A DNA stretch of 64,000 nt from an uncultured Clostridia bacterium (lineage in GTDB: Bacteria; Bacillota; Clostridia; Christensenellales; Borkfalkiaceae). Below, one piece after another: positions 1 to 64,000 of the stretch (position 1 is the first letter of the stretch; the number at the start of each line of letters is the position of its first letter). The DNA is taken from contig CALVHO010000009.1 in the NCBI GenBank assembly GCA_944328445.1, positions 1 to 64,000 of the forward strand, in the 5' to 3' direction. Made by a program: the position numbers and the translations under genes. The notes beneath the pieces were generated by a model. It was not told the DNA's origin, made no database searches, and was given only the letters and a program-made list of their open reading frames with translations.

Positions 1-419
1 GCCACCTCCCGCCACTTTTCCCGCAGCGGACGCAGGCGGAACCGGTACAGCCCGTCGATGCAGTGCTCGCTCTCCTGCGCGAGCCGGGCCCGCACGTATT
101 TTTTGTCCGCTTCGAGGTCGGCGGCGATGACGGCGGCCAGCAGCAGCTCCCGCTCCCTTGCGGAAAGCCCCGCGGGCTGCACGGCCGCGCGCATGAATTC
201 GTACTTGTAGCCGACGCAGACGATCTCGGCGACGGCGTTTTCGGCGGCGGCGCAGAGGCGGGGCGCCTTTTCGTCTTCGGCGGAAAGAACAAAGCGCACG
301 CGCCCGCCCGCAAAGCGCACTTTGGCGGCCGCGGGGGCCTTTGCCGCGGCAAGCGCCGCGGCGGCGTGGGCGATGTAGCGGCAATGCGCGTCGCTTTCGC
401 TGATCGAGATATCCACCAT
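1..419 (-). CDS. YtxC-like sporulation-associated protein, N-terminal part (runs off left edge)
   Basis: An open frame begins with ATG at 419 and continues without a stop to the window edge, giving 139 residues. It opens MVDISISESDAHCRYIAHAA, is alanine-rich, and ends with the segment CIDGLYRFRLRPLREKW. That FxRLxP-type segment after a hydrophobic helical domain resembles the conserved part of the YtxC family found in endospore-forming Firmicutes, whose exact function is unknown. The usual YtxC protein is about 280 residues, so about half is missing here. The SD before the start is weak (GAAAG). Family assignment rests on one motif and the spore-forming context, so it is tentative. The gene is divergent from the leuS operon. 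Confidence 0.45.
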   Translation of the reverse strand, partial: MVDISISESDAHCRYIAHAAAALAAAKAPAAAKVRFAGGRVRFVLSAEDEKAPRLCAAAENAVAEIVCVGYKYEFMRAAVQPAGLSARERELLLAAVIAADLEADKKYVRARLAQESEHCIDGLYRFRLRPLREKWREV

Positions 420-513
420 GCTTTCAGTGTATGCCGCCGCAAGAAAATTATTGCAAAGCCGCCGCCAAAGGCCGCGGTACGAAAAAATTTCGCCCCGCAC
501 CGCCCCCTCGGGC

Positions 514-543
514 TTGACGAAAAGCGCCACAAAGGTATATAAT
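514..543 (+). promoter_or_regulatory. Sigma-A-type promoter for the small membrane protein-leuS operon
   Basis: TTGACG (514-519), an 18-bp spacer and TATAAT (538-543) stand 32 bp before the ATG at 575. Confidence 0.7.
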
Positions 544-574
544 TGTGAGAAGAATGCTTGGCGGAGGACGGGGC

Positions 575-910
575 ATGCCGAAAACTTTGCTGATCGTGCT
601 CATCGCCGTTCTGGCCGTGCATTATTTTTTGGCCGTCGGCACCGTATACAGGCTGTTGCAGGACAAAGGGTTCGTCAAAGCGGTGATCCCCTGGAACCTT
701 GTCATCCTTTTGCTGCCCGTGCTCGGGCCCGCGGCGTACTGGCTGGCGCGCTGCTTCGGCAAAAAGAAAAAGGATGCGCAGCCCGCACCCGCGCAGGGCG
801 AAGCGGCTCCCCTACAAAACGGAGCAGCTCCCGCGCAAGACGGAGCGGCGCCCGCCGAAGGCCGCGGCGAAGGCGAAGAGGCGCGGCCGCCCGAACCGCC
901 GCAGGCGTGA
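575..910 (+). CDS. Small membrane protein, PLDc_N-like two-helix hairpin with acidic/proline-rich tail
   Basis: This 111-residue protein starts [20 protein letters not shown]. The ATG at 575 is preceded by GGAGG at a good distance, so it is preferred over an in-frame ATG 30 bp upstream. Residues 4-22 and about 38-56 are hydrophobic. The second helix contains [19 protein letters not shown], which resembles the small PLDc_N membrane module (a non-catalytic two-helix unit found alone or before phospholipase D domains). After KKKK the C-terminal 50 residues are a low-complexity Ala/Pro/Gln/Glu tail, predicted disordered and probably cytoplasmic. No catalytic HKD motif is present. It sits between a promoter and leuS, about 80 bp apart, so the two are probably co-transcribed. 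Function unknown. Confidence 0.7.
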
Positions 911-989
911 ACGGGCCGCCCGTTCACAAAAACAAGAAGGAAAAAATTTTTGCCGCCCGCGCGCATGCGGGCGCGGAGGTATCGCACAT

Positions 990-3419
990 ATGGACATGAG
1001 ATCGGTCGAAAGCAAGTGGCAGCAGCGCTGGGAAAAGAGCAAGGAAAACAACTTCAACAAAAAGAACATCGATAAAAAGTTCTACGTGTTGGAGATGTTC
1101 TCCTACCCTTCGGGCGCCAAGCTGCACATCGGGCATTGGTACAACTACGGCCCGACCGACAGCTATGCCCGCTTCAAGCGCATGCAGGGCTACGAGGTGT
1201 TCCAGCCCATGGGCTTCGACGCATTCGGGCTGCCCGCCGAAAACTACGCCATCAAGACCAAGATCCATCCCAAAGACTCGACGGAAAAGAACATCGCCAC
1301 CATGGAAAAACAGCTCAAAGCCATGGGCGCCATGTTCGACTGGTCCGCCGAGGTCAAGACCTGCGAGGAAGACTACTACAAATGGACGCAGTGGATGTTC
1401 CTCAAACTGTACGAAAACGGCCTGGCCTACCGCAAGGAGGCGCCCGTCAACTGGTGCCCGAGCTGCAACACGGTGCTTGCGAACGAACAGGTGCAGGAAG
1501 GCTGCTGCGAGCGCTGCGGCACGCAGGTGGTGAAAAAGGACCTCACGCAATGGTTCTTCAAGATCACCGACTACGCCGAAGAGCTCTTGCAGGGGCTGGA
1601 CACCATCGACTGGCCCGAAAAGACCAAGCTCATGCAGCGCAACTGGATCGGGAAATCGGTGGGCTGCGAGATCGAATTTTCCTGCGAAAGCGGGGATACC
1701 TTCAAAGTGTTCACCACCCGTTGCGACACGGTGTTCGGCGTCTCCTACGTCGTGCTCGCGCCTGAACACCCGCTGGTGCGCAAGCTCGTATCCGATGAGC
1801 AGCGCGCTGCCGTGGAAGAATACATCGCCGCCACGTCCAAGACGGACGAGATCGAACGGCTTTCCTCCGCGCGCGAAAAGACGGGCGTGTTCATCGGCCA
1901 CTACGCCGTGAACCCCATCAACGGCGAGCGCGTGCCCATCTACGCGGCCGATTACGTGCTCTACTCCTACGGCACGGGCGCGGTCATGGGCGTGCCCGCG
2001 CACGACGAGCGCGACTTCGCCTTCGCGCAAAAATACGGCCTGCCCGTGAAAAAGGTCATCGAAAACAGGAACGGCGAGACGGTGCTGCCCTTCTGCGAGG
2101 ACGGCATCTGCGTCAACAGCCTGCAATTCGACGGGTACTTCGGCGAGGACGCCCGCACCGCCATCGCCAACCACCTGGCCAAGATCGGCAAGGGCGCGCG
2201 CAAGGTCAACTACCGCCTGCGCGACTGGCTGGTCTCCCGCCAGCGCTACTGGGGCGCGCCCATCCCCGTCATCCACTGCCCGCAATGCGGCATCGTGCCC
2301 GTGCCCTACAAGGACCTGCCCGTGCGGCTGCCCTACAACGTCGAGTTCGAGCCCGACGGCAAATCGCCGCTGGCCAAATGCGAAGAATTCATGCACGTGA
2401 AGTGCCCGCACTGCGGGGCCGACGCGCTGCGCGATCCCGACACGCTCGACACCTTCGTATGTTCGAGCTGGTACTACCTGCGCTACGCCGACGCGCACAA
2501 CGCCAAACAGCCCTTCGATCCCGAGATCGTCAACAAGATGCTGCCCGTCGACAAATACGTCGGCGGTGCCGAACACGCCTGCATGCACCTGCTGTATGCG
2601 CGCTTCTTCACCAAGGCGCTGCGCGACATGGGGTATCTCCGCTTCGACGAGCCCTTCCGCTCGCTGGTGCACCAGGGCGTCATCCTTGGCCCGGACGGCA
2701 ACCGCATGTCCAAATCGAAGGGCAATATCGTTTCCCCCGATGACTACATCGAGACGTACGGCTCGGACGTGTTCCGCCTGTACCTGATGTTCGGTTTCTC
2801 CTACACCGAGGGCGGACCGTGGAGCGACGACGGCATCAAATCCGTTGCCAAGTTTTTGGACCGCGTCGAGCGGCTGGTGCTCAAAGTCAAGGACGAAAAG
2901 CCGCACAAGGACGCCAAGGAAAGCGGCGCCCCCGAAAAGGAGCTGAACTTTGTCCGCAACAACACCATCCGCCAGGTGACGCGCGATCTGGAAAACTTCT
3001 CCTTCAACACCGCCGTGGCGCGGCTGATGGAATACATGAACGCGCTCAACAAGTACGACGCGCAGGAAGAAAAGAACGTGCCCTTCCTCAAAGAATGCAC
3101 GCGCGACCTCTTGCTGCTGATGGCGCCCTTCACCCCCCACTTCGCCGAAGAGCTCTGGGAACAGACGGGCGGGAAGTATTCGGTGTTTGAACAGAGCTAC
3201 CCCGTCTGCGACGAGAGCGCGCTCGTGCGCGAGGAGACGGAATACGCCGTGCAGATCAACAGCAAGATCAAGGCCAAGATCATGATCGGCAAAGACCTCG
3301 GCAACGAAGAGATCGAGGCCGCCGTGCTCGCCGACGAAGCCATCCGCCCGCTGGTGGACGGAAAAGTCATCAAAAAGTGCATCATCGTGCCCGGCCGCCT
3401 TGTCAACCTCATCGTGTGA
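990..3419 (+). CDS. leuS: Leucyl-tRNA synthetase
   Basis: The 809-residue class I aminoacyl-tRNA synthetase charges tRNA-Leu with leucine in the cytoplasm. The HIGH motif is at residues 46-49 ([15 protein letters not shown]). A zinc-knuckle-like segment with four cysteines, beginning CPSC, lies near residue 155. The CP1 editing region follows, with [15 protein letters not shown] in the middle of the protein. The KMSKS motif appears as NRMSKSKGN near residue 572. The C-terminus carries the anticodon-binding helical domain. The length matches bacterial LeuRS (800-870). The ATG at 990 is chosen because GGAGG lies 10 bp upstream; a second ATG two codons later is possible. It is followed directly by a strong terminator. 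No T-box leader was recognised, and the upstream membrane gene shares the promoter. Confidence 0.97.
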
Positions 3420-3456
3420 CGGGTCACGAAAACAACAATACGTATCCAAAAAATCG

Positions 3457-3486
3457 TGCCCGCAGCCGAACGGCTGCGGGCATTTT
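3457..3486. terminator. Bidirectional intrinsic terminator between leuS and the lipoprotein operon
   Basis: A 12-bp GC-rich stem (3457-3468 with 3471-3482) is followed by TTTT on the plus strand. On the minus strand the same stem is followed by CGATTTTTT, so it can end both leuS and the convergent minus-strand operon. Confidence 0.85.
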
Positions 3487-3530
3487 GCTGCCTTTTAAGT
3501 TTATAAAGCGAAAAGCGCTTCTACGCCGCG

Positions 3531-4673
3531 TCAGAGCACGGCGCCCGCCAGGATGACGGGCGTACCCGCAAACCCGACGCCGTCGGCACCGTCAACGGCA
3601 TCGTTGGTCGAGAGCCCGCCGCCGAGGTTGATGCCGCTGCCGAGCTCGCCGCGCGGCCCGCCCGCGCCACCGTAAAGCGACAGTTCGCGCCCGCCCGCGA
3701 TGTTCACGAACAGCTTTTGCGCCTCCACAGCATCGCCGCCGCGGCCGCCGTCTCCGCCGTCGCCTCCCTGGTTGCTCGCGCTCGAACCGCCCTGCCCGCC
3801 GCCGGAGCCGCTCCCGCCGAACAGGCAAAGCGCGTTGTCTCCCGTGACGGCGACGCACGGCGCGGAAACGGCGGCATAGCCGGGCGCGCCGTCACCGCCG
3901 CGGCCGCCCTTGGCAAACAACTTGTCTGTATCTTTTCCCCTGCTGCCCGTCTTGGAATTGCGGCCGGCGCACAGCGCGTTCGCATCCCCGTCGCCGAGGG
4001 AACGGATGACCACGTCGGCGCGGTCGGAAAGGCCCGTCTCCGAATCGCAGCGCACAACGCCGCGGTCGGGATAAGCATTGACGGTCACGGAATGCAGTTC
4101 CAGGACAAATGTTTCGGTGCGCGGCTCGCAGCGGAAAGCGAGGCCCGCCGAAGAACCGTCGGCCGACGTCAGGCGGACGGCGCGCACGGTCGCGGGCACC
4201 ACGACCTCGTAATTTCCGAAATTTTCATCGAACTCGATCGCGTAGGCCTCGTGCGAACCGTCTAACGCAGCGGTGTCCACATCGACGCTGCTCACGGAAA
4301 TATCGGCGTAGTCCGAAAAATTATCCGCGTTCAGTTCGACGTAGTCCACGGGATCGGCCGTGCGCAGCACGGCCGCGGAATAGGCGGAAGATCTGTATTC
4401 CTTCGACCCATCCTTCGCCTCGGCGCGCACCTTGACGGACACGTTTTCATCGCGGGGCAGGAGATAGCCGCAACCTTCCTGCACGGGCTTTTCTTCTCCG
4501 TTGACGCTGACGGTGTAGCCCGCGGCGTTTTCCACCGCTTCCCAATACAAATAGTCGTCGAGCAGCATGCAGGAAGGCGCCTCCAAGGCGGCGCGGCCGT
4601 CCGAAAGCAAACCGCAGCCCGCCGTCATGAACACGGCCAGCAAAGCCGAGAGGATGCAGGCGATCTTTTTCAT
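3531..4673 (-). CDS. Glycine-rich-repeat lipoprotein (second of a tandem pair)
   Basis: The 380-residue protein begins MKKIACILSALLAVFMTAGC, a lipoprotein signal peptide with a TAGC lipobox, so the mature protein should be lipid-anchored outside the cell. An N-terminal part (about residues 25-110) resembles a small beta-domain. A middle part (110-240) looks like a beta-rich domain with YAIEFDENFGNYEVVVPATV. From about residue 250 there are runs of Gly-Gly-X, for example GGDGGDGGRGGDA and GGSGSGGGQGGSS, alternating with short hydrophobic strands. The start ATG overlaps the stop of the upstream paralogue (ATGA). Such Gly-X-X runs can form collagen-like or polyglycine-II packing in known surface proteins; the role here is unknown. 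Confidence 0.8.
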   Translation of the reverse strand: MKKIACILSALLAVFMTAGCGLLSDGRAALEAPSCMLLDDYLYWEAVENAAGYTVSVNGEEKPVQEGCGYLLPRDENVSVKVRAEAKDGSKEYRSSAYSAAVLRTADPVDYVELNADNFSDYADISVSSVDVDTAALDGSHEAYAIEFDENFGNYEVVVPATVRAVRLTSADGSSAGLAFRCEPRTETFVLELHSVTVNAYPDRGVVRCDSETGLSDRADVVIRSLGDGDANALCAGRNSKTGSRGKDTDKLFAKGGRGGDGAPGYAAVSAPCVAVTGDNALCLFGGSGSGGGQGGSSASNQGGDGGDGGRGGDAVEAQKLFVNIAGGRELSLYGGAGGPRGELGSGINLGGGLSTNDAVDGADGVGFAGTPVILAGAVL

Positions 4674-5737
4674 GAAACAAGTTCTCCCCAATGTGCAATG
4701 GTCTCCGCCGCGGAAATGCCTATGCCCGCGTCGCCGTCGGCGCCGGGGCCGCGCTCGAAGGTGAGCCCTCCGCTGCCCTCTTTGCCGCCCTTCCCTCCCG
4801 GGCCTCCCGCCGCTTCGACGGTGCCGAGAAGGAAATATTCGAGCTTGTCGCAGACGATGGCACTGCCGCCGTCTCCGCCGCGCCCGCCGCTGCCGTGACT
4901 GTTGAGGCCGGACGCATCGCCGCCGTTTCCGCCGTCGCCTCCGCCTCCGCCCGAAAAGCGCGCGTCGCTCTGCGCCAAAAGAAGGAGGGTATCCACCCGC
5001 ACGGCGCTGCCGCCCGTCTCCCCCGCGCCGCCGTTTCCGCCGTGCACGAGAAAGCCGTCCGCGTGCCCGTCGGCGCCGTCCTCGGCGTTGTAGCCGCACA
5101 GCACGGCGTTGTACAGGCCGTACAGCCCGAGGATGAGCGCGGTATCCTCCGCGCCATCGTCAAAGGAGACGGCGGCATGGCGTTCGCCCGCGCCTTGCAG
5201 GGTCACGTTTTCCAGTTCCAGCTCGAAGGCATCCGTGCGGGCGCGGATACAGATATCCGCCTGCACCGTAACGCGCCCTTCGCTGCGGAAGGTCAGCTTT
5301 TTCACGTCGGAAGCGACGTAAACGACCCCGGGAAAGACATCGAGCGCCGTCTTGCCGTAATCGAAGACGAAATGCTGTGCGCCGTAAAGATAGACGGCGC
5401 CGTCGCGGACATAGCCTTCAAGCTCCTCGGAGCCGCAAAAAACTTTCTCACCGTACACGGGGCCGTCGTATTGCACGGTGTGCAGCAATTTGCCGCGTTC
5501 GCCGTTTTCGGAGCGGTACACCGTGACGGTGCGCCCGCCCGCGCGCGGCAACAGCACGGCGGGCACGTCGGTCTCTGCGAGCAGCGTTTCGCCGTCGTAG
5601 ACGAGGTACGACCCCTCGCCCGCAGCGTTCCAAGAGAGCGCGTTGTAAAAGAGCGACGCCTCGCCCCCGCCGCAGCCGCACAGCGCGGCGAAGCAAAGCG
5701 CGAAAAGCATCGGTAAAATCACGGCAAGTTTTTTCAT
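4670..5737 (-). CDS. Glycine-rich-repeat lipoprotein (first of a tandem pair)
   Basis: The 355-residue protein begins MKKLAVILPMLFALCFAALC and has an LCGC-type lipobox, so export and lipid anchoring are expected. The N-terminal third is a beta-rich domain. The middle contains paired strands such as VTVQADICIRARTDAFELEL, similar in pattern to the downstream paralogue (FELELENVTLQG here, FVLELHSVTVNA there). The last 140 residues contain Gly-rich blocks such as GGNGGAGETGGS and GGGGGDGGNGGDA separated by hydrophobic strands (VDTLLLLAQSDARF, CDKLEYFLLGTVEAAGG). This periodic Gly-block/beta-strand layout suggests a stacked repeat. The stop overlaps the next start (ATGA), implying translational coupling. 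It is 24 bp downstream of the sulfatase gene and probably in the same operon. No known function. Confidence 0.8.
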   Translation of the reverse strand: MKKLAVILPMLFALCFAALCGCGGGEASLFYNALSWNAAGEGSYLVYDGETLLAETDVPAVLLPRAGGRTVTVYRSENGERGKLLHTVQYDGPVYGEKVFCGSEELEGYVRDGAVYLYGAQHFVFDYGKTALDVFPGVVYVASDVKKLTFRSEGRVTVQADICIRARTDAFELELENVTLQGAGERHAAVSFDDGAEDTALILGLYGLYNAVLCGYNAEDGADGHADGFLVHGGNGGAGETGGSAVRVDTLLLLAQSDARFSGGGGGDGGNGGDASGLNSHGSGGRGGDGGSAIVCDKLEYFLLGTVEAAGGPGGKGGKEGSGGLTFERGPGADGDAGIGISAAETIAHWGELVS

Positions 5738-5761
5738 GTTCTCCCCCTCTGCCCCGAAGGC

Positions 5762-8194
5762 TCAGGCGGTTTTTTGCACCAGCGCACCGATGTCCGCCGT
5801 GCGGAAATAGTCGGCGGAATACATCGTTTCCAGCATGTCCTGCTTGGCGTAATAGCCGCTCACCTGCCCCAAAAAGGTACGGACGGCGTCCGAAAGCAGT
5901 TGCTTTTGCCCGCGCACCGAAAGGGTCTCCCACAGGTCGTAGACGATGAACCCGCCCCGCGCCGAAACGCAGCCCTTCACCTCGCCGGCGGGATAGGTAT
6001 GCACCGTTCCGCCGCTTTGCACCTGCAAGCTCCCGTCTTCGAGCAGGCGGGTCTGCCCGTCGGCGGAGACATTTGCGTCGCCCTCCGCGGTGCGCAGGTA
6101 CAGCTCGCAGCCGTCGGTATAAAAGATGTCGTTGAACATGCCCGATTCGCGGCTGATAAAGACGGAGACGGGCTCGTCGAACATGCTCACGCCCTGGTAC
6201 AGGCCCGTATTGTAGGTGTAGCCGAAGAGGTCGAGCATGGTGGGCACGATGTCGAAACTGTTGCAGAACTTATCGACCTTGGCACCGCCGAGCGGAAAGG
6301 CGCCGCTCGCGCGTTCATGGTGCAGGCCGTAGTAATATTCGCCGCCATAGACGGACTGCACGTGTGCGTCGTCGTTGACGTACTCCATGCCTTCGTAGAG
6401 AGTGGACTGCACGTTCAGGTCCATATATTTTCCGGACCAGAAGAAAAACGGGATGTTGTAGAGCATGGTATCCCAGACGGTGCCCGGCTCCACCTCTTTG
6501 AGGGCGTACTGCTGCCCCGAATAATACCCGTTGTGGTCGGCGTAGAACACAAAGGTCGTGTTTTCGAGCTCGCCGCTCTGCTGCAAGGACGCGATGAGGC
6601 GGTTGACGCCGACGTCGAGGTCCATGATGGCGGCCTGGAAACGCTTGTAACGCAGGTACGGCACGGTGAGTTCGCCGTCCTCGCCGCGCTCTTCGGCGGA
6701 GACGGGCACGGTGCCTTCGATGTTTTCGGAAGGCTCGGGGTAGCGCGTGATGCGCTCGTAATAGGGTTCGAGCCCCGCGATCTTCGCGTTTTCGGAAAAT
6801 TCCGCCTTCTCCTCCGCGCTCATGTCCGCGGTATAATCTCCGCGCTTGACCAGCTCGTCGTACGCGCCGTGCGAGGTGATGGTCATCAGCATGGAATAAA
6901 AGGCGGAGTCCCCCTCGTCGACGCGCGTAAAGTCGCCGAGGTACTGCGAGATGAATTCGCTGTCCCTGTCGAGGTCGTAAAAGCCGTCTTTTTCGTGGTA
7001 GCCCTTCATGCGGTCGGAATCTTCCAAAAAGCGGGCGTGGTCGAAGCCGTAGAGCTCGGCAAAGGTGGAAGAGCGGCCGTAAAAGCTGCCCGAATTGGCA
7101 TGAAAGTACTCCGTCGTGTAGCCGTCCTCTTGCAGGATGTTGGTGAGGGTGAAGGCGAAGTCATGATCCATCAGCCCGTTTTTGCTGAACATGGACGGAG
7201 TGACGCAGTTTTCGGTGCGCACGGGATAGCTGCCGAGCACCGAGAGCGCCTCGGAGTGGTTGGTCTTGTCGCGGGAGTAGTATTGCGTCATGGCCACGCC
7301 CTGGTCGGCCAGCGCGTACAGCGTGGGCGTATAGACGCTGTTGATGGCGTACCATTCCCCCGATTCGATGACGATCATGACCACGTTCTGCCCGTTCAGC
7401 GCGCCCGTGGCCACGGCGCCCGCCCCGCCGTAGCGCGTGATGTCGAGGTCGGAAAGTTCCGCGCTTGTGCCGCTCGCGGCAAAATAGGCGTCCAGCTCCT
7501 CCGCCGCGCCCTCGTTCCCCTTTTTCGACGCCGAGAGGTCGGAAAAGAAGTTGACGGCGTTCTTGTAATAATAGCCGAAGGTGCCGAAGCGCCTGTACGC
7601 CTTGGCGGAGATGAACTGCGTGTCGTAGAGGTAGTCATCATCGGTGAACAGCGCCAACTCGTCGTCGGTGTGCTTGAACCCGCCCTGCTGCACCGAATAG
7701 AGCCCGACGGAAAAGAGCGAGGAAAACAGGTACACGCAGATCATGGCCAGCGCGACCTGGTCGCGCGCGGCATACGAGCGGCCGCGCCAACGCACCAGCC
7801 CCGCCAGTGCGAGCGAGGCGCAGGCGGCGTACGCGATGCCGAGGAACAGGAAGGGAAAGTTGACGAAGGTCGGATCGAAGGCGCCCGCCGCTTCCCCCGC
7901 CAGGCTGAGCATGCTCAGGCCGAAGATGTAGCCGCTCATGGTGTAGAACAGCTCGTTTGCGGCGGCCAGGACGGCCTGCACGGCCAAGAGCAGCCCGACG
8001 GCGACGGTCTCGCCCACGAACCCCGGAATGACGAACACCACCGCCGACAAAAAGAGCACGGCGGCGATGTCCAGCCAGGCGTAGGTGGGGAAGCTCCCCA
8101 GCCCGATGACGCGGAAGGTGATAAATTCCAGCACCAGCGCGAGCACGAAATAACTGCCCGCATAGATGGATTTTTTGATGAGAAGGTCTTTCAT
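5762..8194 (-). CDS. LTA-synthase-type membrane sulfatase/phosphotransferase
   Basis: The 810-residue protein has about five transmembrane helices in residues 1-150, starting MKDLLIKKSIYAGSYFVLAL. An extracellular alkaline-phosphatase/sulfatase-fold domain follows. The domain opens NVVMIVIESGEWYAI, has the putative nucleophile Thr in YYSRDKTNHSEALSVLGSYP, and the metal-binding FVFYADHNGYY motif further on. This is the architecture of lipoteichoic acid synthase and related glycerophosphate or phosphoethanolamine transferases. It probably transfers phosphoglycerol or a similar group to a surface polymer. It is longer than LtaS (about 650) because of insertions and an extra C-terminal domain of about 150 residues. 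Neighbouring genes are the two lipoproteins. The substrate cannot be told from sequence, so a gene name is withheld. Confidence 0.85.
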   Translation of the reverse strand: MKDLLIKKSIYAGSYFVLALVLEFITFRVIGLGSFPTYAWLDIAAVLFLSAVVFVIPGFVGETVAVGLLLAVQAVLAAANELFYTMSGYIFGLSMLSLAGEAAGAFDPTFVNFPFLFLGIAYAACASLALAGLVRWRGRSYAARDQVALAMICVYLFSSLFSVGLYSVQQGGFKHTDDELALFTDDDYLYDTQFISAKAYRRFGTFGYYYKNAVNFFSDLSASKKGNEGAAEELDAYFAASGTSAELSDLDITRYGGAGAVATGALNGQNVVMIVIESGEWYAINSVYTPTLYALADQGVAMTQYYSRDKTNHSEALSVLGSYPVRTENCVTPSMFSKNGLMDHDFAFTLTNILQEDGYTTEYFHANSGSFYGRSSTFAELYGFDHARFLEDSDRMKGYHEKDGFYDLDRDSEFISQYLGDFTRVDEGDSAFYSMLMTITSHGAYDELVKRGDYTADMSAEEKAEFSENAKIAGLEPYYERITRYPEPSENIEGTVPVSAEERGEDGELTVPYLRYKRFQAAIMDLDVGVNRLIASLQQSGELENTTFVFYADHNGYYSGQQYALKEVEPGTVWDTMLYNIPFFFWSGKYMDLNVQSTLYEGMEYVNDDAHVQSVYGGEYYYGLHHERASGAFPLGGAKVDKFCNSFDIVPTMLDLFGYTYNTGLYQGVSMFDEPVSVFISRESGMFNDIFYTDGCELYLRTAEGDANVSADGQTRLLEDGSLQVQSGGTVHTYPAGEVKGCVSARGGFIVYDLWETLSVRGQKQLLSDAVRTFLGQVSGYYAKQDMLETMYSADYFRTADIGALVQKTA

Positions 8195-8202
8195 GGCAAG
8201 CT

Positions 8203-8225
8203 GCCGCCCGCAGGGCGCGGGCGGC
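8203..8225 (-). other. Strong hairpin at the start of the sulfatase gene
   Basis: GCCGCCCGC (8203-8211) pairs perfectly with GCGGGCGGC (8217-8225) across a 5-base loop, only 8 bp before the sulfatase ATG. No T-run follows. It could hide the ribosome-binding site or stabilise the downstream mRNA after processing. Confidence 0.5.
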
Positions 8226-8259
8226 GTTCGTTCATCTTGTTAAGGCAGGGAGCGTTCCT

Positions 8260-9603
8260 TTACGCATCCGCGCCCGCGGGGGTCTCGAAAAATTCACGGT
8301 AAATGGCGCGCACGCAGCGCTCGTAATCGGCGTTGTCGATGCCGACGATGATGTTGAGCTCGCTCGAACCCTGGTCGATCATGCGGATGTTGATCCCCGC
8401 CTGCGAGAGGGCGCCGAACAGGCGCGCCGATGTACCGACGTTGGAGGCCATGCCGTGGCCGACCGTGGCCACCAGCGCGATGTTTTCGAGCACGCGCACA
8501 TAGTCGGGCGCAACGGCGTCACGGATCTCGTCGATCAGCCGTTCCAGCACCCCGCCCGCCAGGTAGCGGCTCTCGATGACGAGGGAGAGGGTGTCGATGC
8601 CGGAGGGCATGTGCTCGAAGCCGATGTTCTCCTTTTCCAGCACCGAAAGGACGCGGCGCGCAAAGCCGACTTCGGAGTTCATCATCGACTTTTCCAGGAA
8701 AAGGACGGTAAAATCTTTCTTGCCCGCGATGCCCGTGACGATGTTGTGCGTCTTTACGTAGTGCACGGAGGGCAGGATGAGCGTTCCGGGGTCGTCGGGC
8801 GCGAAGGTGTTTTTGATGTTGATGGGGATGTTGCCCTTGCGTACGGGGAAAATGGAATCGGCGTGCAGCACGTTGGCGCCCATGTAGGAGAGCTCGCGCA
8901 GTTCCTTGTAGGAGATCTTTTCCATCTTCTGCGGTTTGGAAACGATGCGCGGGTCACAGGCCAAAAAGCCGCTGACGTCCGTCCAGTTTTCGTACAGGTC
9001 CGCCCCGACGCCGCGGGCGATGATGGAGCCGCTGACGTCGCTGCCGCCGCGCGAAAAGGTACGGATCTCCCCGTCCGCGCCCGTGCCGTAAAAGCCCGGG
9101 ATGACGGCGTGCTCGCAGGCCGCGAGACGGGCGGCGATGACGGGATAGGAACGGGCCTCGTCAAAGGCGCCGCGCTTGTCGAAGAAAATGAGCTCGCTCG
9201 CGTCGATGAATTCCCAGCCGAGCAGGGCCGCAATCAGGCGGGCGTTGAGGTACTCCCCGCGCGAAGCGGTGAAATCGGCGCTGCGCTTTTGTTCGATGGC
9301 GCGCTCTGTCTCGTCGAGCACGCCCTCGATGCCGAAGCCCTCCATGCCCAATTCGGCGACGATGGATGTAAAGCGCTTGCGGATCTTGGCAAAGGACGCG
9401 GCGCAGCTGCCATCCGCCTCGCATTCGCGGTAGCAAGCGTACAGCATGTCCGTGATCTTTTCGTCGGCGGAAAAGCGCTTACCGGGCGCCGAAACGACGA
9501 CGAAACGGCGGGCGGGGTCGCCCTTGACGATGTCGGCGGCGCGGGCGATGTTGTTGCCGTCCGCCAAAGAAGAACCGCCGAACTTACAAACGGTCAATCG
9601 CAT
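8260..9603 (-). CDS. lysC: Aspartate kinase
   Basis: The 447-residue enzyme phosphorylates aspartate, the first step towards lysine, threonine, methionine and diaminopimelate. The N-terminal kinase signature is VCKFGGSSLADG near residue 6. A substrate-binding segment ends FSRGGSDVSGSIIA. Two C-terminal ACT domains follow, the second containing AGINIRMIDQGSSELNIIVG, a typical allosteric-site sequence. The length matches monofunctional aspartokinases. The ATG lies inside the 3' end of the upstream DUF1015 gene (10-bp overlap) behind GGAGAT. Feedback control by lysine and/or threonine is usual for the family but which one applies cannot be read here. Confidence 0.95.
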   Translation of the reverse strand: MRLTVCKFGGSSLADGNNIARAADIVKGDPARRFVVVSAPGKRFSADEKITDMLYACYRECEADGSCAASFAKIRKRFTSIVAELGMEGFGIEGVLDETERAIEQKRSADFTASRGEYLNARLIAALLGWEFIDASELIFFDKRGAFDEARSYPVIAARLAACEHAVIPGFYGTGADGEIRTFSRGGSDVSGSIIARGVGADLYENWTDVSGFLACDPRIVSKPQKMEKISYKELRELSYMGANVLHADSIFPVRKGNIPINIKNTFAPDDPGTLILPSVHYVKTHNIVTGIAGKKDFTVLFLEKSMMNSEVGFARRVLSVLEKENIGFEHMPSGIDTLSLVIESRYLAGGVLERLIDEIRDAVAPDYVRVLENIALVATVGHGMASNVGTSARLFGALSQAGINIRMIDQGSSELNIIVGIDNADYERCVRAIYREFFETPAGADA

Positions 9604-10817
9604 ACTCGGATCTCCTTCCCTTCGAGATAGTATCGTTTCTCCTCGCTTTCCCCCATGGAAAAGGTCTTGCGCGGGAGGCTCCCGCCCCTTTTCACCAAAC
9701 CGAACAACTGCGCCTTGTCCATCTTGGGCAGCGCGATGCCAACGCTGTGTTCATCCGCCGCCGTGAGCGCGGCCAGCGCCTCTTCGCCGTGGATGTAGTC
9801 CACCGTTCCTCCGTTTTGCGCGAGGTAGCGCGCGATGGCGGCGTCGACGCCCGCCACGGCCTCGGGCACATCGGCGGAAACGCCCAGCGGGCGCTTTTCG
9901 CCGCCGACGTACACGTCCGCGCGCGCCGTGCCGGACGGCCGCAGCGACGCCGCGAATTTTTCGGCGTCCACCCCCTTGACGATGCGGTGGATGGCCTCGA
10001 AGCGGATCCCCTCGTCGTAGATGTTGACGGCCTCACAGAGGGCGTAGCGCGCGGGGTGACCGCGGCGCTCCTCTTCGCCAAGATCCGCCTTGATCTTCTC
10101 CCACGCGGCCTTGGCGGTGGCCAAAGAATGGTTCCCGTCCCCCACCATGAACAGCAGCCCGTCCCTTTCGATGCGCGAAAAGGCCGCGGCCAGCGCGCCG
10201 TCGTCGGGGATGAATTTGCCCGTGACGTGCCCGCCGCCCATGTTCAGGTCAAAGTCGTACACCGTCTGCAACGCGGCGCGCTTGTACGGGCCGAGCACTT
10301 CGTCCTGCGGGTCGTCGTAGAGCAGCATGGCGTGCGGAAACTCCAAGGACGCCGCCTCGCGGATCTGCAACCGCGGCGGGATGCGTTCCAGGATGGTCGC
10401 CTCCGTCGCGCGGATGAGGGCGGCGCTCTTTTTTTCGTAGGAATAGGCGTCGAGGTCGACGGAGAGCACCACGCCCGTGCGGCGGGGCGAATACGCCGTC
10501 GAACGCTCGACGAGGATGTATCCCTTCGGCAGTTTGCGGAACACGCCGCGGCGACGGTATTCCCGCATGGCTGCGGCGATTTTTGAAACGCGCTCCCCGC
10601 AGCCGGGCTTGTCCAGGTAGATCTCCGGCAGCATCAGCCGCAGCGTGGAGGGCTTGTCCCCCACGTATTCGTCCAACGCCTGCCAATAGGCCTCGTCGGA
10701 CGTGTGCTGGTCACAGGCGATGACCGCCCATGCCGCCATATCCGTGCCCTCGGCGGGCAGCAATATCTCGGGCGCGGCGACGGCGCCCGTCCCTTTCTCC
10801 TCTGTACGTCCGTTCAC
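9594..10817 (-). CDS. DUF1015 family protein
   Basis: The 407-residue protein matches the DUF1015 family in its opening (VIACDQHTSDEAYWQALDEY) and in the central YDDPQDEVLGPYKR and LFMVGDGNHSLATAKAAWE segments. The GDGNHS motif is the family hallmark. The family is widespread in anaerobes and its biochemical role is unknown to me. A GTG start is used, with GGAGG 11 bp upstream located at the end of the CdaR-like stub. It overlaps lysC by 10 bp, so the two are probably translationally coupled. A cytoplasmic location is inferred from the absence of signal or membrane segments. Confidence 0.9.
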   Translation of the reverse strand: MNGRTEEKGTGAVAAPEILLPAEGTDMAAWAVIACDQHTSDEAYWQALDEYVGDKPSTLRLMLPEIYLDKPGCGERVSKIAAAMREYRRRGVFRKLPKGYILVERSTAYSPRRTGVVLSVDLDAYSYEKKSAALIRATEATILERIPPRLQIREAASLEFPHAMLLYDDPQDEVLGPYKRAALQTVYDFDLNMGGGHVTGKFIPDDGALAAAFSRIERDGLLFMVGDGNHSLATAKAAWEKIKADLGEEERRGHPARYALCEAVNIYDEGIRFEAIHRIVKGVDAEKFAASLRPSGTARADVYVGGEKRPLGVSADVPEAVAGVDAAIARYLAQNGGTVDYIHGEEALAALTAADEHSVGIALPKMDKAQLFGLVKRGGSLPRKTFSMGESEEKRYYLEGKEIRVCD

Positions 10818-10823
10818 GCGGGT

Positions 10824-10943
10824 TCAGCCTCCGTAATTGGTCACGACGAAAACGACGACGGCCAGCACGACGGCCAGCAGCTTGATGGGTACGTTGTCGA
10901 TGAAGATGCCCGCGACGCGGCGCCAAAAACTCTTTTCTCTCAT
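10824..10943 (-). CDS. 39-residue CdaR-like membrane anchor stub
   Basis: A short frame starts with ATG overlapping the cdaA stop (ATGA) and encodes MREKSFWRRVAGIFIDNVPI followed by KLLAVVLAVVVFVVTNYGG and a stop. In Bacillus and its relatives cdaA is followed by cdaR, whose N-terminus is a single transmembrane helix with this pattern (N-x2-KLxSLxLAxxLW) before extracellular YbbR domains. Here only the anchor exists, and DUF1015 follows after 6 bp. The overlap with cdaA and the membrane helix support a real small protein. Whether it is a decayed CdaR or a functional micro-regulator is unknown. Confidence 0.6.
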   Translation of the reverse strand: MREKSFWRRVAGIFIDNVPIKLLAVVLAVVVFVVTNYGG

Positions 10944-11761
10944 GCCCGTTTCCTCCCGTCGGCGGCAAGGTCTTTCCAGTAATATTCGTTGAGGGTGCGG
11001 CGGAGCAGATCGTAATCGGCATAGCGCGAGATCTTGCCGCGCTGCGCCACGGTGATGATGCCCGTCTCCTCGGAAACGATGAGCGCGACGACGTTCGCCG
11101 TCTCGGTGATGCCGATGCCCGCGCGGTGGCGGGTGCCCAGTTCCTTGGGGATGTTGGCGTTCTGCGTCAGCGGCAGAAAGCAGCCCGCCGCCTGCACCTT
11201 GTAGTTGTTGATGATCATGGCCCCGTCGTGCAGCGGCGCCTTGGGGAAAAAGATGCCCTCGATCAGCTGTGAAGAGATCCTCGCGTCCAGCAGCACGCCG
11301 CTTTGCAGCACCTGCGCGGGCACGTTGTCGTTGGCCAGGATGATGAGGGCGCCGATGTTGTCCTTGGACAGGTTTTGCAGCGCCTTGATGATGTCCGCGA
11401 TGTAGCGCTCCACCTCGTCGCGCGAGGCGGAGGCCTGGTGGCCCGCCTTTTCAGTGAGGTTGAAGGAGCCCAGGCTGAGCACGTCGCGCTTGACTTCGGC
11501 ATTGAAGATGACCAGGACCACCCCCGCAAACACGAGCGGGATCACGAAAAAGTTGTCGCACGCGATCTTGTCGTTGAACACGAACACCGCGCCCGAGGCG
11601 ATGACCAACAGCGTGAACAAGGCGATCAGCCAGCGCGCGTTGCTCATTTTGAGGATGCGGAACACGTAATAGAAGGCCAGTGCAAACAGCACGATCTCCA
11701 ACGCATCGATCACGCCGAAGGACAAAAACACGTCCTTGATGTTTTGCAAAAAGGTCTGCAT
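10940..11761 (-). CDS. cdaA: Diadenylate cyclase CdaA (DacA)
   Basis: The 273-residue protein makes cyclic di-AMP from two ATP at the membrane; c-di-AMP controls potassium and osmolyte balance and wall homeostasis in Firmicutes. Three N-terminal hydrophobic helices (about residues 15-75) precede the DAC domain. The two catalytic motifs are present: the DGA motif in PLHDGAMIINN (about residue 184) and RHR in GTRHRAGIGITE. Length and order match CdaA. An SD (AAGGAG) precedes the ATG. It is followed by the CdaR-like stub instead of a full cdaR, and no glmM is near, unlike the usual cdaA-cdaR-glmM order. Confidence 0.95.
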   Translation of the reverse strand: MQTFLQNIKDVFLSFGVIDALEIVLFALAFYYVFRILKMSNARWLIALFTLLVIASGAVFVFNDKIACDNFFVIPLVFAGVVLVIFNAEVKRDVLSLGSFNLTEKAGHQASASRDEVERYIADIIKALQNLSKDNIGALIILANDNVPAQVLQSGVLLDARISSQLIEGIFFPKAPLHDGAMIINNYKVQAAGCFLPLTQNANIPKELGTRHRAGIGITETANVVALIVSEETGIITVAQRGKISRYADYDLLRRTLNEYYWKDLAADGRKRA

Positions 11762-11800
11762 CGATTTCTCCTTGCTTGTTTTGCCGCGGGAAGCGCCCGC

Positions 11801-12790
11801 TCACGCCCCTTCCGCGCCGAAGAGCACCTGCGCGTTGACCGAAAGCAGCGCGCCCTGCGGCGTGAGCCTGCCGCTGCGGATGCCGTCGAGCGCGGCCACC
11901 GCCCGCATGTACAGCGCGGCCACGCGCCGCTTGCCGAGCGCCTGCGCCTGCCTGCGGCTCATCTTGACGGCGTACTCCTTCATGCCCAGGATCTTGGCCG
12001 TCTCCGCGTCCGTCTTGTTGAGGAGCGAGATGTCGAACAGGTTGCGGAAATAATAGGTCAGCGAATTGAGCACGTCCGTCTCGTTCATGCCCTTTTCGGA
12101 CAACTCGCCGAGGATGGTCATGTAACGGGCGGCGTTGCCCTTGCCGATGGCATCGGTCATCTCGTAGATCTTGTAATCGGCGTCGCGGTAGACGACGGCG
12201 TCCACGTCCTCCGCGCGCACCGCCCCGCCTTCGCCCGCAAAGGCGATCAGCTTTTCGGTCTCGCCGGCCACGCGCGCCATGTCGCCCAGGCAATAGCGCA
12301 GGATGCGGTCGCAGCACTCGGTGTCGCAGGAGATGCCCGCGCGGCGGAAGCGAGTGAAGATCCAGCGCAGCACCGTCTCTTCGTCTGCCTTGGAACAGTC
12401 GACATGCGTCACGTTGGGCGCCTTTTTCAGGTCAAAGCCCTTGCCCTTGCCGCCGTTGACGATGAGCAGCACGGTGCTCGGCTGCGGGTCCTCGAAATAG
12501 GCGCGCAGGTAAGCGTTGTAATCGTGCTCGGACGGGTACAGCCCCGTGACCTTGACGATACGCTTTTCGCTGAGTAAGGGATAGGCCTGCGCCGCCGCGA
12601 CGAGGGCGGAAAGCTCCGCGCCTTTGAGCTGTTCGCCGCGGAAAGAGGCGAAGTCGAGGACGGGCTCGCGCAGGTACCGCTCTTTGAGCATCTCCTCGCC
12701 GCGTTCCTTAAAGTATTCTTCTTCGCCGTCGAACAAATAAATGGGCGCCGCGCCCTCTTCGAGGCTCTTTTTGAACAATACGAACTTCAT
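11801..12790 (-). CDS. holA: DNA polymerase III subunit delta
   Basis: The 329-residue protein belongs to the HolA family, the clamp-loader subunit that opens the beta sliding clamp. The N-terminal APIYLFDGEEEYFKERGEEM segment is typical of the family, followed by an AAA-like fold with no working Walker A. Conserved stretches TVLLIVNGGKG and YCLGDMARVAGETEKLIAF are as expected, and the helical C-terminal collar domain is complete. The location directly after comEC is the usual arrangement in many Firmicutes. The SD before ATG 12790 is weak; the gene starts 4 bp after the comEC stop, so translation may be coupled. Confidence 0.93.
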   Translation of the reverse strand: MKFVLFKKSLEEGAAPIYLFDGEEEYFKERGEEMLKERYLREPVLDFASFRGEQLKGAELSALVAAAQAYPLLSEKRIVKVTGLYPSEHDYNAYLRAYFEDPQPSTVLLIVNGGKGKGFDLKKAPNVTHVDCSKADEETVLRWIFTRFRRAGISCDTECCDRILRYCLGDMARVAGETEKLIAFAGEGGAVRAEDVDAVVYRDADYKIYEMTDAIGKGNAARYMTILGELSEKGMNETDVLNSLTYYFRNLFDISLLNKTDAETAKILGMKEYAVKMSRRQAQALGKRRVAALYMRAVAALDGIRSGRLTPQGALLSVNAQVLFGAEGA

Positions 12791-12794
12791 GCAC

Positions 12795-14969
12795 TTACCC
12801 GTCTTTGCCTACGCTGATTATACCATCTTTCCATACGATTTGCAAGCTGCCCGCGCGGTATAGAGAGATTTTTCCCTCCGCTTTTTCAAAATACACTTCC
12901 ACGGACGGCGCGCAGGCCGCGGCGAGCTCTTCGCCGTACGCGCAGGCCACCAGCATCTCGCAGCGCGGAAGGGAGGAAGGCTCCGTTTCCTCGCCGCAAA
13001 AGAGCACGCCCGCGCCGCCGATGTCCACATACAGCGCGGTGTCCGCGGCAAACACGGCCCGCATCCCGCCGAAGGAAAACGTGTTGCTCTCGGTGCGCAC
13101 TTCGACGGTCTGAAAGGAGGATACGAATCCCCCGCCCGCGGGAACGTGAACGCAGCCCACGCGGGCAAGCCCGAGCACCACGGGGATGGCGGCGTTGATC
13201 TCCGCGTTGTCCGCCAGCACGACGAGGCCGCCGAGCTCCTTCACGCCCTCTTGCAGGAACAGGCGTTCGAGGTATTCGCCGTCGGGAACGCCCGTGAGCA
13301 CGAGGGCGCACTCCCCTCCGCCGCGCACGAGCACGGCGTTCGTGTCGTAATAGGAATGCACGGTCATGCTCTCGGGCGGGCGCAGGTTGTCCGCCAGCGT
13401 GCAAAAGAACACGGCCAGGCCGAGCAGGCAAAGCAGCACCGCTTTGGGAACGGCGCGCAGGTCCACTTTGTCGGAAAAGACGAACAGCGCCAAAAACCAG
13501 CACAGGACTGCGGCCCCGCCCATCGCAAAGCCGCCGATGAGCAGCACGCGGAACTCGGCCGCCAGCACGGGCGCCACCGCCACGCGCAGCAGCAGGCGCG
13601 GCACATACAGCAGCACCGTACCCGCAAACGGCAGCGCCGCGGCCAGCGCCGCGCAGACGAAGAGCAGCGAAAAGGCCGCGCCGATCAGCGGCACGAAGAC
13701 GAGGTTGAGCAGGAGGCTCAGTGCGGGCACGTAGCCGAAGGTGTTGAGCAAAACGGGAAAGGTGGCCGCCTGCGCCGACAGTGAAACGCCGAGCGCCGAC
13801 GCGGCCTTGGCGGGGAAATGCGGCACCCGTCCCAGCAGGCGCGTGATGTGCCCGCCCACGACGATGATGCCCGCGGCCGCCGCCACCGAGAGCTGAAAGC
13901 CCGCCGAAAAGAGGTGCACGGGATCCCAAAGCAGCACCGCGAAGAAGGCGATGCCGACGGAGGTCAGGCGGTCGTAGGCGGCGCCGAAGGCGTCAAAGAG
14001 CATGAGCACCAGGCACATGACGAGCGCGCGCACCGCGGAAGAGGCGAACCCGCACACGCCCGTATAATAGACGAGCACGGCCGCCACGACGGGCAGGCGC
14101 ACCCACGGGCCCGCGCGCAGTTTTTTGAGGAGCGCGCTCATCAGCCCGTAGACGAGCGCGATGTGCATCCCCGATACGGCAAAGACGTGCGCGATGCCGC
14201 CGTAACGGAAATTCTGCATGGAATCGCCGTCGATGAAGCCGCAGTCGCCCGTCAGCAGCGCATAGGCGATGGCGGCGATATCTTCGTCCATCGCCGCAAA
14301 GACGCGGTCGCGCAGCACGCCGCGCGAGGCGCCGAACAGGTCGAAAGAGTGGCCGACGAAGTAGATCCCCTCCGCCCGCACGGACGCGCGGTAACGGGTG
14401 CCGTCGATCAGCGCGGAGGTGTTCAGCCGCCCGTACATCCACGCATCGAGCGCTTCCACGTCCGCGTCGAAGAGGACGGCGTCCCCTTCCGCGTACGGGC
14501 AGCCGCCGAACACGTAGACGGACATCGTGCCCGCCGGCTCCAAGATCCCTTCCTGCGGCGAGGCGAAGAGGGCGAGGTCTCCCACCAGGAGCACGGTGCC
14601 GTCCCCCGAGGCGGCGACGTTTTCGATCCTTCCCGAAACGGTGTACTCCCCTTCGGCCGCGGGCTGCGCCTCGTAACCGCCGATGCGCACGGCAAAGGCG
14701 AGCGCGCCCGCACAGAAAAGGGCGCAAAAAAGGACGGCATACAGCACGAAACCGATGACCGTCCTGTGTTTGCAATGACCGAACAACAGCGCGCCGCCCG
14801 CCACGGGCACAAAAAGCAGGCCGCACCAGAGCACGGCGGTGCCGAAGCGGAACGCGGCGAAAATTCCGAGCGCGAAGGCGGCCGCAAACAGGAGCACGGG
14901 GCGGAAGTTCACCGCCCTGTCGCCGCGGATGAGCAGACGCCCGATCCCCTTTTCCTTCGCGTGCTCCAT
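12795..14969 (-). CDS. comEC: ComEC/Rec2-type DNA-uptake channel with degenerate C-terminal domain
   Basis: The 724-residue polytopic membrane protein is the putative channel that carries transforming single-stranded DNA. The N-terminal DUF4131-like region (two to three helices and an OB-like domain) precedes the Competence domain, marked by IAHVFAVSGMHIALVYGL. Eight or so further helices run to about residue 500. The C-terminal 200 residues correspond to the metallo-beta-lactamase-like domain, but the HxHxDH motif is absent, so no nuclease activity is expected. A good SD (GGAGGG) precedes the ATG. holA follows, and an SLBB-like protein precedes it, in the position comEA often takes. No pilus genes are in the window. 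Confidence 0.88.
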   Translation of the reverse strand: MEHAKEKGIGRLLIRGDRAVNFRPVLLFAAAFALGIFAAFRFGTAVLWCGLLFVPVAGGALLFGHCKHRTVIGFVLYAVLFCALFCAGALAFAVRIGGYEAQPAAEGEYTVSGRIENVAASGDGTVLLVGDLALFASPQEGILEPAGTMSVYVFGGCPYAEGDAVLFDADVEALDAWMYGRLNTSALIDGTRYRASVRAEGIYFVGHSFDLFGASRGVLRDRVFAAMDEDIAAIAYALLTGDCGFIDGDSMQNFRYGGIAHVFAVSGMHIALVYGLMSALLKKLRAGPWVRLPVVAAVLVYYTGVCGFASSAVRALVMCLVLMLFDAFGAAYDRLTSVGIAFFAVLLWDPVHLFSAGFQLSVAAAAGIIVVGGHITRLLGRVPHFPAKAASALGVSLSAQAATFPVLLNTFGYVPALSLLLNLVFVPLIGAAFSLLFVCAALAAALPFAGTVLLYVPRLLLRVAVAPVLAAEFRVLLIGGFAMGGAAVLCWFLALFVFSDKVDLRAVPKAVLLCLLGLAVFFCTLADNLRPPESMTVHSYYDTNAVLVRGGGECALVLTGVPDGEYLERLFLQEGVKELGGLVVLADNAEINAAIPVVLGLARVGCVHVPAGGGFVSSFQTVEVRTESNTFSFGGMRAVFAADTALYVDIGGAGVLFCGEETEPSSLPRCEMLVACAYGEELAAACAPSVEVYFEKAEGKISLYRAGSLQIVWKDGIISVGKDG

Positions 14970-14987
14970 CGCTCTTGCCCTCCGCCT

Positions 14988-15341
14988 TCAAACGACGATG
15001 TACAGGTAATATTCGCCGCCGGCGAGCACGGCGTCCTCAAAGCGCAGCGGCGCGGCAAGGTCGTACCCCTCTGCGCCCTGCACGCCGAGGCGCGCGAACA
15101 GTTCGCCGTAGGTGGTTCCGTACGGCACCCGCACGGGCTTTCCCTCGTCCTTGACGCCCTCTCCGAACACGACGGCGTTGTAATGCCCTTCGTAGGCGGC
15201 GGAAACGCTCTCCTGCCCGAAGCCCTCTTTCCGCGGCGGGGCGAGGCGGCACAACACGGCCGCGGCGGCCGCCGCCAGCAGCAGCGCCGCGCAGAGTACG
15301 GCGGCCAGAAGGCGCGCCTTGGCGGGCGGGCGCCCTTCCAT
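14988..15341 (-). CDS. Single-pass membrane protein with SLBB-like domain
   Basis: This 117-residue protein has a cytoplasmic start (MEGRPPAKAR), one transmembrane helix (about residues 11-31) and an external domain of about 85 residues. The last 50 residues, with VPYGTTYGELFARLGVQGAE and FEDAVLAGGEYYLYIVV, follow the pattern of a soluble-ligand-binding beta-grasp (SLBB) domain. ComEA proteins have a membrane anchor plus SLBB plus helix-hairpin-helix DNA-binding region; here the helix-hairpin-helix is absent. The start codon overlaps the helicase stop (ATGA) and comEC follows 18 bp later. A link to DNA uptake is inference from position; it may do something else at the cell surface. Confidence 0.65.
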   Translation of the reverse strand: MEGRPPAKARLLAAVLCAALLLAAAAAAVLCRLAPPRKEGFGQESVSAAYEGHYNAVVFGEGVKDEGKPVRVPYGTTYGELFARLGVQGAEGYDLAAPLRFEDAVLAGGEYYLYIVV

Positions 15342-18300
15342 CAGCTGAGGCTGATGCGGTCGCTGACGGACCGCACGAACAGCGCGCGCGAGACGCCGAG
15401 GGAGACGCAGTCCCCGATGAAGGCGACGAAGCGGTCGCTCGGGCGGTTCACCTTCCATTCCGCGCAGACCAACGCCAGCAGCTCGTCCATGTACAGGCTG
15501 ACCTTGTTTTCGAGCAGGCCCTTGATGAGCGCGATGGCCTCGTAGGGCGTGAAATCCTCCTCCGAGCGGCGCACGGGCTCGGTTTCCACGCGGTAAAAAT
15601 CGCAGGCGAGGCACTTGTCGGTGCGGCGCAGGTAGGTGCGCCCGCACAGCTCTTCCCCTTTCAGCCCGCACAGGCCGATGAGCCCGTTCATGCGCTCCTC
15701 CACCTTGCTGCCGTACTTCTGCACGCCGAGGGAGGCGAGGCAGCGCTTCATCAAAAAGGCGGTGCTCAGCGGCTCTTCGGCGGCGGCGATGGCTTTCAGT
15801 CGCGCCGCGATCTCGGCGTCGTTCTCGCCGCAGGTGACGTACTGCGAGAGGCATTGCTTTTGTTCGAGCTTGGCGTAGCGGTAGTTTTTGCGGTACTTGG
15901 CCAAGTGGTCGCGGCTGCCCTTGTCCTCGCCCGTGAGGCGGTCGAGCACGTCTTTGATCTTTTTGATCTCGCGCTTGGGGTTGTTGATGAAGTTGATGGT
16001 GAACAGGCGCACCACGTTCCAGTTGTTGAGTTTGAGCGTCTGGATCTGCAAGATGTTGCGGTCCTTGGCACAGGAATGGGCGGCCGTGGCCCCGTCGCAC
16101 ATGACGGCCAGGATGAAGCGCTTTTTGTTTTTGGGGTCGACGACGGCGCAGTCGATCTTGAAGTCGGAAACGCCGACGTCGTAACGGCATTCATAGCCGT
16201 AATTGCGCAGCTCCGCCGCGATGTACTTGCCGATGCCGCTGCGCCCCGTTTTGAGCTCTTCGGCATTGATGGCCAGCGTCGTTTTGCCGCGTTCGGCAAA
16301 TTCGAGGAAGGCTTTGAGCCCCGCCACGCCCTTGCTGTTGGTCTTGGCGAGGTTGATCATGGCCGAGGTCATGGAGGAAAATACCACCATCTCTTCGCGC
16401 GCGCGGGAAACGGCGACGTTGAGCCTGCGCCAGCCGCCGAGCTGGTTCAAGGGCCCGAAGTTGAGCGAGACACGCCCCGCGCGGTCGGGACCGTAACACA
16501 CCGAGAACAAGATCACGTCTCGCTCGTCGCCCTGCACGTTTTCGAGGTTTTTGATGAAGAGCGGCTCTTCGCGCTCGTAGGCGGCGTCCTCGAGGTGGTT
16601 TTTGGCCAGCGCGTCGGACAAGCGCCGCTCGATGTAATCCTGCTGCGCGGTGCTGAACGTGACGATGCCCATGCTCGACTGCGCGAGCTTGGGGTCTTTG
16701 AGGCGGCGGATCACCTCGGCCACCAGCGCCTCGGCCTCGGCCTTGTTGCGCTTGGTGAAGCCGCGGTCGTACACGCCGTCTTCGACGAGGGCCAGCCGCA
16801 CCTTGCTTTCCAGCGCGTCGGGCGACGGGAAGGTGCACAGCTTGTTGCCGTAGTACATGACGTTGGAGAAGGCGATCAGGCTCTCGTGCTTGCTGCGGTA
16901 ATGCCAGTTGAGGTGCTTTTCGGGGATGCACAGCGCCAGGCAGTCGTCGAGGATGCTTTCCAGGTCCTCCGCGTCGAGGTTCTCCTCGTCGATATAGCCC
17001 GAACTGAAAAAGGAGGTCGGCGGCAGCTGCTTGGGGTCGCCGACGACGACGGCGCTGCGGGCACGCGCGAGGGCGCCGACGGCTTCGCTGGTCGGCAGCT
17101 GCGAGGCCTCGTCAAAGACGACGAGGTCGAAAAGGTCGGGCTCGGGCTGCAAATAGCGGGCCACCGTCACGGGGCTCATCAGCATGCAGGGCGCCAGCTT
17201 TGCCAGCAGCGCCGGGGTCTCCTTCAACAGTTCTTTGAAGGTCATGCCGCGCATGTTGCCCTTGCAGATGCGCTGGAAGGCCAGCACTTCGAGGCTGATG
17301 CTCCCCTCCGTAGAGGTGGTGGGAAGGCCCGCGATCAGCGTGTTGCGGATGTGCTCGCGCGAAAGTTTGCAATACTGCTCGTCCAGGCTGCGGAAAAGTT
17401 CGATCTTCTCTTCCAGCACGGACGCGGAAAATTTGGAGAGCACGGGGTCGGTGCCGATGTTGGTCTCGATGAAGTTGCGGTATACGTTTTTGCGGAAGCT
17501 GTCTAAAATGTTGTCCGAATTGACGGCGCCCGATTCGAGGGAATCGGTGATGAAGGTGAGCCCTTCGGCGTTGAGCCCCGCGGAGATCTTTTTGAACAGG
17601 CACCAGGCGGCGAGCATGTCGATGTTGTCGATGAGCGCGCCCGCCTTGCCGTTGAAGTAATCCAAAAGGTCCTCGTCCGAAAACTTCGCGGCGTCGGCGC
17701 GGATGACGGCGCAGAACTGCTCCATGCAGCCGCGGAAGGAGGCGACGGCGCGCAGCAGCCCGTCCAGCACGGGCTCGGCGTATCCCCCGTTCACGGCGCG
17801 CACGCAGACGCTGTTGAAGCTGTCGGCATTGTAGTCCATGAACACGCCTTCGGCCAGCGCGTGGAGCTGTTTGAGCGTCTCCATGAACTCGTCGCGGCGG
17901 CGGAAATTGATGCGCCCGCCTCGGTCGGTGAAGTTGAGCGAAAGCTGCGTGTTGCCCTTGATCTGCTGCAAGTCCTCGTAGATCTGGGCGACGATGCCGA
18001 TGTACTTGAACTCCTCGCCAGCGGCAAGCTCGCCCGCCGCGTTCTTGCGCAGTTTTTTGGCCAGCGAGGAGAGCACTTTGGAGCTCTTGTAATTTTCGCC
18101 CCAGTTGTCCAGCTCCTGCTCGATGACGGCGGGTTCGGCGTCGATCTCGACGAGGTTTTTGAAGCGCTTGAAATAGTTGCCCAGCAGCCTGTCCAGGCGG
18201 CGGCTCGCATTGAAAAAGACGTAAAATTCGCTCTCGTCCCCGCCGAAATATTTATCGGCCGCGCCGCTTTTGAGCATCTCGGCCAGCTGCACGAGGGTGT

Positions 18301-21013
18301 TCATCTTCTTCTGCGTGAAGGAGCTGATGCGCTGGCTGTAAAAATCGAGGAAGAGGGTGAGGTGGTTTTTCAGGTGCTTGATCTCGGCCAGCAGCACCTC
18401 CGCGGAATAGTAGACGCGGTTGCGCACGTCGGCGTCGTATTCTTCGAGGTTGACGTTGTCGAAGGGCGTATGGTAGACGCCGCCGCACTGTTTGGCCGCC
18501 GCGGACACCTCCACGAGCATGTTCTCGTAGCGGTCGAGCTTTTCCTTGGTCAGGCTGTCGTAGAAGGTGCTTTCGATGTCGAGAACGTCGGGCGCGTTCT
18601 TGTTTTTGAGGTAGATAAGGATGCCCTCGTACACCGAAACGCCGAGCCGCCGCTTTTTGTGCAGGGCGGCCACGGGCTCGTTGAGGGCGCGCCGCACCTC
18701 CTCGATCTGCCCGCCCTTGGCCGCAAAGGCGGGATCGTCCTCGGCGGCGGCCGCCAAAGACAGCGTGTTTTCGAGCTTTTTGAGGATCTGCGATTTGTCC
18801 GTCTTGTTGGAATGCAGTTCGAGGCAGAAATCGCCGAGGCCGATGGAATCGAGGCGCTTTTTGACGACGGAGAGCGCCGCCTGCTTTTCGGCCACGAACA
18901 GCACCTTTTTGCCGCGCGCCAGGCAGTTGGCGATGATGTTGGTGATGGTCTGGCTCTTGCCCGTTCCCGGCGGTCCGTGCAGCACGAAGGTGGCGCCGTT
19001 CACCGCCTCGGCGATGGCCGAAAACTGCGAGCCGTCCGCCGTCAGCGGCAGCAACACCTCGGAGGGCGCGTAGTCGTCCTCGGCCTTGTCTTCAAAGACG
19101 TTGTTGCGGATCTCCAAGCGGTTGTCCAACAGCGAACGCACCAGCGGGTTTTTGCGGAATTTTTCGATGTTGCGGCGGACGTCGTTCCACATCGCGTAGC
19201 GCGCGAAGGAAAAGTTGGCCAGGTACACCTCTTCGAGCACGTCCCAGCGCTTCATGTTGAGGATCTCCATCTTCACCATGGCCAGGATCTCGGAGATCTT
19301 GATGCCGCCCGCGATGTTGTCCAGCCCGCGGATGTCGATCTTGAATTCGCGCAGCAAAAATTCGAGAAGGGTGCTGTTGATCTGCATCCCCTCCTCGGCG
19401 AAGACGACGGAATACCCCTTGCCGCCGCGGCTGCGGACGATCTTGACGGGGCATAGCACGAGCGGCGCGTATTTGGCCTCGCTGCCGTCGGCGGAGTACC
19501 ACTTCAAAAACCCGAAGGCGATGAACAACACGTTGGCGCCCGCCTCCTCTTCGGCCGTTTTGGCCTTTTTGGAGAGGTAGCGCAGCACGTCGTCCGCCTC
19601 GCTCTTGGGCGTAAAGGTGCGCAGCCTGTGGTTTTTCAATTCCACGGCCAAGAGTTCGGAGAGCGCCGAATAGGCCGAAGCCCCCGCAAAATACCCGTCG
19701 CCGGAGGCGGTGCGCATGTCGGCCGCGCTCTCGGTCAGCAAAAATTCCTCTCCCGAGGAGAGCCCGTCGTAGACGGCGTTGAGGTCGGCCGCCATGATGT
19801 GCAGGGCGTTCTTTTCGGGGCTGAAATTGAGCAGCGCGTTTTTGAGGGAGAGGTCCAGAAGGCGCCGCTCCCACTGCTTGTTCTTGGTGGCCTTGCCGTC
19901 CACGCTGAGCTTGCGCGCGCGGGAAAGTTCCTCGGGCGCGGCGTCGATGTCCGTCTCGCTCTCGCTCAGAAGTTCGTAGCCGCGGATGCCCTTGACTTTG
20001 AGCGGCAGCGGCAGGATGCGCGCCAAGCGGCAGCGCTTGACGTCGACGACGGTATCGAACCAGCCGCCGTCGAGCTTTTGGGAAAAGTGCTTTTCGGCCG
20101 CCGTGTAGTTGACGTTGTGGCCCGCGAACACGTCCTCGGTGTCGAACATGCTGACGTTGTTGATGCCGCCCGCGATGTACTTTTGCAGCAGCACGACGTC
20201 GTCGCTGACGCTGTCGGAAAAGCAGTTGTCGTACAGCCAGGCGCCGCAGGCTACGCTCTTTTCGCCCACCGCCAGCACGGGGTGCAGGCCCGCGCATTCG
20301 AGGCAGGAGGCGCAAAACAGCGCCAGTTCAAAGGAGGTGCCCACCTTGTTTTTGAGGAGCTTGGTGATATCCCCCACGGGCAGCGGTTCGCCGTAGCGGA
20401 ACTCGGCCGCCGACTTTTCGACGGACTGTTTTTTGAGGACGGCGAAGATGGCGGCGCAGATCTGGCGGATCTTGTTCTTATCCCCCTCGCGGTAGCCCGA
20501 CCATTCGCAGGCGATGTTCCATTTTTTGAGCTGCTCCTGCGCCTCGCCGAGCACGCGCAGGCAGTCGGCCACCTTGGGCCGCACGAAGGCGGGCAAAAGC
20601 TCGGCGTTGCCGCCCCGCCCGCTCCAATAATCGAAAGGAAGCACGACGACTTCGGCCTCGCACTCTGCCACGGCGTCCTTGCCGTGGAGCACGCGCACGC
20701 GCACCTTGCAGGCCGTGACCTCGGAAAGCTCGGTCAGGTACAGCGGGGATACGATGTCGGCCGCCGCGATCTCCACCGTGCTTTCAAAGGGCACCTCGTC
20801 CAAATGCTTGCAAAACGGCAGCAAAAAGCCGCCGTCCCCTTCGATGACGACGTCGAGATCCTCCGCCGACTCCGCGCCCGCGTTGGAAAGCTGCAAAGAC
20901 GTGAACAGGGGCACGCGGTTGTAGTACTCCGCATACCCGTAATATTGCTGCGCCTTCGCGTTGACGGCGACGCTTTCGCGCAGCGCCGCCTTGGCCGATC
21001 GTTTACCCGCCAT
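15341..21013 (-). CDS. Giant DUF4011-type SF1 helicase with C-terminal Vsr-like nuclease domain
   Basis: The 1890-residue protein starts MAGKRSAKAALRESVAVNAK with a good SD (GGAGAG). The N-terminal 350 residues include a beta-sandwich-like part and a transglutaminase-like part. The DUF4011-like segment follows (about 370-450, with WERRLLDLSLKNALLNFSP). Walker A is GPPGTGKSQTITNIIANC near 680. A long helical insert runs to about 1250. Walker B is LVVFDEASQLPTSEA near 1299, then VVVGDPKQLPPTSFF and the motif V-VI region RRLNVAVSRAREEMV. Near 1600-1700 lies a Vsr/DUF559-type fold (DVGVSDFKIDCAVVDP), and the end resembles DUF3320. Similar proteins occur alone or in antiphage loci. Here it is at the head of a housekeeping operon, so its role in DNA repair or defence is open. 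Confidence 0.85.
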   Translation of the reverse strand: MAGKRSAKAALRESVAVNAKAQQYYGYAEYYNRVPLFTSLQLSNAGAESAEDLDVVIEGDGGFLLPFCKHLDEVPFESTVEIAAADIVSPLYLTELSEVTACKVRVRVLHGKDAVAECEAEVVVLPFDYWSGRGGNAELLPAFVRPKVADCLRVLGEAQEQLKKWNIACEWSGYREGDKNKIRQICAAIFAVLKKQSVEKSAAEFRYGEPLPVGDITKLLKNKVGTSFELALFCASCLECAGLHPVLAVGEKSVACGAWLYDNCFSDSVSDDVVLLQKYIAGGINNVSMFDTEDVFAGHNVNYTAAEKHFSQKLDGGWFDTVVDVKRCRLARILPLPLKVKGIRGYELLSESETDIDAAPEELSRARKLSVDGKATKNKQWERRLLDLSLKNALLNFSPEKNALHIMAADLNAVYDGLSSGEEFLLTESAADMRTASGDGYFAGASAYSALSELLAVELKNHRLRTFTPKSEADDVLRYLSKKAKTAEEEAGANVLFIAFGFLKWYSADGSEAKYAPLVLCPVKIVRSRGGKGYSVVFAEEGMQINSTLLEFLLREFKIDIRGLDNIAGGIKISEILAMVKMEILNMKRWDVLEEVYLANFSFARYAMWNDVRRNIEKFRKNPLVRSLLDNRLEIRNNVFEDKAEDDYAPSEVLLPLTADGSQFSAIAEAVNGATFVLHGPPGTGKSQTITNIIANCLARGKKVLFVAEKQAALSVVKKRLDSIGLGDFCLELHSNKTDKSQILKKLENTLSLAAAAEDDPAFAAKGGQIEEVRRALNEPVAALHKKRRLGVSVYEGILIYLKNKNAPDVLDIESTFYDSLTKEKLDRYENMLVEVSAAAKQCGGVYHTPFDNVNLEEYDADVRNRVYYSAEVLLAEIKHLKNHLTLFLDFYSQRISSFTQKKMNTLVQLAEMLKSGAADKYFGGDESEFYVFFNASRRLDRLLGNYFKRFKNLVEIDAEPAVIEQELDNWGENYKSSKVLSSLAKKLRKNAAGELAAGEEFKYIGIVAQIYEDLQQIKGNTQLSLNFTDRGGRINFRRRDEFMETLKQLHALAEGVFMDYNADSFNSVCVRAVNGGYAEPVLDGLLRAVASFRGCMEQFCAVIRADAAKFSDEDLLDYFNGKAGALIDNIDMLAAWCLFKKISAGLNAEGLTFITDSLESGAVNSDNILDSFRKNVYRNFIETNIGTDPVLSKFSASVLEEKIELFRSLDEQYCKLSREHIRNTLIAGLPTTSTEGSISLEVLAFQRICKGNMRGMTFKELLKETPALLAKLAPCMLMSPVTVARYLQPEPDLFDLVVFDEASQLPTSEAVGALARARSAVVVGDPKQLPPTSFFSSGYIDEENLDAEDLESILDDCLALCIPEKHLNWHYRSKHESLIAFSNVMYYGNKLCTFPSPDALESKVRLALVEDGVYDRGFTKRNKAEAEALVAEVIRRLKDPKLAQSSMGIVTFSTAQQDYIERRLSDALAKNHLEDAAYEREEPLFIKNLENVQGDERDVILFSVCYGPDRAGRVSLNFGPLNQLGGWRRLNVAVSRAREEMVVFSSMTSAMINLAKTNSKGVAGLKAFLEFAERGKTTLAINAEELKTGRSGIGKYIAAELRNYGYECRYDVGVSDFKIDCAVVDPKNKKRFILAVMCDGATAAHSCAKDRNILQIQTLKLNNWNVVRLFTINFINNPKREIKKIKDVLDRLTGEDKGSRDHLAKYRKNYRYAKLEQKQCLSQYVTCGENDAEIAARLKAIAAAEEPLSTAFLMKRCLASLGVQKYGSKVEERMNGLIGLCGLKGEELCGRTYLRRTDKCLACDFYRVETEPVRRSEEDFTPYEAIALIKGLLENKVSLYMDELLALVCAEWKVNRPSDRFVAFIGDCVSLGVSRALFVRSVSDRISLS

Positions 21014-21080
21014 GTTCTCTCCTTTCTCCGCCGCGTGGCCGCCGCGCACAACGCGCGGCCGCGGCCTTGCTTACCCGTCT

Positions 21081-21109
21081 ATTTTACCACAAACGCGGGC
21101 ACAGCGCAA
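21081..21109 (-). promoter_or_regulatory. Promoter of the helicase-comEC-cdaA-lysC operon
   Basis: Read on the minus strand, TTGCGC (21104-21109), a 17-bp spacer and TAAAAT (21081-21086) stand about 68 bp before the helicase ATG. It is the only strong promoter seen before the closely packed genes down to 3.5 kb. Confidence 0.65.
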
Positions 21110-21236
21110 GCGTGCGGGGGAATTTTTTCCGACCTCCGCCGAACGCGCCTTCTGCGGCGCAAAAGGTATTGCCCTGCTTTTCTCCTCCCATACCGCCCCG
21201 CGCACGGCCGCAAAAAAAGAAAAACGGCGCCCGCAC

Positions 21237-21260
21237 AAAAAAGAGCCGCGTTCACGGCTC
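21237..21260 (-). terminator. Terminator overlapping the end of the HAD gene
   Basis: On the minus strand GAGCCG pairs with CGGCTC across a 6-base loop and is followed by TTTTTT. The first arm lies in the last codons of the HAD gene. Confidence 0.75.
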
Positions 21261-21935
21261 CTTGTCGATGATGTCGAGGATCTCCCGGTACGAATGCGCC
21301 GTACGGTCCGGCACCGCGCCCTCTGCGCGGCGGCCCTGCACGTCGTACCAAATGCAAGGGATGCCCGCGTTGTTGGCGCCCTTGATGTCGGACGTGAGCG
21401 AATCGCCGATGACGACGCACTCCTCCCGTTTCAGCCCCGCGCCGCGCAGCACCGCCGCAAAAAAGCGCGGGTCGGGCTTGGCGTACCCGACTTCATCGGA
21501 GACGTAGATGCCGTCGAACAGGCCGCGGATGCCGAGGGCGTCCAGCCGCCCGTACTGGGCGGCGGCCGTGCCGTTGGTGATGAGAAAGACCCTGCCCCGC
21601 CCTTTCAGCGCGTGCAAAAAATCCTCCGCCCCCTCCAAAAGGTAGCCCGTGCGGCATACATTTTCAAAATAGACGCGGTTGGCCGCCTCCGCATCCCCTC
21701 GCAGGCCGAGGGCGGAAAAATAGCGGGCAAAGCGCTCGCGCATCAGCAAGGGTTTGGAGATCTCGCCGCGCTCGTATTCCCGCCACAGCCCGTCGTTGAT
21801 GCGCTTGTAAAGGGCGTAGTCCTCTTCGGCAAAGGGCAGCCCGAGCTCTTGCATGGCGCGGCGGAGGCTCTCGCGCGAAGTCCGCACGAAGTCGAGCACG
21901 GTCTCGTCGGCGTCGAGCAAAAAGTTCTTTTTCAC
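21252..21935 (-). CDS. yjjG: HAD hydrolase of the YjjG type (noncanonical nucleotide phosphatase)
   Basis: The 227-residue protein carries the four HAD motifs: the nucleophile motif LLDADETVLDF at the N-terminus, ITNGTAAAQYGRLDALGI (motif II Thr), Lys in GYAKPDPRFFAAVLRGAG (motif III), and VVIGDSLTSDIKGANNAGI (motif IV acid pair). The cap region is helical (C1 type). Sequence order and size match YjjG/YfnB-type phosphatases, which dephosphorylate pyrimidine and noncanonical nucleoside monophosphates. Substrate is inferred from family resemblance only. The start overlaps the HelD-like stop by 4 bp (ATGA), so they are translationally coupled. Confidence 0.88.
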   Translation of the reverse strand: MKKNFLLDADETVLDFVRTSRESLRRAMQELGLPFAEEDYALYKRINDGLWREYERGEISKPLLMRERFARYFSALGLRGDAEAANRVYFENVCRTGYLLEGAEDFLHALKGRGRVFLITNGTAAAQYGRLDALGIRGLFDGIYVSDEVGYAKPDPRFFAAVLRGAGLKREECVVIGDSLTSDIKGANNAGIPCIWYDVQGRRAEGAVPDRTAHSYREILDIIDKEP

Positions 21936-24322
21936 GGCTTTGTCCTCCCCGCGCCCCGCTCTTCGACGACGGCAAGTTCTTTGAGGGCGCGCGTGTATGC
22001 GATGTACTTTTCATGATCGGTCATGCGCGCGTCGGCCACGGCCACGCAGGAAAATTCCAGCCCCTTGGACTCGTATACCGTCATGAGATTGATGCGTTTT
22101 TTGGAGAGCCGCCCCGTATCGGACAGCACGTTGTAGCTCTTGCGGCGGTAACGCTCGATGTCGCGCTCGGAGACGATAACCGCTTTGAGTCCCTTCTTTT
22201 CGCGGAAAAAGGCGCCGATGCCGCGCGGGGCGATGTGCGCGATCTCCGGCCCGTCGAAGCCGATGGACTGCATGGGGATGTGCAGCGTGCGCGCCACGAA
22301 GTCGACGATCTGGTTGGTATTGCGGTAGTTTTGGTCGAGCTCGTACACGGGCCCCTTTTGCACCCCCTGCCAGTCGCTCAGGCCGCGGTACGGGGTGATG
22401 TTCTGCGCGAGGTCGCCGTAGATGTTGAAGGAAGCGTCCGGGTTGATGCGCGCCAGGAGCTCGTATTCGGTGGCGGAGACGTCCTGCCCCTCGTCGACGA
22501 ACACCAAACCGTAGCGCGGCTGCAACCGCCGTCCCAAAAGTTCGGCCAGAAAACAGAGCGCGAAGGCGTCGCAGCGGACCAGCCCTTTGCCGAGGCCGAA
22601 TTTGTTCTTGGCTCTGCGCACGGTCTCTTTGTAAAACAGTCGCAACAGCTGCACGGTGTTCTCGCACCGCCCCACCCGCACGAAATAGCTGTTGCCGCAC
22701 AGCGTTTCAAACAGTTCGCAAAAGCGGGTAAAGCGCTCTTCGACGAAACGCACGCGCCCGCGCACCGACTCGATCTCGCGCAGGAGCTCCCCGCGCCTGG
22801 CGATGCGGTCGGCATACGTTTCGATCTCCTCCCCGCCGCGCACGATCTTGTAGCGGCGCAGGTCCGCGATCTCCTTTTCCACCGTGGCCTGCAAGGCGTC
22901 GAGATCGTGCAGCGCGCCCTCGCAGATGCGCTCGTGGTTTTTGGAGAGGAAGAGCGCCGCCCTGTAAAACGCGGTCACGCCGCGGCAAAACGCGCTCCTG
23001 TCCGCATCCGCCGCGCGGGAGGACAAAAACTCCTCGGCCGCCGTGACCTCGTTCATCATCGTGCGGTAAGGCTTCGTATAATAGAGGCCGCCTTCGGGCT
23101 TTTCCTTGATCTCGCCCAAAACGGCGCGGCGCACGCGCACGCCCGCGTTGCGGATGTCGGCAAAGGCCTTGGCCTGGACGCGGCAGTCGGCAGCGGCTTC
23201 GGCCACGCTCTCCCTGCATTCGGGGCTGGTGAACATGCCCGCGATGCCGTCGAAAATTGCGTCGGCGCGCCGCCGCGCGTCCTGCGCGAAGCGCCCCGAA
23301 TAGATGTAGTCGCGGTAGCGCGACGGGGCGGCGGGGAGGTCTTTGAGCTTGCCCGCATCCACCCCTTCGCCGTGCAGCAGCTGCAAAAAGTAGTCGTCGA
23401 TGGTGGTCGTGCGCACCTTTTCCAACTCCAAGACCTGCGCAAGTTCGTCGATGAAGGCGTTGAAGGAATTGCTCGGCGTGATGACGAGCACGTCGCGCGG
23501 TTTCAGGTCCTCGTTGTTGTACATCAGGAAGCTGAGCCGGTGCAGCATGATCATGGTCTTGCCGCTGCCCGCGCAGCCCTGCAACACGAAGCTGTCCCGC
23601 TCGGGCTTGGTGATGATCTCGTACTGCTTTTCCTGGATGGTCTCGATGATGTCGGAGATCTCCTCGCTCTCCTTGCGGACGCGCAGGATCTCTTTCAGGT
23701 ACGGGTCGAAGATGATCTCCTCGTCGCGGCCCGCGATCTCTTCGCGGGTCAGGTAGTCGCGCAGGCTCAGGTATTCGTTTTTGAAGTCGATGAACTTCCC
23801 GTTCGCGGTGCGCAGGGCGCGGCGCAGGATGAGTTTGTAGTTGTATTCGTTGATGGAAAAGGCGATCTGGCTCTTTTGGTAATATTTGCGCGCCAGGGGC
23901 GCCCGCCAGTCTACGATCTCCAACCGCAGGTCCCCTTTCTTTCCGATGTAATAGCTGTTGTAGCCTTCCTTGTCGTCGACGAGGTCCATGCGGGCAAAGT
24001 ACGGCTCGGCGAAAAACCCGCGGTAGCCGTCGATGGCGGCGCGCAGCCCGCGGATCTCGGCGTTGCGCTCGATGACGGTGCGGTAATTTTCGGCCGAAAA
24101 CTCCCCCGCTCGCAGGGCGGCGATCTCCTCCTGCGCGGCCTTGATCTTCAATTTCAGCTTGTTGATGTAGCAGGCCTTCAAAAGGGTCATGACGGCTTGC
24201 ACGTGCATATCCTCGTACGCACGCTGCTTGTCCTCGTCGAGAAGGTCCAGATAAAATTGTTTGTCCGGCTCTTTATGGCTCTTGACCAGTTTGAAAGCCT
24301 CATCGCGCGTCAGCTCGGCCAT
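21932..24322 (-). CDS. HelD/UvrD-like superfamily 1 helicase
   Basis: The 796-residue protein has an N-terminal coiled-coil arm (residues about 10-110, KLKLKIKAAQEEIAALRAGE), an insert with IGKKGDLRLEIVDWRAPLAR, and the helicase core. Walker A is VLQGCAGSGKTMIMLHRLSF near residue 252, Walker B is LVFVDEGQDVSATEYELLAR, and the C-terminal motifs include ELDQNYRNTNQIVDFV and MTVYESKGLEFSCVAVADAR. The N-terminal arm and WRAPLAR segment are hallmarks of HelD, which removes stalled RNA polymerase from DNA in Gram-positive bacteria. It is divergent in sequence from Bacillus HelD, so the RNA polymerase role is likely but not proven. AT-rich -10-like hexamers (TATACT, TATAAT) lie at 24363-24376 but lack a convincing -35. 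Confidence 0.85.
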   Translation of the reverse strand: MAELTRDEAFKLVKSHKEPDKQFYLDLLDEDKQRAYEDMHVQAVMTLLKACYINKLKLKIKAAQEEIAALRAGEFSAENYRTVIERNAEIRGLRAAIDGYRGFFAEPYFARMDLVDDKEGYNSYYIGKKGDLRLEIVDWRAPLARKYYQKSQIAFSINEYNYKLILRRALRTANGKFIDFKNEYLSLRDYLTREEIAGRDEEIIFDPYLKEILRVRKESEEISDIIETIQEKQYEIITKPERDSFVLQGCAGSGKTMIMLHRLSFLMYNNEDLKPRDVLVITPSNSFNAFIDELAQVLELEKVRTTTIDDYFLQLLHGEGVDAGKLKDLPAAPSRYRDYIYSGRFAQDARRRADAIFDGIAGMFTSPECRESVAEAAADCRVQAKAFADIRNAGVRVRRAVLGEIKEKPEGGLYYTKPYRTMMNEVTAAEEFLSSRAADADRSAFCRGVTAFYRAALFLSKNHERICEGALHDLDALQATVEKEIADLRRYKIVRGGEEIETYADRIARRGELLREIESVRGRVRFVEERFTRFCELFETLCGNSYFVRVGRCENTVQLLRLFYKETVRRAKNKFGLGKGLVRCDAFALCFLAELLGRRLQPRYGLVFVDEGQDVSATEYELLARINPDASFNIYGDLAQNITPYRGLSDWQGVQKGPVYELDQNYRNTNQIVDFVARTLHIPMQSIGFDGPEIAHIAPRGIGAFFREKKGLKAVIVSERDIERYRRKSYNVLSDTGRLSKKRINLMTVYESKGLEFSCVAVADARMTDHEKYIAYTRALKELAVVEERGAGRTKP

Positions 24323-24396
24323 ACTCCACCCTTATCGTTGCGGCGCGGCAAAACGCGCCGTTATTATAATAGTATAACACAGGTGCGCCGAAAAAG

Positions 24397-24429
24397 AAAT
24401 ACCTTTGCGAAAATTTCACAAAGGTATTT
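24397..24429. terminator. Bidirectional terminator-like hairpin after ackA
   Basis: AAATACCTTTG (24397-24407) pairs perfectly with CAAAGGTATTT (24419-24429) across 11 bases. On the minus strand it is followed by a T-rich tract (CTTTTTC), so it may end the pta-ackA transcript. The remaining bases from 24323 to 24552 are AT-rich and show no gene. Confidence 0.5.
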
Positions 24430-24552
24430 TTCAGCGAGTCGGCTTCGTGCCTTTTTGCTCTGCATCGGATCCGATCAAAAATTTTTTGAGATCGGGAAAT
24501 TTTTATAAAACTATTTGACTTTTCAAAATTTTCGCAAAAAACGCGCGAGGGC

Positions 24553-25752
24553 TCAGCCTTCGACGAGTTCTTTGGTCTCGCGGGCGATGACCAGCTCTTC
24601 GTTGGTGGGGATGACGAGCACCTTGACCTTGGAATTCTTGCCCGTGATGTCATGGATGGCGCCGTCGTTTTTGAGCTCGTTTTTGGCCTCGTCGATCTCG
24701 ATGCCGAAAAAGCCCATATCCTCGCACACGGCCTTGCGCACCTGCCAGGTGTTTTCGCCGATGCCTGCCGTAAAGACGAGGCAGTCCAGCCCGTTCATGG
24801 CGGCCGCATACGAACCGATGTACTTCTTCACGCCGTAGGCAAAGAGGTCGAGAGCCAGTTTGGCGCGTTCGTTGCCCTCCGCCGCCGCTTTGGTGAGGTC
24901 GCGGAAGTCGCTCGAAACGCCCGAAACGCCCGCCACGCCGCATTGCTTGTTGAGGTAATTGACGCAATCGATGACCGTATAGTTCTTCTTCGACGCCAAA
25001 AATTCCAACACGGCGGGATCGATGTCTCCCGAGCGGGTGCCCATGGGCACGCCCGCCAGCGGCGTGAAGCCCATGCTCGTGTCGACGCATTTGCCGTCCT
25101 TCACGGCGCTGATCGAGGAACCGCCGCCGAGGTGGCAGGTGACGATCTTGGTGCCTTCCGCCTTGCCGCCGAGGTATTTGATGGCCTCCTGCGAGACGTA
25201 TTTGTGGCTGGTGCCGTGGAACCCGTATTTGCGGATCTTGTAATTTTTATAGTCGTCGTAGTCGATGGCGTACATGTAGGCGTGCGGCGGCATGGTGGCG
25301 TGGAAGGCCGTATCGAACACGAGCGCCATCGGGGTATACGGCATGACCTCCTTGCAGGCCTCGATGCCGTTGATGTTGGCGGGCATGTGCAAAGGCCCGA
25401 GCTCGGCGTTCTTTTTGCAAATCTTCAACACCTCGTCCGTCAGGAGCACGGAGCGGTCGAAATCGCCGCCGCTGTGCAGCACGCGGTGGCCGACGGCGTC
25501 GATCTCGGTCATCGACTTGATGACGCCGTAGGAAGGATGCACCAGGGCCTGCAAGACCATCTGCATGGCCACCTTGTGGTTGGGCATGTCCTGCTCGATG
25601 TCCGTTTCGCCATGCTCGGTCTTGTGCGTGAGCTTGGAGCCGCGGATGCCGATGCGCTCGCAGCCGCCTTTGACGATGACCTTTTCGGTATCCATGTCAA
25701 ACAGCTGGTATTTGAGGGAGGAACTGCCTGCGTTGACGACGAGAATTTTCAT
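24553..25752 (-). CDS. ackA: Acetate kinase
   Basis: The 399-residue enzyme converts acetyl phosphate and ADP to acetate and ATP, the energy-yielding last step of acetate fermentation. The N-terminal signature MKILVVNAGSSSLKYQLFDM is complete. The second signature region appears as VTCHLGGGSSISAVKDGKCV, followed by DTSMGFTPLAGVPMGTRSGDIDP-type residues needed for nucleotide and acetate binding. The ATPase-fold end contains FTAGIGENTWQVRKAVCEDM. The length matches the family exactly. It lies 36 bp after pta in the same direction, forming the usual pair (here pta first). Confidence 0.97.
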   Translation of the reverse strand: MKILVVNAGSSSLKYQLFDMDTEKVIVKGGCERIGIRGSKLTHKTEHGETDIEQDMPNHKVAMQMVLQALVHPSYGVIKSMTEIDAVGHRVLHSGGDFDRSVLLTDEVLKICKKNAELGPLHMPANINGIEACKEVMPYTPMALVFDTAFHATMPPHAYMYAIDYDDYKNYKIRKYGFHGTSHKYVSQEAIKYLGGKAEGTKIVTCHLGGGSSISAVKDGKCVDTSMGFTPLAGVPMGTRSGDIDPAVLEFLASKKNYTVIDCVNYLNKQCGVAGVSGVSSDFRDLTKAAAEGNERAKLALDLFAYGVKKYIGSYAAAMNGLDCLVFTAGIGENTWQVRKAVCEDMGFFGIEIDEAKNELKNDGAIHDITGKNSKVKVLVIPTNEELVIARETKELVEG

Positions 25753-25788
25753 GTTAAAACCCCTTTGGTGATTTATAGTTTCGCTTTT

Positions 25789-26985
25789 TCACATCTGCGT
25801 CTGCAAAGCGGTGATGGCTACGGTGGCGACGATGTCCTCCCACTTGCAGCCGCGGGAAAGGTCGTTGACGGGCTTGGCAAAGCCCTGGCAGACAGGCCCT
25901 ACCGCCTGGAACCCGCCGAGCCGCTCGGCCAGCTTGTAGCCGATGTTGCCCGCGTCGAGGTCGGGGAAGATGAGAACGTTGGCATGCCCCGCCACCTTCG
26001 AGCCGGGCGCCTTGGACTTGGCGACGGCAGGAACGATAGCCGCGTCGAGCTGCAATTCGCCGTCGATGTTGAGTTCGGGCGCCTTTTCCCTTGCCATGGC
26101 CAGGGCGGCCGTCACCTTGTCAATGTCGGCGTGCTTGGCGCTGCCCTTGGTGGAGAAGGAGAGCATGGCCACGCGCGGGGCAAGGCCCGCGATCTTTTCC
26201 GCCGTCTGCGCGGAGATGACCGCGATGTCCGCCAGCTGCTCGCTGTTCGGGTTTTCGTTGAGGCCGCAGTCGGAGAAGAGGAAGGCGCCGTCTTCGCAAT
26301 AAGCGTTTCCGCCCGCGGGCGCGATCATGAGGAAGAAGCTGGAAACGAGGGGCACGCCCGGCGCCGCCTTGACGATCTGCAAGCCGGGGCGCAGCGTGTT
26401 GGCCGTGGAATGGCAGGCGCCCGAAACGAGGCCGTCGGCGTCCCCTGCCTTGACCATCAGCACGCCGAAGTAGGTGTTGTCGTAGGAAAGTTTGTCCGCC
26501 TCCTCTTCGGTCATGCCCTTGGCTTTGCGCAAAGAATACAAGAGCTGCGCATATTCCGCGCGCTTTTCGCTCGCGGCGGGGTCAACGATCTCCACGCCCG
26601 AAAGGTCGACGCCGGGATTGGCCTTTTCGATCTCGCCGCGCTTGCCGAGCAGGGTGATGCGCGCGATCTTCTGGCGGACGGCTTCGGACGCGGCCTTGAC
26701 CACGCGCGCGTCTTCGCCCTCGGGCAGCACGATGTGCTTGTTCAGCGCCGCGGCCCGCCTTTTGATGCCGGCGAGGAAGGGGCCGTCCTGGTCTTTTTCC
26801 TGCTTTTCCTTTTCGCGCTTTTCCTTCGCCTCGTCCATCTTTTCCTTGGCTTCGGTGACCTGATCTTTCACGTCCTCGGCCGTGTCCTTGATGTCCTCGG
26901 CCGTGTTTTTGATCTCTTCCGCCTGCTCGGCGCCCTCCTTGACTTTGGAGAAAACGTCTTTGATCTTGTCGAAAAATCCTGCCAT
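25789..26985 (-). CDS. pta: Phosphate acetyltransferase with an N-terminal coiled-coil extension
   Basis: The 398-residue protein interconverts acetyl-CoA and acetyl phosphate, feeding AckA. The enzyme itself begins near residue 68 (FLAGIKRRAAALNKHIVLPE) and carries expected segments: VKAGDADGLVSGACHSTANT, SFFLMIAPAGGNAYCEDGAF, and ARAPGSKVAG-like residues late in the protein. What is odd is the first 65 residues, MAGFFDKIKDVFSKVKEGAE then heptads such as AEDIKDT and AEDVKDQ and a KEKREKEKQEK tail. This is a strongly charged amphipathic or coiled-coil helix, absent from normal Pta (about 330 residues). The ATG is well placed after AGGAG, so the extension is probably translated. It could drive oligomerisation, membrane contact or packaging. 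Confidence 0.93.
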   Translation of the reverse strand: MAGFFDKIKDVFSKVKEGAEQAEEIKNTAEDIKDTAEDVKDQVTEAKEKMDEAKEKREKEKQEKDQDGPFLAGIKRRAAALNKHIVLPEGEDARVVKAASEAVRQKIARITLLGKRGEIEKANPGVDLSGVEIVDPAASEKRAEYAQLLYSLRKAKGMTEEEADKLSYDNTYFGVLMVKAGDADGLVSGACHSTANTLRPGLQIVKAAPGVPLVSSFFLMIAPAGGNAYCEDGAFLFSDCGLNENPNSEQLADIAVISAQTAEKIAGLAPRVAMLSFSTKGSAKHADIDKVTAALAMAREKAPELNIDGELQLDAAIVPAVAKSKAPGSKVAGHANVLIFPDLDAGNIGYKLAERLGGFQAVGPVCQGFAKPVNDLSRGCKWEDIVATVAITALQTQM

Positions 26986-27088
26986 TTTGCATCGCTCCTG
27001 AATCGCTTTATTTTTTTGCGGGAAAAGTATATAATGGACATGGGCGCGGCGCAGCCGCGGCCCGCCCTTCATATGCTCACCGTATTCT

Positions 27089-27117
27089 ATTATAAATGAT
27101 TTCTTTGAAAAAGTAAA
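27089..27117 (-). promoter_or_regulatory. Promoter of pta-ackA
   Basis: On the minus strand TTTACT (27112-27117), a 17-bp spacer and TATAAT (27089-27094). The leader to the pta ATG is about 100 bases. Confidence 0.55.
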
Positions 27118-27134
27118 GGTTTGTCCGAAAAAAA

Positions 27135-28307
27135 ATGAAAATTTGCGGCATCATTTGCGAATACAATCCCCTGCACAACGGCCACGCCTACCTCATCGCG
27201 CGTGCCCGCGCGGAAAGCGGGTGCGACGCCGTCGTGTGCGTCATGAGCGGAAACTTTACACAGCGCGGCGAACCCGCCTGCCTGGAAAAACACCTGCGCG
27301 CCGTGCACGCCGTGCGCGCGGGGGCGGACGCCGTCATCGAGCTGCCCGCCGTCTTCGCGCTGGCGCCCGCGGAACTCTTTGCCAAGGGCGCGGTGCGCCT
27401 TTTGGGGCACATCCCCGCCTTTTGCGCCCTGGCCTTCGGCAGCGAATGCGCGGACAAGGCGCGCTTCCTCGCGGCGGCGGACGCCGCAAACGAGAGCGTG
27501 CCCTTCCGTGAAAAGCTGCGCGTGCACTTGAAGCTCGGCAAGAGCCTCACGCGCGCCCGTTCGGACGCGATGCAGGAACTCGGGCGGCAAGAGGAAGCGG
27601 CGTTTTTGCGCGAGCCCAACAACATTTTGGGTGCGGAATACGCCAAGGCGATGCGCCTGTTCGCCCCCGCGGCGGACATCCTCCCCGTCCTTCGCACGGG
27701 CTCTGCGCATGCCGACGGACAGCTGTACAAGAATTACTCCTCCGCCACGGCCATCCGCGGCGCGCTGGCCGAAGGGAACCTGCGCGGCGCGCGCAGGAAC
27801 GTGCCCCCGTTCGTGGCCGAAGACCTCGGCGCGGCCGTTTCGCCGGACACCTTCCGCAAGCTGGCCGTTTACGCCCTCCAACGGAGCGAAAGCGCGCAGA
27901 TCGGCGCCGTGACCGACTGCTCGGAGGGGCTGCAAAACCGCCTCAAAGCGCTGGCGCACAGCACGGCGGACTACGAAGAGATCGTCGAAAAGGCGACGTC
28001 GCGCCGCTACATTTCGGCGCGCATCCGCCGCATCCTGGCCGCCAACGCGCTCGGCATCCGCGGCGAACTCGTGCGCAAGGCGCTGCGTTCTCCCCTCTAC
28101 CTGCGCGTGCTGGCCGTGCGCAAGGAGGACGCGGACGGGCTTTTGGCCGCGCTCGGCGCCTCGCCCGATCCGCTCCTGATGCGCCGCGGCGACTATGCGC
28201 GCCTGGGGAAGACGGCCGCCGAATGCTGCGCCGCGGACAGGCTCGCCGACGACGTGTTTGCCCTCTGCGCGGGGCGTACCGAAAACGCCCGCCCGCGCTT
28301 CGTTTAA
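27135..28307 (+). CDS. tmcAL: tRNA(Met) cytidine acetate ligase
   Basis: The 390-residue protein belongs to the nucleotidyltransferase-like TmcAL (YlbM) family, which activates acetate with ATP and acetylates the wobble cytidine of elongator tRNA-Met. The N-terminal MKICGIICEYNPLHNGHAYL contains the HxGH-type nucleotide-binding motif (HNGH). VVCVMSGNFTQRGEPA and REPNNILGAEYAKA are conserved family segments. The length matches (about 390-410). The SD is weak (AAAGG, some 12 bases upstream). It is transcribed divergently from pta-ackA with about 150 bp between the genes, which matters because its substrate is acetate. A cytoplasmic enzyme. Confidence 0.93.
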   Translation: MKICGIICEYNPLHNGHAYLIARARAESGCDAVVCVMSGNFTQRGEPACLEKHLRAVHAVRAGADAVIELPAVFALAPAELFAKGAVRLLGHIPAFCALAFGSECADKARFLAAADAANESVPFREKLRVHLKLGKSLTRARSDAMQELGRQEEAAFLREPNNILGAEYAKAMRLFAPAADILPVLRTGSAHADGQLYKNYSSATAIRGALAEGNLRGARRNVPPFVAEDLGAAVSPDTFRKLAVYALQRSESAQIGAVTDCSEGLQNRLKALAHSTADYEEIVEKATSRRYISARIRRILAANALGIRGELVRKALRSPLYLRVLAVRKEDADGLLAALGASPDPLLMRRGDYARLGKTAAECCAADRLADDVFALCAGRTENARPRFV

Positions 28308-28429
28308 GGCGTACCGCTCCGTTTCACGGCTGCCGCACCTGCGCGGCGCGCGCTTGCCGACATTATTATAATATGGCGTCGGCCCCGCGCATGCAGCGCG
28401 GGGCGTTTTGCGGCCTACGAAGGGCACGC

Positions 28430-28457
28430 AAAAGCCCGCAGCCGTAGGGCTGCGGGC
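28430..28457 (-). terminator. Terminator of rnpB
   Basis: A 10-bp perfect stem (28434-28443 with 28448-28457, loop of 4) is followed on the minus strand by TTTT. It lies 15 bp beyond the 3' end of RNase P RNA. The region 28308-28429 shows no gene. Confidence 0.8.
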
Positions 28458-28471
28458 ACGGGCCTGCAAGT

Positions 28472-28814
28472 GTTCCGAGCTTGGCCTGTAAGCCGGGTTC
28501 TGTCGTGTACGGTCATCTATCTGGACGCTCCGTCGCCGGAGCGTTCGAGCGATGTTGGCGGCATGCGCCGGGCGGGCAACCCATGCGGCTCATGCCCAAT
28601 CTTGCACCGGACGGGGTTTGCACGGCGCGCCCCGTTACCGGGGCGCCGGTGAGCTCTTACCTCCCCTTTCCATCCTTGCAGCAAAAGCGTGCGGTCTGTT
28701 TCTGTTGCACTTTCCTTGGAGTCGCCTCCACCGGACGTTATCCGGCGTCCTGCCCTGCGGTGCCCGGACTTTCCTCATGGCAAACGCCACGCGACCGTAC
28801 AGCCAACTCGGAAC
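28472..28814 (-). ncRNA. rnpB: RNase P RNA, bacterial type A
   Basis: The RNA component of RNase P matures tRNA 5' ends. On the minus strand the RNA starts GTTCCGAG and ends CTCGGAAC, forming helix P1. The universally conserved core segments are present: GAGGAAAGTCCGGGC near the 5' end, the CAACAGAAACAGACC-type joint, GATGGAAAGGGGAGGTAAGA in the middle, and AGAACCCGGCTTACAG at the 3' end. Length is about 343 nt. The transcript runs from a consensus promoter at 28821-28849 to a terminator at 28430-28457. Ends are estimated from P1 pairing and may be off by a few bases. Confidence 0.96.
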
Positions 28815-28820
28815 ATGACC

Positions 28821-28849
28821 ATTATAGGCGACGGGCGCGCGTTTGTCAA
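28821..28849 (-). promoter_or_regulatory. Promoter of rnpB
   Basis: On the minus strand a perfect TTGACA (28844-28849), 17-bp spacer, perfect TATAAT (28821-28826), with the RNA 5' end 7 bp downstream. Confidence 0.92.
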
Positions 28850-28890
28850 CGCGCGCGGGCGGTCCCTGTAAAAGAATTTTCGCAAAACGC

Positions 28891-28919
28891 TTGTCATTTG
28901 ACCGCAAACGTTATAAAAT
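28891..28919 (+). promoter_or_regulatory. Promoter of pyk
   Basis: TTGTCA (28891-28896), 17-bp spacer, TAAAAT (28914-28919), about 55 bp before the pyk leader SD. Confidence 0.65.
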
Positions 28920-28981
28920 AGATGTGTGGAAGCACGTACTTTTCAATGCCTGCAAAAATTTTTCAATCGGAGAGTCTAACC

Positions 28982-30388
28982 ATGAAAAAGACCAAGATCG
29001 TTTGCACCATGGGCCCCGCCTGCCGCGATGAAAAGATCCTGACCGATATGGCGCTGGCCGGCATGAACGTTGCCAGGCTCAACTTTTCGCACGGCGATTA
29101 CGAGGAGCACGCCAAAAACATCGAACTGATCAAGCGCGTGCGCGAAAAGCTCAACATCCCCCTGCCCATCATGCTCGACACCAAGGGCCCGGAACTGCGC
29201 ATCAAAACGTTCAAAAACAAGAAGATCACTTTGAAGGAAGGCGACGAATTCACCTTCACTGCGGAGGACGTCCAGGGCGACCAGACCCGCGTTTCCGTCT
29301 CCTACAAGGGCATCGCCGACGACCTCGAAGAGGGCGACACCATCCTGTTGAACAACGGCTTGCTCGTGTTCAAGGTCATCGAAGTGAAAAAGCCCGAAGT
29401 CAAGACGCGCGTCGTGGTGGGCGGCGAACTTTCGGACAAGAAGAGCATGTTCTTCCCCGACAAGACGCTCAGCCTGCAATACCTCAGCGAACAGGACAAA
29501 AACGACATCCTCTTCGGCATCGAACAGGGCATCGACTTCATCGCCTGCTCCTTCACCTCCAAGGCGCAGGACATCATCGACATCCGCAACCTCTTGAAGG
29601 AGCACGGCGACCCCGACATCGACCTCATCGCCAAGATCGAGAGCCGCAGCGGCGTCAACAACATCGACGAAATTTTGCAAGTGGCCAACGGCATCATGGT
29701 GGCGCGCGGCGACCTCGGCGTGGAAGTGCCCTACGAGGAACTGCCGCAGATCCAGAAGATGCTCATCGAAAAATGCCGCCTGGCGAGCAAGCGCTGCATC
29801 ACCGCCACGGAGATGCTCGAATCGATGATCAAACAGCCCCGCCCCACCCGCGCGGAGATCTCGGACGTGGCCAACGCCGTGTATGACGGCACGAGCGCCG
29901 TCATGCTCTCGGGCGAAACGGCGGGCGGGCAATACCCCGTGCAGGCGGTGGAAGCCATGGCCAAGATCTGCCTGCAAACGGAAAAGCACCTGCATTCCAA
30001 ACTCGGCGACAGGCAGCTCACCATCCAAAGCCCCACCGACGCGCTCTCCCATTCTGCCTGCGTGCTCGCGGAGGATATCGGCGCCAAGGCCATCGTCGTC
30101 TGCTCGCGCTCGGGCGGCACGGCGCGCCTGGTTTCCCGCTTCCGCCCCAACATCGACATCATCGGCATGACCATCGAACCGATGTCCTACCGCAAGCTGG
30201 CCCTCTCCTGGGGCGTCATCCCCATGCTGGCCGAAGAGTTCGACTCGATGGACGTCCTCTTCTATTACGCGAAGCAGGCGGCCATCTCCTCGGGACTCGT
30301 GAAAAAGGGCGACCGCGTCGTCATCACGGGCGGCAACCCCAACGGAAAATCGGGCAACTCCAACGTCATCAACATCGTACAGATCTGA
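28982..30388 (+). CDS. pyk: Pyruvate kinase
   Basis: The 468-residue glycolytic enzyme makes pyruvate and ATP from phosphoenolpyruvate. It begins MKKTKIVCTMGPACRDEKIL behind GGAGAG. The pyruvate kinase active-site signature is LIAKIESRSGVNNIDEI, with the catalytic lysine, and MVARGDLGVEVPYEELPQ follows. The B domain and the allosteric C-terminal domain (ending GDRVVITGGNPNGKSGNSNV) are present. There is no extra phosphoenolpyruvate-utiliser-like C-terminal domain such as the one in Bacillus Pyk, so the length is that of the shorter class. A strong terminator follows. Confidence 0.97.
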   Translation: MKKTKIVCTMGPACRDEKILTDMALAGMNVARLNFSHGDYEEHAKNIELIKRVREKLNIPLPIMLDTKGPELRIKTFKNKKITLKEGDEFTFTAEDVQGDQTRVSVSYKGIADDLEEGDTILLNNGLLVFKVIEVKKPEVKTRVVVGGELSDKKSMFFPDKTLSLQYLSEQDKNDILFGIEQGIDFIACSFTSKAQDIIDIRNLLKEHGDPDIDLIAKIESRSGVNNIDEILQVANGIMVARGDLGVEVPYEELPQIQKMLIEKCRLASKRCITATEMLESMIKQPRPTRAEISDVANAVYDGTSAVMLSGETAGGQYPVQAVEAMAKICLQTEKHLHSKLGDRQLTIQSPTDALSHSACVLAEDIGAKAIVVCSRSGGTARLVSRFRPNIDIIGMTIEPMSYRKLALSWGVIPMLAEEFDSMDVLFYYAKQAAISSGLVKKGDRVVITGGNPNGKSGNSNVINIVQI

Positions 30389-30425
30389 CGCGCCTTCCTC
30401 CGCATCAAACACACCGCAACAAAAC

Positions 30426-30458
30426 GCGGCCCGCCGATAATCCGGCGGGCCGCTTTTT
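30426..30458 (+). terminator. Terminator of pyk
   Basis: An 11-bp GC stem (30426-30436 with 30443-30453) is followed by TTTTT. Confidence 0.9.
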
Positions 30459-30562
30459 GCCGCAAAGAAATATTTTTCAGCAGCGGACTTCGATCTCTGT
30501 TCTGTTTCCTCTCCCCGCGCGCGCAAACAATGCCGTTCAACGCCGCGGCCTGCCCCGCGGCG

Positions 30563-31594
30563 TCAGAGCGCGGCCGAATTTTGCAAAAAGGAGAGCGCCG
30601 CGCCCATGACCGCGCCGTCCTCGGCCGTCATGCGGCGGTAATCGACGGCGCCGTACAGCTCCGCCGCGCGCGGAGGGTCCTTTTTCACCTGCGCGCCGAT
30701 GGAGGCAAACGTCTCGTTCATGTACCGCTCCGCGTCCTCGGTCAGGTACACGTTGTGGCCCTTGTTTTCGCAAAGGAGCGTGCGCACGTTCGCCTGCCCC
30801 GTGAACGCGCGCAGCATCTTTTTGCCGTTCCCGAAAAAGGGCACGACGGCGTCGCGCGCGCCGTAGCACAGAAACACGGGGCAATGCGCCTTTTGCAACG
30901 CCCTCTTTGCGTTGCGGCCCGCGCGCCTGCCGAAGCGCAGAAACTCCCACAGGCGGAAAAAGGCGAAAAATGGCGCCCTGCACGGCCACACCCTGCCGAA
31001 CACCGTCTGCGAGACGACGCCCGCGCTCGAAACAAAGCCGCAGAGCGCCGCCGCGCCCTTCACGCCTTCGGCCAGCGGCAAGGCCGTGAGCACGCTGAAT
31101 GCGCCCCAGGAATGCCCGAAAAGCACCGTGGGCCGCCCGCGCAGGCGCTCGTTGCTCGCGGCAAAGCGCAGCGCGCTCAAAAGGTCCGCGGGGCCCTGGT
31201 CGAACCCGCGCAGGCATTTGCCCTCGCTCTCCACGCAGCCCGTGCCGTCATAGGCCAAAACGGTAAACCCCGCCCGCGCCAGCGCGTCGATCTCGGTGGT
31301 ATACGCGCGGTGCCCCGCGCCGAACCCGTGCGAAAAGACGGCCACGCCGCAGTCCTTTTCCGCCAGACGGCTCGAATAGATGTAGCCGTGCAGCCGCTGC
31401 CCGCCGTCCGAAAGAAAGGATACGTGCTGCGCTTCGAGCCCTTCAAAATCCTCGGCCGAAAAATACCGCACGTGCGGGTTGCCGTCGTAGCGCCGCCCGA
31501 AAAATTTATGGAACACGAAGGCGGAAAGCCCCGCCATCGCCGCCAAAAACAACACGACGGCCGCCGCCGCGCCGACACCGATCCAGACCCACAT
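30563..31594 (-). CDS. Membrane-anchored alpha/beta hydrolase
   Basis: The 343-residue protein starts MWVWIGVGAAAAVVLFLAAM, a single N-terminal membrane anchor, behind GGGAGAG. The hydrolase fold shows the oxyanion region VAVFSHGFGAGHRAY, the nucleophile elbow LFGHSWGAFSVL (GxSxG with Ser), a C-terminal PVFLCYGARDAVVPFFG (Asp) and NKGHNVYL (His). This gives a complete Ser-Asp-His triad. Related proteins are often annotated as serine aminopeptidase/monoacylglycerol-lipase-like (Hydrolase_4). An upstream TTG in frame would lie before the transcription start predicted from the promoter at 31625-31653, so the ATG at 31594 is chosen. Substrate unknown. Confidence 0.85.
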   Translation of the reverse strand: MWVWIGVGAAAAVVLFLAAMAGLSAFVFHKFFGRRYDGNPHVRYFSAEDFEGLEAQHVSFLSDGGQRLHGYIYSSRLAEKDCGVAVFSHGFGAGHRAYTTEIDALARAGFTVLAYDGTGCVESEGKCLRGFDQGPADLLSALRFAASNERLRGRPTVLFGHSWGAFSVLTALPLAEGVKGAAALCGFVSSAGVVSQTVFGRVWPCRAPFFAFFRLWEFLRFGRRAGRNAKRALQKAHCPVFLCYGARDAVVPFFGNGKKMLRAFTGQANVRTLLCENKGHNVYLTEDAERYMNETFASIGAQVKKDPPRAAELYGAVDYRRMTAEDGAVMGAALSFLQNSAAL

Positions 31595-31624
31595 ACCGAA
31601 CTCTCCCGCATGAAAATCGTAGGC

Positions 31625-31653
31625 ATTATACACGAAGGGCAAATGCTTGTCAA
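31625..31653 (-). promoter_or_regulatory. Promoter of the alpha/beta hydrolase
   Basis: On the minus strand TTGACA (31648-31653), 17-bp spacer, TATAAT (31625-31630). The predicted start of transcription is about 24 bases before the ATG. Confidence 0.85.
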
Positions 31654-31742
31654 TTCTTGCAAATATAGGAAAAATACCGAATTATGCGTGGCATAGTACT
31701 TTGTAAATGGTAAAATACGCCGCTTTATGAAAAAATTTATGG

Positions 31743-31771
31743 TTGCCAAACCGCATATTTTCCTGTATGAT
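31743..31771 (+). promoter_or_regulatory. Promoter of the NlpC/P60 gene
   Basis: TTGCCA (31743-31748), 17-bp spacer, TATGAT (31766-31771), 20 bp before the ATG with GGAGG between. Confidence 0.75.
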
Positions 31772-31791
31772 ACAGCGCGGAGGTAAACCGT

Positions 31792-32766
31792 ATGAAAAAC
31801 ATTGCGATGCGAATTTCCATGATCGCCCTCGCCGCCGCGATGTTCGCCGTGTGCGCGTTCGCGGGCATTTTGCGGCCGTCCGACATCGGGGACGCGATCG
31901 TGACCGACCCCTCCTTGGGCAACCAGGAACAGGAAAACGGAGCCGAAAACGGAACGCCCGAAGACGACGGCGCCCCGGGTGACAGCCCTGCGGATGGCCC
32001 CGCTCCGCCCGCAGACACGCCCGCACAGGACGGCGCGGACGAACCCGCCCCGCCCGCAGACGTGCCCGCGGATCCGCCCGCCGCGGAGCAGCCGCCCGCG
32101 GACGCGCCCGAGGAGGCCCCTCCCGAAAAGGAATACGTGCGCGCCAAAGTCAACGGATTGCAGGTGCGGAGCGGCCCGGGCACGGGGTATTCTTCCCTCG
32201 GCTACATCGACAAAAATGACATGGTCACGCTGCTCGGCAAGAGCGGGAACTGGTACAAGACGCTGTACAAAAACAAGACGGCCTACGTAAGCGCCGACGC
32301 CGCGCACAGCGAGGTGTTCGGCATCACCTTGCAGGACGAGGACGAGGCGGTGGAAAAGGTCATCGTCATCGGCTTGCAGCTGCTCGGCTACCCCTACGTA
32401 TACGGCGCCACCCGCCTGCACGACGGCAGCGGAAACCTCATCAAGGGCTTTGACAAGACCAAGTACGACTGCTCGTCGCTGATGCAGTACATGTACTACC
32501 ACGGCGCGTCCGTCAACCTGCACATGACCACGCGCACGCAAGTCAAGCAGGGAAAATTCGTCGCCAAAAAGAATTTGCGGCGCGGCGACCTGATGTTCTT
32601 CACCAATGCGCAGCGGTACAACAAAACGGGCGTGGAGCGCATCGGGCACGTGGCGCTGTACCTCGGCGACAACTACATCCTGCACACCGCGTCCGACTAC
32701 GCCGTGATCGAGCCCATCTCCGCGCAGCGCTGGAACTATTACGTCGAATCGCGCCGCGTGCTATGA
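31792..32766 (+). CDS. Secreted SH3b-NlpC/P60 peptidoglycan endopeptidase
   Basis: The 324-residue protein has a signal peptide (MKNIAMRISMIALAAAMFAV), an acidic Pro/Ala/Asp-rich spacer of about 80 residues, an SH3b domain (about 113-165, VNGLQVRSGPGTGYSSLGYI) and a C-terminal NlpC/P60 domain. The catalytic Cys is in KYDCSSLMQYMYY, the His in RIGHVALYLGDN and the third polar residue in LHTAS. It probably cleaves the stem peptide of peptidoglycan during growth or division. The gene has its own promoter and stands alone between convergent and divergent neighbours. The spacer is GC-rich and repetitive, likely a flexible wall-spanning linker. Confidence 0.92.
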   Translation: MKNIAMRISMIALAAAMFAVCAFAGILRPSDIGDAIVTDPSLGNQEQENGAENGTPEDDGAPGDSPADGPAPPADTPAQDGADEPAPPADVPADPPAAEQPPADAPEEAPPEKEYVRAKVNGLQVRSGPGTGYSSLGYIDKNDMVTLLGKSGNWYKTLYKNKTAYVSADAAHSEVFGITLQDEDEAVEKVIVIGLQLLGYPYVYGATRLHDGSGNLIKGFDKTKYDCSSLMQYMYYHGASVNLHMTTRTQVKQGKFVAKKNLRRGDLMFFTNAQRYNKTGVERIGHVALYLGDNYILHTASDYAVIEPISAQRWNYYVESRRVL

Positions 32767-32791
32767 CGCGGGCGGATATACGCAAAGGCAC

Positions 32792-32821
32792 AAAAGCGGG
32801 CGCGGCAAAAGCCGCGCCCGC
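32792..32821 (-). terminator. Terminator of the pfkB-HD operon
   Basis: An 11-bp stem (32796-32806 with 32811-32821, AAAA loop on the plus strand) is followed on the minus strand by TTTTG. It may also slow plus-strand transcription from the NlpC/P60 gene. Confidence 0.75.
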
Positions 32822-32853
32822 ACGCTGCGCAAAATTTTATAAAAAGCAAGCCG

Positions 32854-33525
32854 TCACAGCAGCCGCGTTCCGTTGATGACCAGGCCGAACTTCTTCCCCA
32901 AAAAATCGGCGGCGCGGCGGCAAAGCTGCATGCGGCGGAAATAGATCTCAAAGTAATCCATCACGGGGCAAAGTTCGGTATCGATGGCGATCTCCAACAA
33001 GATCTCGTCCGTTTCGGGCAATACAGCCACGCGCGAGCGCTCGGCGGCCAGGTTGACGCGGTCGTGGATGTTCAAGTTCCCCATGCTCATGCGCGTGGTG
33101 TTCCTGCGCACGCGGCTCTTGTGCACGTCTGCCTTGTCGGCGATGATCAGCGCCGCCGTGATGTCGCTGACGGGCAGGCCCTCGTTCTCGTCGTGGTTGC
33201 CGATTGCCATCATGACCTCGGCCGCTTCGCGGTAGTTCATGCCCATTCGCGTCAGGATCTTATACGCGAGCAGCGCGCCGCTCTGGGCGTGATCGTCACG
33301 GTTGACGCTGTTGCCGATGTCGTGCAGGTAGCCCGCGATGCGCGCCAGCTCCACGCGCCGCGGCTCGGCGCCGATCTGTTCGAGGATGTCCCCCGCCCAG
33401 CGGCTCACAAGCGAAGAATGACGGACGGAATGCTCGGTAAAGCCGAGGGCCTCGATCTGGCTCTCGGCGATATCCATGATGGCGATGACTTCTTCGTCGT
33501 TTTTGACCTGAGTGACCGTGATCAC
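32854..33525 (-). CDS. HD-domain phosphohydrolase
   Basis: The 223-residue protein has an HD domain: His in HSVRHSSLVSRWAGDI, the HD pair in IAGYLHDIGNSVNRDDHAQS, further His in AIGNHDENEG and Asp in LIIADKADVHKSRVR. The metal-binding set is complete. A C-terminal region of about 60 residues with DTELCPVMDYFEIYFRRMQL may be regulatory. Similar proteins hydrolyse nucleotides or phosphoesters; the substrate is unknown. It starts 6 bp after the pfkB stop and shares its operon. Confidence 0.85.
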   Translation of the reverse strand: MITVTQVKNDEEVIAIMDIAESQIEALGFTEHSVRHSSLVSRWAGDILEQIGAEPRRVELARIAGYLHDIGNSVNRDDHAQSGALLAYKILTRMGMNYREAAEVMMAIGNHDENEGLPVSDITAALIIADKADVHKSRVRRNTTRMSMGNLNIHDRVNLAAERSRVAVLPETDEILLEIAIDTELCPVMDYFEIYFRRMQLCRRAADFLGKKFGLVINGTRLL

Positions 33526-33531
33526 GCTCGT

Positions 33532-34455
33532 TTACACTTCCTCCACGACGATGTTTTCGTAGATCTCGTCGTACTTTTCCTTGGTGAAAGAGATCTGCCC
33601 GAACGTCGTGACCGTCGCGGTGCCCGCCGCCACGCCCGCGCGCAGGATCTCGTCGAGAGAGGCGCCCCGTTCGAGCATCAGGGACGCGGCGGCCACCATG
33701 CCGTCGCCTGCGCCGACCGTGGAATTGATGGCTACGTTGATGCTCTTGCAATAGTAGTTTTTAGACCCGTCGGTGATGAGCGCGCCGCGCTTTCCGAGGG
33801 AGACCATCACTCGCTTTGCGCCCTTGTCGAGCAGCGTGTAACAGCCTTTGAGCAAATCGTCCCGCGTCTTGAACTCGCGTTTGAGGGTGTTTTGCAGCTC
33901 GTCCTTGTTGGGCTTGACGAGGTCGAGCCCGCAAGGCAGCGCGGCGAGCAGCTTCGCCCCTTCCATGTCTGCGATCTTCATCGTCGAAGGCGACGCCACC
34001 GAAAAGAGCCTGGCACAGTAATCGTCTCCGACGCCCTGCGGGAGGCTGCCCGAAATGACCATCACGTCCGCCGTTTTGGAGAGGTTGGCCACCATGTCGA
34101 CGAGCTGCGCCTGCTTCTGCTCGCTGATGCTTTCGCCGACGTCGTTGACCTCGGTCAGCATCGACTTGTTGTCGATGAACTTGTAGTTCTCGCGCACGCG
34201 GCCGCGGTTCCAGATAAAGACGCTGGGCACGCCTTCGCGGTCGAGCGCCTGTTCAAAGAGCGAGCCGTTTTCATTGTACATGAAGCCCGTGGCATAGCTC
34301 GGCGCCTGCAAGCGCGCCACGCCGATGGCCACGTTGAGCGCCGCGCCCGTAAAGCTGAGCGTCTTGCTCTTGACGTGGTTGATCTTGCCGATGCTGAGCG
34401 AATCGACTTCGATGGTGACGTCCGTACAGGGGTTGAGGCAAACGGTGAGGATCAT
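33532..34455 (-). CDS. 1-phosphofructokinase (PfkB family)
   Basis: The 307-residue sugar kinase begins MILTVCLNPCTDVTIEVDSL behind GGAGA. The PfkB N-terminal signature is around GAALNVAIGVARL, and the C-terminal ATP-binding signature with catalytic Asp is STVGAGDGMVAAASLML. The NPxxDxT start is typical of FruK/LacC kinases, which phosphorylate fructose-1-phosphate or tagatose-6-phosphate. No fructose PTS genes are adjacent in the window, so the exact sugar phosphate is not certain and the symbol fruK is withheld. The upstream in-frame codons are excluded because the SD fits the ATG at 34455. Confidence 0.88.
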   Translation of the reverse strand: MILTVCLNPCTDVTIEVDSLSIGKINHVKSKTLSFTGAALNVAIGVARLQAPSYATGFMYNENGSLFEQALDREGVPSVFIWNRGRVRENYKFIDNKSMLTEVNDVGESISEQKQAQLVDMVANLSKTADVMVISGSLPQGVGDDYCARLFSVASPSTMKIADMEGAKLLAALPCGLDLVKPNKDELQNTLKREFKTRDDLLKGCYTLLDKGAKRVMVSLGKRGALITDGSKNYYCKSINVAINSTVGAGDGMVAAASLMLERGASLDEILRAGVAAGTATVTTFGQISFTKEKYDEIYENIVVEEV

Positions 34456-34509
34456 TTTACATCTCCGCAAAACGACTTGGATTTGCAAGGGACTTCCCTT
34501 TCATATTCT

Positions 34510-34538
34510 ATTATAGTACATTTTGGCGGCGATTTCAA
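34510..34538 (-). promoter_or_regulatory. Promoter of the pfkB-HD operon
   Basis: On the minus strand TTGAAA (34533-34538), 17-bp spacer, TATAAT (34510-34515). Confidence 0.8.
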
Positions 34539-34659
34539 GACTCTTTTGAAAATTTTCTGCCCCTGAACGCACATTTTTTGCAAAAAAAGAAAGACCCGCG
34601 CACTTACCGCGCACGGGCCTCGTGTTTTTTGTCCTGAACGGGCCGACCTGCGGCGCGCG

Positions 34660-35622
34660 TTACATGGAGATCATTTGCAGCGTTTCGTACAGTTCGTAGT
34701 TGAACTTCTTTTTCATGCTCACGGCCTCGATGATGTCGAGGTCGATGATCTCGTTGCGGTGGATGCCGACGACGCGGTTGCCGATGCCCTCTTTGAGCAT
34801 GCGCACGGCGCGGTTGCCGAACTGCGCCGCGAGCATCCTGTCCGCCATGGACGGGGAACCGCCGCGCTGGACGTGGCCGATGGTCGTGCCGCGCACCGAA
34901 TAGGTGGTCATTTCCTGCAACTTTTTGGAAAACTCGTCGGCCGTGGCGACGCCTTCGGCCAGGACAATGATGTTGGAGTGCTTGCCGTTGGCGCGGCTGC
35001 GGTTGATGCGCAGCACCACGTCCTCCATGTCGTACGCGATCTCGGGCACGATGATGATCTCGGCGCCGCTGGCGATGCCCGAATAGAGCGCGATGTCGCC
35101 GCAGCGGCGGCCCATGACCTCCACCACGCTGATGCGCTCGTGCGAGGTCATCGTGTCGCGCAGCTTGTTGATGATGTCGAGACAGGTATTGACGGCCGTG
35201 TCGAAGCCGAGGGTGTAGTCGGTGTATTCGAGGTCGTTGTCGATGGTGCCGGGGATGCCGATGGTGGGGATGCCGTACTCCTCGCTGAGGCACTTGGCAC
35301 CGCGGAACGAGCCGTCGCCGCCGATGACGACGAGGCCTTCGATGCCGTGCTCGTTGAGCGTTTTGACCGCCTGCTTCTGCCCCTCGACGGTGTACATCTC
35401 CACACAGCGCGCCGTGCGCAGCATGGTGCCGCCGCGCTGCACGATGTCGGAAACGCTGCGCATCTCCATGGGGACCATGTCGTCGTTGATGAGACCGGAA
35501 TACCCCTGGCGGATGCCGTAGATCTCCATGCCGAAATATTTGGCCGTACGCACGACCGCGCGGATGCACGCATTCATGCCGGGCGCGTCGCCGCCGCTGG
35601 TCAAAACACCTATCCTCTTCAT
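34660..35622 (-). CDS. pfkA: ATP-dependent 6-phosphofructokinase
   Basis: The 320-residue glycolytic enzyme phosphorylates fructose-6-phosphate. It begins MKRIGVLTSGGDAPGMNACI, with GGDAPGMN at the ATP site, behind GGAGGT. VVIGGDGSFRGAKCLSEEYG contains the GGDGS motif, with Gly that marks ATP use rather than pyrophosphate. The catalytic TIDND segment is in GIPGTIDNDLEYTDYTLGFD. The C-terminal signature is RGTTIGHVQRGGSPSMADRM. Length fits allosteric bacterial PfkA. A weak, bulged hairpin with a T-rich tail at about 34590-34620 may end the transcript. Confidence 0.96.
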   Translation of the reverse strand: MKRIGVLTSGGDAPGMNACIRAVVRTAKYFGMEIYGIRQGYSGLINDDMVPMEMRSVSDIVQRGGTMLRTARCVEMYTVEGQKQAVKTLNEHGIEGLVVIGGDGSFRGAKCLSEEYGIPTIGIPGTIDNDLEYTDYTLGFDTAVNTCLDIINKLRDTMTSHERISVVEVMGRRCGDIALYSGIASGAEIIIVPEIAYDMEDVVLRINRSRANGKHSNIIVLAEGVATADEFSKKLQEMTTYSVRGTTIGHVQRGGSPSMADRMLAAQFGNRAVRMLKEGIGNRVVGIHRNEIIDLDIIEAVSMKKKFNYELYETLQMISM

Positions 35623-35670
35623 GTGGACCTCCAAGGTCTGGCGATCGCCGCCAAATTCCCTCTATACCCG

Positions 35671-35698
35671 ATTATAGCAGATACGCGGCAAAAATCAA
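35671..35698 (-). promoter_or_regulatory. Extended -10 promoter of pfkA
   Basis: On the minus strand TTGATT (35693-35698), 16-bp spacer, TGCTATAAT (-10 at 35671-35676). Confidence 0.7.
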
Positions 35699-35700
35699 AG

Positions 35701-35733
35701 CAAAATTCGCCGCGCTACAAAGAGCGCGGCGAA
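35701..35733 (-). terminator. Terminator of dnaE
   Basis: An 11-bp stem (35706-35716 with 35723-35733) is followed on the minus strand by TTTTG. It lies 79 bp after the dnaE stop. Confidence 0.85.
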
Positions 35734-35811
35734 ATTGTAAAATCGAACATTTTTTGTAAATCGCAACGATAATTCACGCCAAATCGCGCCAAAAACCGCC
35801 AAAAACGGCGC

Positions 35812-38800
35812 TCAACGGTAAACGATATCGCTCTCGGTGAGATACAGGCGCAGTTCGTTGCGCAGCCCCCTGCAATCGTTGATGCCGCTCATCTTGTACA
35901 GCTGCTTCCCGCGCTTGATCTTGACCGTCGTTTCGCCGCCGCCGTAGTGGCCGAACACTTCGCAAAGCTCGTCGAAGTCCTCTTCCGTCAATGCGGTGGC
36001 GTTGAGCCAGAGGGCGTGTTCGCGCGGCTTTTCGGGCATGGCGGCCGCGGCGGCCTCCGCCTCGGCGCCGTACTCGTTCAGGCTGTCGACGAGGATGACG
36101 GGCGGCTTTTCGTCGCTGAGCTGGATCTTGCCGCTCAGCCGCACCACTTTGTCGGGCTGTACGGCGCCGCGGATCCTCTCGTACACGCTCGGGAAGGCTA
36201 CGCACTCGATATTGCCGTACAGGTCCTCGACGGTGATGAAGGCCATGGGCGCGCCCGAACGGGTGTTGATGCGCTTGTAGGACGATACGATGCACCCCAT
36301 CGTCACCTGCGCGCCGTCCGATATCTCGGTGTAGGTGCGCTTGCCCTCCTCGTCCTCGTCGTAGCTTTGCAGTTTCAGGCAAGAAAAGTTGCAGTCCGCA
36401 AAGGCGCCGAGGTATTTTTCAAAGGGGTGGCCGCTGACGTAGACGCCGAGCACGGCCTTCTCCTTGGCCAATTTCTCGTTCGTCTCCAAATCGGGGATGT
36501 CGGGATAAGTCAGGTCGGTCACGTCCTCTTCGATGATGTCTCCGAAGAGGTTCATCTGGCGGCTCTGCTTTTGTTTGGCGATCTTGTTGGCGCGGTCGAG
36601 GGCGCCGTCGTACACCGCCAGGAGCTGGGCGCGGTTGTGGCCGAAGCAGTCGAAGGCGCCAGCACAGATCAGCCCTTCGAGCATGCGCTTGTTCAAAAAA
36701 GGCGCGCAGCGGAACACGAAATCGGCAAAGTTGGCAAAGAGCCCGTTCTTGTCCCGCTCTTCGATGATGGAGAGCACGGCGTTCAGCCCCACCCCTTTGA
36801 GGGCGCTGAGGCCGAAGCGCACGCCATCCCCCTGCACCGAAAAATAGGCCTTGCTCTTGTTGACGTCCGCCTGCAAGACGGGGATGTTTTTCTGTTTGAG
36901 GTAGACGATGTATTTGGAAACTTCCTCGATCTTGTCGATGCGGTTGTTGAGGATGGCCGCGAGAAATTCCTTGGGGTAAAAGCGTTTGAGGTAGGCGGTG
37001 CGGAAGGCGAGCACCGCGTAGCAGGCCGCGTGCGCCTTGTTGAAGGCGTAGCTGGCAAAGCTCTCCATGTCGCCGAAGATCTTGGCGGCCGTCTCCTTGG
37101 GGATGCCGCGGCTGACCGCGCCCTCGATGTTGCCGCCGTCCTTGATGTTCCCGAAGATGAATTTGTCCTTTTGGGCCATGAGCTCGGCCTTGTTCTTTTT
37201 GCCCATGGCGCGGCGGACGAGGTCGGCCTGCCCGAGGGAAAAGCCCGCAAGGTCCTGGAAGATCTGCATGACCTGTTCCTGGTAGACGATGACGCCGTAC
37301 GTGACTTTGAGGATGTGTTCGAGCTGCGGGCAGTCGTACTTGACCTGCGCGGGGTTGAGTTTGTTGGCGATGTACGTGGGGATGTAAGCCATCGGCCCCG
37401 GGCGGTAGAGCGCGACGCCCGCGATGATGTCTTCCAAACAGCCCGGTTTGAGCTCCTTCATGAACCGCTTCATGCCCGCTTGCTCCAACTGGAACACGGC
37501 GTCGGTATCGCCCTCGGAGATGAGCTCGTACGCCTCCTTGTTGTCGGTGCCGATCTCGTCCCAGTCGATGACGCGGCCCGTGTCTTCGAGGATGTAGTCG
37601 CACGCCTTTTTGATATCGGTGAGCGTCGTCAGCGCCAAAAAGTCCATTTTCAGCATGCCGATGGACTCCACCTCTTTCATGTTGAACTGGGTGGTGATGT
37701 CCTCGCCGTTGCGCGAGAGCGGCACGGCGTCGGCGATTGGCTTGCGGCAGATGACCACGCCCGCGGCGTGCATCGAGGTGTTGCGGGGCATGCCTTCGAG
37801 TTTCAAGGCCATGTCGATGACGCGGTGCAGCTGCTCGTCCGTATCGTACAGCTGGATGAAGTCGGCGTTGCGCTTTTTTTCCTGCTCTTCGACGGATTTG
37901 AGGAGTTCTGCGCGCTTTTCCTCGTCCTTCTCCCCTTCCAGGCTCTTGCGCAGCCCGTCGAGCTTGCGCCCGAGCAGCTCGGAGATGGTCGACTTGCCGT
38001 CCATGAGCTTGGTGACGCGGTCGGTCTCGGAATACGGTATGCGCAGCACGCGCCCCACGTCCTTGATGGCCGCCTTGGACGCGAGGGTACCGAAGGTGAC
38101 GATCTGCGCGACGTTTTCGGGATGGTATTTGTTGCGGACGTATTCGATGGTCTCGCCGCGGCGCTCGTTACAGAAGTCGACGTCGAAGTCCGGCATGGTG
38201 ACGCGGTCGGGGTTGAGAAAGCGCTCGAAGAACAGGTCGTATTTGAGCGGGTCGATGTCGGTGATGCCGATGGCGTAGGCGACGATGCTGGCCGCGCCGC
38301 TGCCGCGCCCGGGGCCCACGGGGATGCCGCGGCGCTTGGACCATTGGATGAAGTCCATGACGATGAGGTAGTATTCGGCAAACCCCATGCCGAGGATGAT
38401 GCCGAGCTCGTATTCGGCGCGCTTTTTGACCTCCTCGGTGATGGTGCCGTAGCGGCGCGCGAGCCCCTCCCACGTCAGCTTGGTGAGGTAGTCCTTGGGG
38501 TCGGAACCGTCGTCGGGGGTGTACCCAGGGATGAGGGACTTGTCCTTGATGGGGTCGCCGCCGTCGGTCAGATCGAAGCAGGGCTCTTCGGCGCATTTTT
38601 CGGCGATGCGCACGGTGTTTTCCAACGCCTCGGGCACATAGGAAAAGAGCTCGGCCATCTCCTCGGGCGATTTGAGGTAAAACTCGTGCGTCTCGAACTT
38701 CATGCGCTTGGGATCGTCGACGGTGCGCTTGGTCTGGATGCACATCAAGACGTCCTGCATCTCCCAGTCTTCCTTGCGGATGTAATGCACGTCGTTGGTG

Positions 38801-39396
38801 GCGACGGGCGGGATGCCGAGCTCTTTGGAGAGGCGCAGGAGCATGGGCAGGATGCGGCGCTGTTCTTCCAGCCCGTGGTCCTGGATCTCGATGTAAAAAT
38901 CTTCGCCGAAGATGTCTTTGAGTTCGAGCGCGGTCTGCTTTGCGCCCTCGAAGTCGCCGCGGAGGAGAAGTTTGGGGATGCGCCCCGCCAGGCAGGCGGA
39001 CAGGCAGACCAGCCCTTCGCTGTGTTCGCGCAGCAGCTTGTAGTCGATGCGCGGCTTGTAGTAAAAGCCGTCGACGAAGGCGATGGAATCGAGCTTGACG
39101 AGGTTTTTGTAGCCCGTCTTGTTCTTGGCCAGGAGGATGAGGTGCTCGAAGTCTCCCGACGAATCCTTTTTGTGCAGGTCCTGCGTCATGTACATCTCGC
39201 AGCCGATGATCGCCTGGATCTTCTTTTTGCGGCATTGCTCGGCAAACTGCAAGGCGGCGTACATGTTGCCGTGGTCGGTCATGGCGATCGCCTTGATGCC
39301 GTTTTGCACGCAGTACGAAACGAGGTCCTTGACCTTGCAGGCACCGTCGAGAAGGCTGTATTCCGTGTGGAGATGCAAATGAACGAATTCTGCCAT
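35812..39396 (-). CDS. dnaE: DNA polymerase III subunit alpha (DnaE)
   Basis: The 1194-residue replicative polymerase starts with a PHP domain (MAEFVHLHLHTEYSLLDGAC, with ITDHGNMYAALQFA). The polymerase core contains the catalytic aspartates in VTMPDFDVDFCNE (PDxDxD) and VGPGRGSGAASIVAYAIGIT. After the thumb and fingers (ADLVRRAMGKKNKAELMAQK) come a helix-hairpin-helix and a C-terminal OB fold (APMAFITVEDLYGNIECVAF). It is the DnaE1/DnaE3-like class rather than PolC, since no exonuclease domain is inserted in the PHP region. The C-terminus lacks a long tau-binding extension. It is 96 bp after the crh-like gene and may be in the murB-whiA operon. Confidence 0.95.
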   Translation of the reverse strand: MAEFVHLHLHTEYSLLDGACKVKDLVSYCVQNGIKAIAMTDHGNMYAALQFAEQCRKKKIQAIIGCEMYMTQDLHKKDSSGDFEHLILLAKNKTGYKNLVKLDSIAFVDGFYYKPRIDYKLLREHSEGLVCLSACLAGRIPKLLLRGDFEGAKQTALELKDIFGEDFYIEIQDHGLEEQRRILPMLLRLSKELGIPPVATNDVHYIRKEDWEMQDVLMCIQTKRTVDDPKRMKFETHEFYLKSPEEMAELFSYVPEALENTVRIAEKCAEEPCFDLTDGGDPIKDKSLIPGYTPDDGSDPKDYLTKLTWEGLARRYGTITEEVKKRAEYELGIILGMGFAEYYLIVMDFIQWSKRRGIPVGPGRGSGAASIVAYAIGITDIDPLKYDLFFERFLNPDRVTMPDFDVDFCNERRGETIEYVRNKYHPENVAQIVTFGTLASKAAIKDVGRVLRIPYSETDRVTKLMDGKSTISELLGRKLDGLRKSLEGEKDEEKRAELLKSVEEQEKKRNADFIQLYDTDEQLHRVIDMALKLEGMPRNTSMHAAGVVICRKPIADAVPLSRNGEDITTQFNMKEVESIGMLKMDFLALTTLTDIKKACDYILEDTGRVIDWDEIGTDNKEAYELISEGDTDAVFQLEQAGMKRFMKELKPGCLEDIIAGVALYRPGPMAYIPTYIANKLNPAQVKYDCPQLEHILKVTYGVIVYQEQVMQIFQDLAGFSLGQADLVRRAMGKKNKAELMAQKDKFIFGNIKDGGNIEGAVSRGIPKETAAKIFGDMESFASYAFNKAHAACYAVLAFRTAYLKRFYPKEFLAAILNNRIDKIEEVSKYIVYLKQKNIPVLQADVNKSKAYFSVQGDGVRFGLSALKGVGLNAVLSIIEERDKNGLFANFADFVFRCAPFLNKRMLEGLICAGAFDCFGHNRAQLLAVYDGALDRANKIAKQKQSRQMNLFGDIIEEDVTDLTYPDIPDLETNEKLAKEKAVLGVYVSGHPFEKYLGAFADCNFSCLKLQSYDEDEEGKRTYTEISDGAQVTMGCIVSSYKRINTRSGAPMAFITVEDLYGNIECVAFPSVYERIRGAVQPDKVVRLSGKIQLSDEKPPVILVDSLNEYGAEAEAAAAAMPEKPREHALWLNATALTEEDFDELCEVFGHYGGGETTVKIKRGKQLYKMSGINDCRGLRNELRLYLTESDIVYR

Positions 39397-39492
39397 GGTG
39401 TGAACGTGGTTCTCCCCTTTTCTTTGGCGTAAAGGGCGCGCGCGGACAAAGGCGGCGCCCCGTTTCTTGCGGCAAAAGAACGCCGCGCGGCG

Positions 39493-39744
39493 TTACAGGC
39501 CGGTGATGAAGGCGGCAAGCCCCTGCGCGGCGGCGCGGCTGTCCGGCCCCTCGGCGGTGACGGCGTACTCGTCCCCTTGCAAAAAGTTCATGGAGAGCAG
39601 GCCGATGATGCTCTTGGCGTTTCCGCGCTTGGTGCCGTTTTCGATGCGCACGTCGCTCTTGTACTTGCAGGCCTCGAACACGATGCGCTGAGCGTCGTAG
39701 GCGTCGTAACTGCTCTTTTGGTAGACGAAGGTGACTTTGTTCAT
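39493..39744 (-). CDS. Crh-like HPr paralogue lacking the catalytic histidine
   Basis: The 83-residue protein has the HPr fold pattern but the phospho-carrier motif is lost. Where HPr has GIHARPA, this protein has SYDAYDA, so His15, Arg17 and Pro18 are all replaced. The regulatory serine region is kept (NAKSIIGLLSMNFLQG, matching HPr NLKSIMGVMS). In Bacillus, Crh also keeps Ser46 but lacks His15, and crh follows yvcL (whiA), exactly the position here. Ser46-phosphorylated Crh helps CcpA repress catabolic genes and binds metabolic enzymes. It cannot act in sugar transport. The start overlaps the whiA stop (ATGA). Confidence 0.85.
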   Translation of the reverse strand: MNKVTFVYQKSSYDAYDAQRIVFEACKYKSDVRIENGTKRGNAKSIIGLLSMNFLQGDEYAVTAEGPDSRAAAQGLAAFITGL

Positions 39745-40703
39745 ATTTCTTCCTCCGAAAGTTCGCCCGCCAGCTGCACGAGCCTGCGCAGGCGGTGGTT
39801 TAAGCAGCTTTTGGAAAGGTTCGTGGCCGCGGCCAGCTCTTTGAGGGAGCCCTCCTTGTCCGCGAGGCGCGCCTCGGCCACCGCGCGCAAGGGCGCGTCG
39901 AGCGCGTCCAGCCCCACCGTCTCTTCGATGGTCTCGATGGCGCGGACCTGCCGCACCGCGGCCAGCACGCTCTTGTCGATGTTGCCCTGCGCGCAGTTGG
40001 ACTGGCGGTTGATGCGGTTGCGCTCGTCCCTGCGCACGGCCAGCTCTTCGAGCTTTTCCAGGGCGCTCTCCGCCCCGGCAAGGTGCAAAAAGTCGGAAAT
40101 GCTCTCGCGGCTCTTCAAATAGACGACGCGCGAGCCCTTCCTGTCCACACACTTGGCCAGGATCTCGAACTGCGCCAAGAGGTCGCAAAACCCGTCCGCC
40201 AGGAAGCGGTTGGAAAAGATGATCTCCAAATGGTACCCAGCGCGGCTGTCCTCGCGCGGGAGGGAGCAGCTCCCCGTCCCCAAAAAGGCGCCGACGATGT
40301 AGGCGCGCTTGCAGCAGTCGTTCTCGACGAGGTAGGGGTCGATGTCGAGCTTCAAGGAGATCTCCTCCCCCGCCCGCTCGGCGATGCCCAGCTCGGACAA
40401 GATGTAGAGCGAGCGCGCGGACAGGCATTCAAAGCACAGCCTGTCCCGCCCGTTGCGGCTGTCGGGCGCGGCCTGCACCACCTTCAACTCCGCGCCGAAG
40501 ATGTCTTCGAGCAAGGAAATGAAGAATTCGGCCACGTCCTCGCTTTCCGTCAAAAATTCAAAACCGACGAGCCCGCCGCGCCGTACGACGCTGCCCGTCG
40601 TGCGCAAAAAGGCGGAGAGCGCCGCCGTCTTGCAGCAGGCGCTTTCAAACCCGTTGCGCAAAAGTTCGCGCTTGATCTCGTGCGTGAAGTTCCCCGCGGC
40701 CAT
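39741..40703 (-). CDS. whiA: WhiA DNA-binding protein
   Basis: The 320-residue protein has the LAGLIDADG-like N-terminal domain (VGAFLGTGSCSLPREDSRAG in the middle) and a C-terminal helix-turn-helix (LKELAAATNLSKSCLNHRLR). The opening HEIKRELLRNGFESACCKTA is typical. WhiA controls sporulation genes in actinobacteria and affects division and chromosome segregation in Bacillus. The order murB-PHP-whiA-crh is close to the Firmicute murB-rapZ-yvcK-whiA-crh arrangement but rapZ and yvcK are absent here. It overlaps the crh-like gene by 4 bp. Confidence 0.95.
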   Translation of the reverse strand: MAAGNFTHEIKRELLRNGFESACCKTAALSAFLRTTGSVVRRGGLVGFEFLTESEDVAEFFISLLEDIFGAELKVVQAAPDSRNGRDRLCFECLSARSLYILSELGIAERAGEEISLKLDIDPYLVENDCCKRAYIVGAFLGTGSCSLPREDSRAGYHLEIIFSNRFLADGFCDLLAQFEILAKCVDRKGSRVVYLKSRESISDFLHLAGAESALEKLEELAVRRDERNRINRQSNCAQGNIDKSVLAAVRQVRAIETIEETVGLDALDAPLRAVAEARLADKEGSLKELAAATNLSKSCLNHRLRRLVQLAGELSEEEI

Positions 40704-40712
40704 GGTCTTTCC

Positions 40713-41492
40713 TCAAAGGTGCGCCTCTTTGTAGGCGCGGAAACGGAAGGACGGCGTCCTGCCGTCGATGTTGTCGATGCGGTCGCGCGGCACGTCCACG
40801 CGCGCCAACAGCTCGTCCACCAGCTTGGTATCCCCCACACGGTCCACGGAATGGGCGTCCGAATCGATGATGAAGCGCACGCCCGTATCCCGCACGGCGG
40901 CCAGCTGCTCGTCGCTCAGGTGTACCTTTTTGGAGTTGAGCTCGATGTAGGTGCCGTAGTCGCGCGCCGCTTTGGCCACCTCGGCCACGTCGCAAAAGGA
41001 GAGGTAGTTGAGGTGCGTGATCGCGTCCACTGGATTGTTTTTGATGCAGTTGACGAGCGCCTTGGTATTGTAGCGCACGAGGCGGTCGCTCCCCTCTCTT
41101 TTCAAAAAGGTGTACCACCAGTTCACCCAAAGCATGTTCCACATGCCCCGCCAGAAGGGCTTGAAGCGTACAAAACGGTGGATGCCCGCCAAAAATACAT
41201 CGAAATCTTTGTAGTCGGGCGGGTTGAAGTCGGTCAGGCCCTCGTCGTTGCAGAGGTTGGCCTCGACGCCGACGTACACATTCACGCCCGTCTCCGCGGC
41301 CGCCTGCTTGCAGTCGGCAACGAGCCGCGGCACCCGCTTGTGGCGGAGCCCGAAAGCCATCTGCCCGAAGCCGTGGTCGGTGATGGCGATCTCTTTGAGC
41401 CCGATCTCGGCGGCGCGGCGGGCGTTTTCCAGCACCGTGCCCTTGCCGTGGCTGTACACCGTGTGGGTGTGGTAATCTCCCGTAAGAAGCAT
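40713..41492 (-). CDS. PHP-domain phosphoesterase
   Basis: The 259-residue protein carries the PHP metal-binding motifs: GDYHTHTVYSHGKGT (HxH), AITDHGFG, VEANLC, GIHRFVRF and IIDSDAHSVDRVGD. These are the ligands of a trinuclear metal site used in PHP phosphoesterases such as histidinol phosphatase and YcdX. There is no fused polymerase. It probably hydrolyses a small phosphoester. PHP proteins are often found between murB and whiA in Clostridia, but their substrate there is unknown. The start codon overlaps the murB stop (TGATG). Confidence 0.88.
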   Translation of the reverse strand: MLLTGDYHTHTVYSHGKGTVLENARRAAEIGLKEIAITDHGFGQMAFGLRHKRVPRLVADCKQAAAETGVNVYVGVEANLCNDEGLTDFNPPDYKDFDVFLAGIHRFVRFKPFWRGMWNMLWVNWWYTFLKREGSDRLVRYNTKALVNCIKNNPVDAITHLNYLSFCDVAEVAKAARDYGTYIELNSKKVHLSDEQLAAVRDTGVRFIIDSDAHSVDRVGDTKLVDELLARVDVPRDRIDNIDGRTPSFRFRAYKEAHL

Positions 41493-42379
41493 CAGAATTC
41501 TCCTATGTAACGGATCTCCTCTTGCAGCGCGATGCCCGTGCGGCGCAAAACTTCGCCTTGCACCCGCCCGATGAGCGTGCGGACGTCTTCCGCCGTGGCG
41601 CCGCCCTCGTTGAGGATGAAGTTGGCGTGCCGCGCGGAGACGGAAGCCCCGCCGCAGCGCGCGCCTTTGAGCCCCGCCGCCTCGATGAGCGCGCCCGCGG
41701 GGCCTTCGGGCGGGTTGCGGAAGACGCAGCCCATGCTCCGCCCCTTGGGCAGCCCGCCCCGCGCCGCCAGCGCCGCGGCGATGCGCGCGCGTTCTTCGGC
41801 GGGGTCGGCGGGGAAAAAGGCGATCTCCGCCGCCAAGACGGCCGCGCCGCTTTCCATAAAGGCGGTGTGCTTATACGTGAAGCGGCAGCGCTCGTTGTCC
41901 CAAACACAGGCTTTGCCGCCCTGCCACACTTCCGCCCGCAGGACGTGCGTGCCGATGTACCGCCCGCGCGCGCCCGCGTTCATGAACACGGCCCCGCCCA
42001 CGGAGGCGGGGATGCCCGCAAGGTAAGCGTTTCCGCCCAGGCCCTGCCCGAGGGCGAAGCGCAGCAGGGCGGAAAGGGAGGCGCCGCAGCCCGCGCGCAC
42101 GCCGCGGGGCGTGCGGGAAAGCCCGTTCACCTCCGCCGTGAACACGGCAACGCGGACGCCCTTGTCCGATACGAGCACGTTGGAGCCGCGCCCGAGCAGG
42201 GCGAACGGCACGCCTTCTTCTTGCAGCACCCGCAAAACGCGGCACAGCTGCCCTTCCGTGCGGGGAAAAAGGGCGAGGCGCGCCGCGCCGCCCACGCCCA
42301 TCGTCGTATGCGCGGCGAGGGGCACATCCTCCGCCGCGGGCACATCCTCCAACAGGGCACGCAGCCGTGCGTCCGTCAT
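41492..42379 (-). CDS. murB: UDP-N-acetylenolpyruvoylglucosamine reductase
   Basis: The 295-residue flavoenzyme reduces the enolpyruvyl group to lactate to make UDP-MurNAc for peptidoglycan. FAD-binding residues are in PLAAHTTMGVGGAARLALFP and VPFALLGRGSNVLVSDKG, and the catalytic region is LAGIPASVGGAVFMNAGARG with Ser in KGRSMGCVFRNPP. The C-terminus SARHANFILNEGGATAEDV completes the family set. The ATG at 42379 is chosen over a GTG two codons upstream because AGGAGG ends five bases before it. A promoter lies directly upstream. Confidence 0.95.
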   Translation of the reverse strand: MTDARLRALLEDVPAAEDVPLAAHTTMGVGGAARLALFPRTEGQLCRVLRVLQEEGVPFALLGRGSNVLVSDKGVRVAVFTAEVNGLSRTPRGVRAGCGASLSALLRFALGQGLGGNAYLAGIPASVGGAVFMNAGARGRYIGTHVLRAEVWQGGKACVWDNERCRFTYKHTAFMESGAAVLAAEIAFFPADPAEERARIAAALAARGGLPKGRSMGCVFRNPPEGPAGALIEAAGLKGARCGGASVSARHANFILNEGGATAEDVRTLIGRVQGEVLRRTGIALQEEIRYIGEF

Positions 42380-42390
42380 TTCCACCTCCT

Positions 42391-42419
42391 ATTATACAGC
42401 AAAACGCCGCTTTTTACAA
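42391..42419 (-). promoter_or_regulatory. Promoter of the murB-PHP-whiA-crh operon
   Basis: On the minus strand TTGTAA (42414-42419), 17-bp spacer, TATAAT (42391-42396). It fills the gap between murB and the upstream gene. Confidence 0.75.
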
Positions 42420-42421
42420 TG

Positions 42422-43399
42422 CTATACGGTGCGGTTTTCCAATTTTTTTGCGGCGTTTTCGTCCCCCGCGAGCGCCGCCTCCGCCAGGGCGTCTACCTCG
42501 CGCAGCGCTTCCGCATCCGCCCAGGCGGGCAGCGTGCGCGCAGGTGCGCGCCATGCGCCGTACAGCGCGCTCCCCTCGCCGTACACCTCGCCGAAGGCGC
42601 CGAGCATGCCCAGAGAATGCAGCCCGCGCTGCACCTCTTCGGAGAGGAGATAGCCAATAAAATCGAGGCAGGAAGCGTAATGCGCCGAGGCCGCCGTCAC
42701 GAGAATATACTGCCAAAGGTCGCAATATTCGCGCACGGGCCGCACCTGCACGGCGAACGTGCGGGCCGAGAACCGCTGCACGTCGCGCTGGGTGCCCAGC
42801 ATGTACGTACGGTCGCCGCGCATCAGCGCCGCGGCCGCCTCGCCCGCGGGCAGGCCAGAAACGCCGCGCAGGCCCGCAAACCAGGCCGCCGCGGCGGGGT
42901 GCGCGCCCCTGCCCTGCGAATACACGGTGTTTTGCGCGTTCATGTCCGAAAAGTCGCCGTCTGCCGAAAAGAGCAAATAGGCGCCGCGGCACCAGGGCAC
43001 CGCCAGCGTCTGCCCGCCCGCCTCGGCCGCGGCAAAGGCGTACCCTTGCAACGGCGCGGCGTACCCGGCGGCGAAGGAATTGTCTCCCCCGCAGGAGATC
43101 ATGTCGGGCACGTCTCCCGCCGCGAGGGCCGCACGGGCGCTCTCGGCGGTGTGCGCCGTGACCAGCACGTACGCGCCCCCTCCGTCCGCAAACTTCCGCG
43201 CAGCAGAGCGCAAAAAGGCGGCGCGCGAACCGACGCCGCCCTCGAACCCGTCGATGTGCCAGAGCCGCAGCACGGCCGCCTCCGCGGCGGGCGGCATGCT
43301 CTCCCCCGCCGCGGGGAAAAAGCATACGGCGGCAAAAATGCCCGCCGCCAGCAACAGCGCGCAGGCGGGCACACGCATCTTTTTGAACGCGCCCTTCAT
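42422..43399 (-). CDS. Extracellular solute-binding-like protein, orphan
   Basis: The 325-residue protein starts MKGAFKKMRVPACALLLAAG and has a signal peptide or membrane anchor without a clear lipobox. After it, VLRLWHIDGFEGGVGSRAAF resembles the N-terminus of family-1 extracellular sugar-binding proteins, and PDMISCGGDNSFAAG, QTLAVPWCRGAYLLF and YLLSEEVQRGLHSLGMLGAF match the fold of such proteins. It is shorter than usual (about 400) and has no ABC transporter permeases beside it. Function: probably ligand sensing or transport with distant partners. The upstream in-frame codons extend into GC-rich noncoding sequence and are not used. Confidence 0.65.
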   Translation of the reverse strand: MKGAFKKMRVPACALLLAAGIFAAVCFFPAAGESMPPAAEAAVLRLWHIDGFEGGVGSRAAFLRSAARKFADGGGAYVLVTAHTAESARAALAAGDVPDMISCGGDNSFAAGYAAPLQGYAFAAAEAGGQTLAVPWCRGAYLLFSADGDFSDMNAQNTVYSQGRGAHPAAAAWFAGLRGVSGLPAGEAAAALMRGDRTYMLGTQRDVQRFSARTFAVQVRPVREYCDLWQYILVTAASAHYASCLDFIGYLLSEEVQRGLHSLGMLGAFGEVYGEGSALYGAWRAPARTLPAWADAEALREVDALAEAALAGDENAAKKLENRTV

Positions 43400-43480
43400 A
43401 CCCCTACTATATGCCGCCCGCCCCGCGCATAGACGGCGCAAACGGCAAAAATGCCCGCGCCGCAAAAAACCGCGCATGGC

Positions 43481-43519
43481 AAAAGCGGCGGCCGCGGGGA
43501 GATCCCCCGCGGCCGCCGC
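43481..43519. terminator. Strong terminator after the GNAT gene
   Basis: A perfect 15-bp stem (43485-43499 with 43505-43519) is flanked by AAAA on the plus strand before and after, so the minus-strand transcript ends with TTTTGC. The rest of 43400-43555 shows no gene. Confidence 0.85.
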
Positions 43520-43555
43520 AAAACGGGTCCCGGCCCGTTCATAGCCCTGCCTGTG

Positions 43556-43996
43556 TCATTTTTGCATATGCAATACGTGATAAGGGCCGCCCTGCGCGTC
43601 GACGTCCGACCTTTTGCAGGCACGGAAACCCATGTGCTCATAGAAGCCGACCGCCTGCGGGTTTTGCTCGTTGACCGTGAGCGCGTTCACGGCATAGCCT
43701 TCCACGGCCATCTCCAACAGCTTTTTGCCGATGCCCCGCCCCCTCTTTCCGGCGGAAACGAAGAGCATCGCGAGCGTTTGCCCGTCTATGCCCGCAAAGG
43801 CGACGGGAACGCCGTTTTCCGTTGCGACGAGCAGATGAGGGACCCCGCGCAGCGCCTGCGGCACGTACCGCTTTATTTTTCCGATCTCCTCTTCGGATAA
43901 AAACAGATGCGTGGCCTTGACAGAACTTTCCCACACGTTCAGCAATCCTTCGAGGATGTCGTCCGTCTTTTCATACACTTCCGAATATTGCAACAT
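43556..43996 (-). CDS. GNAT family N-acetyltransferase
   Basis: The 146-residue protein begins MLQYSEVYEKTDDILEGLLN. Acetyl-CoA binding is in LFVSAGKRGRGIGKKLLEMA (the RGxGIG motif), followed by NALTVNEQNPQAVGFYEHMG (the last helix and strand). ATHLFLSEEEIGKIKRYVPQ near the N-terminus resembles YjaB-type acetyltransferases. The start is placed at 43996 because a longer upstream frame would run into the end of rlmD and AGGGG precedes this ATG. The substrate is unknown. Confidence 0.85.
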   Translation of the reverse strand: MLQYSEVYEKTDDILEGLLNVWESSVKATHLFLSEEEIGKIKRYVPQALRGVPHLLVATENGVPVAFAGIDGQTLAMLFVSAGKRGRGIGKKLLEMAVEGYAVNALTVNEQNPQAVGFYEHMGFRACKRSDVDAQGGPYHVLHMQK

Positions 43997-44057
43997 CGCG
44001 GCGGCCCCTTCTATAAATTCCGCCGCCCGTAAGGGACTGCTTGCGGGCGGCGGGAGA

Positions 44058-45470
44058 TCATTTCCGTTCGAGACAGACGAGCGTTTCAACGTGTTTTGTC
44101 TGCGGGAACATGTCGAACGGCTGCACGGACACGACGGAATAGTGCCCCGAAACGCTGCCGCGGTTCGGGTTTTTTTTCAGTTGCCCGTCCGCCGTCTCCA
44201 TGAGCGAGCCCGTCAAAAGCCCGACGTCGCGCGCGAGGGTGGCGGGATTGCAGGAGATCATGACGATGTGTGCGATGCCCGACGCGAGGATGGCGTGCAA
44301 CGCGCTGCGGTCGATGCCCTTGCGGGGCGGGTCCGCCACCAGCGCCGTTTTGGACGGGTCGACAGAGGCGAGCAGCTCGGGCAGCTTGTCCTCCACGCGG
44401 CCGCAGACGTTGCGCATCTTGCCTTCCAGGCGGTTCAAAAGCACGACCTCGTCGGCGCATTCGACAGCTTCGGGCACCGCCTCGATGCCGACGGCGAGCC
44501 GCGCCTGGCGGGCGAACATGGCCGTGAGGATGCCGCAGCCGCTGTATGCGTCGATCACGGTCTCGGCGCCGCATTCGGCCACGTAGCGGGCGGCGCGCTC
44601 GTACAATTTGCGGCAAACGCCGCGGTTGATCTGCACGAATGTATTGGGCCCGACGCAAAAGTGCACGCCGCATTCATGCGCGTAATATTTGCCCGGGCCG
44701 TACACGAGGCGGAACGAAGGCCCCGTAACGGCATTCCCCGAACCCGCGTTCACGTTGTGCCAAAGCGAAAAAGACTTGAACTTTTTTTGCAGCAGCTCCA
44801 CGAGCCCCTGCTCGTGCGGGAGGCGCTGCGTTGCCGTCACGGCGGTGACGATGAAGTTGCCGTCCGTCTCGCGCACGACGATGTGGCGCAGCACGCCGCT
44901 GCGGTGCACCTCGTCGTACCCCGCGACGCGGTAGAGATGCATGTACGAAACAAAGGCGGAGACGATGTCTTCCGCCCAGTCGGGATGAATGGGGCAGGCC
45001 GTCACGGGCACGATGCGGTGGGTGCGTTCGGCGTAAAAACCGATGACGCCCTCGCCGTCGCGGCCGACGCCGACGGGGATCTGCAATTTGTTGCGGTATT
45101 CAAACTGGTTGTCGCTCTTGACGGCGGCGGGCACGTCAAAGTCGATGCCCGCGATCTTGCGCAGGGCGTCCTTGACCGTTTTCCCCTTCAACTTGACCTG
45201 CGAGCCGTAGCGCAGGTGCTGCAACTGGCAGCCGCCGCACTTGGTGAAATTTTTGCACCGCGGGCGGACGCGCTCGTCGGCAGGCGTCAAGATCTCCAAC
45301 GGCTTGGCATAGCCGATCCTGTTTTTGACTTTCAGGGCTTTGAGCTTGACCTTTTCCCCCTCGACGGTGAACGGCGCAAAGTACACCGTCTCACCGATGT
45401 GGACGATGCCCTCCCCGTTGCTGCCGATCGCTTCGATCAGCCCCGTAAACTCCTGATTTTTTTCAAACAT
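44058..45470 (-). CDS. rlmD: 23S rRNA (uracil-C5) methyltransferase RlmD-like
   Basis: The 470-residue protein has an N-terminal TRAM domain (FTGLIEAIGSNGEGIVHIGE), an iron-sulfur cluster site (CKNFTKCGGCQLQHL) and a SAM-dependent methyltransferase domain. DAYSGCGILTAMFARQARLA binds SAM, LVADPPRKGIDRSALHAILA contains the DPPR region, and VMISCNPATLARDVGLL contains the catalytic Cys (SCNP). This is the RumA/RlmD/RlmCD architecture; Firmicute members methylate U747 and U1939 of 23S rRNA. Which uridine cannot be told here. Confidence 0.92.
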   Translation of the reverse strand: MFEKNQEFTGLIEAIGSNGEGIVHIGETVYFAPFTVEGEKVKLKALKVKNRIGYAKPLEILTPADERVRPRCKNFTKCGGCQLQHLRYGSQVKLKGKTVKDALRKIAGIDFDVPAAVKSDNQFEYRNKLQIPVGVGRDGEGVIGFYAERTHRIVPVTACPIHPDWAEDIVSAFVSYMHLYRVAGYDEVHRSGVLRHIVVRETDGNFIVTAVTATQRLPHEQGLVELLQKKFKSFSLWHNVNAGSGNAVTGPSFRLVYGPGKYYAHECGVHFCVGPNTFVQINRGVCRKLYERAARYVAECGAETVIDAYSGCGILTAMFARQARLAVGIEAVPEAVECADEVVLLNRLEGKMRNVCGRVEDKLPELLASVDPSKTALVADPPRKGIDRSALHAILASGIAHIVMISCNPATLARDVGLLTGSLMETADGQLKKNPNRGSVSGHYSVVSVQPFDMFPQTKHVETLVCLERK

Positions 45471-45517
45471 CTCTCACTCCGGCGGTTTATTGCTACCGCG
45501 ATCTGCCCGCAGCCCGT

Positions 45518-46186
45518 CTATGCCTGTCCGTCCGGATCGCCGTTGGTATTTTCCTGTCCCTGCTGCCCGCCTTCCCCTTCGGCGGGCGCGCCGAACCCGA
45601 ATATATCCTCGCCGCCTTGGCCCGCGGCGGACGGGGGCGGCGGTTTGGGCCTGCCGCCGCGCGAAAAGCGGAGCACGTACCCGTCGACCAGGCGCTGGCA
45701 GCGCAGCATCAGCCAATCGTAAAAGAAAAAGGCGACGGTGCCGCAGACGACGATGAGCGGGTACACCCAGTCATACATCCACGCGAAAGGCAGCGCCACT
45801 TCCACGGCGGCGTCAAAAATGGCCCAGGCGGCACACATCGCGCCGTCGAACCAGACGGCTTTGCCCGCAAACTTGATCCAGCGGTTGATATGTACGCGCG
45901 AGAGCAGCGAATTGACGAGCGGGTGCAGCCCGAAAAAGGCGATGAACGGGAACAGCTTGTAAAACTGCGCGATGCCGCCGAAGAGGAGGCATAAAAGCGA
46001 CGCCCCCGCGTAGGCCAAAAAGGCGCCCCAACGGAAATCCCTGCCCAGCGGCAGCATCAACGATACGGCGCCGAACAGGTACCCCGAAACAAAGGCGAAG
46101 GGCACGTTGATGCCCAGCGCCATGAAGATCGTCGCCAGCGCGCAAGAGAGCGCCGAAAGGGCGACGGCAAAGGAAGACTTTTTCAT
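45518..46186 (-). CDS. Six-helix membrane protein with proline-rich tail
   Basis: The 222-residue protein opens MKKSSFAVALSALSCALATI and has about six membrane helices up to residue 165. The first hundred residues (ALGINVPFAFVSGYLFGAVS, then a Leu-rich helix ending FGG) recall small-molecule ECF-transporter S subunits, but the pattern is not decisive. The C-terminal 50 residues are Pro/Gly/Gln-rich and cytoplasmic. I do not recognise the family. It lies 48 bp before rlmD and 33 bp after the J-like gene, all in the same direction. Confidence 0.65.
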   Translation of the reverse strand: MKKSSFAVALSALSCALATIFMALGINVPFAFVSGYLFGAVSLMLPLGRDFRWGAFLAYAGASLLCLLFGGIAQFYKLFPFIAFFGLHPLVNSLLSRVHINRWIKFAGKAVWFDGAMCAAWAIFDAAVEVALPFAWMYDWVYPLIVVCGTVAFFFYDWLMLRCQRLVDGYVLRFSRGGRPKPPPPSAAGQGGEDIFGFGAPAEGEGGQQGQENTNGDPDGQA

Positions 46187-46219
46187 GACAGCGATCCGGC
46201 CGAAGCCGTGCCGCTGCGG

Positions 46220-46864
46220 TCAGCGGCAGCCGCAGCAGGCGTTCAGGCAGAGGTTGAAAAGCACGTTGCAGGCGCAGCAGGTGGCGCACTGCTCACAGAA
46301 TCCGCCGCCCATCTGGTTGTCGTCGGACGGGATGGAATCGCGGTTGCCGCCCCGGTAGGTGCCGCCCTGGTAGGAACCGCCGCGCGGCATTTCCGCCTGG
46401 CGCTTTTCGTACTCCATCTTTTCTTTGAGCTTGGCGTAGGCGCTTTGGTACTTTTCGTTGCCGCCGTCCATCTCGATGGCGATCTCGAGCTGCTTTTTGC
46501 TCTCGCTTATCCAGTTCTTTCTGTAAAAGATGACCGATTGCAGGTAGTGCCACTCGGCGGGCCGCTCGTTGAAGGCGTCGAGCACGGCCTGCGCCTCGTT
46601 GATGCGCCCCGCGCGGATGTGCTCCTCCACCTGCGCAAAGGAAGCCCCCTGCCCCGCGGACGAAACGCTCTCGGCGCGCTCGGCCATGATCTCGTTGTAG
46701 GCCACTTCGATACGGCCGAGCATGCGCGCCGCCTCGTTGCCCGCCTCGCCTTCGAGAAAGCGCTCTTCGGAATACTTGTTCCGCAGCTCCTCGTAGCGCG
46801 CACGGATCTGCTCGTCGGTGGCGCCTTCGTCGACGCCGAGCAATTCGTAATCTTTTTTGCTCAT
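46220..46864 (-). CDS. J-like-domain protein with Cys-rich C-terminus
   Basis: The 214-residue protein starts MSKKDYELLGVDEGATDEQI, as in DnaJ domains, but the HPD motif needed to stimulate DnaK is replaced by RNKYSEERF. A middle helical part contains a TPR-like segment (WHYLQSVIFYRKNWISESKK). After a GGSYQGGTYRGGNR linker the last 25 residues hold eight cysteines (CEQCATCCACNVLF then CLNACCGC). Such Cys-rich tails suggest metal binding or acylation. The gene is followed by a membrane protein and preceded by the DUF5685 gene, a pairing I believe recurs in Clostridia. Function unknown. Confidence 0.8.
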   Translation of the reverse strand: MSKKDYELLGVDEGATDEQIRARYEELRNKYSEERFLEGEAGNEAARMLGRIEVAYNEIMAERAESVSSAGQGASFAQVEEHIRAGRINEAQAVLDAFNERPAEWHYLQSVIFYRKNWISESKKQLEIAIEMDGGNEKYQSAYAKLKEKMEYEKRQAEMPRGGSYQGGTYRGGNRDSIPSDDNQMGGGFCEQCATCCACNVLFNLCLNACCGCR

Positions 46865-46910
46865 AACTTTTCCTTCGGCTCTCGCCATCCGTCCCTTTGC
46901 GGCCGCGGGC

Positions 46911-47789
46911 TCAGCGCACGCGCACCCGCTCGGGGCGGTCTTTTTTGTCCTTGCAGCCGCACAGCACGCGGCGGGTCTGCGCGGGCAGGCCGCGCAGGAT
47001 GATGTTGTCGGTCAGGTCGCGGTTGAAATGAAAGCGGATGTTCTGCAAACACTCCGCATTGCGCGCGAACACGCCGCGGAAGAGAAAGCCGACCTCTTCC
47101 CCCTGCTTCTCCAAAAGCTCCGCCCGCGAGGCGGCGCCGTAAGCGGCGCGGAAGGGGTTGTAGTTCCCCTTTTTCACGTCCTTGTCGTAGTCGTCGGCGG
47201 CGTCGATGAGGTACACCCACTTGCCGATGTTGTAAAATAAATCATGCGTGTTCTCGTCCGCACTGCTGCCGAGCAGGTCGTCGGAGATGTCCGCGATCAT
47301 CGCCGCGAAGGGATCGGCCGCGCGGTCCACGCTGCCGCAGCCCGCGCGTTCGAGGTCTTGCAGCGCCTCCATGCCGCGGCGCACCCTCTCCTCGATGGCG
47401 GGATACAGGCGCACAGCGCGCTTTTTGCCGCGCTTGAAAAACAGGCGGGAAAAGCGGCCCTTGTTCTCGTCGGCGACGTCGTCGCTGAGTTTGTAATAGG
47501 TGAGCACGGTGTTCAGGCAGGCGATCTTGCGGGTGAGCTCGTCGTCGGCGGCGATGGGCCGCCGCACGATCGGATGCAGCACGCAATGCCGCTTGGCCAC
47601 GTTCACGTCCTCCCCCCTAATATTGTGCAGGATGGCGGACAAAAATGTCATGTCATAGGAAAGCCCGAAGCGCGCGCACTGGCCGCAGCTGCCGCCGATG
47701 CTCTTGCACAGGCCGCAGTACAGCGCCTTGTACAGCACGCCGTCCTTGACATACATATACGGGATGTCGGGGCGGATGTAACCGAACAC
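46911..47789 (-). CDS. DUF5685 family protein
   Basis: The 292-residue protein opens MFGYIRPDIPYMYVKDGVLY and continues KALYCGLCKSIGGSCGQCAR, the conserved Cys-containing start of DUF5685. Residues further on (YLIDAADDYDKDVKKGNYNP) are an acidic helix like those of terpenoid-synthase folds, where DxxxD binds metal. The paired CGLC and GxCGQC cysteines may bind metal. Its biochemical role is unknown. It sits between the J-like gene and trpS with gaps of 46 and 4 bp. Confidence 0.85.
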   Translation of the reverse strand: MFGYIRPDIPYMYVKDGVLYKALYCGLCKSIGGSCGQCARFGLSYDMTFLSAILHNIRGEDVNVAKRHCVLHPIVRRPIAADDELTRKIACLNTVLTYYKLSDDVADENKGRFSRLFFKRGKKRAVRLYPAIEERVRRGMEALQDLERAGCGSVDRAADPFAAMIADISDDLLGSSADENTHDLFYNIGKWVYLIDAADDYDKDVKKGNYNPFRAAYGAASRAELLEKQGEEVGFLFRGVFARNAECLQNIRFHFNRDLTDNIILRGLPAQTRRVLCGCKDKKDRPERVRVR

Positions 47790-47793
47790 GGCA

Positions 47794-48807
47794 TCATTCC
47801 CCCATATACAGGCCGACCTTGCGGTAGACCTTGGCCAGCGTCCTGTACGCGAGGCGCGCGGCGCGCTCGCGGCCGCCCTTCATCACCTCTTGCAGATACG
47901 CTTTGTCCGCGAGCAGGCGGGCCTGTTCGGCGCGGATGGGCGCCACGGCGTCCGCCACCGCTTCGCCCACGGCGAGCTTGAAGTCGCCGTAGCCCTTACC
48001 CGCAAATTCCTTTTCGCAGTCGGCAATGCTCTTGCCCGTAAAGGCGTGGTAGATGGTCAACAGGTTGGAAATGCCCGGCTTGGCGGCGGGGTCGTAGCGG
48101 ACCTCGCTGCCGCTGTCGGTCACGGCGCGCTTGAATTTGCGCACGATGGTGTCCTTGTCGTCGGTCATGGTGACGAAGGCGTTGGCGTTCTCGTCCGATT
48201 TGCTCATCTTGCGCGAAGGGTCGGCAAGGCTCATGACGCGCGCGCCGCTGTCCTTCAAGATGTAGGGCTCGGGCACGGTGAAGGTGGGCCCGTAGCGGTT
48301 GTTGAACCGCACCGCGAGGTCGCGCGTGAGTTCGAGGTGCTGCTTCTGGTCCTCCCCCACGGGCACGCACGCCGCCTGGTACAGGAGGATATCCGAGACC
48401 ATGAGCACGGGGTAATCCATCAACCCCATGTTCACGTTGTCGGCATGGCGGGCGCTCTTGTCCTTGAACTGGGTCATGCGCGAAAGCTCGCCGGGATAGG
48501 TGATGGTGTTGAGCACCCAGGTCAGCTCGCAGTGCGCGGGCACGTGCGACTGCACGAAGAGCACGCTCTTTTGCGGGTCGATGCCGCAGGCGATGAACAG
48601 CGCCAGCAACGCGAGGGTGTTCTTGCGCAGGGCGGCGGGGTCCTGCCGCACGGTGATGGCGTGCAGGTCCGCCACGGCGTAAATGCAGTCGTAACGGTCC
48701 TGCAAGGCCGCAAAATTGCGGATGGCGCCGATGTAATTGCCGATGGTGATCGCCCCGCTGGGCTGCACCGCCGAGAATAATTTTTGCTTGTTTTCGCTGA
48801 TCTCCAT
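47794..48807 (-). CDS. trpS: Tryptophanyl-tRNA synthetase
   Basis: The 337-residue class I synthetase charges tRNA-Trp. The HIGH-like motif is in SGAITIGNYIGAIRNFAALQ (TIGN) and the KMSKS motif in SRKMSKSDENANAFVTMTDD. The conserved VPVGEDQKQHLELTRDLAVR binds tryptophan and ATP. Length is typical (about 330). It has its own promoter with an embedded palindrome (see that entry). The downstream DUF5685, J-like, membrane and rlmD genes may be read from the same promoter. Confidence 0.96.
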   Translation of the reverse strand: MEISENKQKLFSAVQPSGAITIGNYIGAIRNFAALQDRYDCIYAVADLHAITVRQDPAALRKNTLALLALFIACGIDPQKSVLFVQSHVPAHCELTWVLNTITYPGELSRMTQFKDKSARHADNVNMGLMDYPVLMVSDILLYQAACVPVGEDQKQHLELTRDLAVRFNNRYGPTFTVPEPYILKDSGARVMSLADPSRKMSKSDENANAFVTMTDDKDTIVRKFKRAVTDSGSEVRYDPAAKPGISNLLTIYHAFTGKSIADCEKEFAGKGYGDFKLAVGEAVADAVAPIRAEQARLLADKAYLQEVMKGGRERAARLAYRTLAKVYRKVGLYMGE

Positions 48808-48857
48808 ACGCGCTGCCGACCTCGCCGTGCTTCCCGCCGCCGTGCGGCGGAAAACTA

Positions 48858-48901
48858 TGGTATACTTTGTTCAGTATACCACAGCCTGCCGCAAAATGCA
48901 A
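48858..48901 (-). promoter_or_regulatory. trpS promoter with a 9-bp palindromic operator over the -10
   Basis: On the minus strand TTGCAT (48896-48901), 17-bp spacer and TATACT (48873-48878). The -10 hexamer is part of an inverted repeat, TGGTATACT (48858-48866) and AGTATACCA (48873-48881) with a 6-bp spacer, which also covers the expected start of transcription. No T-run follows, so it is more like a repressor site than a terminator. Confidence 0.65.
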
Positions 48902-48926
48902 ACAAAGTAGCGCCCGCAGACGCGGA

Positions 48927-48954
48927 AAAAACCGCGCAAAACGCGGTTTTTCCG
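48927..48954. terminator. Terminator after the symporter gene
   Basis: AAAAAACCGCG pairs with CGCGGTTTTT across CAAAA (centre 48937-48941), giving T-runs on both strands. It lies 30 bp after the symporter stop. Confidence 0.75.
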
Positions 48955-48982
48955 AAATTTGCAGCGCGTTTTCGCACGCCCG

Positions 48983-50629
48983 TCACATTGCGGCCGTCCC
49001 CGCCTCCCCCGCCGCGGAACAAAGCGGCGGCGCGGTACCCGCGCGGGGCGGCGGACCGCCAAAGGCGGCCTGCGCGCGGCGCACCTGCATTCCCGCGCGG
49101 CTGATATCCGCCCCGTCCGCGCGCGGCCCGCCCTGTACGCAGGCGCCTGCCTCCCCTTGCGGGGACGGTCCTTCTTCCGCAGGTCCTTCTTCCGCGGGCC
49201 CTTCTTGCCGCCGCCCGCCGCCGAGGGTATCCTTGTACTTCGGGTAGCGGCGGAAATAGGCGCGCGTTTCGCGGACGACGACGCCCGACAGGCAGAGCAG
49301 CGCGATGAGGTTGGGGATGGCCATCAGCCCGTTGAAGATGTCCGCGATGTTCCAGACTTCGGCGACGGTCATGTACGGGCCGATGAACACGGCGGCGATG
49401 TAGGCGATGCGGTAGGCGTACACCGCCGCTTTGCGGCGGCCCGCCACGTATTCGAGGCAGCGTTCGCCGTAAAAATTCCAGCCGAGGATGGTGGTGAATG
49501 CAAAAAAGATCAGGCACACCATCAACAGCACGGGGCCCGCGGCGCCGAGAACCCCGGGGAGCCCCTGCGTAAACGCCTCCATGGTCACGGCCACCCCTTC
49601 CAGCCCGGGCACCTGCCACGCGCCCGTGATGACGATGGCGAGCCCCGTCATGGTGCAGACGACGAGGGTATCCAAAAAGGTGCCCGTCATGGAGACGAGG
49701 CCCTGGCGCACGGGTTCGCCCGTCTTGGCGGCCGCGGCGGCGATGGGCGCCGAACCGAGGCCCGCTTCGTTGGAAAAAATGCCGCGCGCGATGCCCTTCT
49801 GCATGGCGACGAAAAAGCTGCCCACGGCCCCCGCGCCGACGGCGCGGGGCGAAAAGGCCCCCACCACGATGGCGCGGAAGGCGGCGGGAACGGCGGTGAC
49901 GTTCGCGCCGAGGATGATGAGACAGATGAGGACGTACAGCACCACCATGAAGGGCACGACGGCCTCCGATACCTTGGCGATGCGCTTGACCCCGCCGAGC
50001 AGCACCAGCGCCACCGCCAGCGTCAGCACGGCGCCCGCGATGATGACGGCCAGGCTGTATTCACGCCCGAGCAGAGACAGTTGCGGCCCTCCCGTGAAGA
50101 TGTTGCCCACCGCGTCGGTGATGCTGTTGACCTGCGAAAAGGTGCCGATGCCGAAGAGCCCCACGCACATGCCGAGCACGGCGAAGATGACGGCCAAAAA
50201 CTTCCAGCGGCGGCCCATGCCGCTTTCTATATAATAAAAGGGGCCGCCGAGGGTGTGGCCGTCCTCGTACACCTTGCGGTATTTGACGGCCAAAAGCCCC
50301 TCCGCGTATTTCGTGGCCATGCCGAAAAAGGCGGCGATCCACATCCAGAACAGTGCCCCGGGCCCGCCCAGCACGATGGCCGTGGCCACGCCCACGATGT
50401 TGCCCGTGCCGATGGTCGCCGACAGCGCCGTGCAAAGCGCACCGAAGCTGGAAACCTCGCCCGCGCCCTCCTCCTTGCGGAACATGTAGCGGAAGGCGCG
50501 CCCGAGCTTGCGCACGGGCACGAACAGGAGGCGCACCGAAAGGTAAATGCCCGCGCCCAGGATGAGCACGATGAGCGGGATGCCCCATACAAAATCGTCT
50601 ACAGACTGAACGATCTCACCAAACGTCAT
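48983..50629 (-). CDS. Sodium:alanine/glycine symporter (AGCS family)
   Basis: The 548-residue membrane protein has about eleven helices. The family signature region is ALCTALSATIGTGNIVGVAT with GGPGALFWMWIAAFFGMATK following, and FSNEAGLGSAPIAAAAAKTG later. It should import alanine or glycine with sodium. A C-terminal cytoplasmic extension of about 75 residues (EEGPAEEGPAEEGPSPQGEA) is low-complexity. The glycine riboswitch upstream suggests that glycine is a substrate and signal. The gene is alone in its transcription unit. Confidence 0.92.
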   Translation of the reverse strand: MTFGEIVQSVDDFVWGIPLIVLILGAGIYLSVRLLFVPVRKLGRAFRYMFRKEEGAGEVSSFGALCTALSATIGTGNIVGVATAIVLGGPGALFWMWIAAFFGMATKYAEGLLAVKYRKVYEDGHTLGGPFYYIESGMGRRWKFLAVIFAVLGMCVGLFGIGTFSQVNSITDAVGNIFTGGPQLSLLGREYSLAVIIAGAVLTLAVALVLLGGVKRIAKVSEAVVPFMVVLYVLICLIILGANVTAVPAAFRAIVVGAFSPRAVGAGAVGSFFVAMQKGIARGIFSNEAGLGSAPIAAAAAKTGEPVRQGLVSMTGTFLDTLVVCTMTGLAIVITGAWQVPGLEGVAVTMEAFTQGLPGVLGAAGPVLLMVCLIFFAFTTILGWNFYGERCLEYVAGRRKAAVYAYRIAYIAAVFIGPYMTVAEVWNIADIFNGLMAIPNLIALLCLSGVVVRETRAYFRRYPKYKDTLGGGRRQEGPAEEGPAEEGPSPQGEAGACVQGGPRADGADISRAGMQVRRAQAAFGGPPPRAGTAPPLCSAAGEAGTAAM

Positions 50630-50644
50630 GTGATTTTCACGCCA

Positions 50645-50671
50645 AAAAAGAACGCCGCCCGAAAGGCAGCG
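50645..50671 (-). terminator. Intrinsic terminator of the glycine riboswitch
   Basis: On the minus strand CGCTGCC pairs with GGCGGCG (50653-50659 and 5065-71 region, one G-U) around a TTTCG loop and is followed by TTCTTTTTT. It lies between the aptamer and the symporter ATG, the expected place for a transcription-control platform. Confidence 0.75.
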
Positions 50672-50689
50672 GAAAACGAGCGTTTTGCG

Positions 50690-50770
50690 CTCCGTCCTTT
50701 TGCCTGAGAGATCGCCGCGCGGATGCGCGGTTTACACCTTCGGCGCCTTTTTTGGCCTCTCCGGAGTTGA
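50690..50770 (-). promoter_or_regulatory. Glycine riboswitch aptamer (single)
   Basis: On the minus strand the sequence has the conserved glycine-aptamer blocks: CCGGAGAGGCC at the 5' side, GGCGCCGAAGGTGTAA in the middle, a GC hairpin, and ATCTCTCAGGCAAAAGGAC at the 3' side. Only one aptamer is seen, not a tandem pair. A terminator follows, so glycine binding probably decides termination of the symporter mRNA. Whether it turns expression on or off is not known from sequence. Confidence 0.9.
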
Positions 50771-50781
50771 TTGACCCATAC

Positions 50782-50810
50782 AGTATAGAAAAAACGAAAG
50801 GCTTTGTCAA
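50782..50810 (-). promoter_or_regulatory. Promoter of the glycine-riboswitch/symporter unit
   Basis: On the minus strand TTGACA (50805-50810), 17-bp spacer, TATACT (50782-50787), placing the RNA start at about 50775, just before the aptamer. Confidence 0.85.
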
Positions 50811-50872
50811 CCCGAATTGCGACGCAAAGCACAATTTGCGCGGTCGGCGCGCCCCGTTTTGCAAAAAAACGC

Positions 50873-50901
50873 TTGACCGCGCGCTTTCTCCGTGATAGAA
50901 T
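50873..50901 (+). promoter_or_regulatory. Promoter of the ABC-F leader
   Basis: TTGACC (50873-50878), 17-bp spacer, TAGAAT (50896-50901). The leader to the ABC-F ATG is about 215 bases, long enough for the attenuator described below. Confidence 0.75.
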
Positions 50902-50947
50902 AGAAGTACACAGGGGCGAAAAGCCCGCCATGCGAACGGGAGGCAAA

Positions 50948-50968
50948 ATGTACATTTCTTGCAGATAA
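50948..50968 (+). CDS. Six-residue leader peptide of the ABC-F gene
   Basis: A tiny frame encodes MYISCR and stops. It has its own SD (GGGAGG, ending 5 bases before the ATG) and lies 40 bases after the predicted transcription start. Antibiotic-inducible ABC-F and erm genes often use short leader peptides where a drug-stalled ribosome alters downstream RNA folding. The strong SD, position and downstream terminator support a real regulatory peptide, although six codons could arise by chance. Confidence 0.55.
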   Translation: MYISCR

Positions 50969-51002
50969 CAATTTTACGCGGAATTGCGGGCGGCAAAGGC
51001 CG

Positions 51003-51093
51003 CTCTTTTCCGCGCGTTGTCGCAAGAGATATTTTCGGATAAACATACGCGGAGCCGCGGGAATTTTCTCTTGCGGCTCCGCGTTGTTTTTTG
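51003..51093 (+). promoter_or_regulatory. Transcription attenuator in the ABC-F leader
   Basis: CGCGGAGCCGC (51048-51058) pairs with GCGGCTCCGCG (51073-51083) and is followed by TTGTTTTTTG, a strong terminator. An alternative pairing exists: CGCAAGAGA (51021-51029) is complementary to TCTCTTGCG (51067-51075), which would take up part of the terminator's right arm. A third pairing, CTCTT (51003-51007) with AAGAG (51024-51028), would block that antiterminator. The two exclusive folds plus the leader peptide make ribosome-mediated attenuation plausible. Confidence 0.65.
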
Positions 51094-51123
51094 TGCACGG
51101 CTCCGCCGCGAGAAGGAGAAACC

Positions 51124-52599
51124 ATGTCACAGATCAGTATAAATAATTTGACCTACCGCTATCCCGGCGCTTACGATAACGTATTTGAAAACTTTTCCGT
51201 CACGCTCGACACCGATTGGAAGCTCGCCCTTACGGGCAGGAACGGGCGTGGAAAGACCACCCTGTTAAAGCTCGTCGGCGGGGAGCTTTCCCCGGACGCA
51301 GGGAGCGCGTCGTGCGCCGTCGCTTGCGAATACTTCCCCTTTTCCGTTCCCGACGCGCCCGACGCCCTCTCCGCTCTGTACTGCGCGCGGCCCGAACTCG
51401 AACTGTGGCGGTTCAAAAAGGAGATGCGCGGGCTGGAACTTGCGGAGGAAACGCTCGAAAAGCCATTTTGCACGCTTTCGGGCGGGGAACGGACGAAACT
51501 TCTGCTCGCCGCCCTGTTTTCGGAGGAAAACGCATTCCTCCTGATAGACGAACCGACCAACCACCTCGACGAGACGGGCAGAAAGCGGCTCGCCGCGTAC
51601 CTGAAAGAAAAGCGCGGGTTTATCCTCGTTTCGCACGACAGGGATTTTCTGGACGCATGCTGCGACCATATACTCGTTTTGGAGGCGGAGGGAGCAACGC
51701 TCCGAAAGGGCAGCTTTTCCGATTGGTTCAAGGACAAGACTGCCGCCGACGCCGCCGAACGGGAAAAGAACGCGCGGCTGGCAAAGCAGATCGACGCGCT
51801 CAAAGCTTCCGCCGAGAGGACGAGTTCCTGGGCGAGCAAAGTGGAAGCAAGCAAAAATCAAAAAGTTTCCGGACTGCGGCCGGACAAAGGGCATATCGGC
51901 GCAATGGCGGCAAAAATGGCAAAGCGCGCCAAAAGCACCGAACAGCGGAGGGAAAAGGCGATCGAGGAAAAGAGCGCGCTCCTGAAAAACGCGGAGTTTT
52001 ACGGAAAGATGAAGCTCAGCCCCCTGCCCTTCCGCGCGGAGACGCTCTGCACCCTCTCGCACGTTTCTGCGGGATACGGCGAAAGGGCCGTCGTGCAAGA
52101 CGTGAGCGCGGAGATCCGCCGCGGAGAACGGATCGCCGTGCGGGGCGCGAACGGGTGCGGCAAGAGCACGCTTTTGAAGCTGGCGACGGGCGCGCTCTCC
52201 CCTATGCAGGGCACGTTTTCAAAGCCGAACGATCTGATCGTTTCCTATCTTCCGCAGGATACGGGCGGGCTTTGCGGGCCTTTATACGGATTTGCCGAAG
52301 CGCACGGGGCGGAGCCGCCGCTCGTGATGGCGATCCTGAACAAGCTGAACTTTCGCAGCGTCCTGTTTGAAAAGGATATTTCCCTTTACAGCGAGGGGCA
52401 GAAAAAGAAGGTCGCGCTCGCCGTTTCTCTCGCGACGCCCGCCCATTTGTACGTGTGGGACGAGCCGCTCAATTACATCGACCTCGTTTCGCGCATACAG
52501 ACGGAGCAGCTGCTCTTAAAATACGAGCCGACTCTCCTGTTCGTCGAGCACGACGCCGCGTTCGTGCGGAACGTCGCCACAAGGACGATCGAATTGTAA
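51124..52599 (+). CDS. Lsa-type ABC-F ATPase (antibiotic resistance/ribosomal protection)
   Basis: The 491-residue protein has two ABC ATPase domains and no membrane domain. It begins MSQISINNLTYRYPGAYDNV and continues FENFSVTLDTDWKLALTGRN, closely matching the start of Lsa-type ABC-F proteins. Walker A motifs are GRNGRGKTTLLKL and GANGCGKSTLLKLATG; signature motifs are LSGGERTKLLLA and YSEGQKKKVALAVS; Walker B motifs are FLLIDEPTNHLDE and LYVWDEPLNYIDL. The charged linker between domains (about residues 185-300) reaches the peptidyl-transferase centre in this family. Lsa proteins protect ribosomes from lincosamides, pleuromutilins and streptogramin A. The drug range here is inferred. Confidence 0.9.
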   Translation: MSQISINNLTYRYPGAYDNVFENFSVTLDTDWKLALTGRNGRGKTTLLKLVGGELSPDAGSASCAVACEYFPFSVPDAPDALSALYCARPELELWRFKKEMRGLELAEETLEKPFCTLSGGERTKLLLAALFSEENAFLLIDEPTNHLDETGRKRLAAYLKEKRGFILVSHDRDFLDACCDHILVLEAEGATLRKGSFSDWFKDKTAADAAEREKNARLAKQIDALKASAERTSSWASKVEASKNQKVSGLRPDKGHIGAMAAKMAKRAKSTEQRREKAIEEKSALLKNAEFYGKMKLSPLPFRAETLCTLSHVSAGYGERAVVQDVSAEIRRGERIAVRGANGCGKSTLLKLATGALSPMQGTFSKPNDLIVSYLPQDTGGLCGPLYGFAEAHGAEPPLVMAILNKLNFRSVLFEKDISLYSEGQKKKVALAVSLATPAHLYVWDEPLNYIDLVSRIQTEQLLLKYEPTLLFVEHDAAFVRNVATRTIEL

Positions 52600-52608
52600 A
52601 AATGAATG

Positions 52609-52640
52609 CGGGAGGCGCCCGCCGAAGCGGGCGCCTCCCG
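52609..52640. terminator. Hairpin between convergent ABC-F and sigF genes
   Basis: A perfect 14-bp stem (52609-52622 with 52627-52640, loop CGAA) lies between two converging genes. The minus-strand side is followed within 7 bases by ATTTTT, so it ends the spoIIA transcript and probably the ABC-F one. Confidence 0.75.
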
Positions 52641-52657
52641 TAGGCCTGCCGTTTGCT

Positions 52658-53380
52658 CTATCCCAGTTTTGCTTTCATTTCCGTTACGATGCGGCTCTCG
52701 ATGCGCGAGATCTGCACCTGCGATACGCCGATCACTTCGGCCACTTCGCTCTGCGTCATGTCGCGGAAGTAGCGCAGCATGATGATCTTTTTTTCGCGCT
52801 CGGGCAGGCCGTCGATGGCGGCGCGCAGCTGCATGCGCTCGATCATGTCCTCGCGGTCGTCCACGGACGGCAGCCTGTCGATAAGCTCCGCCGATTTTTC
52901 GTCCTTATATTCCCCCTGCCCGTAGATGGAGACGGGCATGCGCGAAGAGCCGAGCACGAACACCGCCTCGCTCTCCTCCATGCCGAATTTTTCCGCCACC
53001 TCGCGGATGGCGGGCGCCGTGCCGCGGGCGGCGGTATACTCTTCGATATACTTGTTCATACTTTTTGCGGCCGTCTTCATGGCGCGGGATACCTTCACGG
53101 AACCGTCGTCGCGCATGAAGCGCTTGATCTCCCCCGCGATCATGGGCACGGCGTAGGTGGAAAAGCGCACGCCGTAGCTCTCGTCAAAGCCGTTCACGGC
53201 CTTCAAAAGCCCGATGCCCGCCAGCTGGAACAGGTCGTCGAACTCGACGCCCTTGCCCAGGTACCGCCGCACGATGCTCTTCAAGAGGCTGACGTTTTCG
53301 CGCAAAAGCGTCTCCTTGGCGGCCGCGTCGCCGCGCTTGGCGGCGCGGATGCATTCGAGCGTCTGCTGTTCAGCGAGCAT
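52658..53380 (-). CDS. sigF: Sporulation sigma factor F
   Basis: The 240-residue sigma-70-family protein directs forespore-specific transcription early in sporulation. Region 2 is VEFDDLFQLAGIGLLKAVNG with FDESYGVRFSTYAVPMIAGE, region 3 follows (GTAPAIREVAEKFGMEESEA), and region 4 ends MTQSEVAEVIGVSQVQISRI. Identity as SigF rather than SigG rests on the spoIIAA-spoIIAB-sigF order. It overlaps spoIIAB by 11 bp. Activity is normally held by SpoIIAB until SpoIIAA is dephosphorylated by SpoIIE. Confidence 0.95.
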   Translation of the reverse strand: MLAEQQTLECIRAAKRGDAAAKETLLRENVSLLKSIVRRYLGKGVEFDDLFQLAGIGLLKAVNGFDESYGVRFSTYAVPMIAGEIKRFMRDDGSVKVSRAMKTAAKSMNKYIEEYTAARGTAPAIREVAEKFGMEESEAVFVLGSSRMPVSIYGQGEYKDEKSAELIDRLPSVDDREDMIERMQLRAAIDGLPEREKKIIMLRYFRDMTQSEVAEVIGVSQVQISRIESRIVTEMKAKLG

Positions 53381-53849
53381 CGGCCAAGGCGCCGCGGGGC
53401 GCGGCCTCGCCCTGCGGGCGGCCGAAACGCTTGCTCATCCGCACGGTCGTGCCCGCGCCGGGCGCGGAGTCGAGCGAAAATGTGGTCATGAAAGTCTGCA
53501 TGATGGTAAAGCCCATGCCCGAGCGTTCCTCCTCTTCCGCCGTGGTGAAAAAGGGTTCGACGGCCTGCGCGACGTCGCCGATCCCCCGCCCGCGGTCGGA
53601 GATCTCGATATGTAGCGTATCGCCCTCGGCCGTGCAGGAAATGCATACGAGGCGCGCGCCTTCGGCGTACTGCCCGCCCGCGTAGGCGTGAACGATGCAG
53701 TTGGTGACCGCCTCGCTGACGGCCGTCTTGACGTCGGAAAGCTCGTCCAGAGAGGGATCGAAGCGCAGGCAATAGGCGGCCACCGCGTTGCGCGCAAAGG
53801 GCTCGTTGGCGGAAACGGCGGTAAATTCCAGCTTCATGGTGTCTTTCAT
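53370..53849 (-). CDS. spoIIAB: Anti-sigma F factor SpoIIAB
   Basis: The 159-residue serine kinase of the GHKL fold binds and inhibits SigF and phosphorylates SpoIIAA. The N box is in VKTAVSEAVTNCIVHAYAGG, the G1 box in HIEISDRGRGIGD and the G2 region in ERSGMGFTIMQTFMTTFSLD. The ATG follows AGGAG by 7 bases; a second in-frame ATG four codons later is possible. The C-terminal tail (RGALADAR) is slightly longer than usual and overlaps sigF. Confidence 0.95.
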   Translation of the reverse strand: MKDTMKLEFTAVSANEPFARNAVAAYCLRFDPSLDELSDVKTAVSEAVTNCIVHAYAGGQYAEGARLVCISCTAEGDTLHIEISDRGRGIGDVAQAVEPFFTTAEEEERSGMGFTIMQTFMTTFSLDSAPGAGTTVRMSKRFGRPQGEAAPRGALADAR

Positions 53850-53860
53850 GAAATGGCTCC

Positions 53861-54169
53861 TTACAGTTTGGGGATGAGCGAATAGATGCCGCTCACGGAC
53901 AAGACCTTGTCGGCGGCAAGGTCGGGAGAGGACAGGTACAGCGGCGTGCGCACCGCTTTGAGCTTTTTGTAGCGCCCGATCAGAAAGCCGATGCCCGACG
54001 AATCCATGAAGCGGATGCCCGAGAGGTCGAGCACGACGCTGCGGCAGGCAAGGTGCGCCTCGATGGCGGCGTCCACCTCCTGCCGCGCACGGCGCGCGCT
54101 GTATTCGTCCAGTTCACCCTCCAAAAATATGTACAAGCTCTCGCCCGACATCTTGGCCGAAACGTGCAT
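53861..54169 (-). CDS. spoIIAA: Anti-anti-sigma factor SpoIIAA
   Basis: The 102-residue STAS-domain protein starts MHVSAKMSGESLYIFLEGEL behind GGAGGG. The phosphorylated serine is in SGIRFMDSSGIGFLIGRYKK, the standard site. Dephosphorylated SpoIIAA captures SpoIIAB and frees SigF. It is the first gene of the operon. No clear SigH-type promoter could be fixed upstream. Confidence 0.95.
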   Translation of the reverse strand: MHVSAKMSGESLYIFLEGELDEYSARRARQEVDAAIEAHLACRSVVLDLSGIRFMDSSGIGFLIGRYKKLKAVRTPLYLSSPDLAADKVLSVSGIYSLIPKL

Positions 54170-54451
54170 CGGCTGCCCTCCTTTTTGCAGGCCGCGCCGA
54201 AATTGCGGCGCGCCGTACGGCATGCCCGCGCCCGCACGAACGGGAACGGGCCTTTGCCGCGTTTTACTCTACCACCTCCGCACGCGCGAATGACGGCTTT
54301 TTGGCGGGAAGGCGGTCTCCTCTTGTCGAAAGCGGCGCGCAAGGTACAGCGCCGCCGCGGGACGCTGCAAAACGGAAAGCGCCGCGGAAGGACGCGCTGC
54401 GCGTTCACGCAAAAAAAATCGCCGCAAGGCAACTTTTTTCGATCAAAACAG
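54170..54451. other. Gene-free GC-rich region between spoIIAA and the tRNA operon
   Basis: No convincing frame or RNA was found. It must hold the spoIIA promoter on the minus strand, which should be SigH-type, but I could not locate a convincing AGGA/GAAT pair. Several GC hairpins are possible. Confidence 0.4.
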
Positions 54452-54478
54452 TTGACAATTTTTTTCGGATAGTATAAT
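54452..54478 (+). promoter_or_regulatory. Promoter of the five-tRNA operon
   Basis: TTGACA (54452-54457) and TATAAT (54473-54478) are 15 bp apart; an overlapping TAATAT at 17 bp is an alternative -10. The first tRNA starts about 40 bp downstream. Confidence 0.75.
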
Positions 54479-54518
54479 ATAAATAAGCGTTGTGCAAAGC
54501 GGTGCAACCTTCGCACGA

Positions 54519-54595
54519 GGGCCTTTAGCTCAGTTGGTCAGAGCGGTCGGCTCATAACCGATTGGTCCGCGGTTCGAGTCCGTGAAGGCCCACCA
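54519..54595 (+). tRNA. tRNA-Met (anticodon CAT), CCA encoded
   Basis: The acceptor GGGCCTT pairs with AAGGCCC, the D-arm is GCTC/GAGC, the anticodon loop is CTCATAA and the T-loop is TTCGAGT. The CAT anticodon could be elongator Met, initiator or (after modification) Ile; the lack of a C1-A72 mismatch argues against initiator. Confidence 0.95.
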
Positions 54596-54609
54596 CAACA
54601 TTATTTTAC

Positions 54610-54686
54610 GGCCCGGTAGTTCAGTTGGTTAGAACGCCAGCCTGTCACGCTGGAGGTCGACGGTTCGAGACCGTTCCGGGTCGCCA
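54610..54686 (+). tRNA. tRNA-Asp (anticodon GTC), CCA encoded
   Basis: Acceptor GGCCCGG pairs with CCGGGTC (one G-U). The anticodon loop is CTGTCAC and the T-loop TTCGAGA. Confidence 0.95.
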
Positions 54687-54744
54687 CCTGTTTTAGGGGA
54701 GCCTGTTTGATAGCATATGTGGGCTGTTGAGCAGGCTTTAAAAT

Positions 54745-54820
54745 GCCTCGGTAGCTCAGTCGGTAGAGCAAGGGACTGAAAATCCCTGTGTCGGTGGTTC
54801 GATTCCGCCCCGAGGCACCA
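54745..54820 (+). tRNA. tRNA-Phe (anticodon GAA), CCA encoded
   Basis: Acceptor GCCTCGG pairs with CCGAGGC. Anticodon loop CTGAAAA, T-loop TTCGATT. Confidence 0.95.
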
Positions 54821-54824
54821 TCTT

Positions 54825-54900
54825 GCTGGTGTAGCTCAACTGGCAGAGCAGCTGATTTGTAATCAGCAGGTTGTGGGTTCGATTCCAATCACCAGCTCCA
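54825..54900 (+). tRNA. tRNA-Thr (anticodon TGT), CCA encoded
   Basis: Acceptor GCTGGTG pairs with CACCAGC. Anticodon loop TTTGTAA, T-loop TTCGATT. Only 4 bp follow tRNA-Phe. Confidence 0.95.
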
Positions 54901-54934
54901 CCCGTCCGCACGGCGCAAAGCAACAACCAAATAC

Positions 54935-55019
54935 GGGAAGATTCCAGAGTGGCCAAATGGATCAGACTGTAAATCTGACGTCTCCGACTTCGGTAGTTCG
55001 AATCTACCTCTTCCCACCA
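54935..55019 (+). tRNA. tRNA-Tyr (anticodon GTA), CCA encoded
   Basis: An 85-base class II tRNA with a long variable arm. Acceptor GGGAAGA pairs with TCTTCCC; anticodon loop CTGTAAA; T-arm GGTAG/CTACC with loop TTCGAAT. Its 3' end is copied in the repeats downstream. Confidence 0.95.
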
Positions 55020-55022
55020 CGC

Positions 55023-55052
55023 AAAAGGCACTGACTTCCGTCAGTGCCTTTT
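55023..55052 (+). terminator. Terminator of the tRNA operon
   Basis: A perfect 13-bp stem (55023-55035 with 55040-55052) ends in TTTT, right after the tRNA-Tyr CCA. Confidence 0.9.
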
Positions 55053-55059
55053 GTGTTAC

Positions 55060-55217
55060 GGGAAGAGGTAGTAAACAGAAATACCGTGTTCTCGGTAGTT
55101 CGTGCGAGCATTGCGGCGCAGCGGTTACGGGTGTGTTGTTTGCGCGTCCGCAATGCGACGCTTTGCCGAGGGGTCCCCGCTTGCGGGGTTTCGGCAATAT
55201 GTAACCTCTTCCCACCA
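55060..55217 (+). repeat. Divergent first copy of the tRNA-Tyr-derived repeat
   Basis: The element begins GGGAAGAGGT and ends ACCTCTTCCC plus ACCA, so its ends pair like a tRNA acceptor stem, with the 5' GGGAAGA and the 3' TCTTCCCACCA copied from tRNA-Tyr. Inside, CGGTAGTTCG (55093-55102) matches the tRNA T-arm. About 100 bases of new, hairpin-rich sequence then separate the two halves of the T-arm. The anticodon region is lost. It shares this insert with the two 245-bp copies. Confidence 0.8.
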
Positions 55218-55462
55218 GCAAAAGGGATACCCACAAGGGTGTCCCTTTTGCTGTGTAAAGAGGTAATTGCAGAAGTGCCGCATTCACGGTAGTGACGCGA
55301 TCGCGCCTACGGCGAACGATCGCTATTCCGTCGCTTCGCTCCTTACGCGCGAGCATTGCGGCGCAGCGGTTACGGATATGTTGTTTGCGCGTCCGCAATG
55401 CGACGCTTTGCCGAGAGGTCCCCGCTTGCGGGGTTTCGGCAATATGTACCCTCTTCCCACCA
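55218..55462 (+). repeat. 245-bp tandem repeat, copy 1
   Basis: The unit holds, in order: a 16-bp terminator-like hairpin (55217-55232 with 55237-55252, one G-U); AAGAGGTA and CGGTAGT remnants of tRNA-Tyr; an inverted repeat GCGATCG/CGATCGC (55297-55303 and 55317-55323); GCATTGCGG/CCGCAATGC (55353-55361 and 55393-55401); CCCCGC/GCGGGG (55420-55433); and TACCCTCTTCCCACCA, a copy of the tRNA-Tyr 3' end. No protein coding is evident. Confidence 0.92.
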
Positions 55463-55707
55463 GCAAAAGGGATACCCACAAGGGTGTCCCTTTTGCTGTG
55501 TAAAGAGGTAATTGCAGAAGTGCCGCATTCACGGTAGTGACGCGATCGCGCCTACGGCGAACGATCGCTATTCCGTCGCTTCGCTCCTTACGCGCGAGCA
55601 TTGCGGCGCAGCGGTTACGGGTGTGTTGTTTGCGCGTCCGCAATGCGACGCTTTGCCGAGGGGTACCCGCTTGCGGGGTTTCGGCAATATGTACCCTCTT
55701 CCCACCA
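55463..55707 (+). repeat. 245-bp tandem repeat, copy 2
   Basis: It matches copy 1 at all but four positions that I could see, two near 55620 and two near 55661-55665. The near identity points to recent duplication or gene conversion. It again ends in the tRNA-Tyr-like CTCTTCCCACCA. Confidence 0.92.
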
Positions 55708-55815
55708 GCAAAAGGCGATACCCGCCTGGCATCGTCGTCAAATAACGATCAGCACAATTCATCATAATTACAAATATCAAAACAAGCAATTCTTTATTCT
55801 CTCTTTTTGTCGGGC
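55708..55815. other. Truncated third repeat start and junction with the AT-rich island
   Basis: About 15 bases (gcaaaaggcgatacccgcc-like) repeat the beginning of the unit, then similarity stops and base composition drops sharply to AT-rich. This looks like an insertion or deletion junction. No gene is seen. Confidence 0.6.
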
Positions 55816-57708
55816 TCACCTCTTGCGAATAAAGTTAAAATATTCACGCTTTAACACTTCCCTGCTATCATACGAAGAAACTTCCAGCCATTTCATATCA
55901 TCATGATCGGTAAAAGAATAATTCTCTTCCAGTTCTTCTAAACTTCTACCACTTAAATATGTACTGTCCTGGTAAAGCGTCTTTTTCCCTTTTGATCTAT
56001 TATCTGCAGCCGGCAAATAACAAATATTTCCAAACGAACTAATTGGCAGCTTTAACCGCTCAGCGTCAATTTTTGACCCATTTATAGACTCTAAAAAGCG
56101 GCGAAGAATTCCTTTTGTAGCTAAATGTTCAATATCAAACCTTTCATCATTCAAATGCTCGATCGCTCTAAAAATTTTTGAATAAATAACATTTAACAAA
56201 ATTTTGTCGCATTCATCCGGAGCTGCAACACGTTTTTCTTCGTTGCGTTCATCTAAAACTCCTTCAAACCAAATATCTAAAACTTTTTCAAACTCATCCC
56301 ATGAAACGCTTCTGCAATAGTACGTACTATTAGCAATTATGCTATTCAATTTTTTATCACCAGAACCCCGCCATTTTTTATTTAAACAATCCATAATATA
56401 AATTTTGACACAATTATTTTTAAAATCAGCTTTATTTGCACGCCAAATCTCGGAATTCCCCTTTAAGCTTATAATTCTATTGACGATTGTTTCCGTATCC
56501 TTATCTTTTTGAATTATAACATATTTCTGAACAAAAACGGACGCAATAATAGATATGATTTGCATCTCTGTATGATTTATAGAAATGTTTCCAGTGTTTT
56601 CCCGACGATTACCCTTAAATTGAGTAACAAAACTTAATTGCTTATCAACCTCGCTTACAGTTTCTAAAATTTTAACTAAAAACTCGTTTATATGTTCATC
56701 GCTGCCAAGCAATCCAATATTTATATGTAATTTGTCAACGTCCTTAACTCTATATGCCATACATGCATTTATCAGCGAAAATCCTACACTTTCAATTTTA
56801 GTTTTACTTGCACTACTTCCAAACAAATACGGATATTCACGACATAACTTTTTCCCAAAACCAAAACAAAGATCAAACAAGTTAAGTTCCTTGTTTTTCT
56901 TCATTGCGGTCGAATCGTAATCCTCAATTTCATAATTACCCTCCACCATTTCATCATATCGATCACAAACAAAATTAATTATATCAACGAGCTTTTGATT
57001 AGTAATTTTTACAGTAACATTGCTCCAAGTTGCGTTAAATATTTGATATTTTGTTAATTGTGCCCCCGTTGAATTAATTTTTTCAAAAATTTCCGGTAAA
57101 TTTTCCTGACTCCCCTGTAACTTAATTACCGGTATACTGACCTTCATTATAAAGTCACACATTGAAATATAATCATTCATCATGGGCTTGATCAATTCTG
57201 CAATTGGGAATAATTTTTCGTATGTTAACGACGGGTACTGTTTCCTAAGCTCAGCCGCAAAACCAAAAAATTGCATATGCATAACTTCTGCCATCGTTTT
57301 GTGCTCAGTCGACACCCATTTAATTAACAGGTTTTTTATTTCCTCAAAAAGACATGCTCTAATTGCCGAATTGTTACCGTTTGAAAGCTCCATTAAATCA
57401 ATAATTTGATAAAGAACTTCACTGTCTATATCTTGCTCATTAAAAAACTTGCTCGGATCACTTACAAATTTAAAAATCGTAGTGCACCGTTGCAACCCAT
57501 CAATAAGCTGCTGTTTTCCATGTGCATCTTCGTATATCAAAATAGAACCAAAGGGATATCCCTTTTTAATAGTCTCAATCAAAGCGAACTGCTTTGATTG
57601 ATCCCATATAATTCCTCTTTGATATTTTGGTATTGATATTCTATTAGAGTTTATTGCTGATTGCAAATCGGATATTTTATATTCTTCAAGTTTCCAACTG
57701 TTTTCCAT
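55816..57708 (-). CDS. DUF262/DUF1524 protein (GmrSD-like predicted nuclease)
   Basis: The 630-residue protein has the DUF262 ParB-like domain at its N-terminus: ISIPKYQRGIIWDQSKQFAL (residues 24-43) and LIDGLQRCTTIFKF (68-81). DUF262 usually reads DGQQR; here it is DGLQR. The C-terminus matches DUF1524 of the His-Me/HNH type, with FDIEHLATKG (His 528) and SSFGNICYLPAADNRSKGKK (about 557-576). GmrS-GmrD, BrxU and SspE share this pair of domains, using nucleotide-driven cutting of modified phage DNA. The gene is far more AT-rich than its neighbours (about 30-35% GC by eye), so recent transfer is likely. It has its own promoter and SD (AGAGGT) and no partner gene. A defence role is inference. 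Confidence 0.85.
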   Translation of the reverse strand: MENSWKLEEYKISDLQSAINSNRISIPKYQRGIIWDQSKQFALIETIKKGYPFGSILIYEDAHGKQQLIDGLQRCTTIFKFVSDPSKFFNEQDIDSEVLYQIIDLMELSNGNNSAIRACLFEEIKNLLIKWVSTEHKTMAEVMHMQFFGFAAELRKQYPSLTYEKLFPIAELIKPMMNDYISMCDFIMKVSIPVIKLQGSQENLPEIFEKINSTGAQLTKYQIFNATWSNVTVKITNQKLVDIINFVCDRYDEMVEGNYEIEDYDSTAMKKNKELNLFDLCFGFGKKLCREYPYLFGSSASKTKIESVGFSLINACMAYRVKDVDKLHINIGLLGSDEHINEFLVKILETVSEVDKQLSFVTQFKGNRRENTGNISINHTEMQIISIIASVFVQKYVIIQKDKDTETIVNRIISLKGNSEIWRANKADFKNNCVKIYIMDCLNKKWRGSGDKKLNSIIANSTYYCRSVSWDEFEKVLDIWFEGVLDERNEEKRVAAPDECDKILLNVIYSKIFRAIEHLNDERFDIEHLATKGILRRFLESINGSKIDAERLKLPISSFGNICYLPAADNRSKGKKTLYQDSTYLSGRSLEELEENYSFTDHDDMKWLEVSSYDSREVLKREYFNFIRKR

Positions 57709-57734
57709 AGTCTACCTCTTTACCGTTTTTTCAT

Positions 57735-57763
57735 ATTATAGCAAATCTTTTCAAAACAATCAA
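57735..57763 (-). promoter_or_regulatory. Promoter of the DUF262 gene
   Basis: On the minus strand TTGATT (57758-57763), 17-bp spacer, TGCTATAAT (extended -10, hexamer at 57735-57740). Confidence 0.75.
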
Positions 57764-57840
57764 CAATACTTAACGAACATTTTATGAAATATACAAACAG
57801 TTAAGCCACTCCTTACCCCTCCCCTTAGACAAGGCGGCAA

Positions 57841-57878
57841 GCACAAAGGCACGGGCCGAATGGCCCGTGCCTTTGTGC
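57841..57878. terminator. Perfect 17-bp hairpin after tRNA-Leu
   Basis: 57841-57857 pairs with 57862-57878 without mismatch around GAAT. It lies 20 bp beyond the tRNA-Leu 3' end. The downstream T-run on the minus strand is short, but stem strength and position fit a terminator. It also marks the return from AT-rich to GC-rich sequence. Confidence 0.7.
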
Positions 57879-57897
57879 GGCGGTCGAACGCCTGTTT

Positions 57898-57984
57898 TGG
57901 TGCCGCTGGTCGGACTCGAACCGACACGGTATCGCTACCACTGGATTTTGAGTCCAGCGCGTCTGCCAATTTCACCACAGCGGC
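57898..57984 (-). tRNA. tRNA-Leu (anticodon CAA), CCA encoded
   Basis: On the minus strand the acceptor GCCGCTG pairs with CAGCGGC; the anticodon loop is CTCAAAA; a long variable arm (GGTAGCGATACC) and T-loop TTCGAGT follow. It is 87 bases long. Confidence 0.94.
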
Positions 57985-58000
57985 AAGCTGTAACGCATCA

Positions 58001-58029
58001 ATTATAATACATGCGCCCACGTTTGGCAA
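58001..58029 (-). promoter_or_regulatory. Promoter of tRNA-Leu
   Basis: On the minus strand TTGCCA (58024-58029), 17-bp spacer, TATAAT (58001-58006). Confidence 0.8.
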
Positions 58030-58129
58030 GCAATTTTCGGCGCCAATTTTCCGCACGCGCAAAAAAAGACCGCGGCGCGGCCCGCGCTTCGCTTATGCGC
58101 AAAGCGGGCCGCGCGCTGCCGCGCAACGC

Positions 58130-58158
58130 TTGCAAATATCGCCCGCATCCTATATAAT
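58130..58158 (+). promoter_or_regulatory. Promoter of the TM1266-type regulator
   Basis: TTGCAA (58130-58135), 17-bp spacer, TATAAT (58153-58158), followed by GGGAGG and a TTG start at 58191. Confidence 0.8.
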
Positions 58159-58190
58159 AAAGGTACTTTCATGAAGGGAGGAAAACCACC

Positions 58191-58442
58191 TTGCAAACGC
58201 GCGTCGCCGTGATCGGCATCATCGTGGAAGACGGCTCTTCCGTCGCCCCGCTCAACGCCCTGCTGCACGAATACGGCAAATACATCATCGGCCGCATGGG
58301 CGTGCCCTACCGCCAAAGAGACATCAACATCATCTCCGTCGCCGTCGACGCGCCGCAGGACGTCATCAGCGCCCTGGCGGGTAAGATCGGCAGCCTGCAC
58401 GGCGTCAGCGCCACGGCCGCCTATTCCAAAGTCGGAAAATGA
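58191..58442 (+). CDS. TM1266-type (iron-only hydrogenase system) ACT-like regulator
   Basis: The 83-residue protein opens with TTG (read as Met): MQTRVAVIGIIVEDGSSVAP. The rest, IIGRMGVPYRQRDINIISVA and LAGKIGSLHGVSATAAYSKV, matches the small TM1266 family, an ACT/NikR-C-like fold named for being linked to FeFe-hydrogenase maturation genes. Its role is thought to be regulatory, with a small ligand. No hydrogenase or hydE/F/G gene is in the window, so the link is only by family. SD GGGAGG is strong despite the TTG. Confidence 0.85.
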   Translation: MQTRVAVIGIIVEDGSSVAPLNALLHEYGKYIIGRMGVPYRQRDINIISVAVDAPQDVISALAGKIGSLHGVSATAAYSKVGK

Positions 58443-58446
58443 CCGA

Positions 58447-58473
58447 AGGGCAAGCGTTTTTGCTTGCTCTTTT
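58447..58473 (+). terminator. Terminator of the TM1266-type gene
   Basis: AGGGCAAGC pairs with GCTTGCTCT (one G-U) around GTTTTT and is followed by TTT. It touches the stop codon of the convergent gene. Confidence 0.8.
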
Positions 58474-59609
58474 CAATAGAATTCGGCGATGAGTTCGTCG
58501 GCGGCGCCACGCATCAAGCCGTAGCGGTTGTACAAGGTCATGACGGTGAAGCGGTCCCGTATCTTGTAGCAGTTAAAGAGCATGTCCCGCACGGTATCTT
58601 CGGAAACGCCGATCTCGGAAAAGCGTGTCGGGCACTGCAAGGACGCGAGCACATCCCGCACGAACGAGGGCTGCGGCAGCTTTTCCGCCTCGGCCAGCAC
58701 GACGTCCTTGCCCGGAAACTCCTGTGCAACGCCCGCGAGCCTGTGGTACATGCGCAGCGAGACCATCGTACCCAGCCCCACTTTGACGCCGTGCAGCGGG
58801 ATGGGCTTGCCGCGGCGCAAAAAGTCCATTTCCAGAAAATGCGACATATGGTGCTCCGCGCCGCTGGCGGGGCGGGAATTGCCCGCGATGACCATCGCGT
58901 AGCCCGAAATGAGCAGCGCGCGCAGCAAGCTGTCGATGCCCGCGCGCCCGCGGGCGCGGATGCTCTCGATCTCGTCGACGCACTTATGCAGGGCGACGCC
59001 CATCAGGCCCGCCGCCTCCTCGTTGTATTCCTCGCCCGTGAGCAGGTGCGACACCCTCCAATCGGTCAGGCAGCAATATTTTGCGAGGATATCCCCCGCC
59101 CCCGCGCCCGTCATGACGGCGGGCGCGCCGCAGAGGATGGCAAGGTCGATCAGCACGTGCCGCACGGTGTGCGCGTTTTCGGTGATCTTGAACCCCTTTT
59201 TGATGAGCGGCGTCACGCCCGAAGAATACCCGTCCATCGAGGCGGCCGTGGCCAGCACGCCGCACTCCTTCCCCTGCAAAAACGTGACGTACTTGCAGAT
59301 GTCGTTGAGGGTGCCCGCCCCTACGGCGAGGGCGTAATCCGCCCCTTCGAGCGCGGCAGCGCAGGCGGCGCAATGCGCCTCGTCGGCCACGGGCTCGGCC
59401 TCGCCGAAGCGGAAAACGCGGCAGCGCACCCCTTCCGCCCGCAGCCAGTCCGCGACGGGCGCGGCGAAGCGCTCCGTATTCTCATCGCAGACGAGGCAGA
59501 CCGCCTTGTCCTTGACGTCCGCCAAAAAGGCGGGGTACATGTCCGTCTTGTATTCGGCGGCGATGCCGAACTTTGCGGACAGCTTTCCGATGTCGTCGTA
59601 TGCGTTCAT
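58473..59609 (-). CDS. Glycerol-1-phosphate dehydrogenase-like enzyme (AraM/EgsA family)
   Basis: The 378-residue enzyme starts MNAYDDIGKLSAKFGIAAEY. The dehydroquinate-synthase-like fold shows ADYALAVGAGTLNDICKYVT (NAD-binding GGGT-like loop) and ATAASMDGYSSGVTPLIKKG (the SMDGY segment of glycerol-1-phosphate dehydrogenases). Metal ligands include Asp in MTGAGAGDILAKYCCLTDWR, His in SGAEHHMSHFLEM and His in IPLHGVKVGLGTM. In Bacillus, AraM makes glycerol-1-phosphate for heptaprenylglyceryl lipid; in archaea it sets lipid stereochemistry. The role here is inferred. The ATG lies at the expected transcription start, so the mRNA may be leaderless. Confidence 0.88.
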   Translation of the reverse strand: MNAYDDIGKLSAKFGIAAEYKTDMYPAFLADVKDKAVCLVCDENTERFAAPVADWLRAEGVRCRVFRFGEAEPVADEAHCAACAAALEGADYALAVGAGTLNDICKYVTFLQGKECGVLATAASMDGYSSGVTPLIKKGFKITENAHTVRHVLIDLAILCGAPAVMTGAGAGDILAKYCCLTDWRVSHLLTGEEYNEEAAGLMGVALHKCVDEIESIRARGRAGIDSLLRALLISGYAMVIAGNSRPASGAEHHMSHFLEMDFLRRGKPIPLHGVKVGLGTMVSLRMYHRLAGVAQEFPGKDVVLAEAEKLPQPSFVRDVLASLQCPTRFSEIGVSEDTVRDMLFNCYKIRDRFTVMTLYNRYGLMRGAADELIAEFY

Positions 59610-59615
59610 GCCACC

Positions 59616-59644
59616 ATTATACCACGCGGCCGTCCGCCCGTCAA
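59616..59644 (-). promoter_or_regulatory. Promoter giving an apparently leaderless mRNA
   Basis: On the minus strand TTGACG (59639-59644), 17-bp spacer, TATAAT (59616-59621). The ATG of the dehydrogenase begins 7 bp after the -10 hexamer, exactly where transcription should start. Confidence 0.75.
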
Positions 59645-59699
59645 CGGCGGGAAGCCGCTCGCGCACGGTTTTTTGCGCGGCCGCCTGCGGGCGGCCTTT

Positions 59700-60152
59700 T
59701 CATTGCCCGCCGTACAGCAGCTTGTCCGCGACCATGGCGATGAACTCGCCGTTGGTGGGGCGCCTGCCGCACGCGCCGCTGCCGAACACGGACGCAAAGG
59801 CGGCCTCCTTCCGCGTCCATGCCACCGAAACGGCGTGGCGCACCGCCCGCTCCACGTCCACGGCCTTGGCGCCGAACTTTTCACCCACGGCGGGGTACAG
59901 CCGCTTTGTGATGTTGTGGATGTACGACGCATCTTCCAGCACGCGCTTGACGGCTTCGCGAAGGTAGAAGCTGCCCTTGTTTTTCAGCGGGATGCCCACC
60001 TCCAAAAACAGGCGGCTGATGCGCGCGTCGGCATCGGCGGGAACTGCGCCCGCCCGCAGCGGCGCCCCGCCGCACACCTCCAAACCTTCCCTGCGCAGGC
60101 GTTCGGCGACCTGCCCTGCCTCTTCGCCGTCCCCTACGATCACGACCTTCAT
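59700..60152 (-). CDS. Stand-alone Spo0A C-terminal DNA-binding domain protein
   Basis: The 150-residue protein is mostly the Spo0A effector domain: ISRLFLEVGIPLKNKGSFYL, then REAVKRVLEDASYIHNITKR and LYPAVGEKFGAKAVDVERAV, RHAVSVAW (recognition helix region), and RRPTNGEFIAMVADKL at the end. All match Bacillus Spo0A in order. The first 35 residues (MKVVIVGDGEEAGQVAERLR) are all that is left of the receiver domain, and the phosphorylated Asp and the rest of that fold are missing. It could bind 0A-box DNA constitutively or through another signal. SD GGAGG-AAGAGG precedes ATG 60152. A full Spo0A may exist elsewhere. Confidence 0.88.
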   Translation of the reverse strand: MKVVIVGDGEEAGQVAERLRREGLEVCGGAPLRAGAVPADADARISRLFLEVGIPLKNKGSFYLREAVKRVLEDASYIHNITKRLYPAVGEKFGAKAVDVERAVRHAVSVAWTRKEAAFASVFGSGACGRRPTNGEFIAMVADKLLYGGQ

Positions 60153-60177
60153 GTCCTCTTCCTCCGCATTTTTTTCC

Positions 60178-60206
60178 ATTATACGACATGAATTTGCTTT
60201 TGTAAA
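60178..60206 (-). promoter_or_regulatory. Promoter of the Spo0A-C gene
   Basis: On the minus strand TTTACA (60201-60206), 17-bp spacer, TATAAT (60178-60183). The rest of the gap 60207-60437 has no gene; it contains a short direct repeat, GGATGCGGAACGGG, at about 60376 and 60411. Confidence 0.75.
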
Positions 60207-60437
60207 TAGTTTTTTACGCTTTTTTGAATATATTTACATATGTTTTTACTTTTTGTATATTGTTGACGAAAGCCGTCGGACTTTGACGAAACGCGCCGAC
60301 GCCCGCGGCGGAGCGCGGGTCAAAGCGGGGCCGCAAAAACGGCGGGAACAGAGGAGCCGCATCTTCCAAAAGAAACGGATGCGGAACGGGGCCCGTCCCC
60401 CGAAAAGGCGGATGCGGAACGGGCGCGGGCCGTTGGT

Positions 60438-61247
60438 TCACGGCACTTTCTTTTCGCGTTCAAACAAAAAGCGGCGCAGGTTGCCGCGCAGGATGGCGGC
60501 GATGCTTTCGGGCGGGTACCCCGCGCGCTCCATGCAGGCGCGCAGCGCGGAGAGGTCCCCGTAGCCGCGCAGCCCCGCGGGCAGGTCCTGCGTGCCGTAA
60601 AAGTCGCTGCCGATGCAAAAGTGCCGCGGGCCGAACTTCTGCACGCCGTGGTCGAGGTGGCGGAACACGTCCGCGACGGCCGCGTTCCCCGCGCACAAAA
60701 AATCCCCGACGAAGGCGATGCCGATGAGCCCGCCGCGGGCCACGATCTCGCCCGCCTGCCAGTCGGCCAGGTTGCGCGGGTGCGGGTGCACGGCGGACAG
60801 GCAGGTGTGCGAATCGACGACGTTCACGCCGCAATCGAGCACGTCGCAAAAGCTCGCGGGGCCGAGGTGGGCGCAGTCGATGGCGACGCCGCCCGCGGCG
60901 AGGGCGCGCACCACCGCCTCGCCCCGCGCGGTCAGGCGGCCGCAACCGTAACAGCCGCCCGCCAAAGCGTTGTCCCCGTTCCAGGTGAGCGAGGCGTACA
61001 CGGGTTTCCAGGCCAGCACGGCGGAAACGGGCTCGGCGGCGAGGTAGCCCACGTCTTCCAGGCCCAAAAACAGGTTTTGCGGACGGGCCGCGGCGAAGTT
61101 CTCGGCAAGAGCCCGCAGCCGCGCAAAGGGCCGCCCGCCGTAATAGAGGGCGCAGACGGCGCAGTCCGTGCGGGCGGCGATGCCGCCCGCGGGGGCGAAG
61201 GGACGCGCCGTCAAAAAATCGTTGTGAAAGTCGGCGATCTTTTCCAT
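60438..61247 (-). CDS. Membrane-dipeptidase-type (M19) metallopeptidase
   Basis: The 269-residue protein begins MEKIADFHNDFLTARPFAPA, with the HxD metal motif (FHND). Further M19 residues are the Glu in LFLGLEDVGYL, His in AIDCAHLGPASFCDVLDCG, His in VVDSHTCLSAVHPHPRNLAD, and FCIGSDFYGTQDLPAGLRGY. The usual enzymes are 310-400 residues, so this is a shortened member, cytoplasmic because no signal peptide is present. It probably hydrolyses dipeptides, possibly with D-residues. No SD precedes the ATG at 61247, and longer starts would add a GC-rich, unlike sequence, so the start is uncertain. Confidence 0.82.
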   Translation of the reverse strand: MEKIADFHNDFLTARPFAPAGGIAARTDCAVCALYYGGRPFARLRALAENFAAARPQNLFLGLEDVGYLAAEPVSAVLAWKPVYASLTWNGDNALAGGCYGCGRLTARGEAVVRALAAGGVAIDCAHLGPASFCDVLDCGVNVVDSHTCLSAVHPHPRNLADWQAGEIVARGGLIGIAFVGDFLCAGNAAVADVFRHLDHGVQKFGPRHFCIGSDFYGTQDLPAGLRGYGDLSALRACMERAGYPPESIAAILRGNLRRFLFEREKKVP

Positions 61248-61400
61248 ATATAAATAGGATATGCCGCGGGCACGCCGCGCGCCCCTGCCCGCCGCACGCA
61301 GGCCGCGCAGAGCCGCCCCTATACCGCCCGCCGCAAACTGTTCCTGCCTGCCTAAGCCCGCGCAAACCGCCGCACGCGGGCGCGGCGGCACTTTTCTCGC

Positions 61401-61426
61401 AAAACAAAAAGGCCCCCGAAGGGGCC
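61401..61426 (-). terminator. Terminator of the cyclophilin-dCMP deaminase operon
   Basis: GGCCCC (61411-61416) pairs with GGGGCC (61421-61426) around CGAA; on the minus strand TTTTTGTTTT follows. Confidence 0.85.
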
Positions 61427-61443
61427 CCGTTGGCGGGAACGGG

Positions 61444-61980
61444 TCAGCCGCGCATGCCGCGCACTTTTTTGGGTTCGGGATACTCCTGCCCGAAGGTCTC
61501 GACGGTGACCTTTTCCATCACCTGCGGCTCCAAGGGGCGGTCGCGCATGTCGGTGCGGGCGGAGGCAATCTTGTCGACGACGTCCATGCCCTCGGTCACC
61601 TTGCCGAAGGCGGCGTACTGCCCGTCGAGGTGAGCGGCGTTTTCATGCATGATGAAAAACTGCGAACCGGCGCTGTCGGGCAGCATGGAACGCGCCATCG
61701 ACAGCACGCCGCGCAGGTGCTTGATGTCGTTTTGGGCAAAGCCGTTGGCGCGGAACTCGCCCGCGATGGAATACCCCGGGCCGCCCATGCCCGTGCCCGC
61801 GGGGTCGCCGCCCTGGATCATAAACCCTTCGATGACGCGGTGAAAGGTCAACCCGTCGTAAAAGCCGCCGCGCGCGAGCGCGATAAAGTTGTTGACGGTG
61901 TTGGGCGCCTTGGCGGGATACAGTTCGGCCTTGATGACGCCGCCGTCCTTCATGACGATGGTGACGATGGGATCTTGCAT
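61444..61980 (-). CDS. Cyclophilin-type peptidyl-prolyl isomerase
   Basis: The 178-residue protein has the compact bacterial cyclophilin fold without a signal peptide. Active-site segments are FYDGLTFHRVIEGFMIQGGD (catalytic Arg), GVLSMARSMLPDSAGSQFFI (Gln, Phe) and HLDGQYAAFGKVTEGMDVVD. It speeds prolyl isomerisation in cytoplasmic proteins. It overlaps nothing but sits 3 bp after the dCMP deaminase gene, whose promoter it shares. Confidence 0.94.
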   Translation of the reverse strand: MQDPIVTIVMKDGGVIKAELYPAKAPNTVNNFIALARGGFYDGLTFHRVIEGFMIQGGDPAGTGMGGPGYSIAGEFRANGFAQNDIKHLRGVLSMARSMLPDSAGSQFFIMHENAAHLDGQYAAFGKVTEGMDVVDKIASARTDMRDRPLEPQVMEKVTVETFGQEYPEPKKVRGMRG

Positions 61981-61983
61981 GGT

Positions 61984-62445
61984 TCACTCCTTTTCGAGAT
62001 CGCTGTATTTTTGAACGCAGACGCCCGCTTCACGGAAGAGCTGCATGGAAAAATCGTCGGGATAGCCCTCTTTGTAGACGACGCGCGCGATGCCCGCGTT
62101 GATGATCATCTTGGCGCAGATGACGCAGGGCTGGTGGGTGCAGTACAGTGTGGCGCTCTCGATCTTGATGCCCAGGCGCGCGGCCTGGATGATGGCGTTT
62201 TGCTCGGCGTGCACGGCGTAACAGAGTTCCTGCCTGGTGCCGCTGGCGACGTTGAGTTTGCGGCGCAGGCACTCGCCCTTCTCCACGCAGCTGACGATGC
62301 CCGCGGGCGCGCCGTTGTAGCCCGTGGTCATCACCCGCTTGCCCAGCACGATGACCGCGCCGACGTGGCGGTTATCCTGGTAACAGCTCGACCAGCCCGC
62401 CACCGTTTCCGTAAGTTCCATGAAGCGTTTGTCCCATTTATCCAT
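61984..62445 (-). CDS. dCMP deaminase (ComEB-like)
   Basis: The 153-residue zinc enzyme begins MDKWDKRFMELTETVAGWSS behind GGGGGGAG. The zinc site is HAEQNAIIQAARLG (HAE) and HQPCVICAKMIINAGI (PCxxC). Substrate-binding GAVIVLGKRVMTTGYNGAPA is typical of deoxycytidylate deaminases. It makes dUMP for thymidylate synthesis. In Bacillus the homologue is comEB, though no competence role is needed. The promoter contains a short palindrome. Confidence 0.92.
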   Translation of the reverse strand: MDKWDKRFMELTETVAGWSSCYQDNRHVGAVIVLGKRVMTTGYNGAPAGIVSCVEKGECLRRKLNVASGTRQELCYAVHAEQNAIIQAARLGIKIESATLYCTHQPCVICAKMIINAGIARVVYKEGYPDDFSMQLFREAGVCVQKYSDLEKE

Positions 62446-62469
62446 GGCGATACTCCCCCCCTTTATGCT

Positions 62470-62505
62470 TGGTACGATTGTACCACACCGCAGCCGAAAA
62501 TGCAA
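62470..62505 (-). promoter_or_regulatory. Promoter of the dCMP deaminase operon with palindrome over the -10
   Basis: On the minus strand TTGCAT (62500-62505), 17-bp spacer, TACAAT (62477-62482). TGGTAC (62470-62475) and GTACCA (62480-62485) form a short inverted repeat over the -10. Confidence 0.65.
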
Positions 62506-62539
62506 GCGTCCGCCCGATCCCGACGCCAAAACCGAACAC

Positions 62540-62566
62540 TTAGCACTCTTGAAAGAAAAGTGCTAA
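62540..62566 (+). promoter_or_regulatory. CIRCE operator 1 (HrcA site)
   Basis: TTAGCACTC, nine bases, AAGTGCTAA. One mismatch from the consensus. It lies upstream of the -35. Confidence 0.9.
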
Positions 62567-62593
62567 AAATTTCGTTTTTGAGCCTTCAAACGT

Positions 62594-62621
62594 TTGACAA
62601 TCCTTTCCAAATGTATATAAT
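62594..62621 (+). promoter_or_regulatory. Promoter of groESL
   Basis: TTGACA (62594-62599), 16-bp spacer, TATAAT (62616-62621), between the two CIRCE elements. Confidence 0.85.
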
Positions 62622-62632
62622 ATATAACTGAT

Positions 62633-62659
62633 TTAGCACTCATGCGTTGTCAGTGCTAA
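62633..62659 (+). promoter_or_regulatory. CIRCE operator 2 (HrcA site)
   Basis: TTAGCACTC, nine bases, CAGTGCTAA, at the start of the transcript. One mismatch from the consensus. Confidence 0.92.
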
Positions 62660-62692
62660 TTCCGAAACGCAAAAATCACAGGAGGCTAACTT

Positions 62693-62977
62693 ATGAACAT
62701 CAAACCCTTGTTCGATAAAGTCGTTGTCGAAAGCGTGGAAAAGGAAGAGAAGACCAAGAGCGGCTTCATCCTTCCCTCCTCGGCGCAGGAAAAACCGCAG
62801 ACCGCGCGCGTGGTCGCCGTCGGCCCCGGCGGCATGGTGGACGGCAAAGAAGTGAAGATGGTCGTCAAAGTGGGCGACACCATCCTCTACTCCAAATATT
62901 CGGGCAGCGAATTCAAGGTGGACGGCAAGGAATTCACCATCATCAAACAGGGCGACATTCTCGCCATCGTTGAATAA
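62693..62977 (+). CDS. groES: Co-chaperonin GroES
   Basis: The 94-residue protein begins MNIKPLFDKVVVESVEKEEK behind AGGAGG. The mobile loop that contacts GroEL is KTKSGFILPSSAQEK, and the C-terminal half holds the usual GDTILYSKYSGSEFKVDGKE. It caps the GroEL chamber. groEL follows after 28 bp. Expression should be repressed by HrcA through CIRCE and rise on heat shock. Confidence 0.97.
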   Translation: MNIKPLFDKVVVESVEKEEKTKSGFILPSSAQEKPQTARVVAVGPGGMVDGKEVKMVVKVGDTILYSKYSGSEFKVDGKEFTIIKQGDILAIVE

Positions 62978-62981
62978 TTAG

Positions 62982-64000
<1,019 letters not shown>

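Follow-up and report, generated by a model that had tools for sequence, protein, structure and literature searches.

Organization of the leader region

The Lsa-related ABC-F gene at 51124..52599 on the forward strand of the window, i.e., of the whole 64,000-nucleotide stretch of DNA analysed here, is very probably controlled by a ribosome-mediated transcription attenuator. This reading is supported by a conserved upstream open reading frame (uORF), a covarying anti-antiterminator, a competing antiterminator, and a terminator, all located on the same strand as the gene. The promoter, TTGACC and TAGAAT separated by 17 nt and with an extended -10 TG, lies at 50873..50901, and transcription would start near 50908. 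The leader uORF lies at 50948..50968 and has its own Shine-Dalgarno (SD) sequence, GGGAGG, at 50938..50943. It consists of six codons and a stop (ATG TAC ATT TCT TGC AGA TAA), reading MYISCR. Codons 3-5 of the uORF (nt 7-15) make up the segment R1 (ATTTCTTGC, 50954..50962, with an extension at 50964-50969), the 5' strand of the anti-antiterminator. The segment R2 (GTTGTC-GCAAGAGAT, 51016..51030) is the alternative partner of either R1 or R3, while R3 (TCTCTTGCGGC, 51067..51077) is a near-copy of R1 which forms both the upper 3' arm of the terminator and the antiterminator partner of R2. In the first pairing 50954-50962 is matched with 51022-51030 and the extension with 51016-51021. In the second, 51021-51029 is matched with 51067-51075, and the helix can lengthen to 51019-51029/51067-51077. 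The intrinsic terminator (51047..51092) has a 16-bp stem, 51047-51084, followed by a U-tract, 51087-51092, and the SD of the ABC-F gene, AAGGAG, is found at 51113..51118.

The leader RNA folds with z = -6.05, and none of 200 shuffles was equally stable. For the window alone, compared with dinucleotide shuffles, R1:R2 gave p = 0.04 and R2:R3 gave p < 0.001. The antiterminator R2:R3 and the intrinsic terminator are mutually exclusive in the window. The parts which a preliminary description had placed before the ABC-F ATG were all recovered, namely the promoter, the MYISCR leader with its SD, two exclusive pairings, and a strong terminator; the pairing of 51021-51029 with 51067-51075 is an exact match as described. 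One more copy of the 3' arm of the terminator (GCGGCTC-like) was noticed at 51099-51106, downstream of the U-tract and ahead of the ABC-F SD, and the genus alignment contains it at the same place in most members. Once read-through has occurred, this copy might pair with the 5' arm of the terminator.

Identity and surroundings of the ABC-F gene

The gene encodes an ABC-F ATPase of the ribosomal-protection type, 491 aa long. The protein scored 411 bits against the NCBIfam model ribo_prot_ABC_F (NF000355), above the curated cut-off of 380. The top-scoring model was Lsa with 545 bits, which is under the curated cut-off of 750 for that model; relatives from the genus scored 542-554 bits and lsa(E) 848. 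The best solved structural homologue was Lsa(A) (7nhk), and a quick tree grouped the Borkfalkia proteins in a clade that had support and a long branch and was nested within a set of proteins with lsa(E) and lsa(B) among them. Given these profile scores, the structure match, and the tree placement, Lsa-related is a safe name for the product as far as sequence comparison goes. The predicted drug spectrum is lincosamides, streptogramin A, and pleuromutilins. By ABC-F protein the closest named relative is Candidatus Borkfalkia avistercoris, with 95% identity.

The ABC-F gene is divergent from agcS (48983-50629, reverse strand), an amino-acid carrier gene preceded by a glycine riboswitch (RF00504, 52 bits, 50682-50774, reverse strand). 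The gene order agcS / ABC-F / sigF is conserved in the closest relatives. Further along the window, at 55000-55650, the open reading frames called on either strand include peptide segments that recur, e.g., KGTPLWVSLLLVGRG and GIPFAGGK, which suggests a repeat array.

Conservation within Borkfalkia

The genus sample comprised 40 genomes, 16 of them with a strong ABC-F match. Usable leaders amounted to 14 with the window included, while L023 (49% at the protein level, common to other genera) and L012 (cut by a contig end) were left out. The promoter spacing of 17 and the TG were kept in all 14 members. A six-codon uORF with SD, ATG, and TAA was present in every member with an intact upstream region, at ABC-F identities of 61-95%, and its peptide varied: MYISCR, MYDSCG, MYISYR, MYIFCA, MYIFCV, MNIFCA, MYIFCR, and MYISRR.

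Covariation was assessed on 13 sequences in a MAFFT alignment made without structure, with 500 shuffles and slid registers as controls. For R1:R2 together with the terminator stem, 96.8% of cells were paired and 8 pairs had changed on both sides, a level reached by none of the 500 shuffles and by no slid register. The helix R1:R2, within which the uORF sits, was by itself paired in 97.4% of cells, with five of nine pairs altered on both sides. R2:R3 in the register of the window was paired to 85% and was not significant against shuffling, because the MYIFCx clade is shifted by 2 nt; in this clade R1, R2, and R3 change together from the UUUCUUGC to the AUCUUCUGC pattern.

The leader family outside the genus

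Outside the genus, 82 Lsa-like loci were picked by protein only, and 400 bases upstream of each were scanned. A short ORF with an SD, ending in Ser-Cys or Ser-Cys-x, was found at 42 loci, compared to a mean of 0.2 in dinucleotide shuffles and 0 in reverse complements. The leader core UUUCUUGC pairs with GCAAGAAAG, mostly around 45-65 bases downstream, and is repeated in the 3' arm of a terminator shaped GAGCUGCAAGAAUU-AACUUUCUUGCAGCUC. In 35 homologues from outside the genus R1:R2 covaries as well (98.6% paired, 0 of 500 shuffles). On this sequence evidence MYISCR is a diverged member of an M-x-x-[FIT]-S-C leader family, and switches of this type stand before related resistance genes in many Firmicutes. 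No such leader was seen for lsa(B) or for the L. reuteri homologue in the stretch read.

A covariance model was built from the 35 outside homologues, with zero Borkfalkia sequences. Run on the window and the genus loci (124 kb in all), it gave 6 matches at E <= 1 (best E = 0.003), all of which fall, by position, at genus leaders; the leader of the window itself was missed at E up to 1. The genome carrying the window (1.9 Mb) yielded no second copy of the leader, a search that is uninformative since the model does not report even the copy in the window. In an RNA-only search of 297 whole genomes of the order there were 23 matches; 22 immediately precede an Lsa-like ABC-F gene, and one lies near a contig end. 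At loci L023 and L026-L029, from three genera of the family, the Lsa-like ABC-F genes are highly alike and have a leader that starts with GTG and reads MIKFSC. The great similarity of genes and leader across genera suggests recent horizontal transfer.

Folding with a modelled ribosome and proposed mechanism

The leader was folded for a series of exposed RNA ends, both bare and with a 30-base ribosome footprint placed over its AUG. The exposed end 51076 corresponds to a polymerase near the end of the U-tract, assuming that about 14 bases are covered. At this point the antiterminator had a probability of 0.00 and the terminator apex 0.98 without a ribosome, whereas a ribosome on the AUG gave 0.98 for the antiterminator and 0.00 for the terminator. 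In silico this agrees with the earlier suggestion that a ribosome stalled in the leader could favour 51021-51029/51067-51075. Four control masks (5' of the SD, two in the hairpin loop, and one between R2 and the terminator) caused no switch. The AUG mask produced the switch in 9 of 13 genus leaders and in 41 of 48 homologues. Among the four genus leaders failing the folding criterion, L010 and L019 had a poor automatic choice of R2 or R3. From an exposed end of 51080 onward the full terminator beats the antiterminator at equilibrium, even with the ribosome mask, and for this reason the modelled switch must be kinetic and depend on timing.

Induction by drug is predicted from sequence and folding, and termination and ribosome stalling are likewise deduced from the model, which would run as follows. 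Without drug, ribosomes would complete the six-codon leader and depart; R1 would then pair with R2, the R3-containing terminator would form, and RNA polymerase would stop near 51092. A drug that prevents the earliest peptide bonds from forming, with lincosamides, streptogramin A, and pleuromutilins as the likeliest candidates, would hold a ribosome on the start codon or the first codons of the leader, and the footprint of this ribosome would cover R1 and release R2. As R3 exits the polymerase, R2 would pair with it before the terminator closes, and the ABC-F gene would be transcribed. Its product would then presumably remove the drug from ribosomes, turning the switch off again. For a gut genus that is largely uncultured, this is a regulatory model open to testing.

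Start codon or leader peptide as the sensor

Arrest probably takes place on the start codon or the first codons, and not at specific leader codons. In the genus uORFs R1 spans nt 7-15 to 7-18, which places it within, or just at the border of, the region that a ribosome on the AUG would cover. Where the pairing is conserved, the peptide is not. Both points make arrest at the start codon likely. Formation of the first peptide bonds is the step on which lincosamides, pleuromutilins, and streptogramin A act. Arrest at initiation is known for the leaders of vmlR and tiaA/are5sc (PMC9226507, PMC12421871). The simplest model would have an occupied AUG, with no particular peptide, as the signal.

We regard it as unlikely that specific codons are sensed instead, by stalling inside the peptide with a context-dependent drug (phenicol, oxazolidinone, or macrolide) or when Cys, Arg, or Tyr runs short. 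The amino acids are indeed partly conserved, with M-Y-I-x-C in most of the genus and the terminal S-C in 42 of the 82 other loci, and a ribosome on codon 3 or 6 is predicted to switch the fold equally well. However, Cys is lost in two species (MYISYR and MYISRR; L011 and L022), where R2 alters to match, and wobble changes in Ser and Cys codons are compensated too. Moreover, L041 (Agathobaculum) and L085 (Lachnospiraceae) have Met-Lys-stop leaders, and L048 (Paenibacillus typhae) has ATG-stop; all three retain R1, R2, and R3, with R1 beyond the ORF at nt 9-23. The leader also has no stretch of a repeated regulatory codon, and its target gene is not biosynthetic. Replacement of the Cys codon with compensated pairing led us to reject sensing of Cys starvation. 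More generally, the loss of this codon and the ABC-F target do not correspond to an amino-acid (Cys/Arg/Tyr) attenuator. The natural one- and two-codon ORFs offer a direct way to ask whether start-codon arrest alone suffices. Ribosome-mediated attenuation as proposed in the preliminary description is supported by the uORF, the covariation, the competing helices, and the fold flip under the footprint, with the refinement that the start codon is a likelier sensor than specific leader codons.

It is very improbable that the ABC-F gene is controlled mainly at translation by occlusion of its SD, or that such control forms a second layer as in CplR and VmlR. R3 (UUUCUCUU) is by inspection complementary to AAGGAGAAA at the ABC-F SD, and both layers coexist in CplR (PMC10201436). 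Still, in the predicted full-length fold the SD is unpaired and R3 lies inside the terminator, and in 11 of 13 genus leaders and 41 of 48 homologues R3 is followed by a U-tract. That the gene is constitutive, with a hairpin due to chance and a small ORF that is not translated, can practically be dismissed in view of the conservation, the covariation, and the ABC-F-specific distribution.

The lsa(E) leader and mobile copies

The leader uORF of lsa(E) on Listeria and Enterococcus plasmids (L145, L146) reads MYNFSC, and the leader matched a model from genome-contig homologues with 82.5 bits and E = 1.7e-16. It has the same R1/R2/R3 and terminator core as the window, although R1 sits one codon later. 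Ribosome-mediated attenuation may be a shared regulatory model for Lsa-type genes, the mobile lsa(E) included, and if lsa(E) is inducible, the resistance phenotype may depend on drug exposure.

In one lsa(E) copy, on the E. faecium plasmid NZ_OU015353.1 (L142, 1200-1350), sequence adjoining an ISL3-family transposase gene has taken the place of the uORF, of R2, and of the greater part of the terminator's 5' arm, and ACTTTCTTGCGGCTTTT alone remains. Another E. faecium plasmid matches all of this junction, and coverage of the query reaches at least 80% in 3 of 337 records. Regulation of such leader-less copies should differ from that of intact lsa(E), and plasmid variants of this kind may behave unlike the intact ones.

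Comparison with known systems

At the gathering score, no Rfam family matched the leader, either in the window or in any of 20 relatives, and weak matches below the threshold were set aside. Neither Rfam nor the open-access papers searched yielded the MYISCR leader, the M-x-x-[FIT]-S-C family, or the lsa(E) leader. The peptides MYISCR, MRNFSC, MINFSC, MRNISC, MIIISC, MIKFSC, and MYNFSC gave nothing relevant in the open-access literature, and an earlier description may exist elsewhere.

The architecture of a uORF with an attenuator is proven for VmlR (PMC9226507) and CplR (PMC10201436). Like the window, vmlR of B. subtilis (uORF MIN) has a short uORF in an anti-antiterminator hairpin, an antiterminator, and an intrinsic terminator, and arrest at initiation is caused there by lincosamides and pleuromutilins (PMC9226507). 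It differs in its leader, which is another sequence of three codons, in its gene, which is ARE2 and not ARE3, and in having an SD-sequestering hairpin and a NusG-dependent pause (PMC9226507); no such hairpin was seen in the window. The cplR gene of C. difficile (uORF MRI) is likewise a clostridial chromosomal ABC-F gene under uORF-controlled attenuation, but belongs to ARE1, has an unrelated leader sequence, and its terminator hairpin also hides the SD of the gene (PMC10201436). E. faecalis lsa(A) shares the ARE3/Lsa type of gene and a conserved uORF with the window, whereas its leader sequence is MAGN and a uORF prediction only (PMC10201436). Transcription attenuators, drug-responsive in that case, are also known from Listeria lmo0919/vgaL and hflXr; both have other target genes, and hflXr has a 14-aa leader with an RLR macrolide motif (PMC6310831).

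The kind of system is thus already known from vmlR, cplR, lmo0919, and others. What appears new, as far as Rfam and the open-access papers searched go, is the M-x-x-[FIT]-S-C leader family, present in half of the 82 other Lsa-like loci and in plasmid-borne lsa(E). We think it rather likely that these leaders represent one ancestral attenuator outside Rfam, belonging to Lsa-type genes of Clostridia and Paenibacillus and mobilised with lsa(E). It would act as a start-codon sensor that conserves the spacing between AUG and R1 but leaves the peptide free to change or to shrink to one or two codons.

Follow-up and report, generated by a model that had tools for sequence, protein, structure and literature searches.

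Tandem repeats of duplicated tRNA ends in Christensenellales as probable hosts of a small mobile palindrome directed to hairpin loops

What are the tandem repeats that follow a tRNA-Tyr gene in a Clostridia genome, and why are they built from pieces of that tRNA? Within the window, by which we mean the whole 64,000-nucleotide stretch of DNA analyzed here, a Met-Asp-Phe-Thr-Tyr tRNA run (54519-55019, ARAGORN) is followed by a hairpin and then by three repeat units (55060-55707). The original prediction described two 245-bp units that differ at four positions, plus a 158-bp copy, behind tRNA-Tyr, and these numbers were reproduced by Tandem Repeats Finder (55104-55723, period 245, 97% matches, score 1196), by a repeat search (copies at 55101 and 55346, identity 98%) and by alignment. 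It proposed either a chain of small non-autonomous elements with the tRNA 3′ end as attachment site or a family of tRNA-derived structured RNAs. The features of the array are as follows.

54935 to 55019, forward strand: tRNA-Tyr(GTA), final gene of the Met-Asp-Phe-Thr-Tyr run (ARAGORN, Rfam)
55021 to 55055, forward strand: terminator-like hairpin 1, AAAAGG..CCTTTT (inverted-repeat search, sequence)
55060 to 55217, forward strand: unit 1, 158 bp, without core A (sequence, folding, alignment)
55060 to 55086, reverse strand: tRNA-Tyr acceptor and T-arm copied in antisense, GGGAAGAGGTAGTAAACAGAAATACC (cognate match better than all foreign tails)
55094 to 55102, forward strand: 5′ strand of the T-stem and beginning of the T-loop, copied in sense, GGTAGTTCG, ahead of core B (sequence, alignment)
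55103 to 55200, forward strand: core B, two hairpins (GCGAGCATTGCGG..CCGCAATGCGACGC and TTGCCGA..TCGGCAA) filling the copied T-loop (interspecies compensatory changes in the first hairpin)
55205 to 55217, forward strand: copied tRNA 3′ end of unit 1, CCTCTTCCCACCA (sequence)
55218 to 55253, forward strand: terminator-like hairpin 2, GCAAAAGGGATACCC..GGGTGTCCCTTTTGCTG (inverted-repeat search)
55255 to 55462, forward strand: unit 2, the plan of unit 1 plus core A (alignment)
55293 to 55346, forward strand: core A of unit 2, TGACGCGATCG..CGATCGCTATTCCGTCGCTTCGCTCCTTAC (alignment of units 1 and 2; match to model R1, 3.8e-16)
55450 to 55462, forward strand: copied tRNA 3′ end of unit 2 (sequence)
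55463 to 55498, forward strand: terminator-like hairpin 3 (inverted-repeat search)
55500 to 55707, forward strand: unit 3, with core A and four differences from unit 2 (alignment)
55538 to 55591, forward strand: core A of unit 3 (match to model R1, 3.8e-16)
55695 to 55707, forward strand: copied tRNA 3′ end of unit 3, where the array stops (sequence)

All copied parts of the array derive from tRNA-Tyr(GTA), and the units follow one plan: an AAAAGG..CCTTTT-type hairpin, the tRNA acceptor and T-arm copied in antisense (GGGAAGAGGTAATTG..GCCG), a short turn into a sense copy of the V/T5′ strand that ends in GGTAG(TTCG), an insert in the T-loop, and then the sense T3′ strand, the acceptor strand and CCA. 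Hairpin 1 (not among the calls of an automatic terminator scan of the forward strand) joins the adjoining tRNA 3′ end and the antisense copy in a palindrome with 32-nt arms (55004-55035 and 55040-55071). As predicted, the tRNA-Tyr 3′ end closes every unit (55205-55217, 55450-55462 and 55695-55707), and the GGTAGT(TCG) remnant ahead of the insert bears out the claim that the insert lies within a copied T-arm. Behind the CCA of each unit comes an inverted-repeat hairpin. In unit 1, where core B occupies the T-loop between the antisense acceptor/T-arm copy and sense V/T5′ strand on one side and the tRNA 3′ end on the other, the ends pair as an acceptor stem would (GGGAAGAGGT with ACCTCTTCCC), again as predicted, and close a predicted multibranch fold of −76 kcal/mol (z = −5.0) with closing stem GGGAAGAGGU/ACCUCUUCCC and a free 3′ ACCA. 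Alignment of units 1 and 2 leaves one clean 51-bp gap (TGACGCGATCGCGCCTACGGCGAACGATCGCTATTCCGTCGCTTCGCTCCT, 55293-55343), which is core A; it is inserted between GGTAG and TTC (TAC) of the T-loop, at the same point in units 2 and 3.

Between the array and tRNA-Leu(caa), the reverse strand encodes a 630-aa GmrSD_N (DUF262-type) protein (55816-57708) with weak PADLOC matches to NsnA and PD-T4-2_A. The gene occupies an AT-rich island (31-35% GC versus about 60%) and looks like an acquired restriction or defence gene at a tRNA-bounded site.

The explanation that we favor, with a probability of roughly 0.6, is that the array has two layers: tRNA-tail repeats resembling the RtT repeats of Escherichia coli would serve as host, and core A would be a non-autonomous mobile palindrome inserted at a TC that lies centrally in an inverted repeat or in its loop. 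The host layer is seen in the anatomy: the T-arm/acceptor third of the tRNA itself is copied behind the tRNA terminator, first in antisense and then in sense, with the sense copy ending in CCA, and often in tandem. Duplicated tails of this kind are widespread in the same genome irrespective of core A. A cognate sense 3′-end copy, counted where it was better than every foreign tRNA tail, lies downstream of 10 of 22 last-of-run tRNAs, compared with 1 of 34 in other Bacillota, and an antisense copy is present as well at 5 of 22 versus 0 of 34. Duplication does not depend on core A, given that some tail copies lack it. In this genome, a third hairpin insert, core C (TTCGTGCTCGCGCAGCGAGCTTTGCGGCGCAGCCGCAAGCCC), occupies tail copies of tRNA-Val and tRNA-Ala on contigs C26, C13 and C41 (L009, L011, L012), and behind tRNA-Arg(ccg) on C14 (L048) an antisense tRNA 3′-end copy (17/20) precedes the short tandem repeat GTGTAACGGCTGAT.

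Core A itself is closely associated with such tails. The 157 distinct copies were gathered by exact pattern, which biases the conservation of the pattern bases; 90 of them follow a tRNA or tmRNA of the same strand at a distance of ≤700 nt. When the 20 nt adjoining CTTAC were compared with the last 20 nt of that tRNA (88 testable copies, threshold ≥16/20), the cognate tail was found in 62, was exact in 41 and stood at offset 0 in 57, and a control with foreign tRNAs gave 0 of 553. There are 19 target kinds (at least 18 tRNA kinds plus tmRNA), and homologues are found beside other tRNAs, as the original prediction implied. The copied block starts at T-loop position 57 (R57) and ends with CCA, and a cognate antisense T-arm copy lies upstream of the core in 54 of the 88 units, beating all foreign tRNAs in 42. 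As a rule, the last copy and the tRNA are followed by unrelated terminators, and within arrays terminators repeat. At tRNA-Thr(cgt), the order is tRNA directly followed by term2 in genomes without the unit and tRNA-term1-X-core-3′copy-term2 in genomes with it.

One explanation for this latter geometry would see every unit as a non-autonomous integrative element of minimal size, with the tRNA 3′ end as attachment site and a tyrosine integrase supplied in trans. The tRNA 3′ end is directly repeated on both sides of the unit, which fits this idea, as do the R57 and CCA bounds of the copied block. T-loops and anticodon loops, including those of tmRNA, are classic integrase sites, and integrase-like genes are present at the same tRNA-Thr(cgt) in five relatives (partial DNA, read by eye). 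Nevertheless, we consider this explanation quite improbable: one core is common to about 19 target kinds while term1 and the flanks are target-specific, the antisense copies are left unexplained, core A inserts inside an existing array and at non-tRNA sites without duplication, and no unit contains an integrase (at 158-245 bp the units are too short, and 55020-55740 holds no ORF >200 aa). The integrase-like reading frames stand directly behind tRNA-Thr(cgt), a core A site in relatives, in G034, G012, G005, G008 and G009 (L242, L251, L255, L256, L258), and this tRNA is also used by larger elements.

The target of core A was defined at sites away from tRNAs by searching for the uninterrupted sequence elsewhere and reading the empty/filled pairs, about nine in number, by eye. 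In these unrelated sequences (L108, two at L084, L082, L095, L176, L179 and tRNA-Ser anticodon loops), an empty X-TC-Y corresponds to a filled X-GACGC..CTTAC-Y. With a slash at the junction, the empty GGGACGTC/GAGGGCGCCGTCCC, for example, is filled as GGGACG..CTTAC/GAGGGCGCCGTCCC; further target junctions are GGAACGGTC/AAGACCGTTCC, GGGCTGTC/GAGGGCGCCAGCCC, TTGGTC/GGTATGAC, GGCATATC/ATCGACGC, GGGGAACTC/GGCACTCG, TCATTTC/GACTAAGCG and, in a tRNA-Ser anticodon loop, CGGTTTTC/AAGACCG. All pairs obey a common rule, whereby the element replaces the TC ahead of the junction in a loop or palindrome centre, and the tRNA T-loop, TTC/RA, is the same target. Core A at T-loops is always co-directional with the tRNA. 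Flank duplication was rejected as a general property of insertion, being absent at non-tRNA core A sites; since there is no target-site duplication, each core A event rests on its empty/filled comparison. Thus, the predicted chain of small non-autonomous elements survives insofar as a non-autonomous mobile element is involved, but this role falls to the 51-bp core A and not to the complete 245-bp unit. Core A targets the TC of a hairpin loop (T55-C56 in the T-loop) and does not use the tRNA 3′ end as attachment site; it also occurs away from tRNAs without any duplication. At five loci (L089, L096, L129, L143, L188), 5′ halves of tRNA-Ser(UGA) are duplicated and hold core A in their anticodon loop; it lies there on the opposite strand, as a mirror image of the T-loop case.

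These observations suggest how the two layers could fit together. The invariant T-loop TTC-RA of tRNAs and tmRNA would supply the target of core A, and because insertion into a working tRNA should be lethal, only insertions in duplicated tRNA tails would survive. Arrays may grow by unequal recombination or slippage between repeats, and our working guess for the sense-antisense-sense layout is that it would most likely arise from template switching at the terminator and V/T-arm palindromes.

The distribution of core A is broad within one order of gut bacteria. The genome studied here carries 13 copies, near tRNA-Ser, -Trp, -Val and -Tyr and at contig ends, and a pattern scan of named species genomes found at least 120 stretches, nearly all in Clostridia metagenome assemblies (MAGs), with Borkfalkia, Coproplasma, Gallimonas, Scatosoma and Limadaptatus among the genera of the matches listed. 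A few matches labelled Opitutales, Elusimicrobiaceae or Corallococcus, on short MAG contigs, may be mis-binned. With sequence model R1, core A was detected in 73 of 297 genomes and 23 of 121 genera of the order Christensenellales, all carriers being draft MAGs, and in 0 of 397 other genomes of the phylum Bacillota. Neither a pattern search of IMG/VR nor phage and plasmid records gave a match, and a phage or plasmid origin of core A was rejected on these grounds. Within the genus, most tRNA-Tyr arrays lack core A (G001, G019, five units in G016, G036, G015, G017 and the first units of G030 and G035) and a few carry it (G030 unit 2, G035 unit 3 and G034), and therefore gain is the simpler reading. 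In several cases, copies at one tRNA in related species may represent one old, vertically inherited insertion.

Neutral slippage or mis-assembly of a hairpin-rich region, involving no mobile element, could be invoked here, given that palindromes flanked by short direct repeats slip readily and that several core A copies lie at contig ends. This reading is scarcely credible, however, since one sequence recurs at dozens of unrelated loci across 23 genera, the TC rule is precise and the control gave 0 of 553. Nor was an assembly artefact, which the original prediction had allowed for, borne out, since other genomes have like arrays behind tRNA-Tyr, e.g., five units in G016 and three in G035.

We also considered whether the hairpins are maintained. 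Core A (∼35-90 bp; 51 bp in the window) consists of two hairpins of variable sequence between the fixed ends GACGC..CTCCTTAC, with hairpin 1 arms such as AAAC/GTTT, AGAT/ATCT, GGC/GCC and ACCA/TGGT. An RNAalifold consensus on a MAFFT alignment of core A was uninformative (three pairs) because hairpin lengths vary, and the stems were therefore tested element by element: hairpin 1 had a mean of 3.06 paired positions versus 0.69 in shuffles, and hairpin 2 had 2.87 versus 0.58. In helix 1 of core B, there were 10 double-change cells versus 2.5 in shuffles, with slid controls giving 0-3. Where the copied 3′ end had changed relative to the tRNA, in contrast, the antisense arm still fitted the tRNA by 8:1 (n = 11). 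The antisense arm does not track these changes; thus, the tRNA-like closing stem is not maintained, and selection for an acceptor-like closing stem was rejected. We conclude that the hairpins are maintained and the tRNA-like closure is not. In the putative tRNA-derived structured RNAs of the original prediction, compensatory changes are seen in the internal hairpins and not in the outer arms. Maintenance of the hairpins may act on DNA, through mobility or palindrome correction, or on RNA, and the compensatory changes in the core A hairpins could also mean selection on an RNA.

An alternative built on the latter possibility is that the units are functional structured RNAs, RtT-like and cut from the tRNA operon transcript, with cores A and B as RNA domains and with the tRNA-like closing stem and CCA end serving processing, stability or decoy binding. 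The fold of unit 1 (minimum free energy z = −5.0, acceptor-like stem, ACCA overhang), the compensatory changes in core B helix 1 and the core A hairpins, and the constant co-direction of T-loop copies with the tRNA are consistent with this alternative, as is the like layout in E. coli, where an RNA from the tyrT operon was reported (Bosl and Kersten 1991, as cited in PMC8144298). We regard it as possible but on the unlikely side, in light of the patchy presence of units between close relatives, the closing stem that is not maintained, units that lack the 3′ strand or have added hairpins (G001, G019), and core A copies in unrelated non-tRNA palindromes; moreover, replication-linked palindrome correction can mimic covariation. 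Under the two-layer explanation, too, transcription of the tRNA operon would probably read through into the array, whose products may be processed RNAs, as in E. coli. As a known RNA family, the array was rejected: no Rfam 15 family matched it at or above the gathering score, and the RtT model RF00391 had no match in the window at that score and none to E = 10 in 55020-55760.

Among the core A loci fetched, none contained an autonomous copy or a flanking transposase, and a search for longer copies with an internal gene or for inverted pairs found one inverted pair only (L084), without a gene. RAYT/IS200 transposases were rejected as mobiliser, since at 12 Y1_Tnp loci no transposase (RAYT) gene was flanked by core A and some carriers lack such genes (G021 has nine core A copies and no Y1 transposase match). 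The core motif lies near only 1 of the 12 loci (L201), at a tRNA-Ser tail on one side, ∼300 bp away. At that locus (G026:C2), two genes, one large-serine-recombinase-like and the other an IS200-like Y1 transposase, separate the tRNA-Ser 3′ end from two core A tail units.

How does this array compare with known systems? REP/BIME palindromes (GTAG and CGTC super-families, PMC3733652), like core A, are small, non-coding, palindromic and interspersed, without a gene of their own, and have an unpaired end motif, which in core A is GTAAGGA on the reverse strand. The core A ends on that strand, GTAAGGAGC and GCGTC(A), are neither of them a clean match to the GTAG/CGTC tags. Core A differs in that its consensus is order-specific, it ends in GTAA and not GTAG, it has a precise TC-in-hairpin target and it sits mostly inside tRNA-tail copies. 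Some Rickettsia and mitochondrial hairpin elements sit in other hairpins or in genes. Like core A, the palindromic elements of Rickettsia and the double-hairpin or repetitive hairpin-forming elements of mitochondria (e.g., PMC2800124) are mobile hairpins with no known enzyme; for core A, the target rule and the tRNA-tail setting are specific. The occurrence of the same core A sequence at unrelated sites with precise empty sites is a feature of miniature mobile palindromic elements. The tRNA gene fragments of integrative elements (PMC9897764; Islander, PMC4383910) share with our units a direct tRNA 3′-end copy from T-loop to CCA, whereas the units are 130-250 bp without an integrase and have antisense copies, tandem arrays and one insert across target kinds.

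The only similar thing found is the E. coli tyrT-type repeat, contrary to the original statement that no named element with this layout was known. In E. coli K-12 tyrT/tyrV (L275), tandem 178-bp repeats behind tRNA-Tyr (RtT RNA, Rfam RF00391, whose covariance model gives four matches of 133-138 bits there) each carry the tRNA 3′ end with CCA, in the order antisense T-arm (GGGGAAGGATGAGAAGCTTCGACC), sense AAGGTTCG, hairpins and tRNA 3′ end TAATCCTTCCCCCACCACCA (19/20). The window array has the same order, with tandem units behind tRNA-Tyr, a CCA-ended tRNA 3′ end, and an antisense then a sense T-arm copy around internal hairpins; the layout is common to both, a likeness that rests on the order of parts. 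The E. coli tyrT-tyrV spacer holds a stretch, GAGGAGCGAAGCGACGAATAA (in NC_000913.3, GGTGAGGAGCGAAGCGACGAATAATCC), that is similar to core A read on its reverse strand (AAGGAGCGAAGCGACGGAATAG), a post hoc likeness. A literature search on the tyrT repeats returned short mentions only: a role of rtT in the stringent response was called possible, and rtT was described as similar to BIME repeats (PMC2965389), which fits REP-like hairpins inside tRNA-tail copies. Unlike the E. coli case, the layout here is genome-wide (10 of 22 tRNA runs), involves about 18 tRNA kinds plus tmRNA, and has a transposable T-loop insert at many loci in Christensenellales. It might even be, although we think this unlikely, that a hairpin-targeted element of Christensenellales creates the CCA-ended tail duplications through its own insertion into T-loops. 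The tyrT repeats of E. coli, and RtT-like RNAs in general, would then be what hairpin elements with a T-loop target have left behind in distant bacteria, either as scars or in domesticated form. The E. coli tyrT repeats have hitherto been a one-locus curiosity, and genome-wide occurrence in a distant lineage, with many independent cases, makes their origin a comparative problem. To this, core A adds a miniature mobile element whose precise hairpin-loop target would be the most conserved tRNA loop, and suggests how a genome can carry such an element, namely in sacrificial tRNA-tail copies; together, tail repeats and core A would explain why, in these genomes, contigs break and spurious tRNA fragments appear at tRNA loci.
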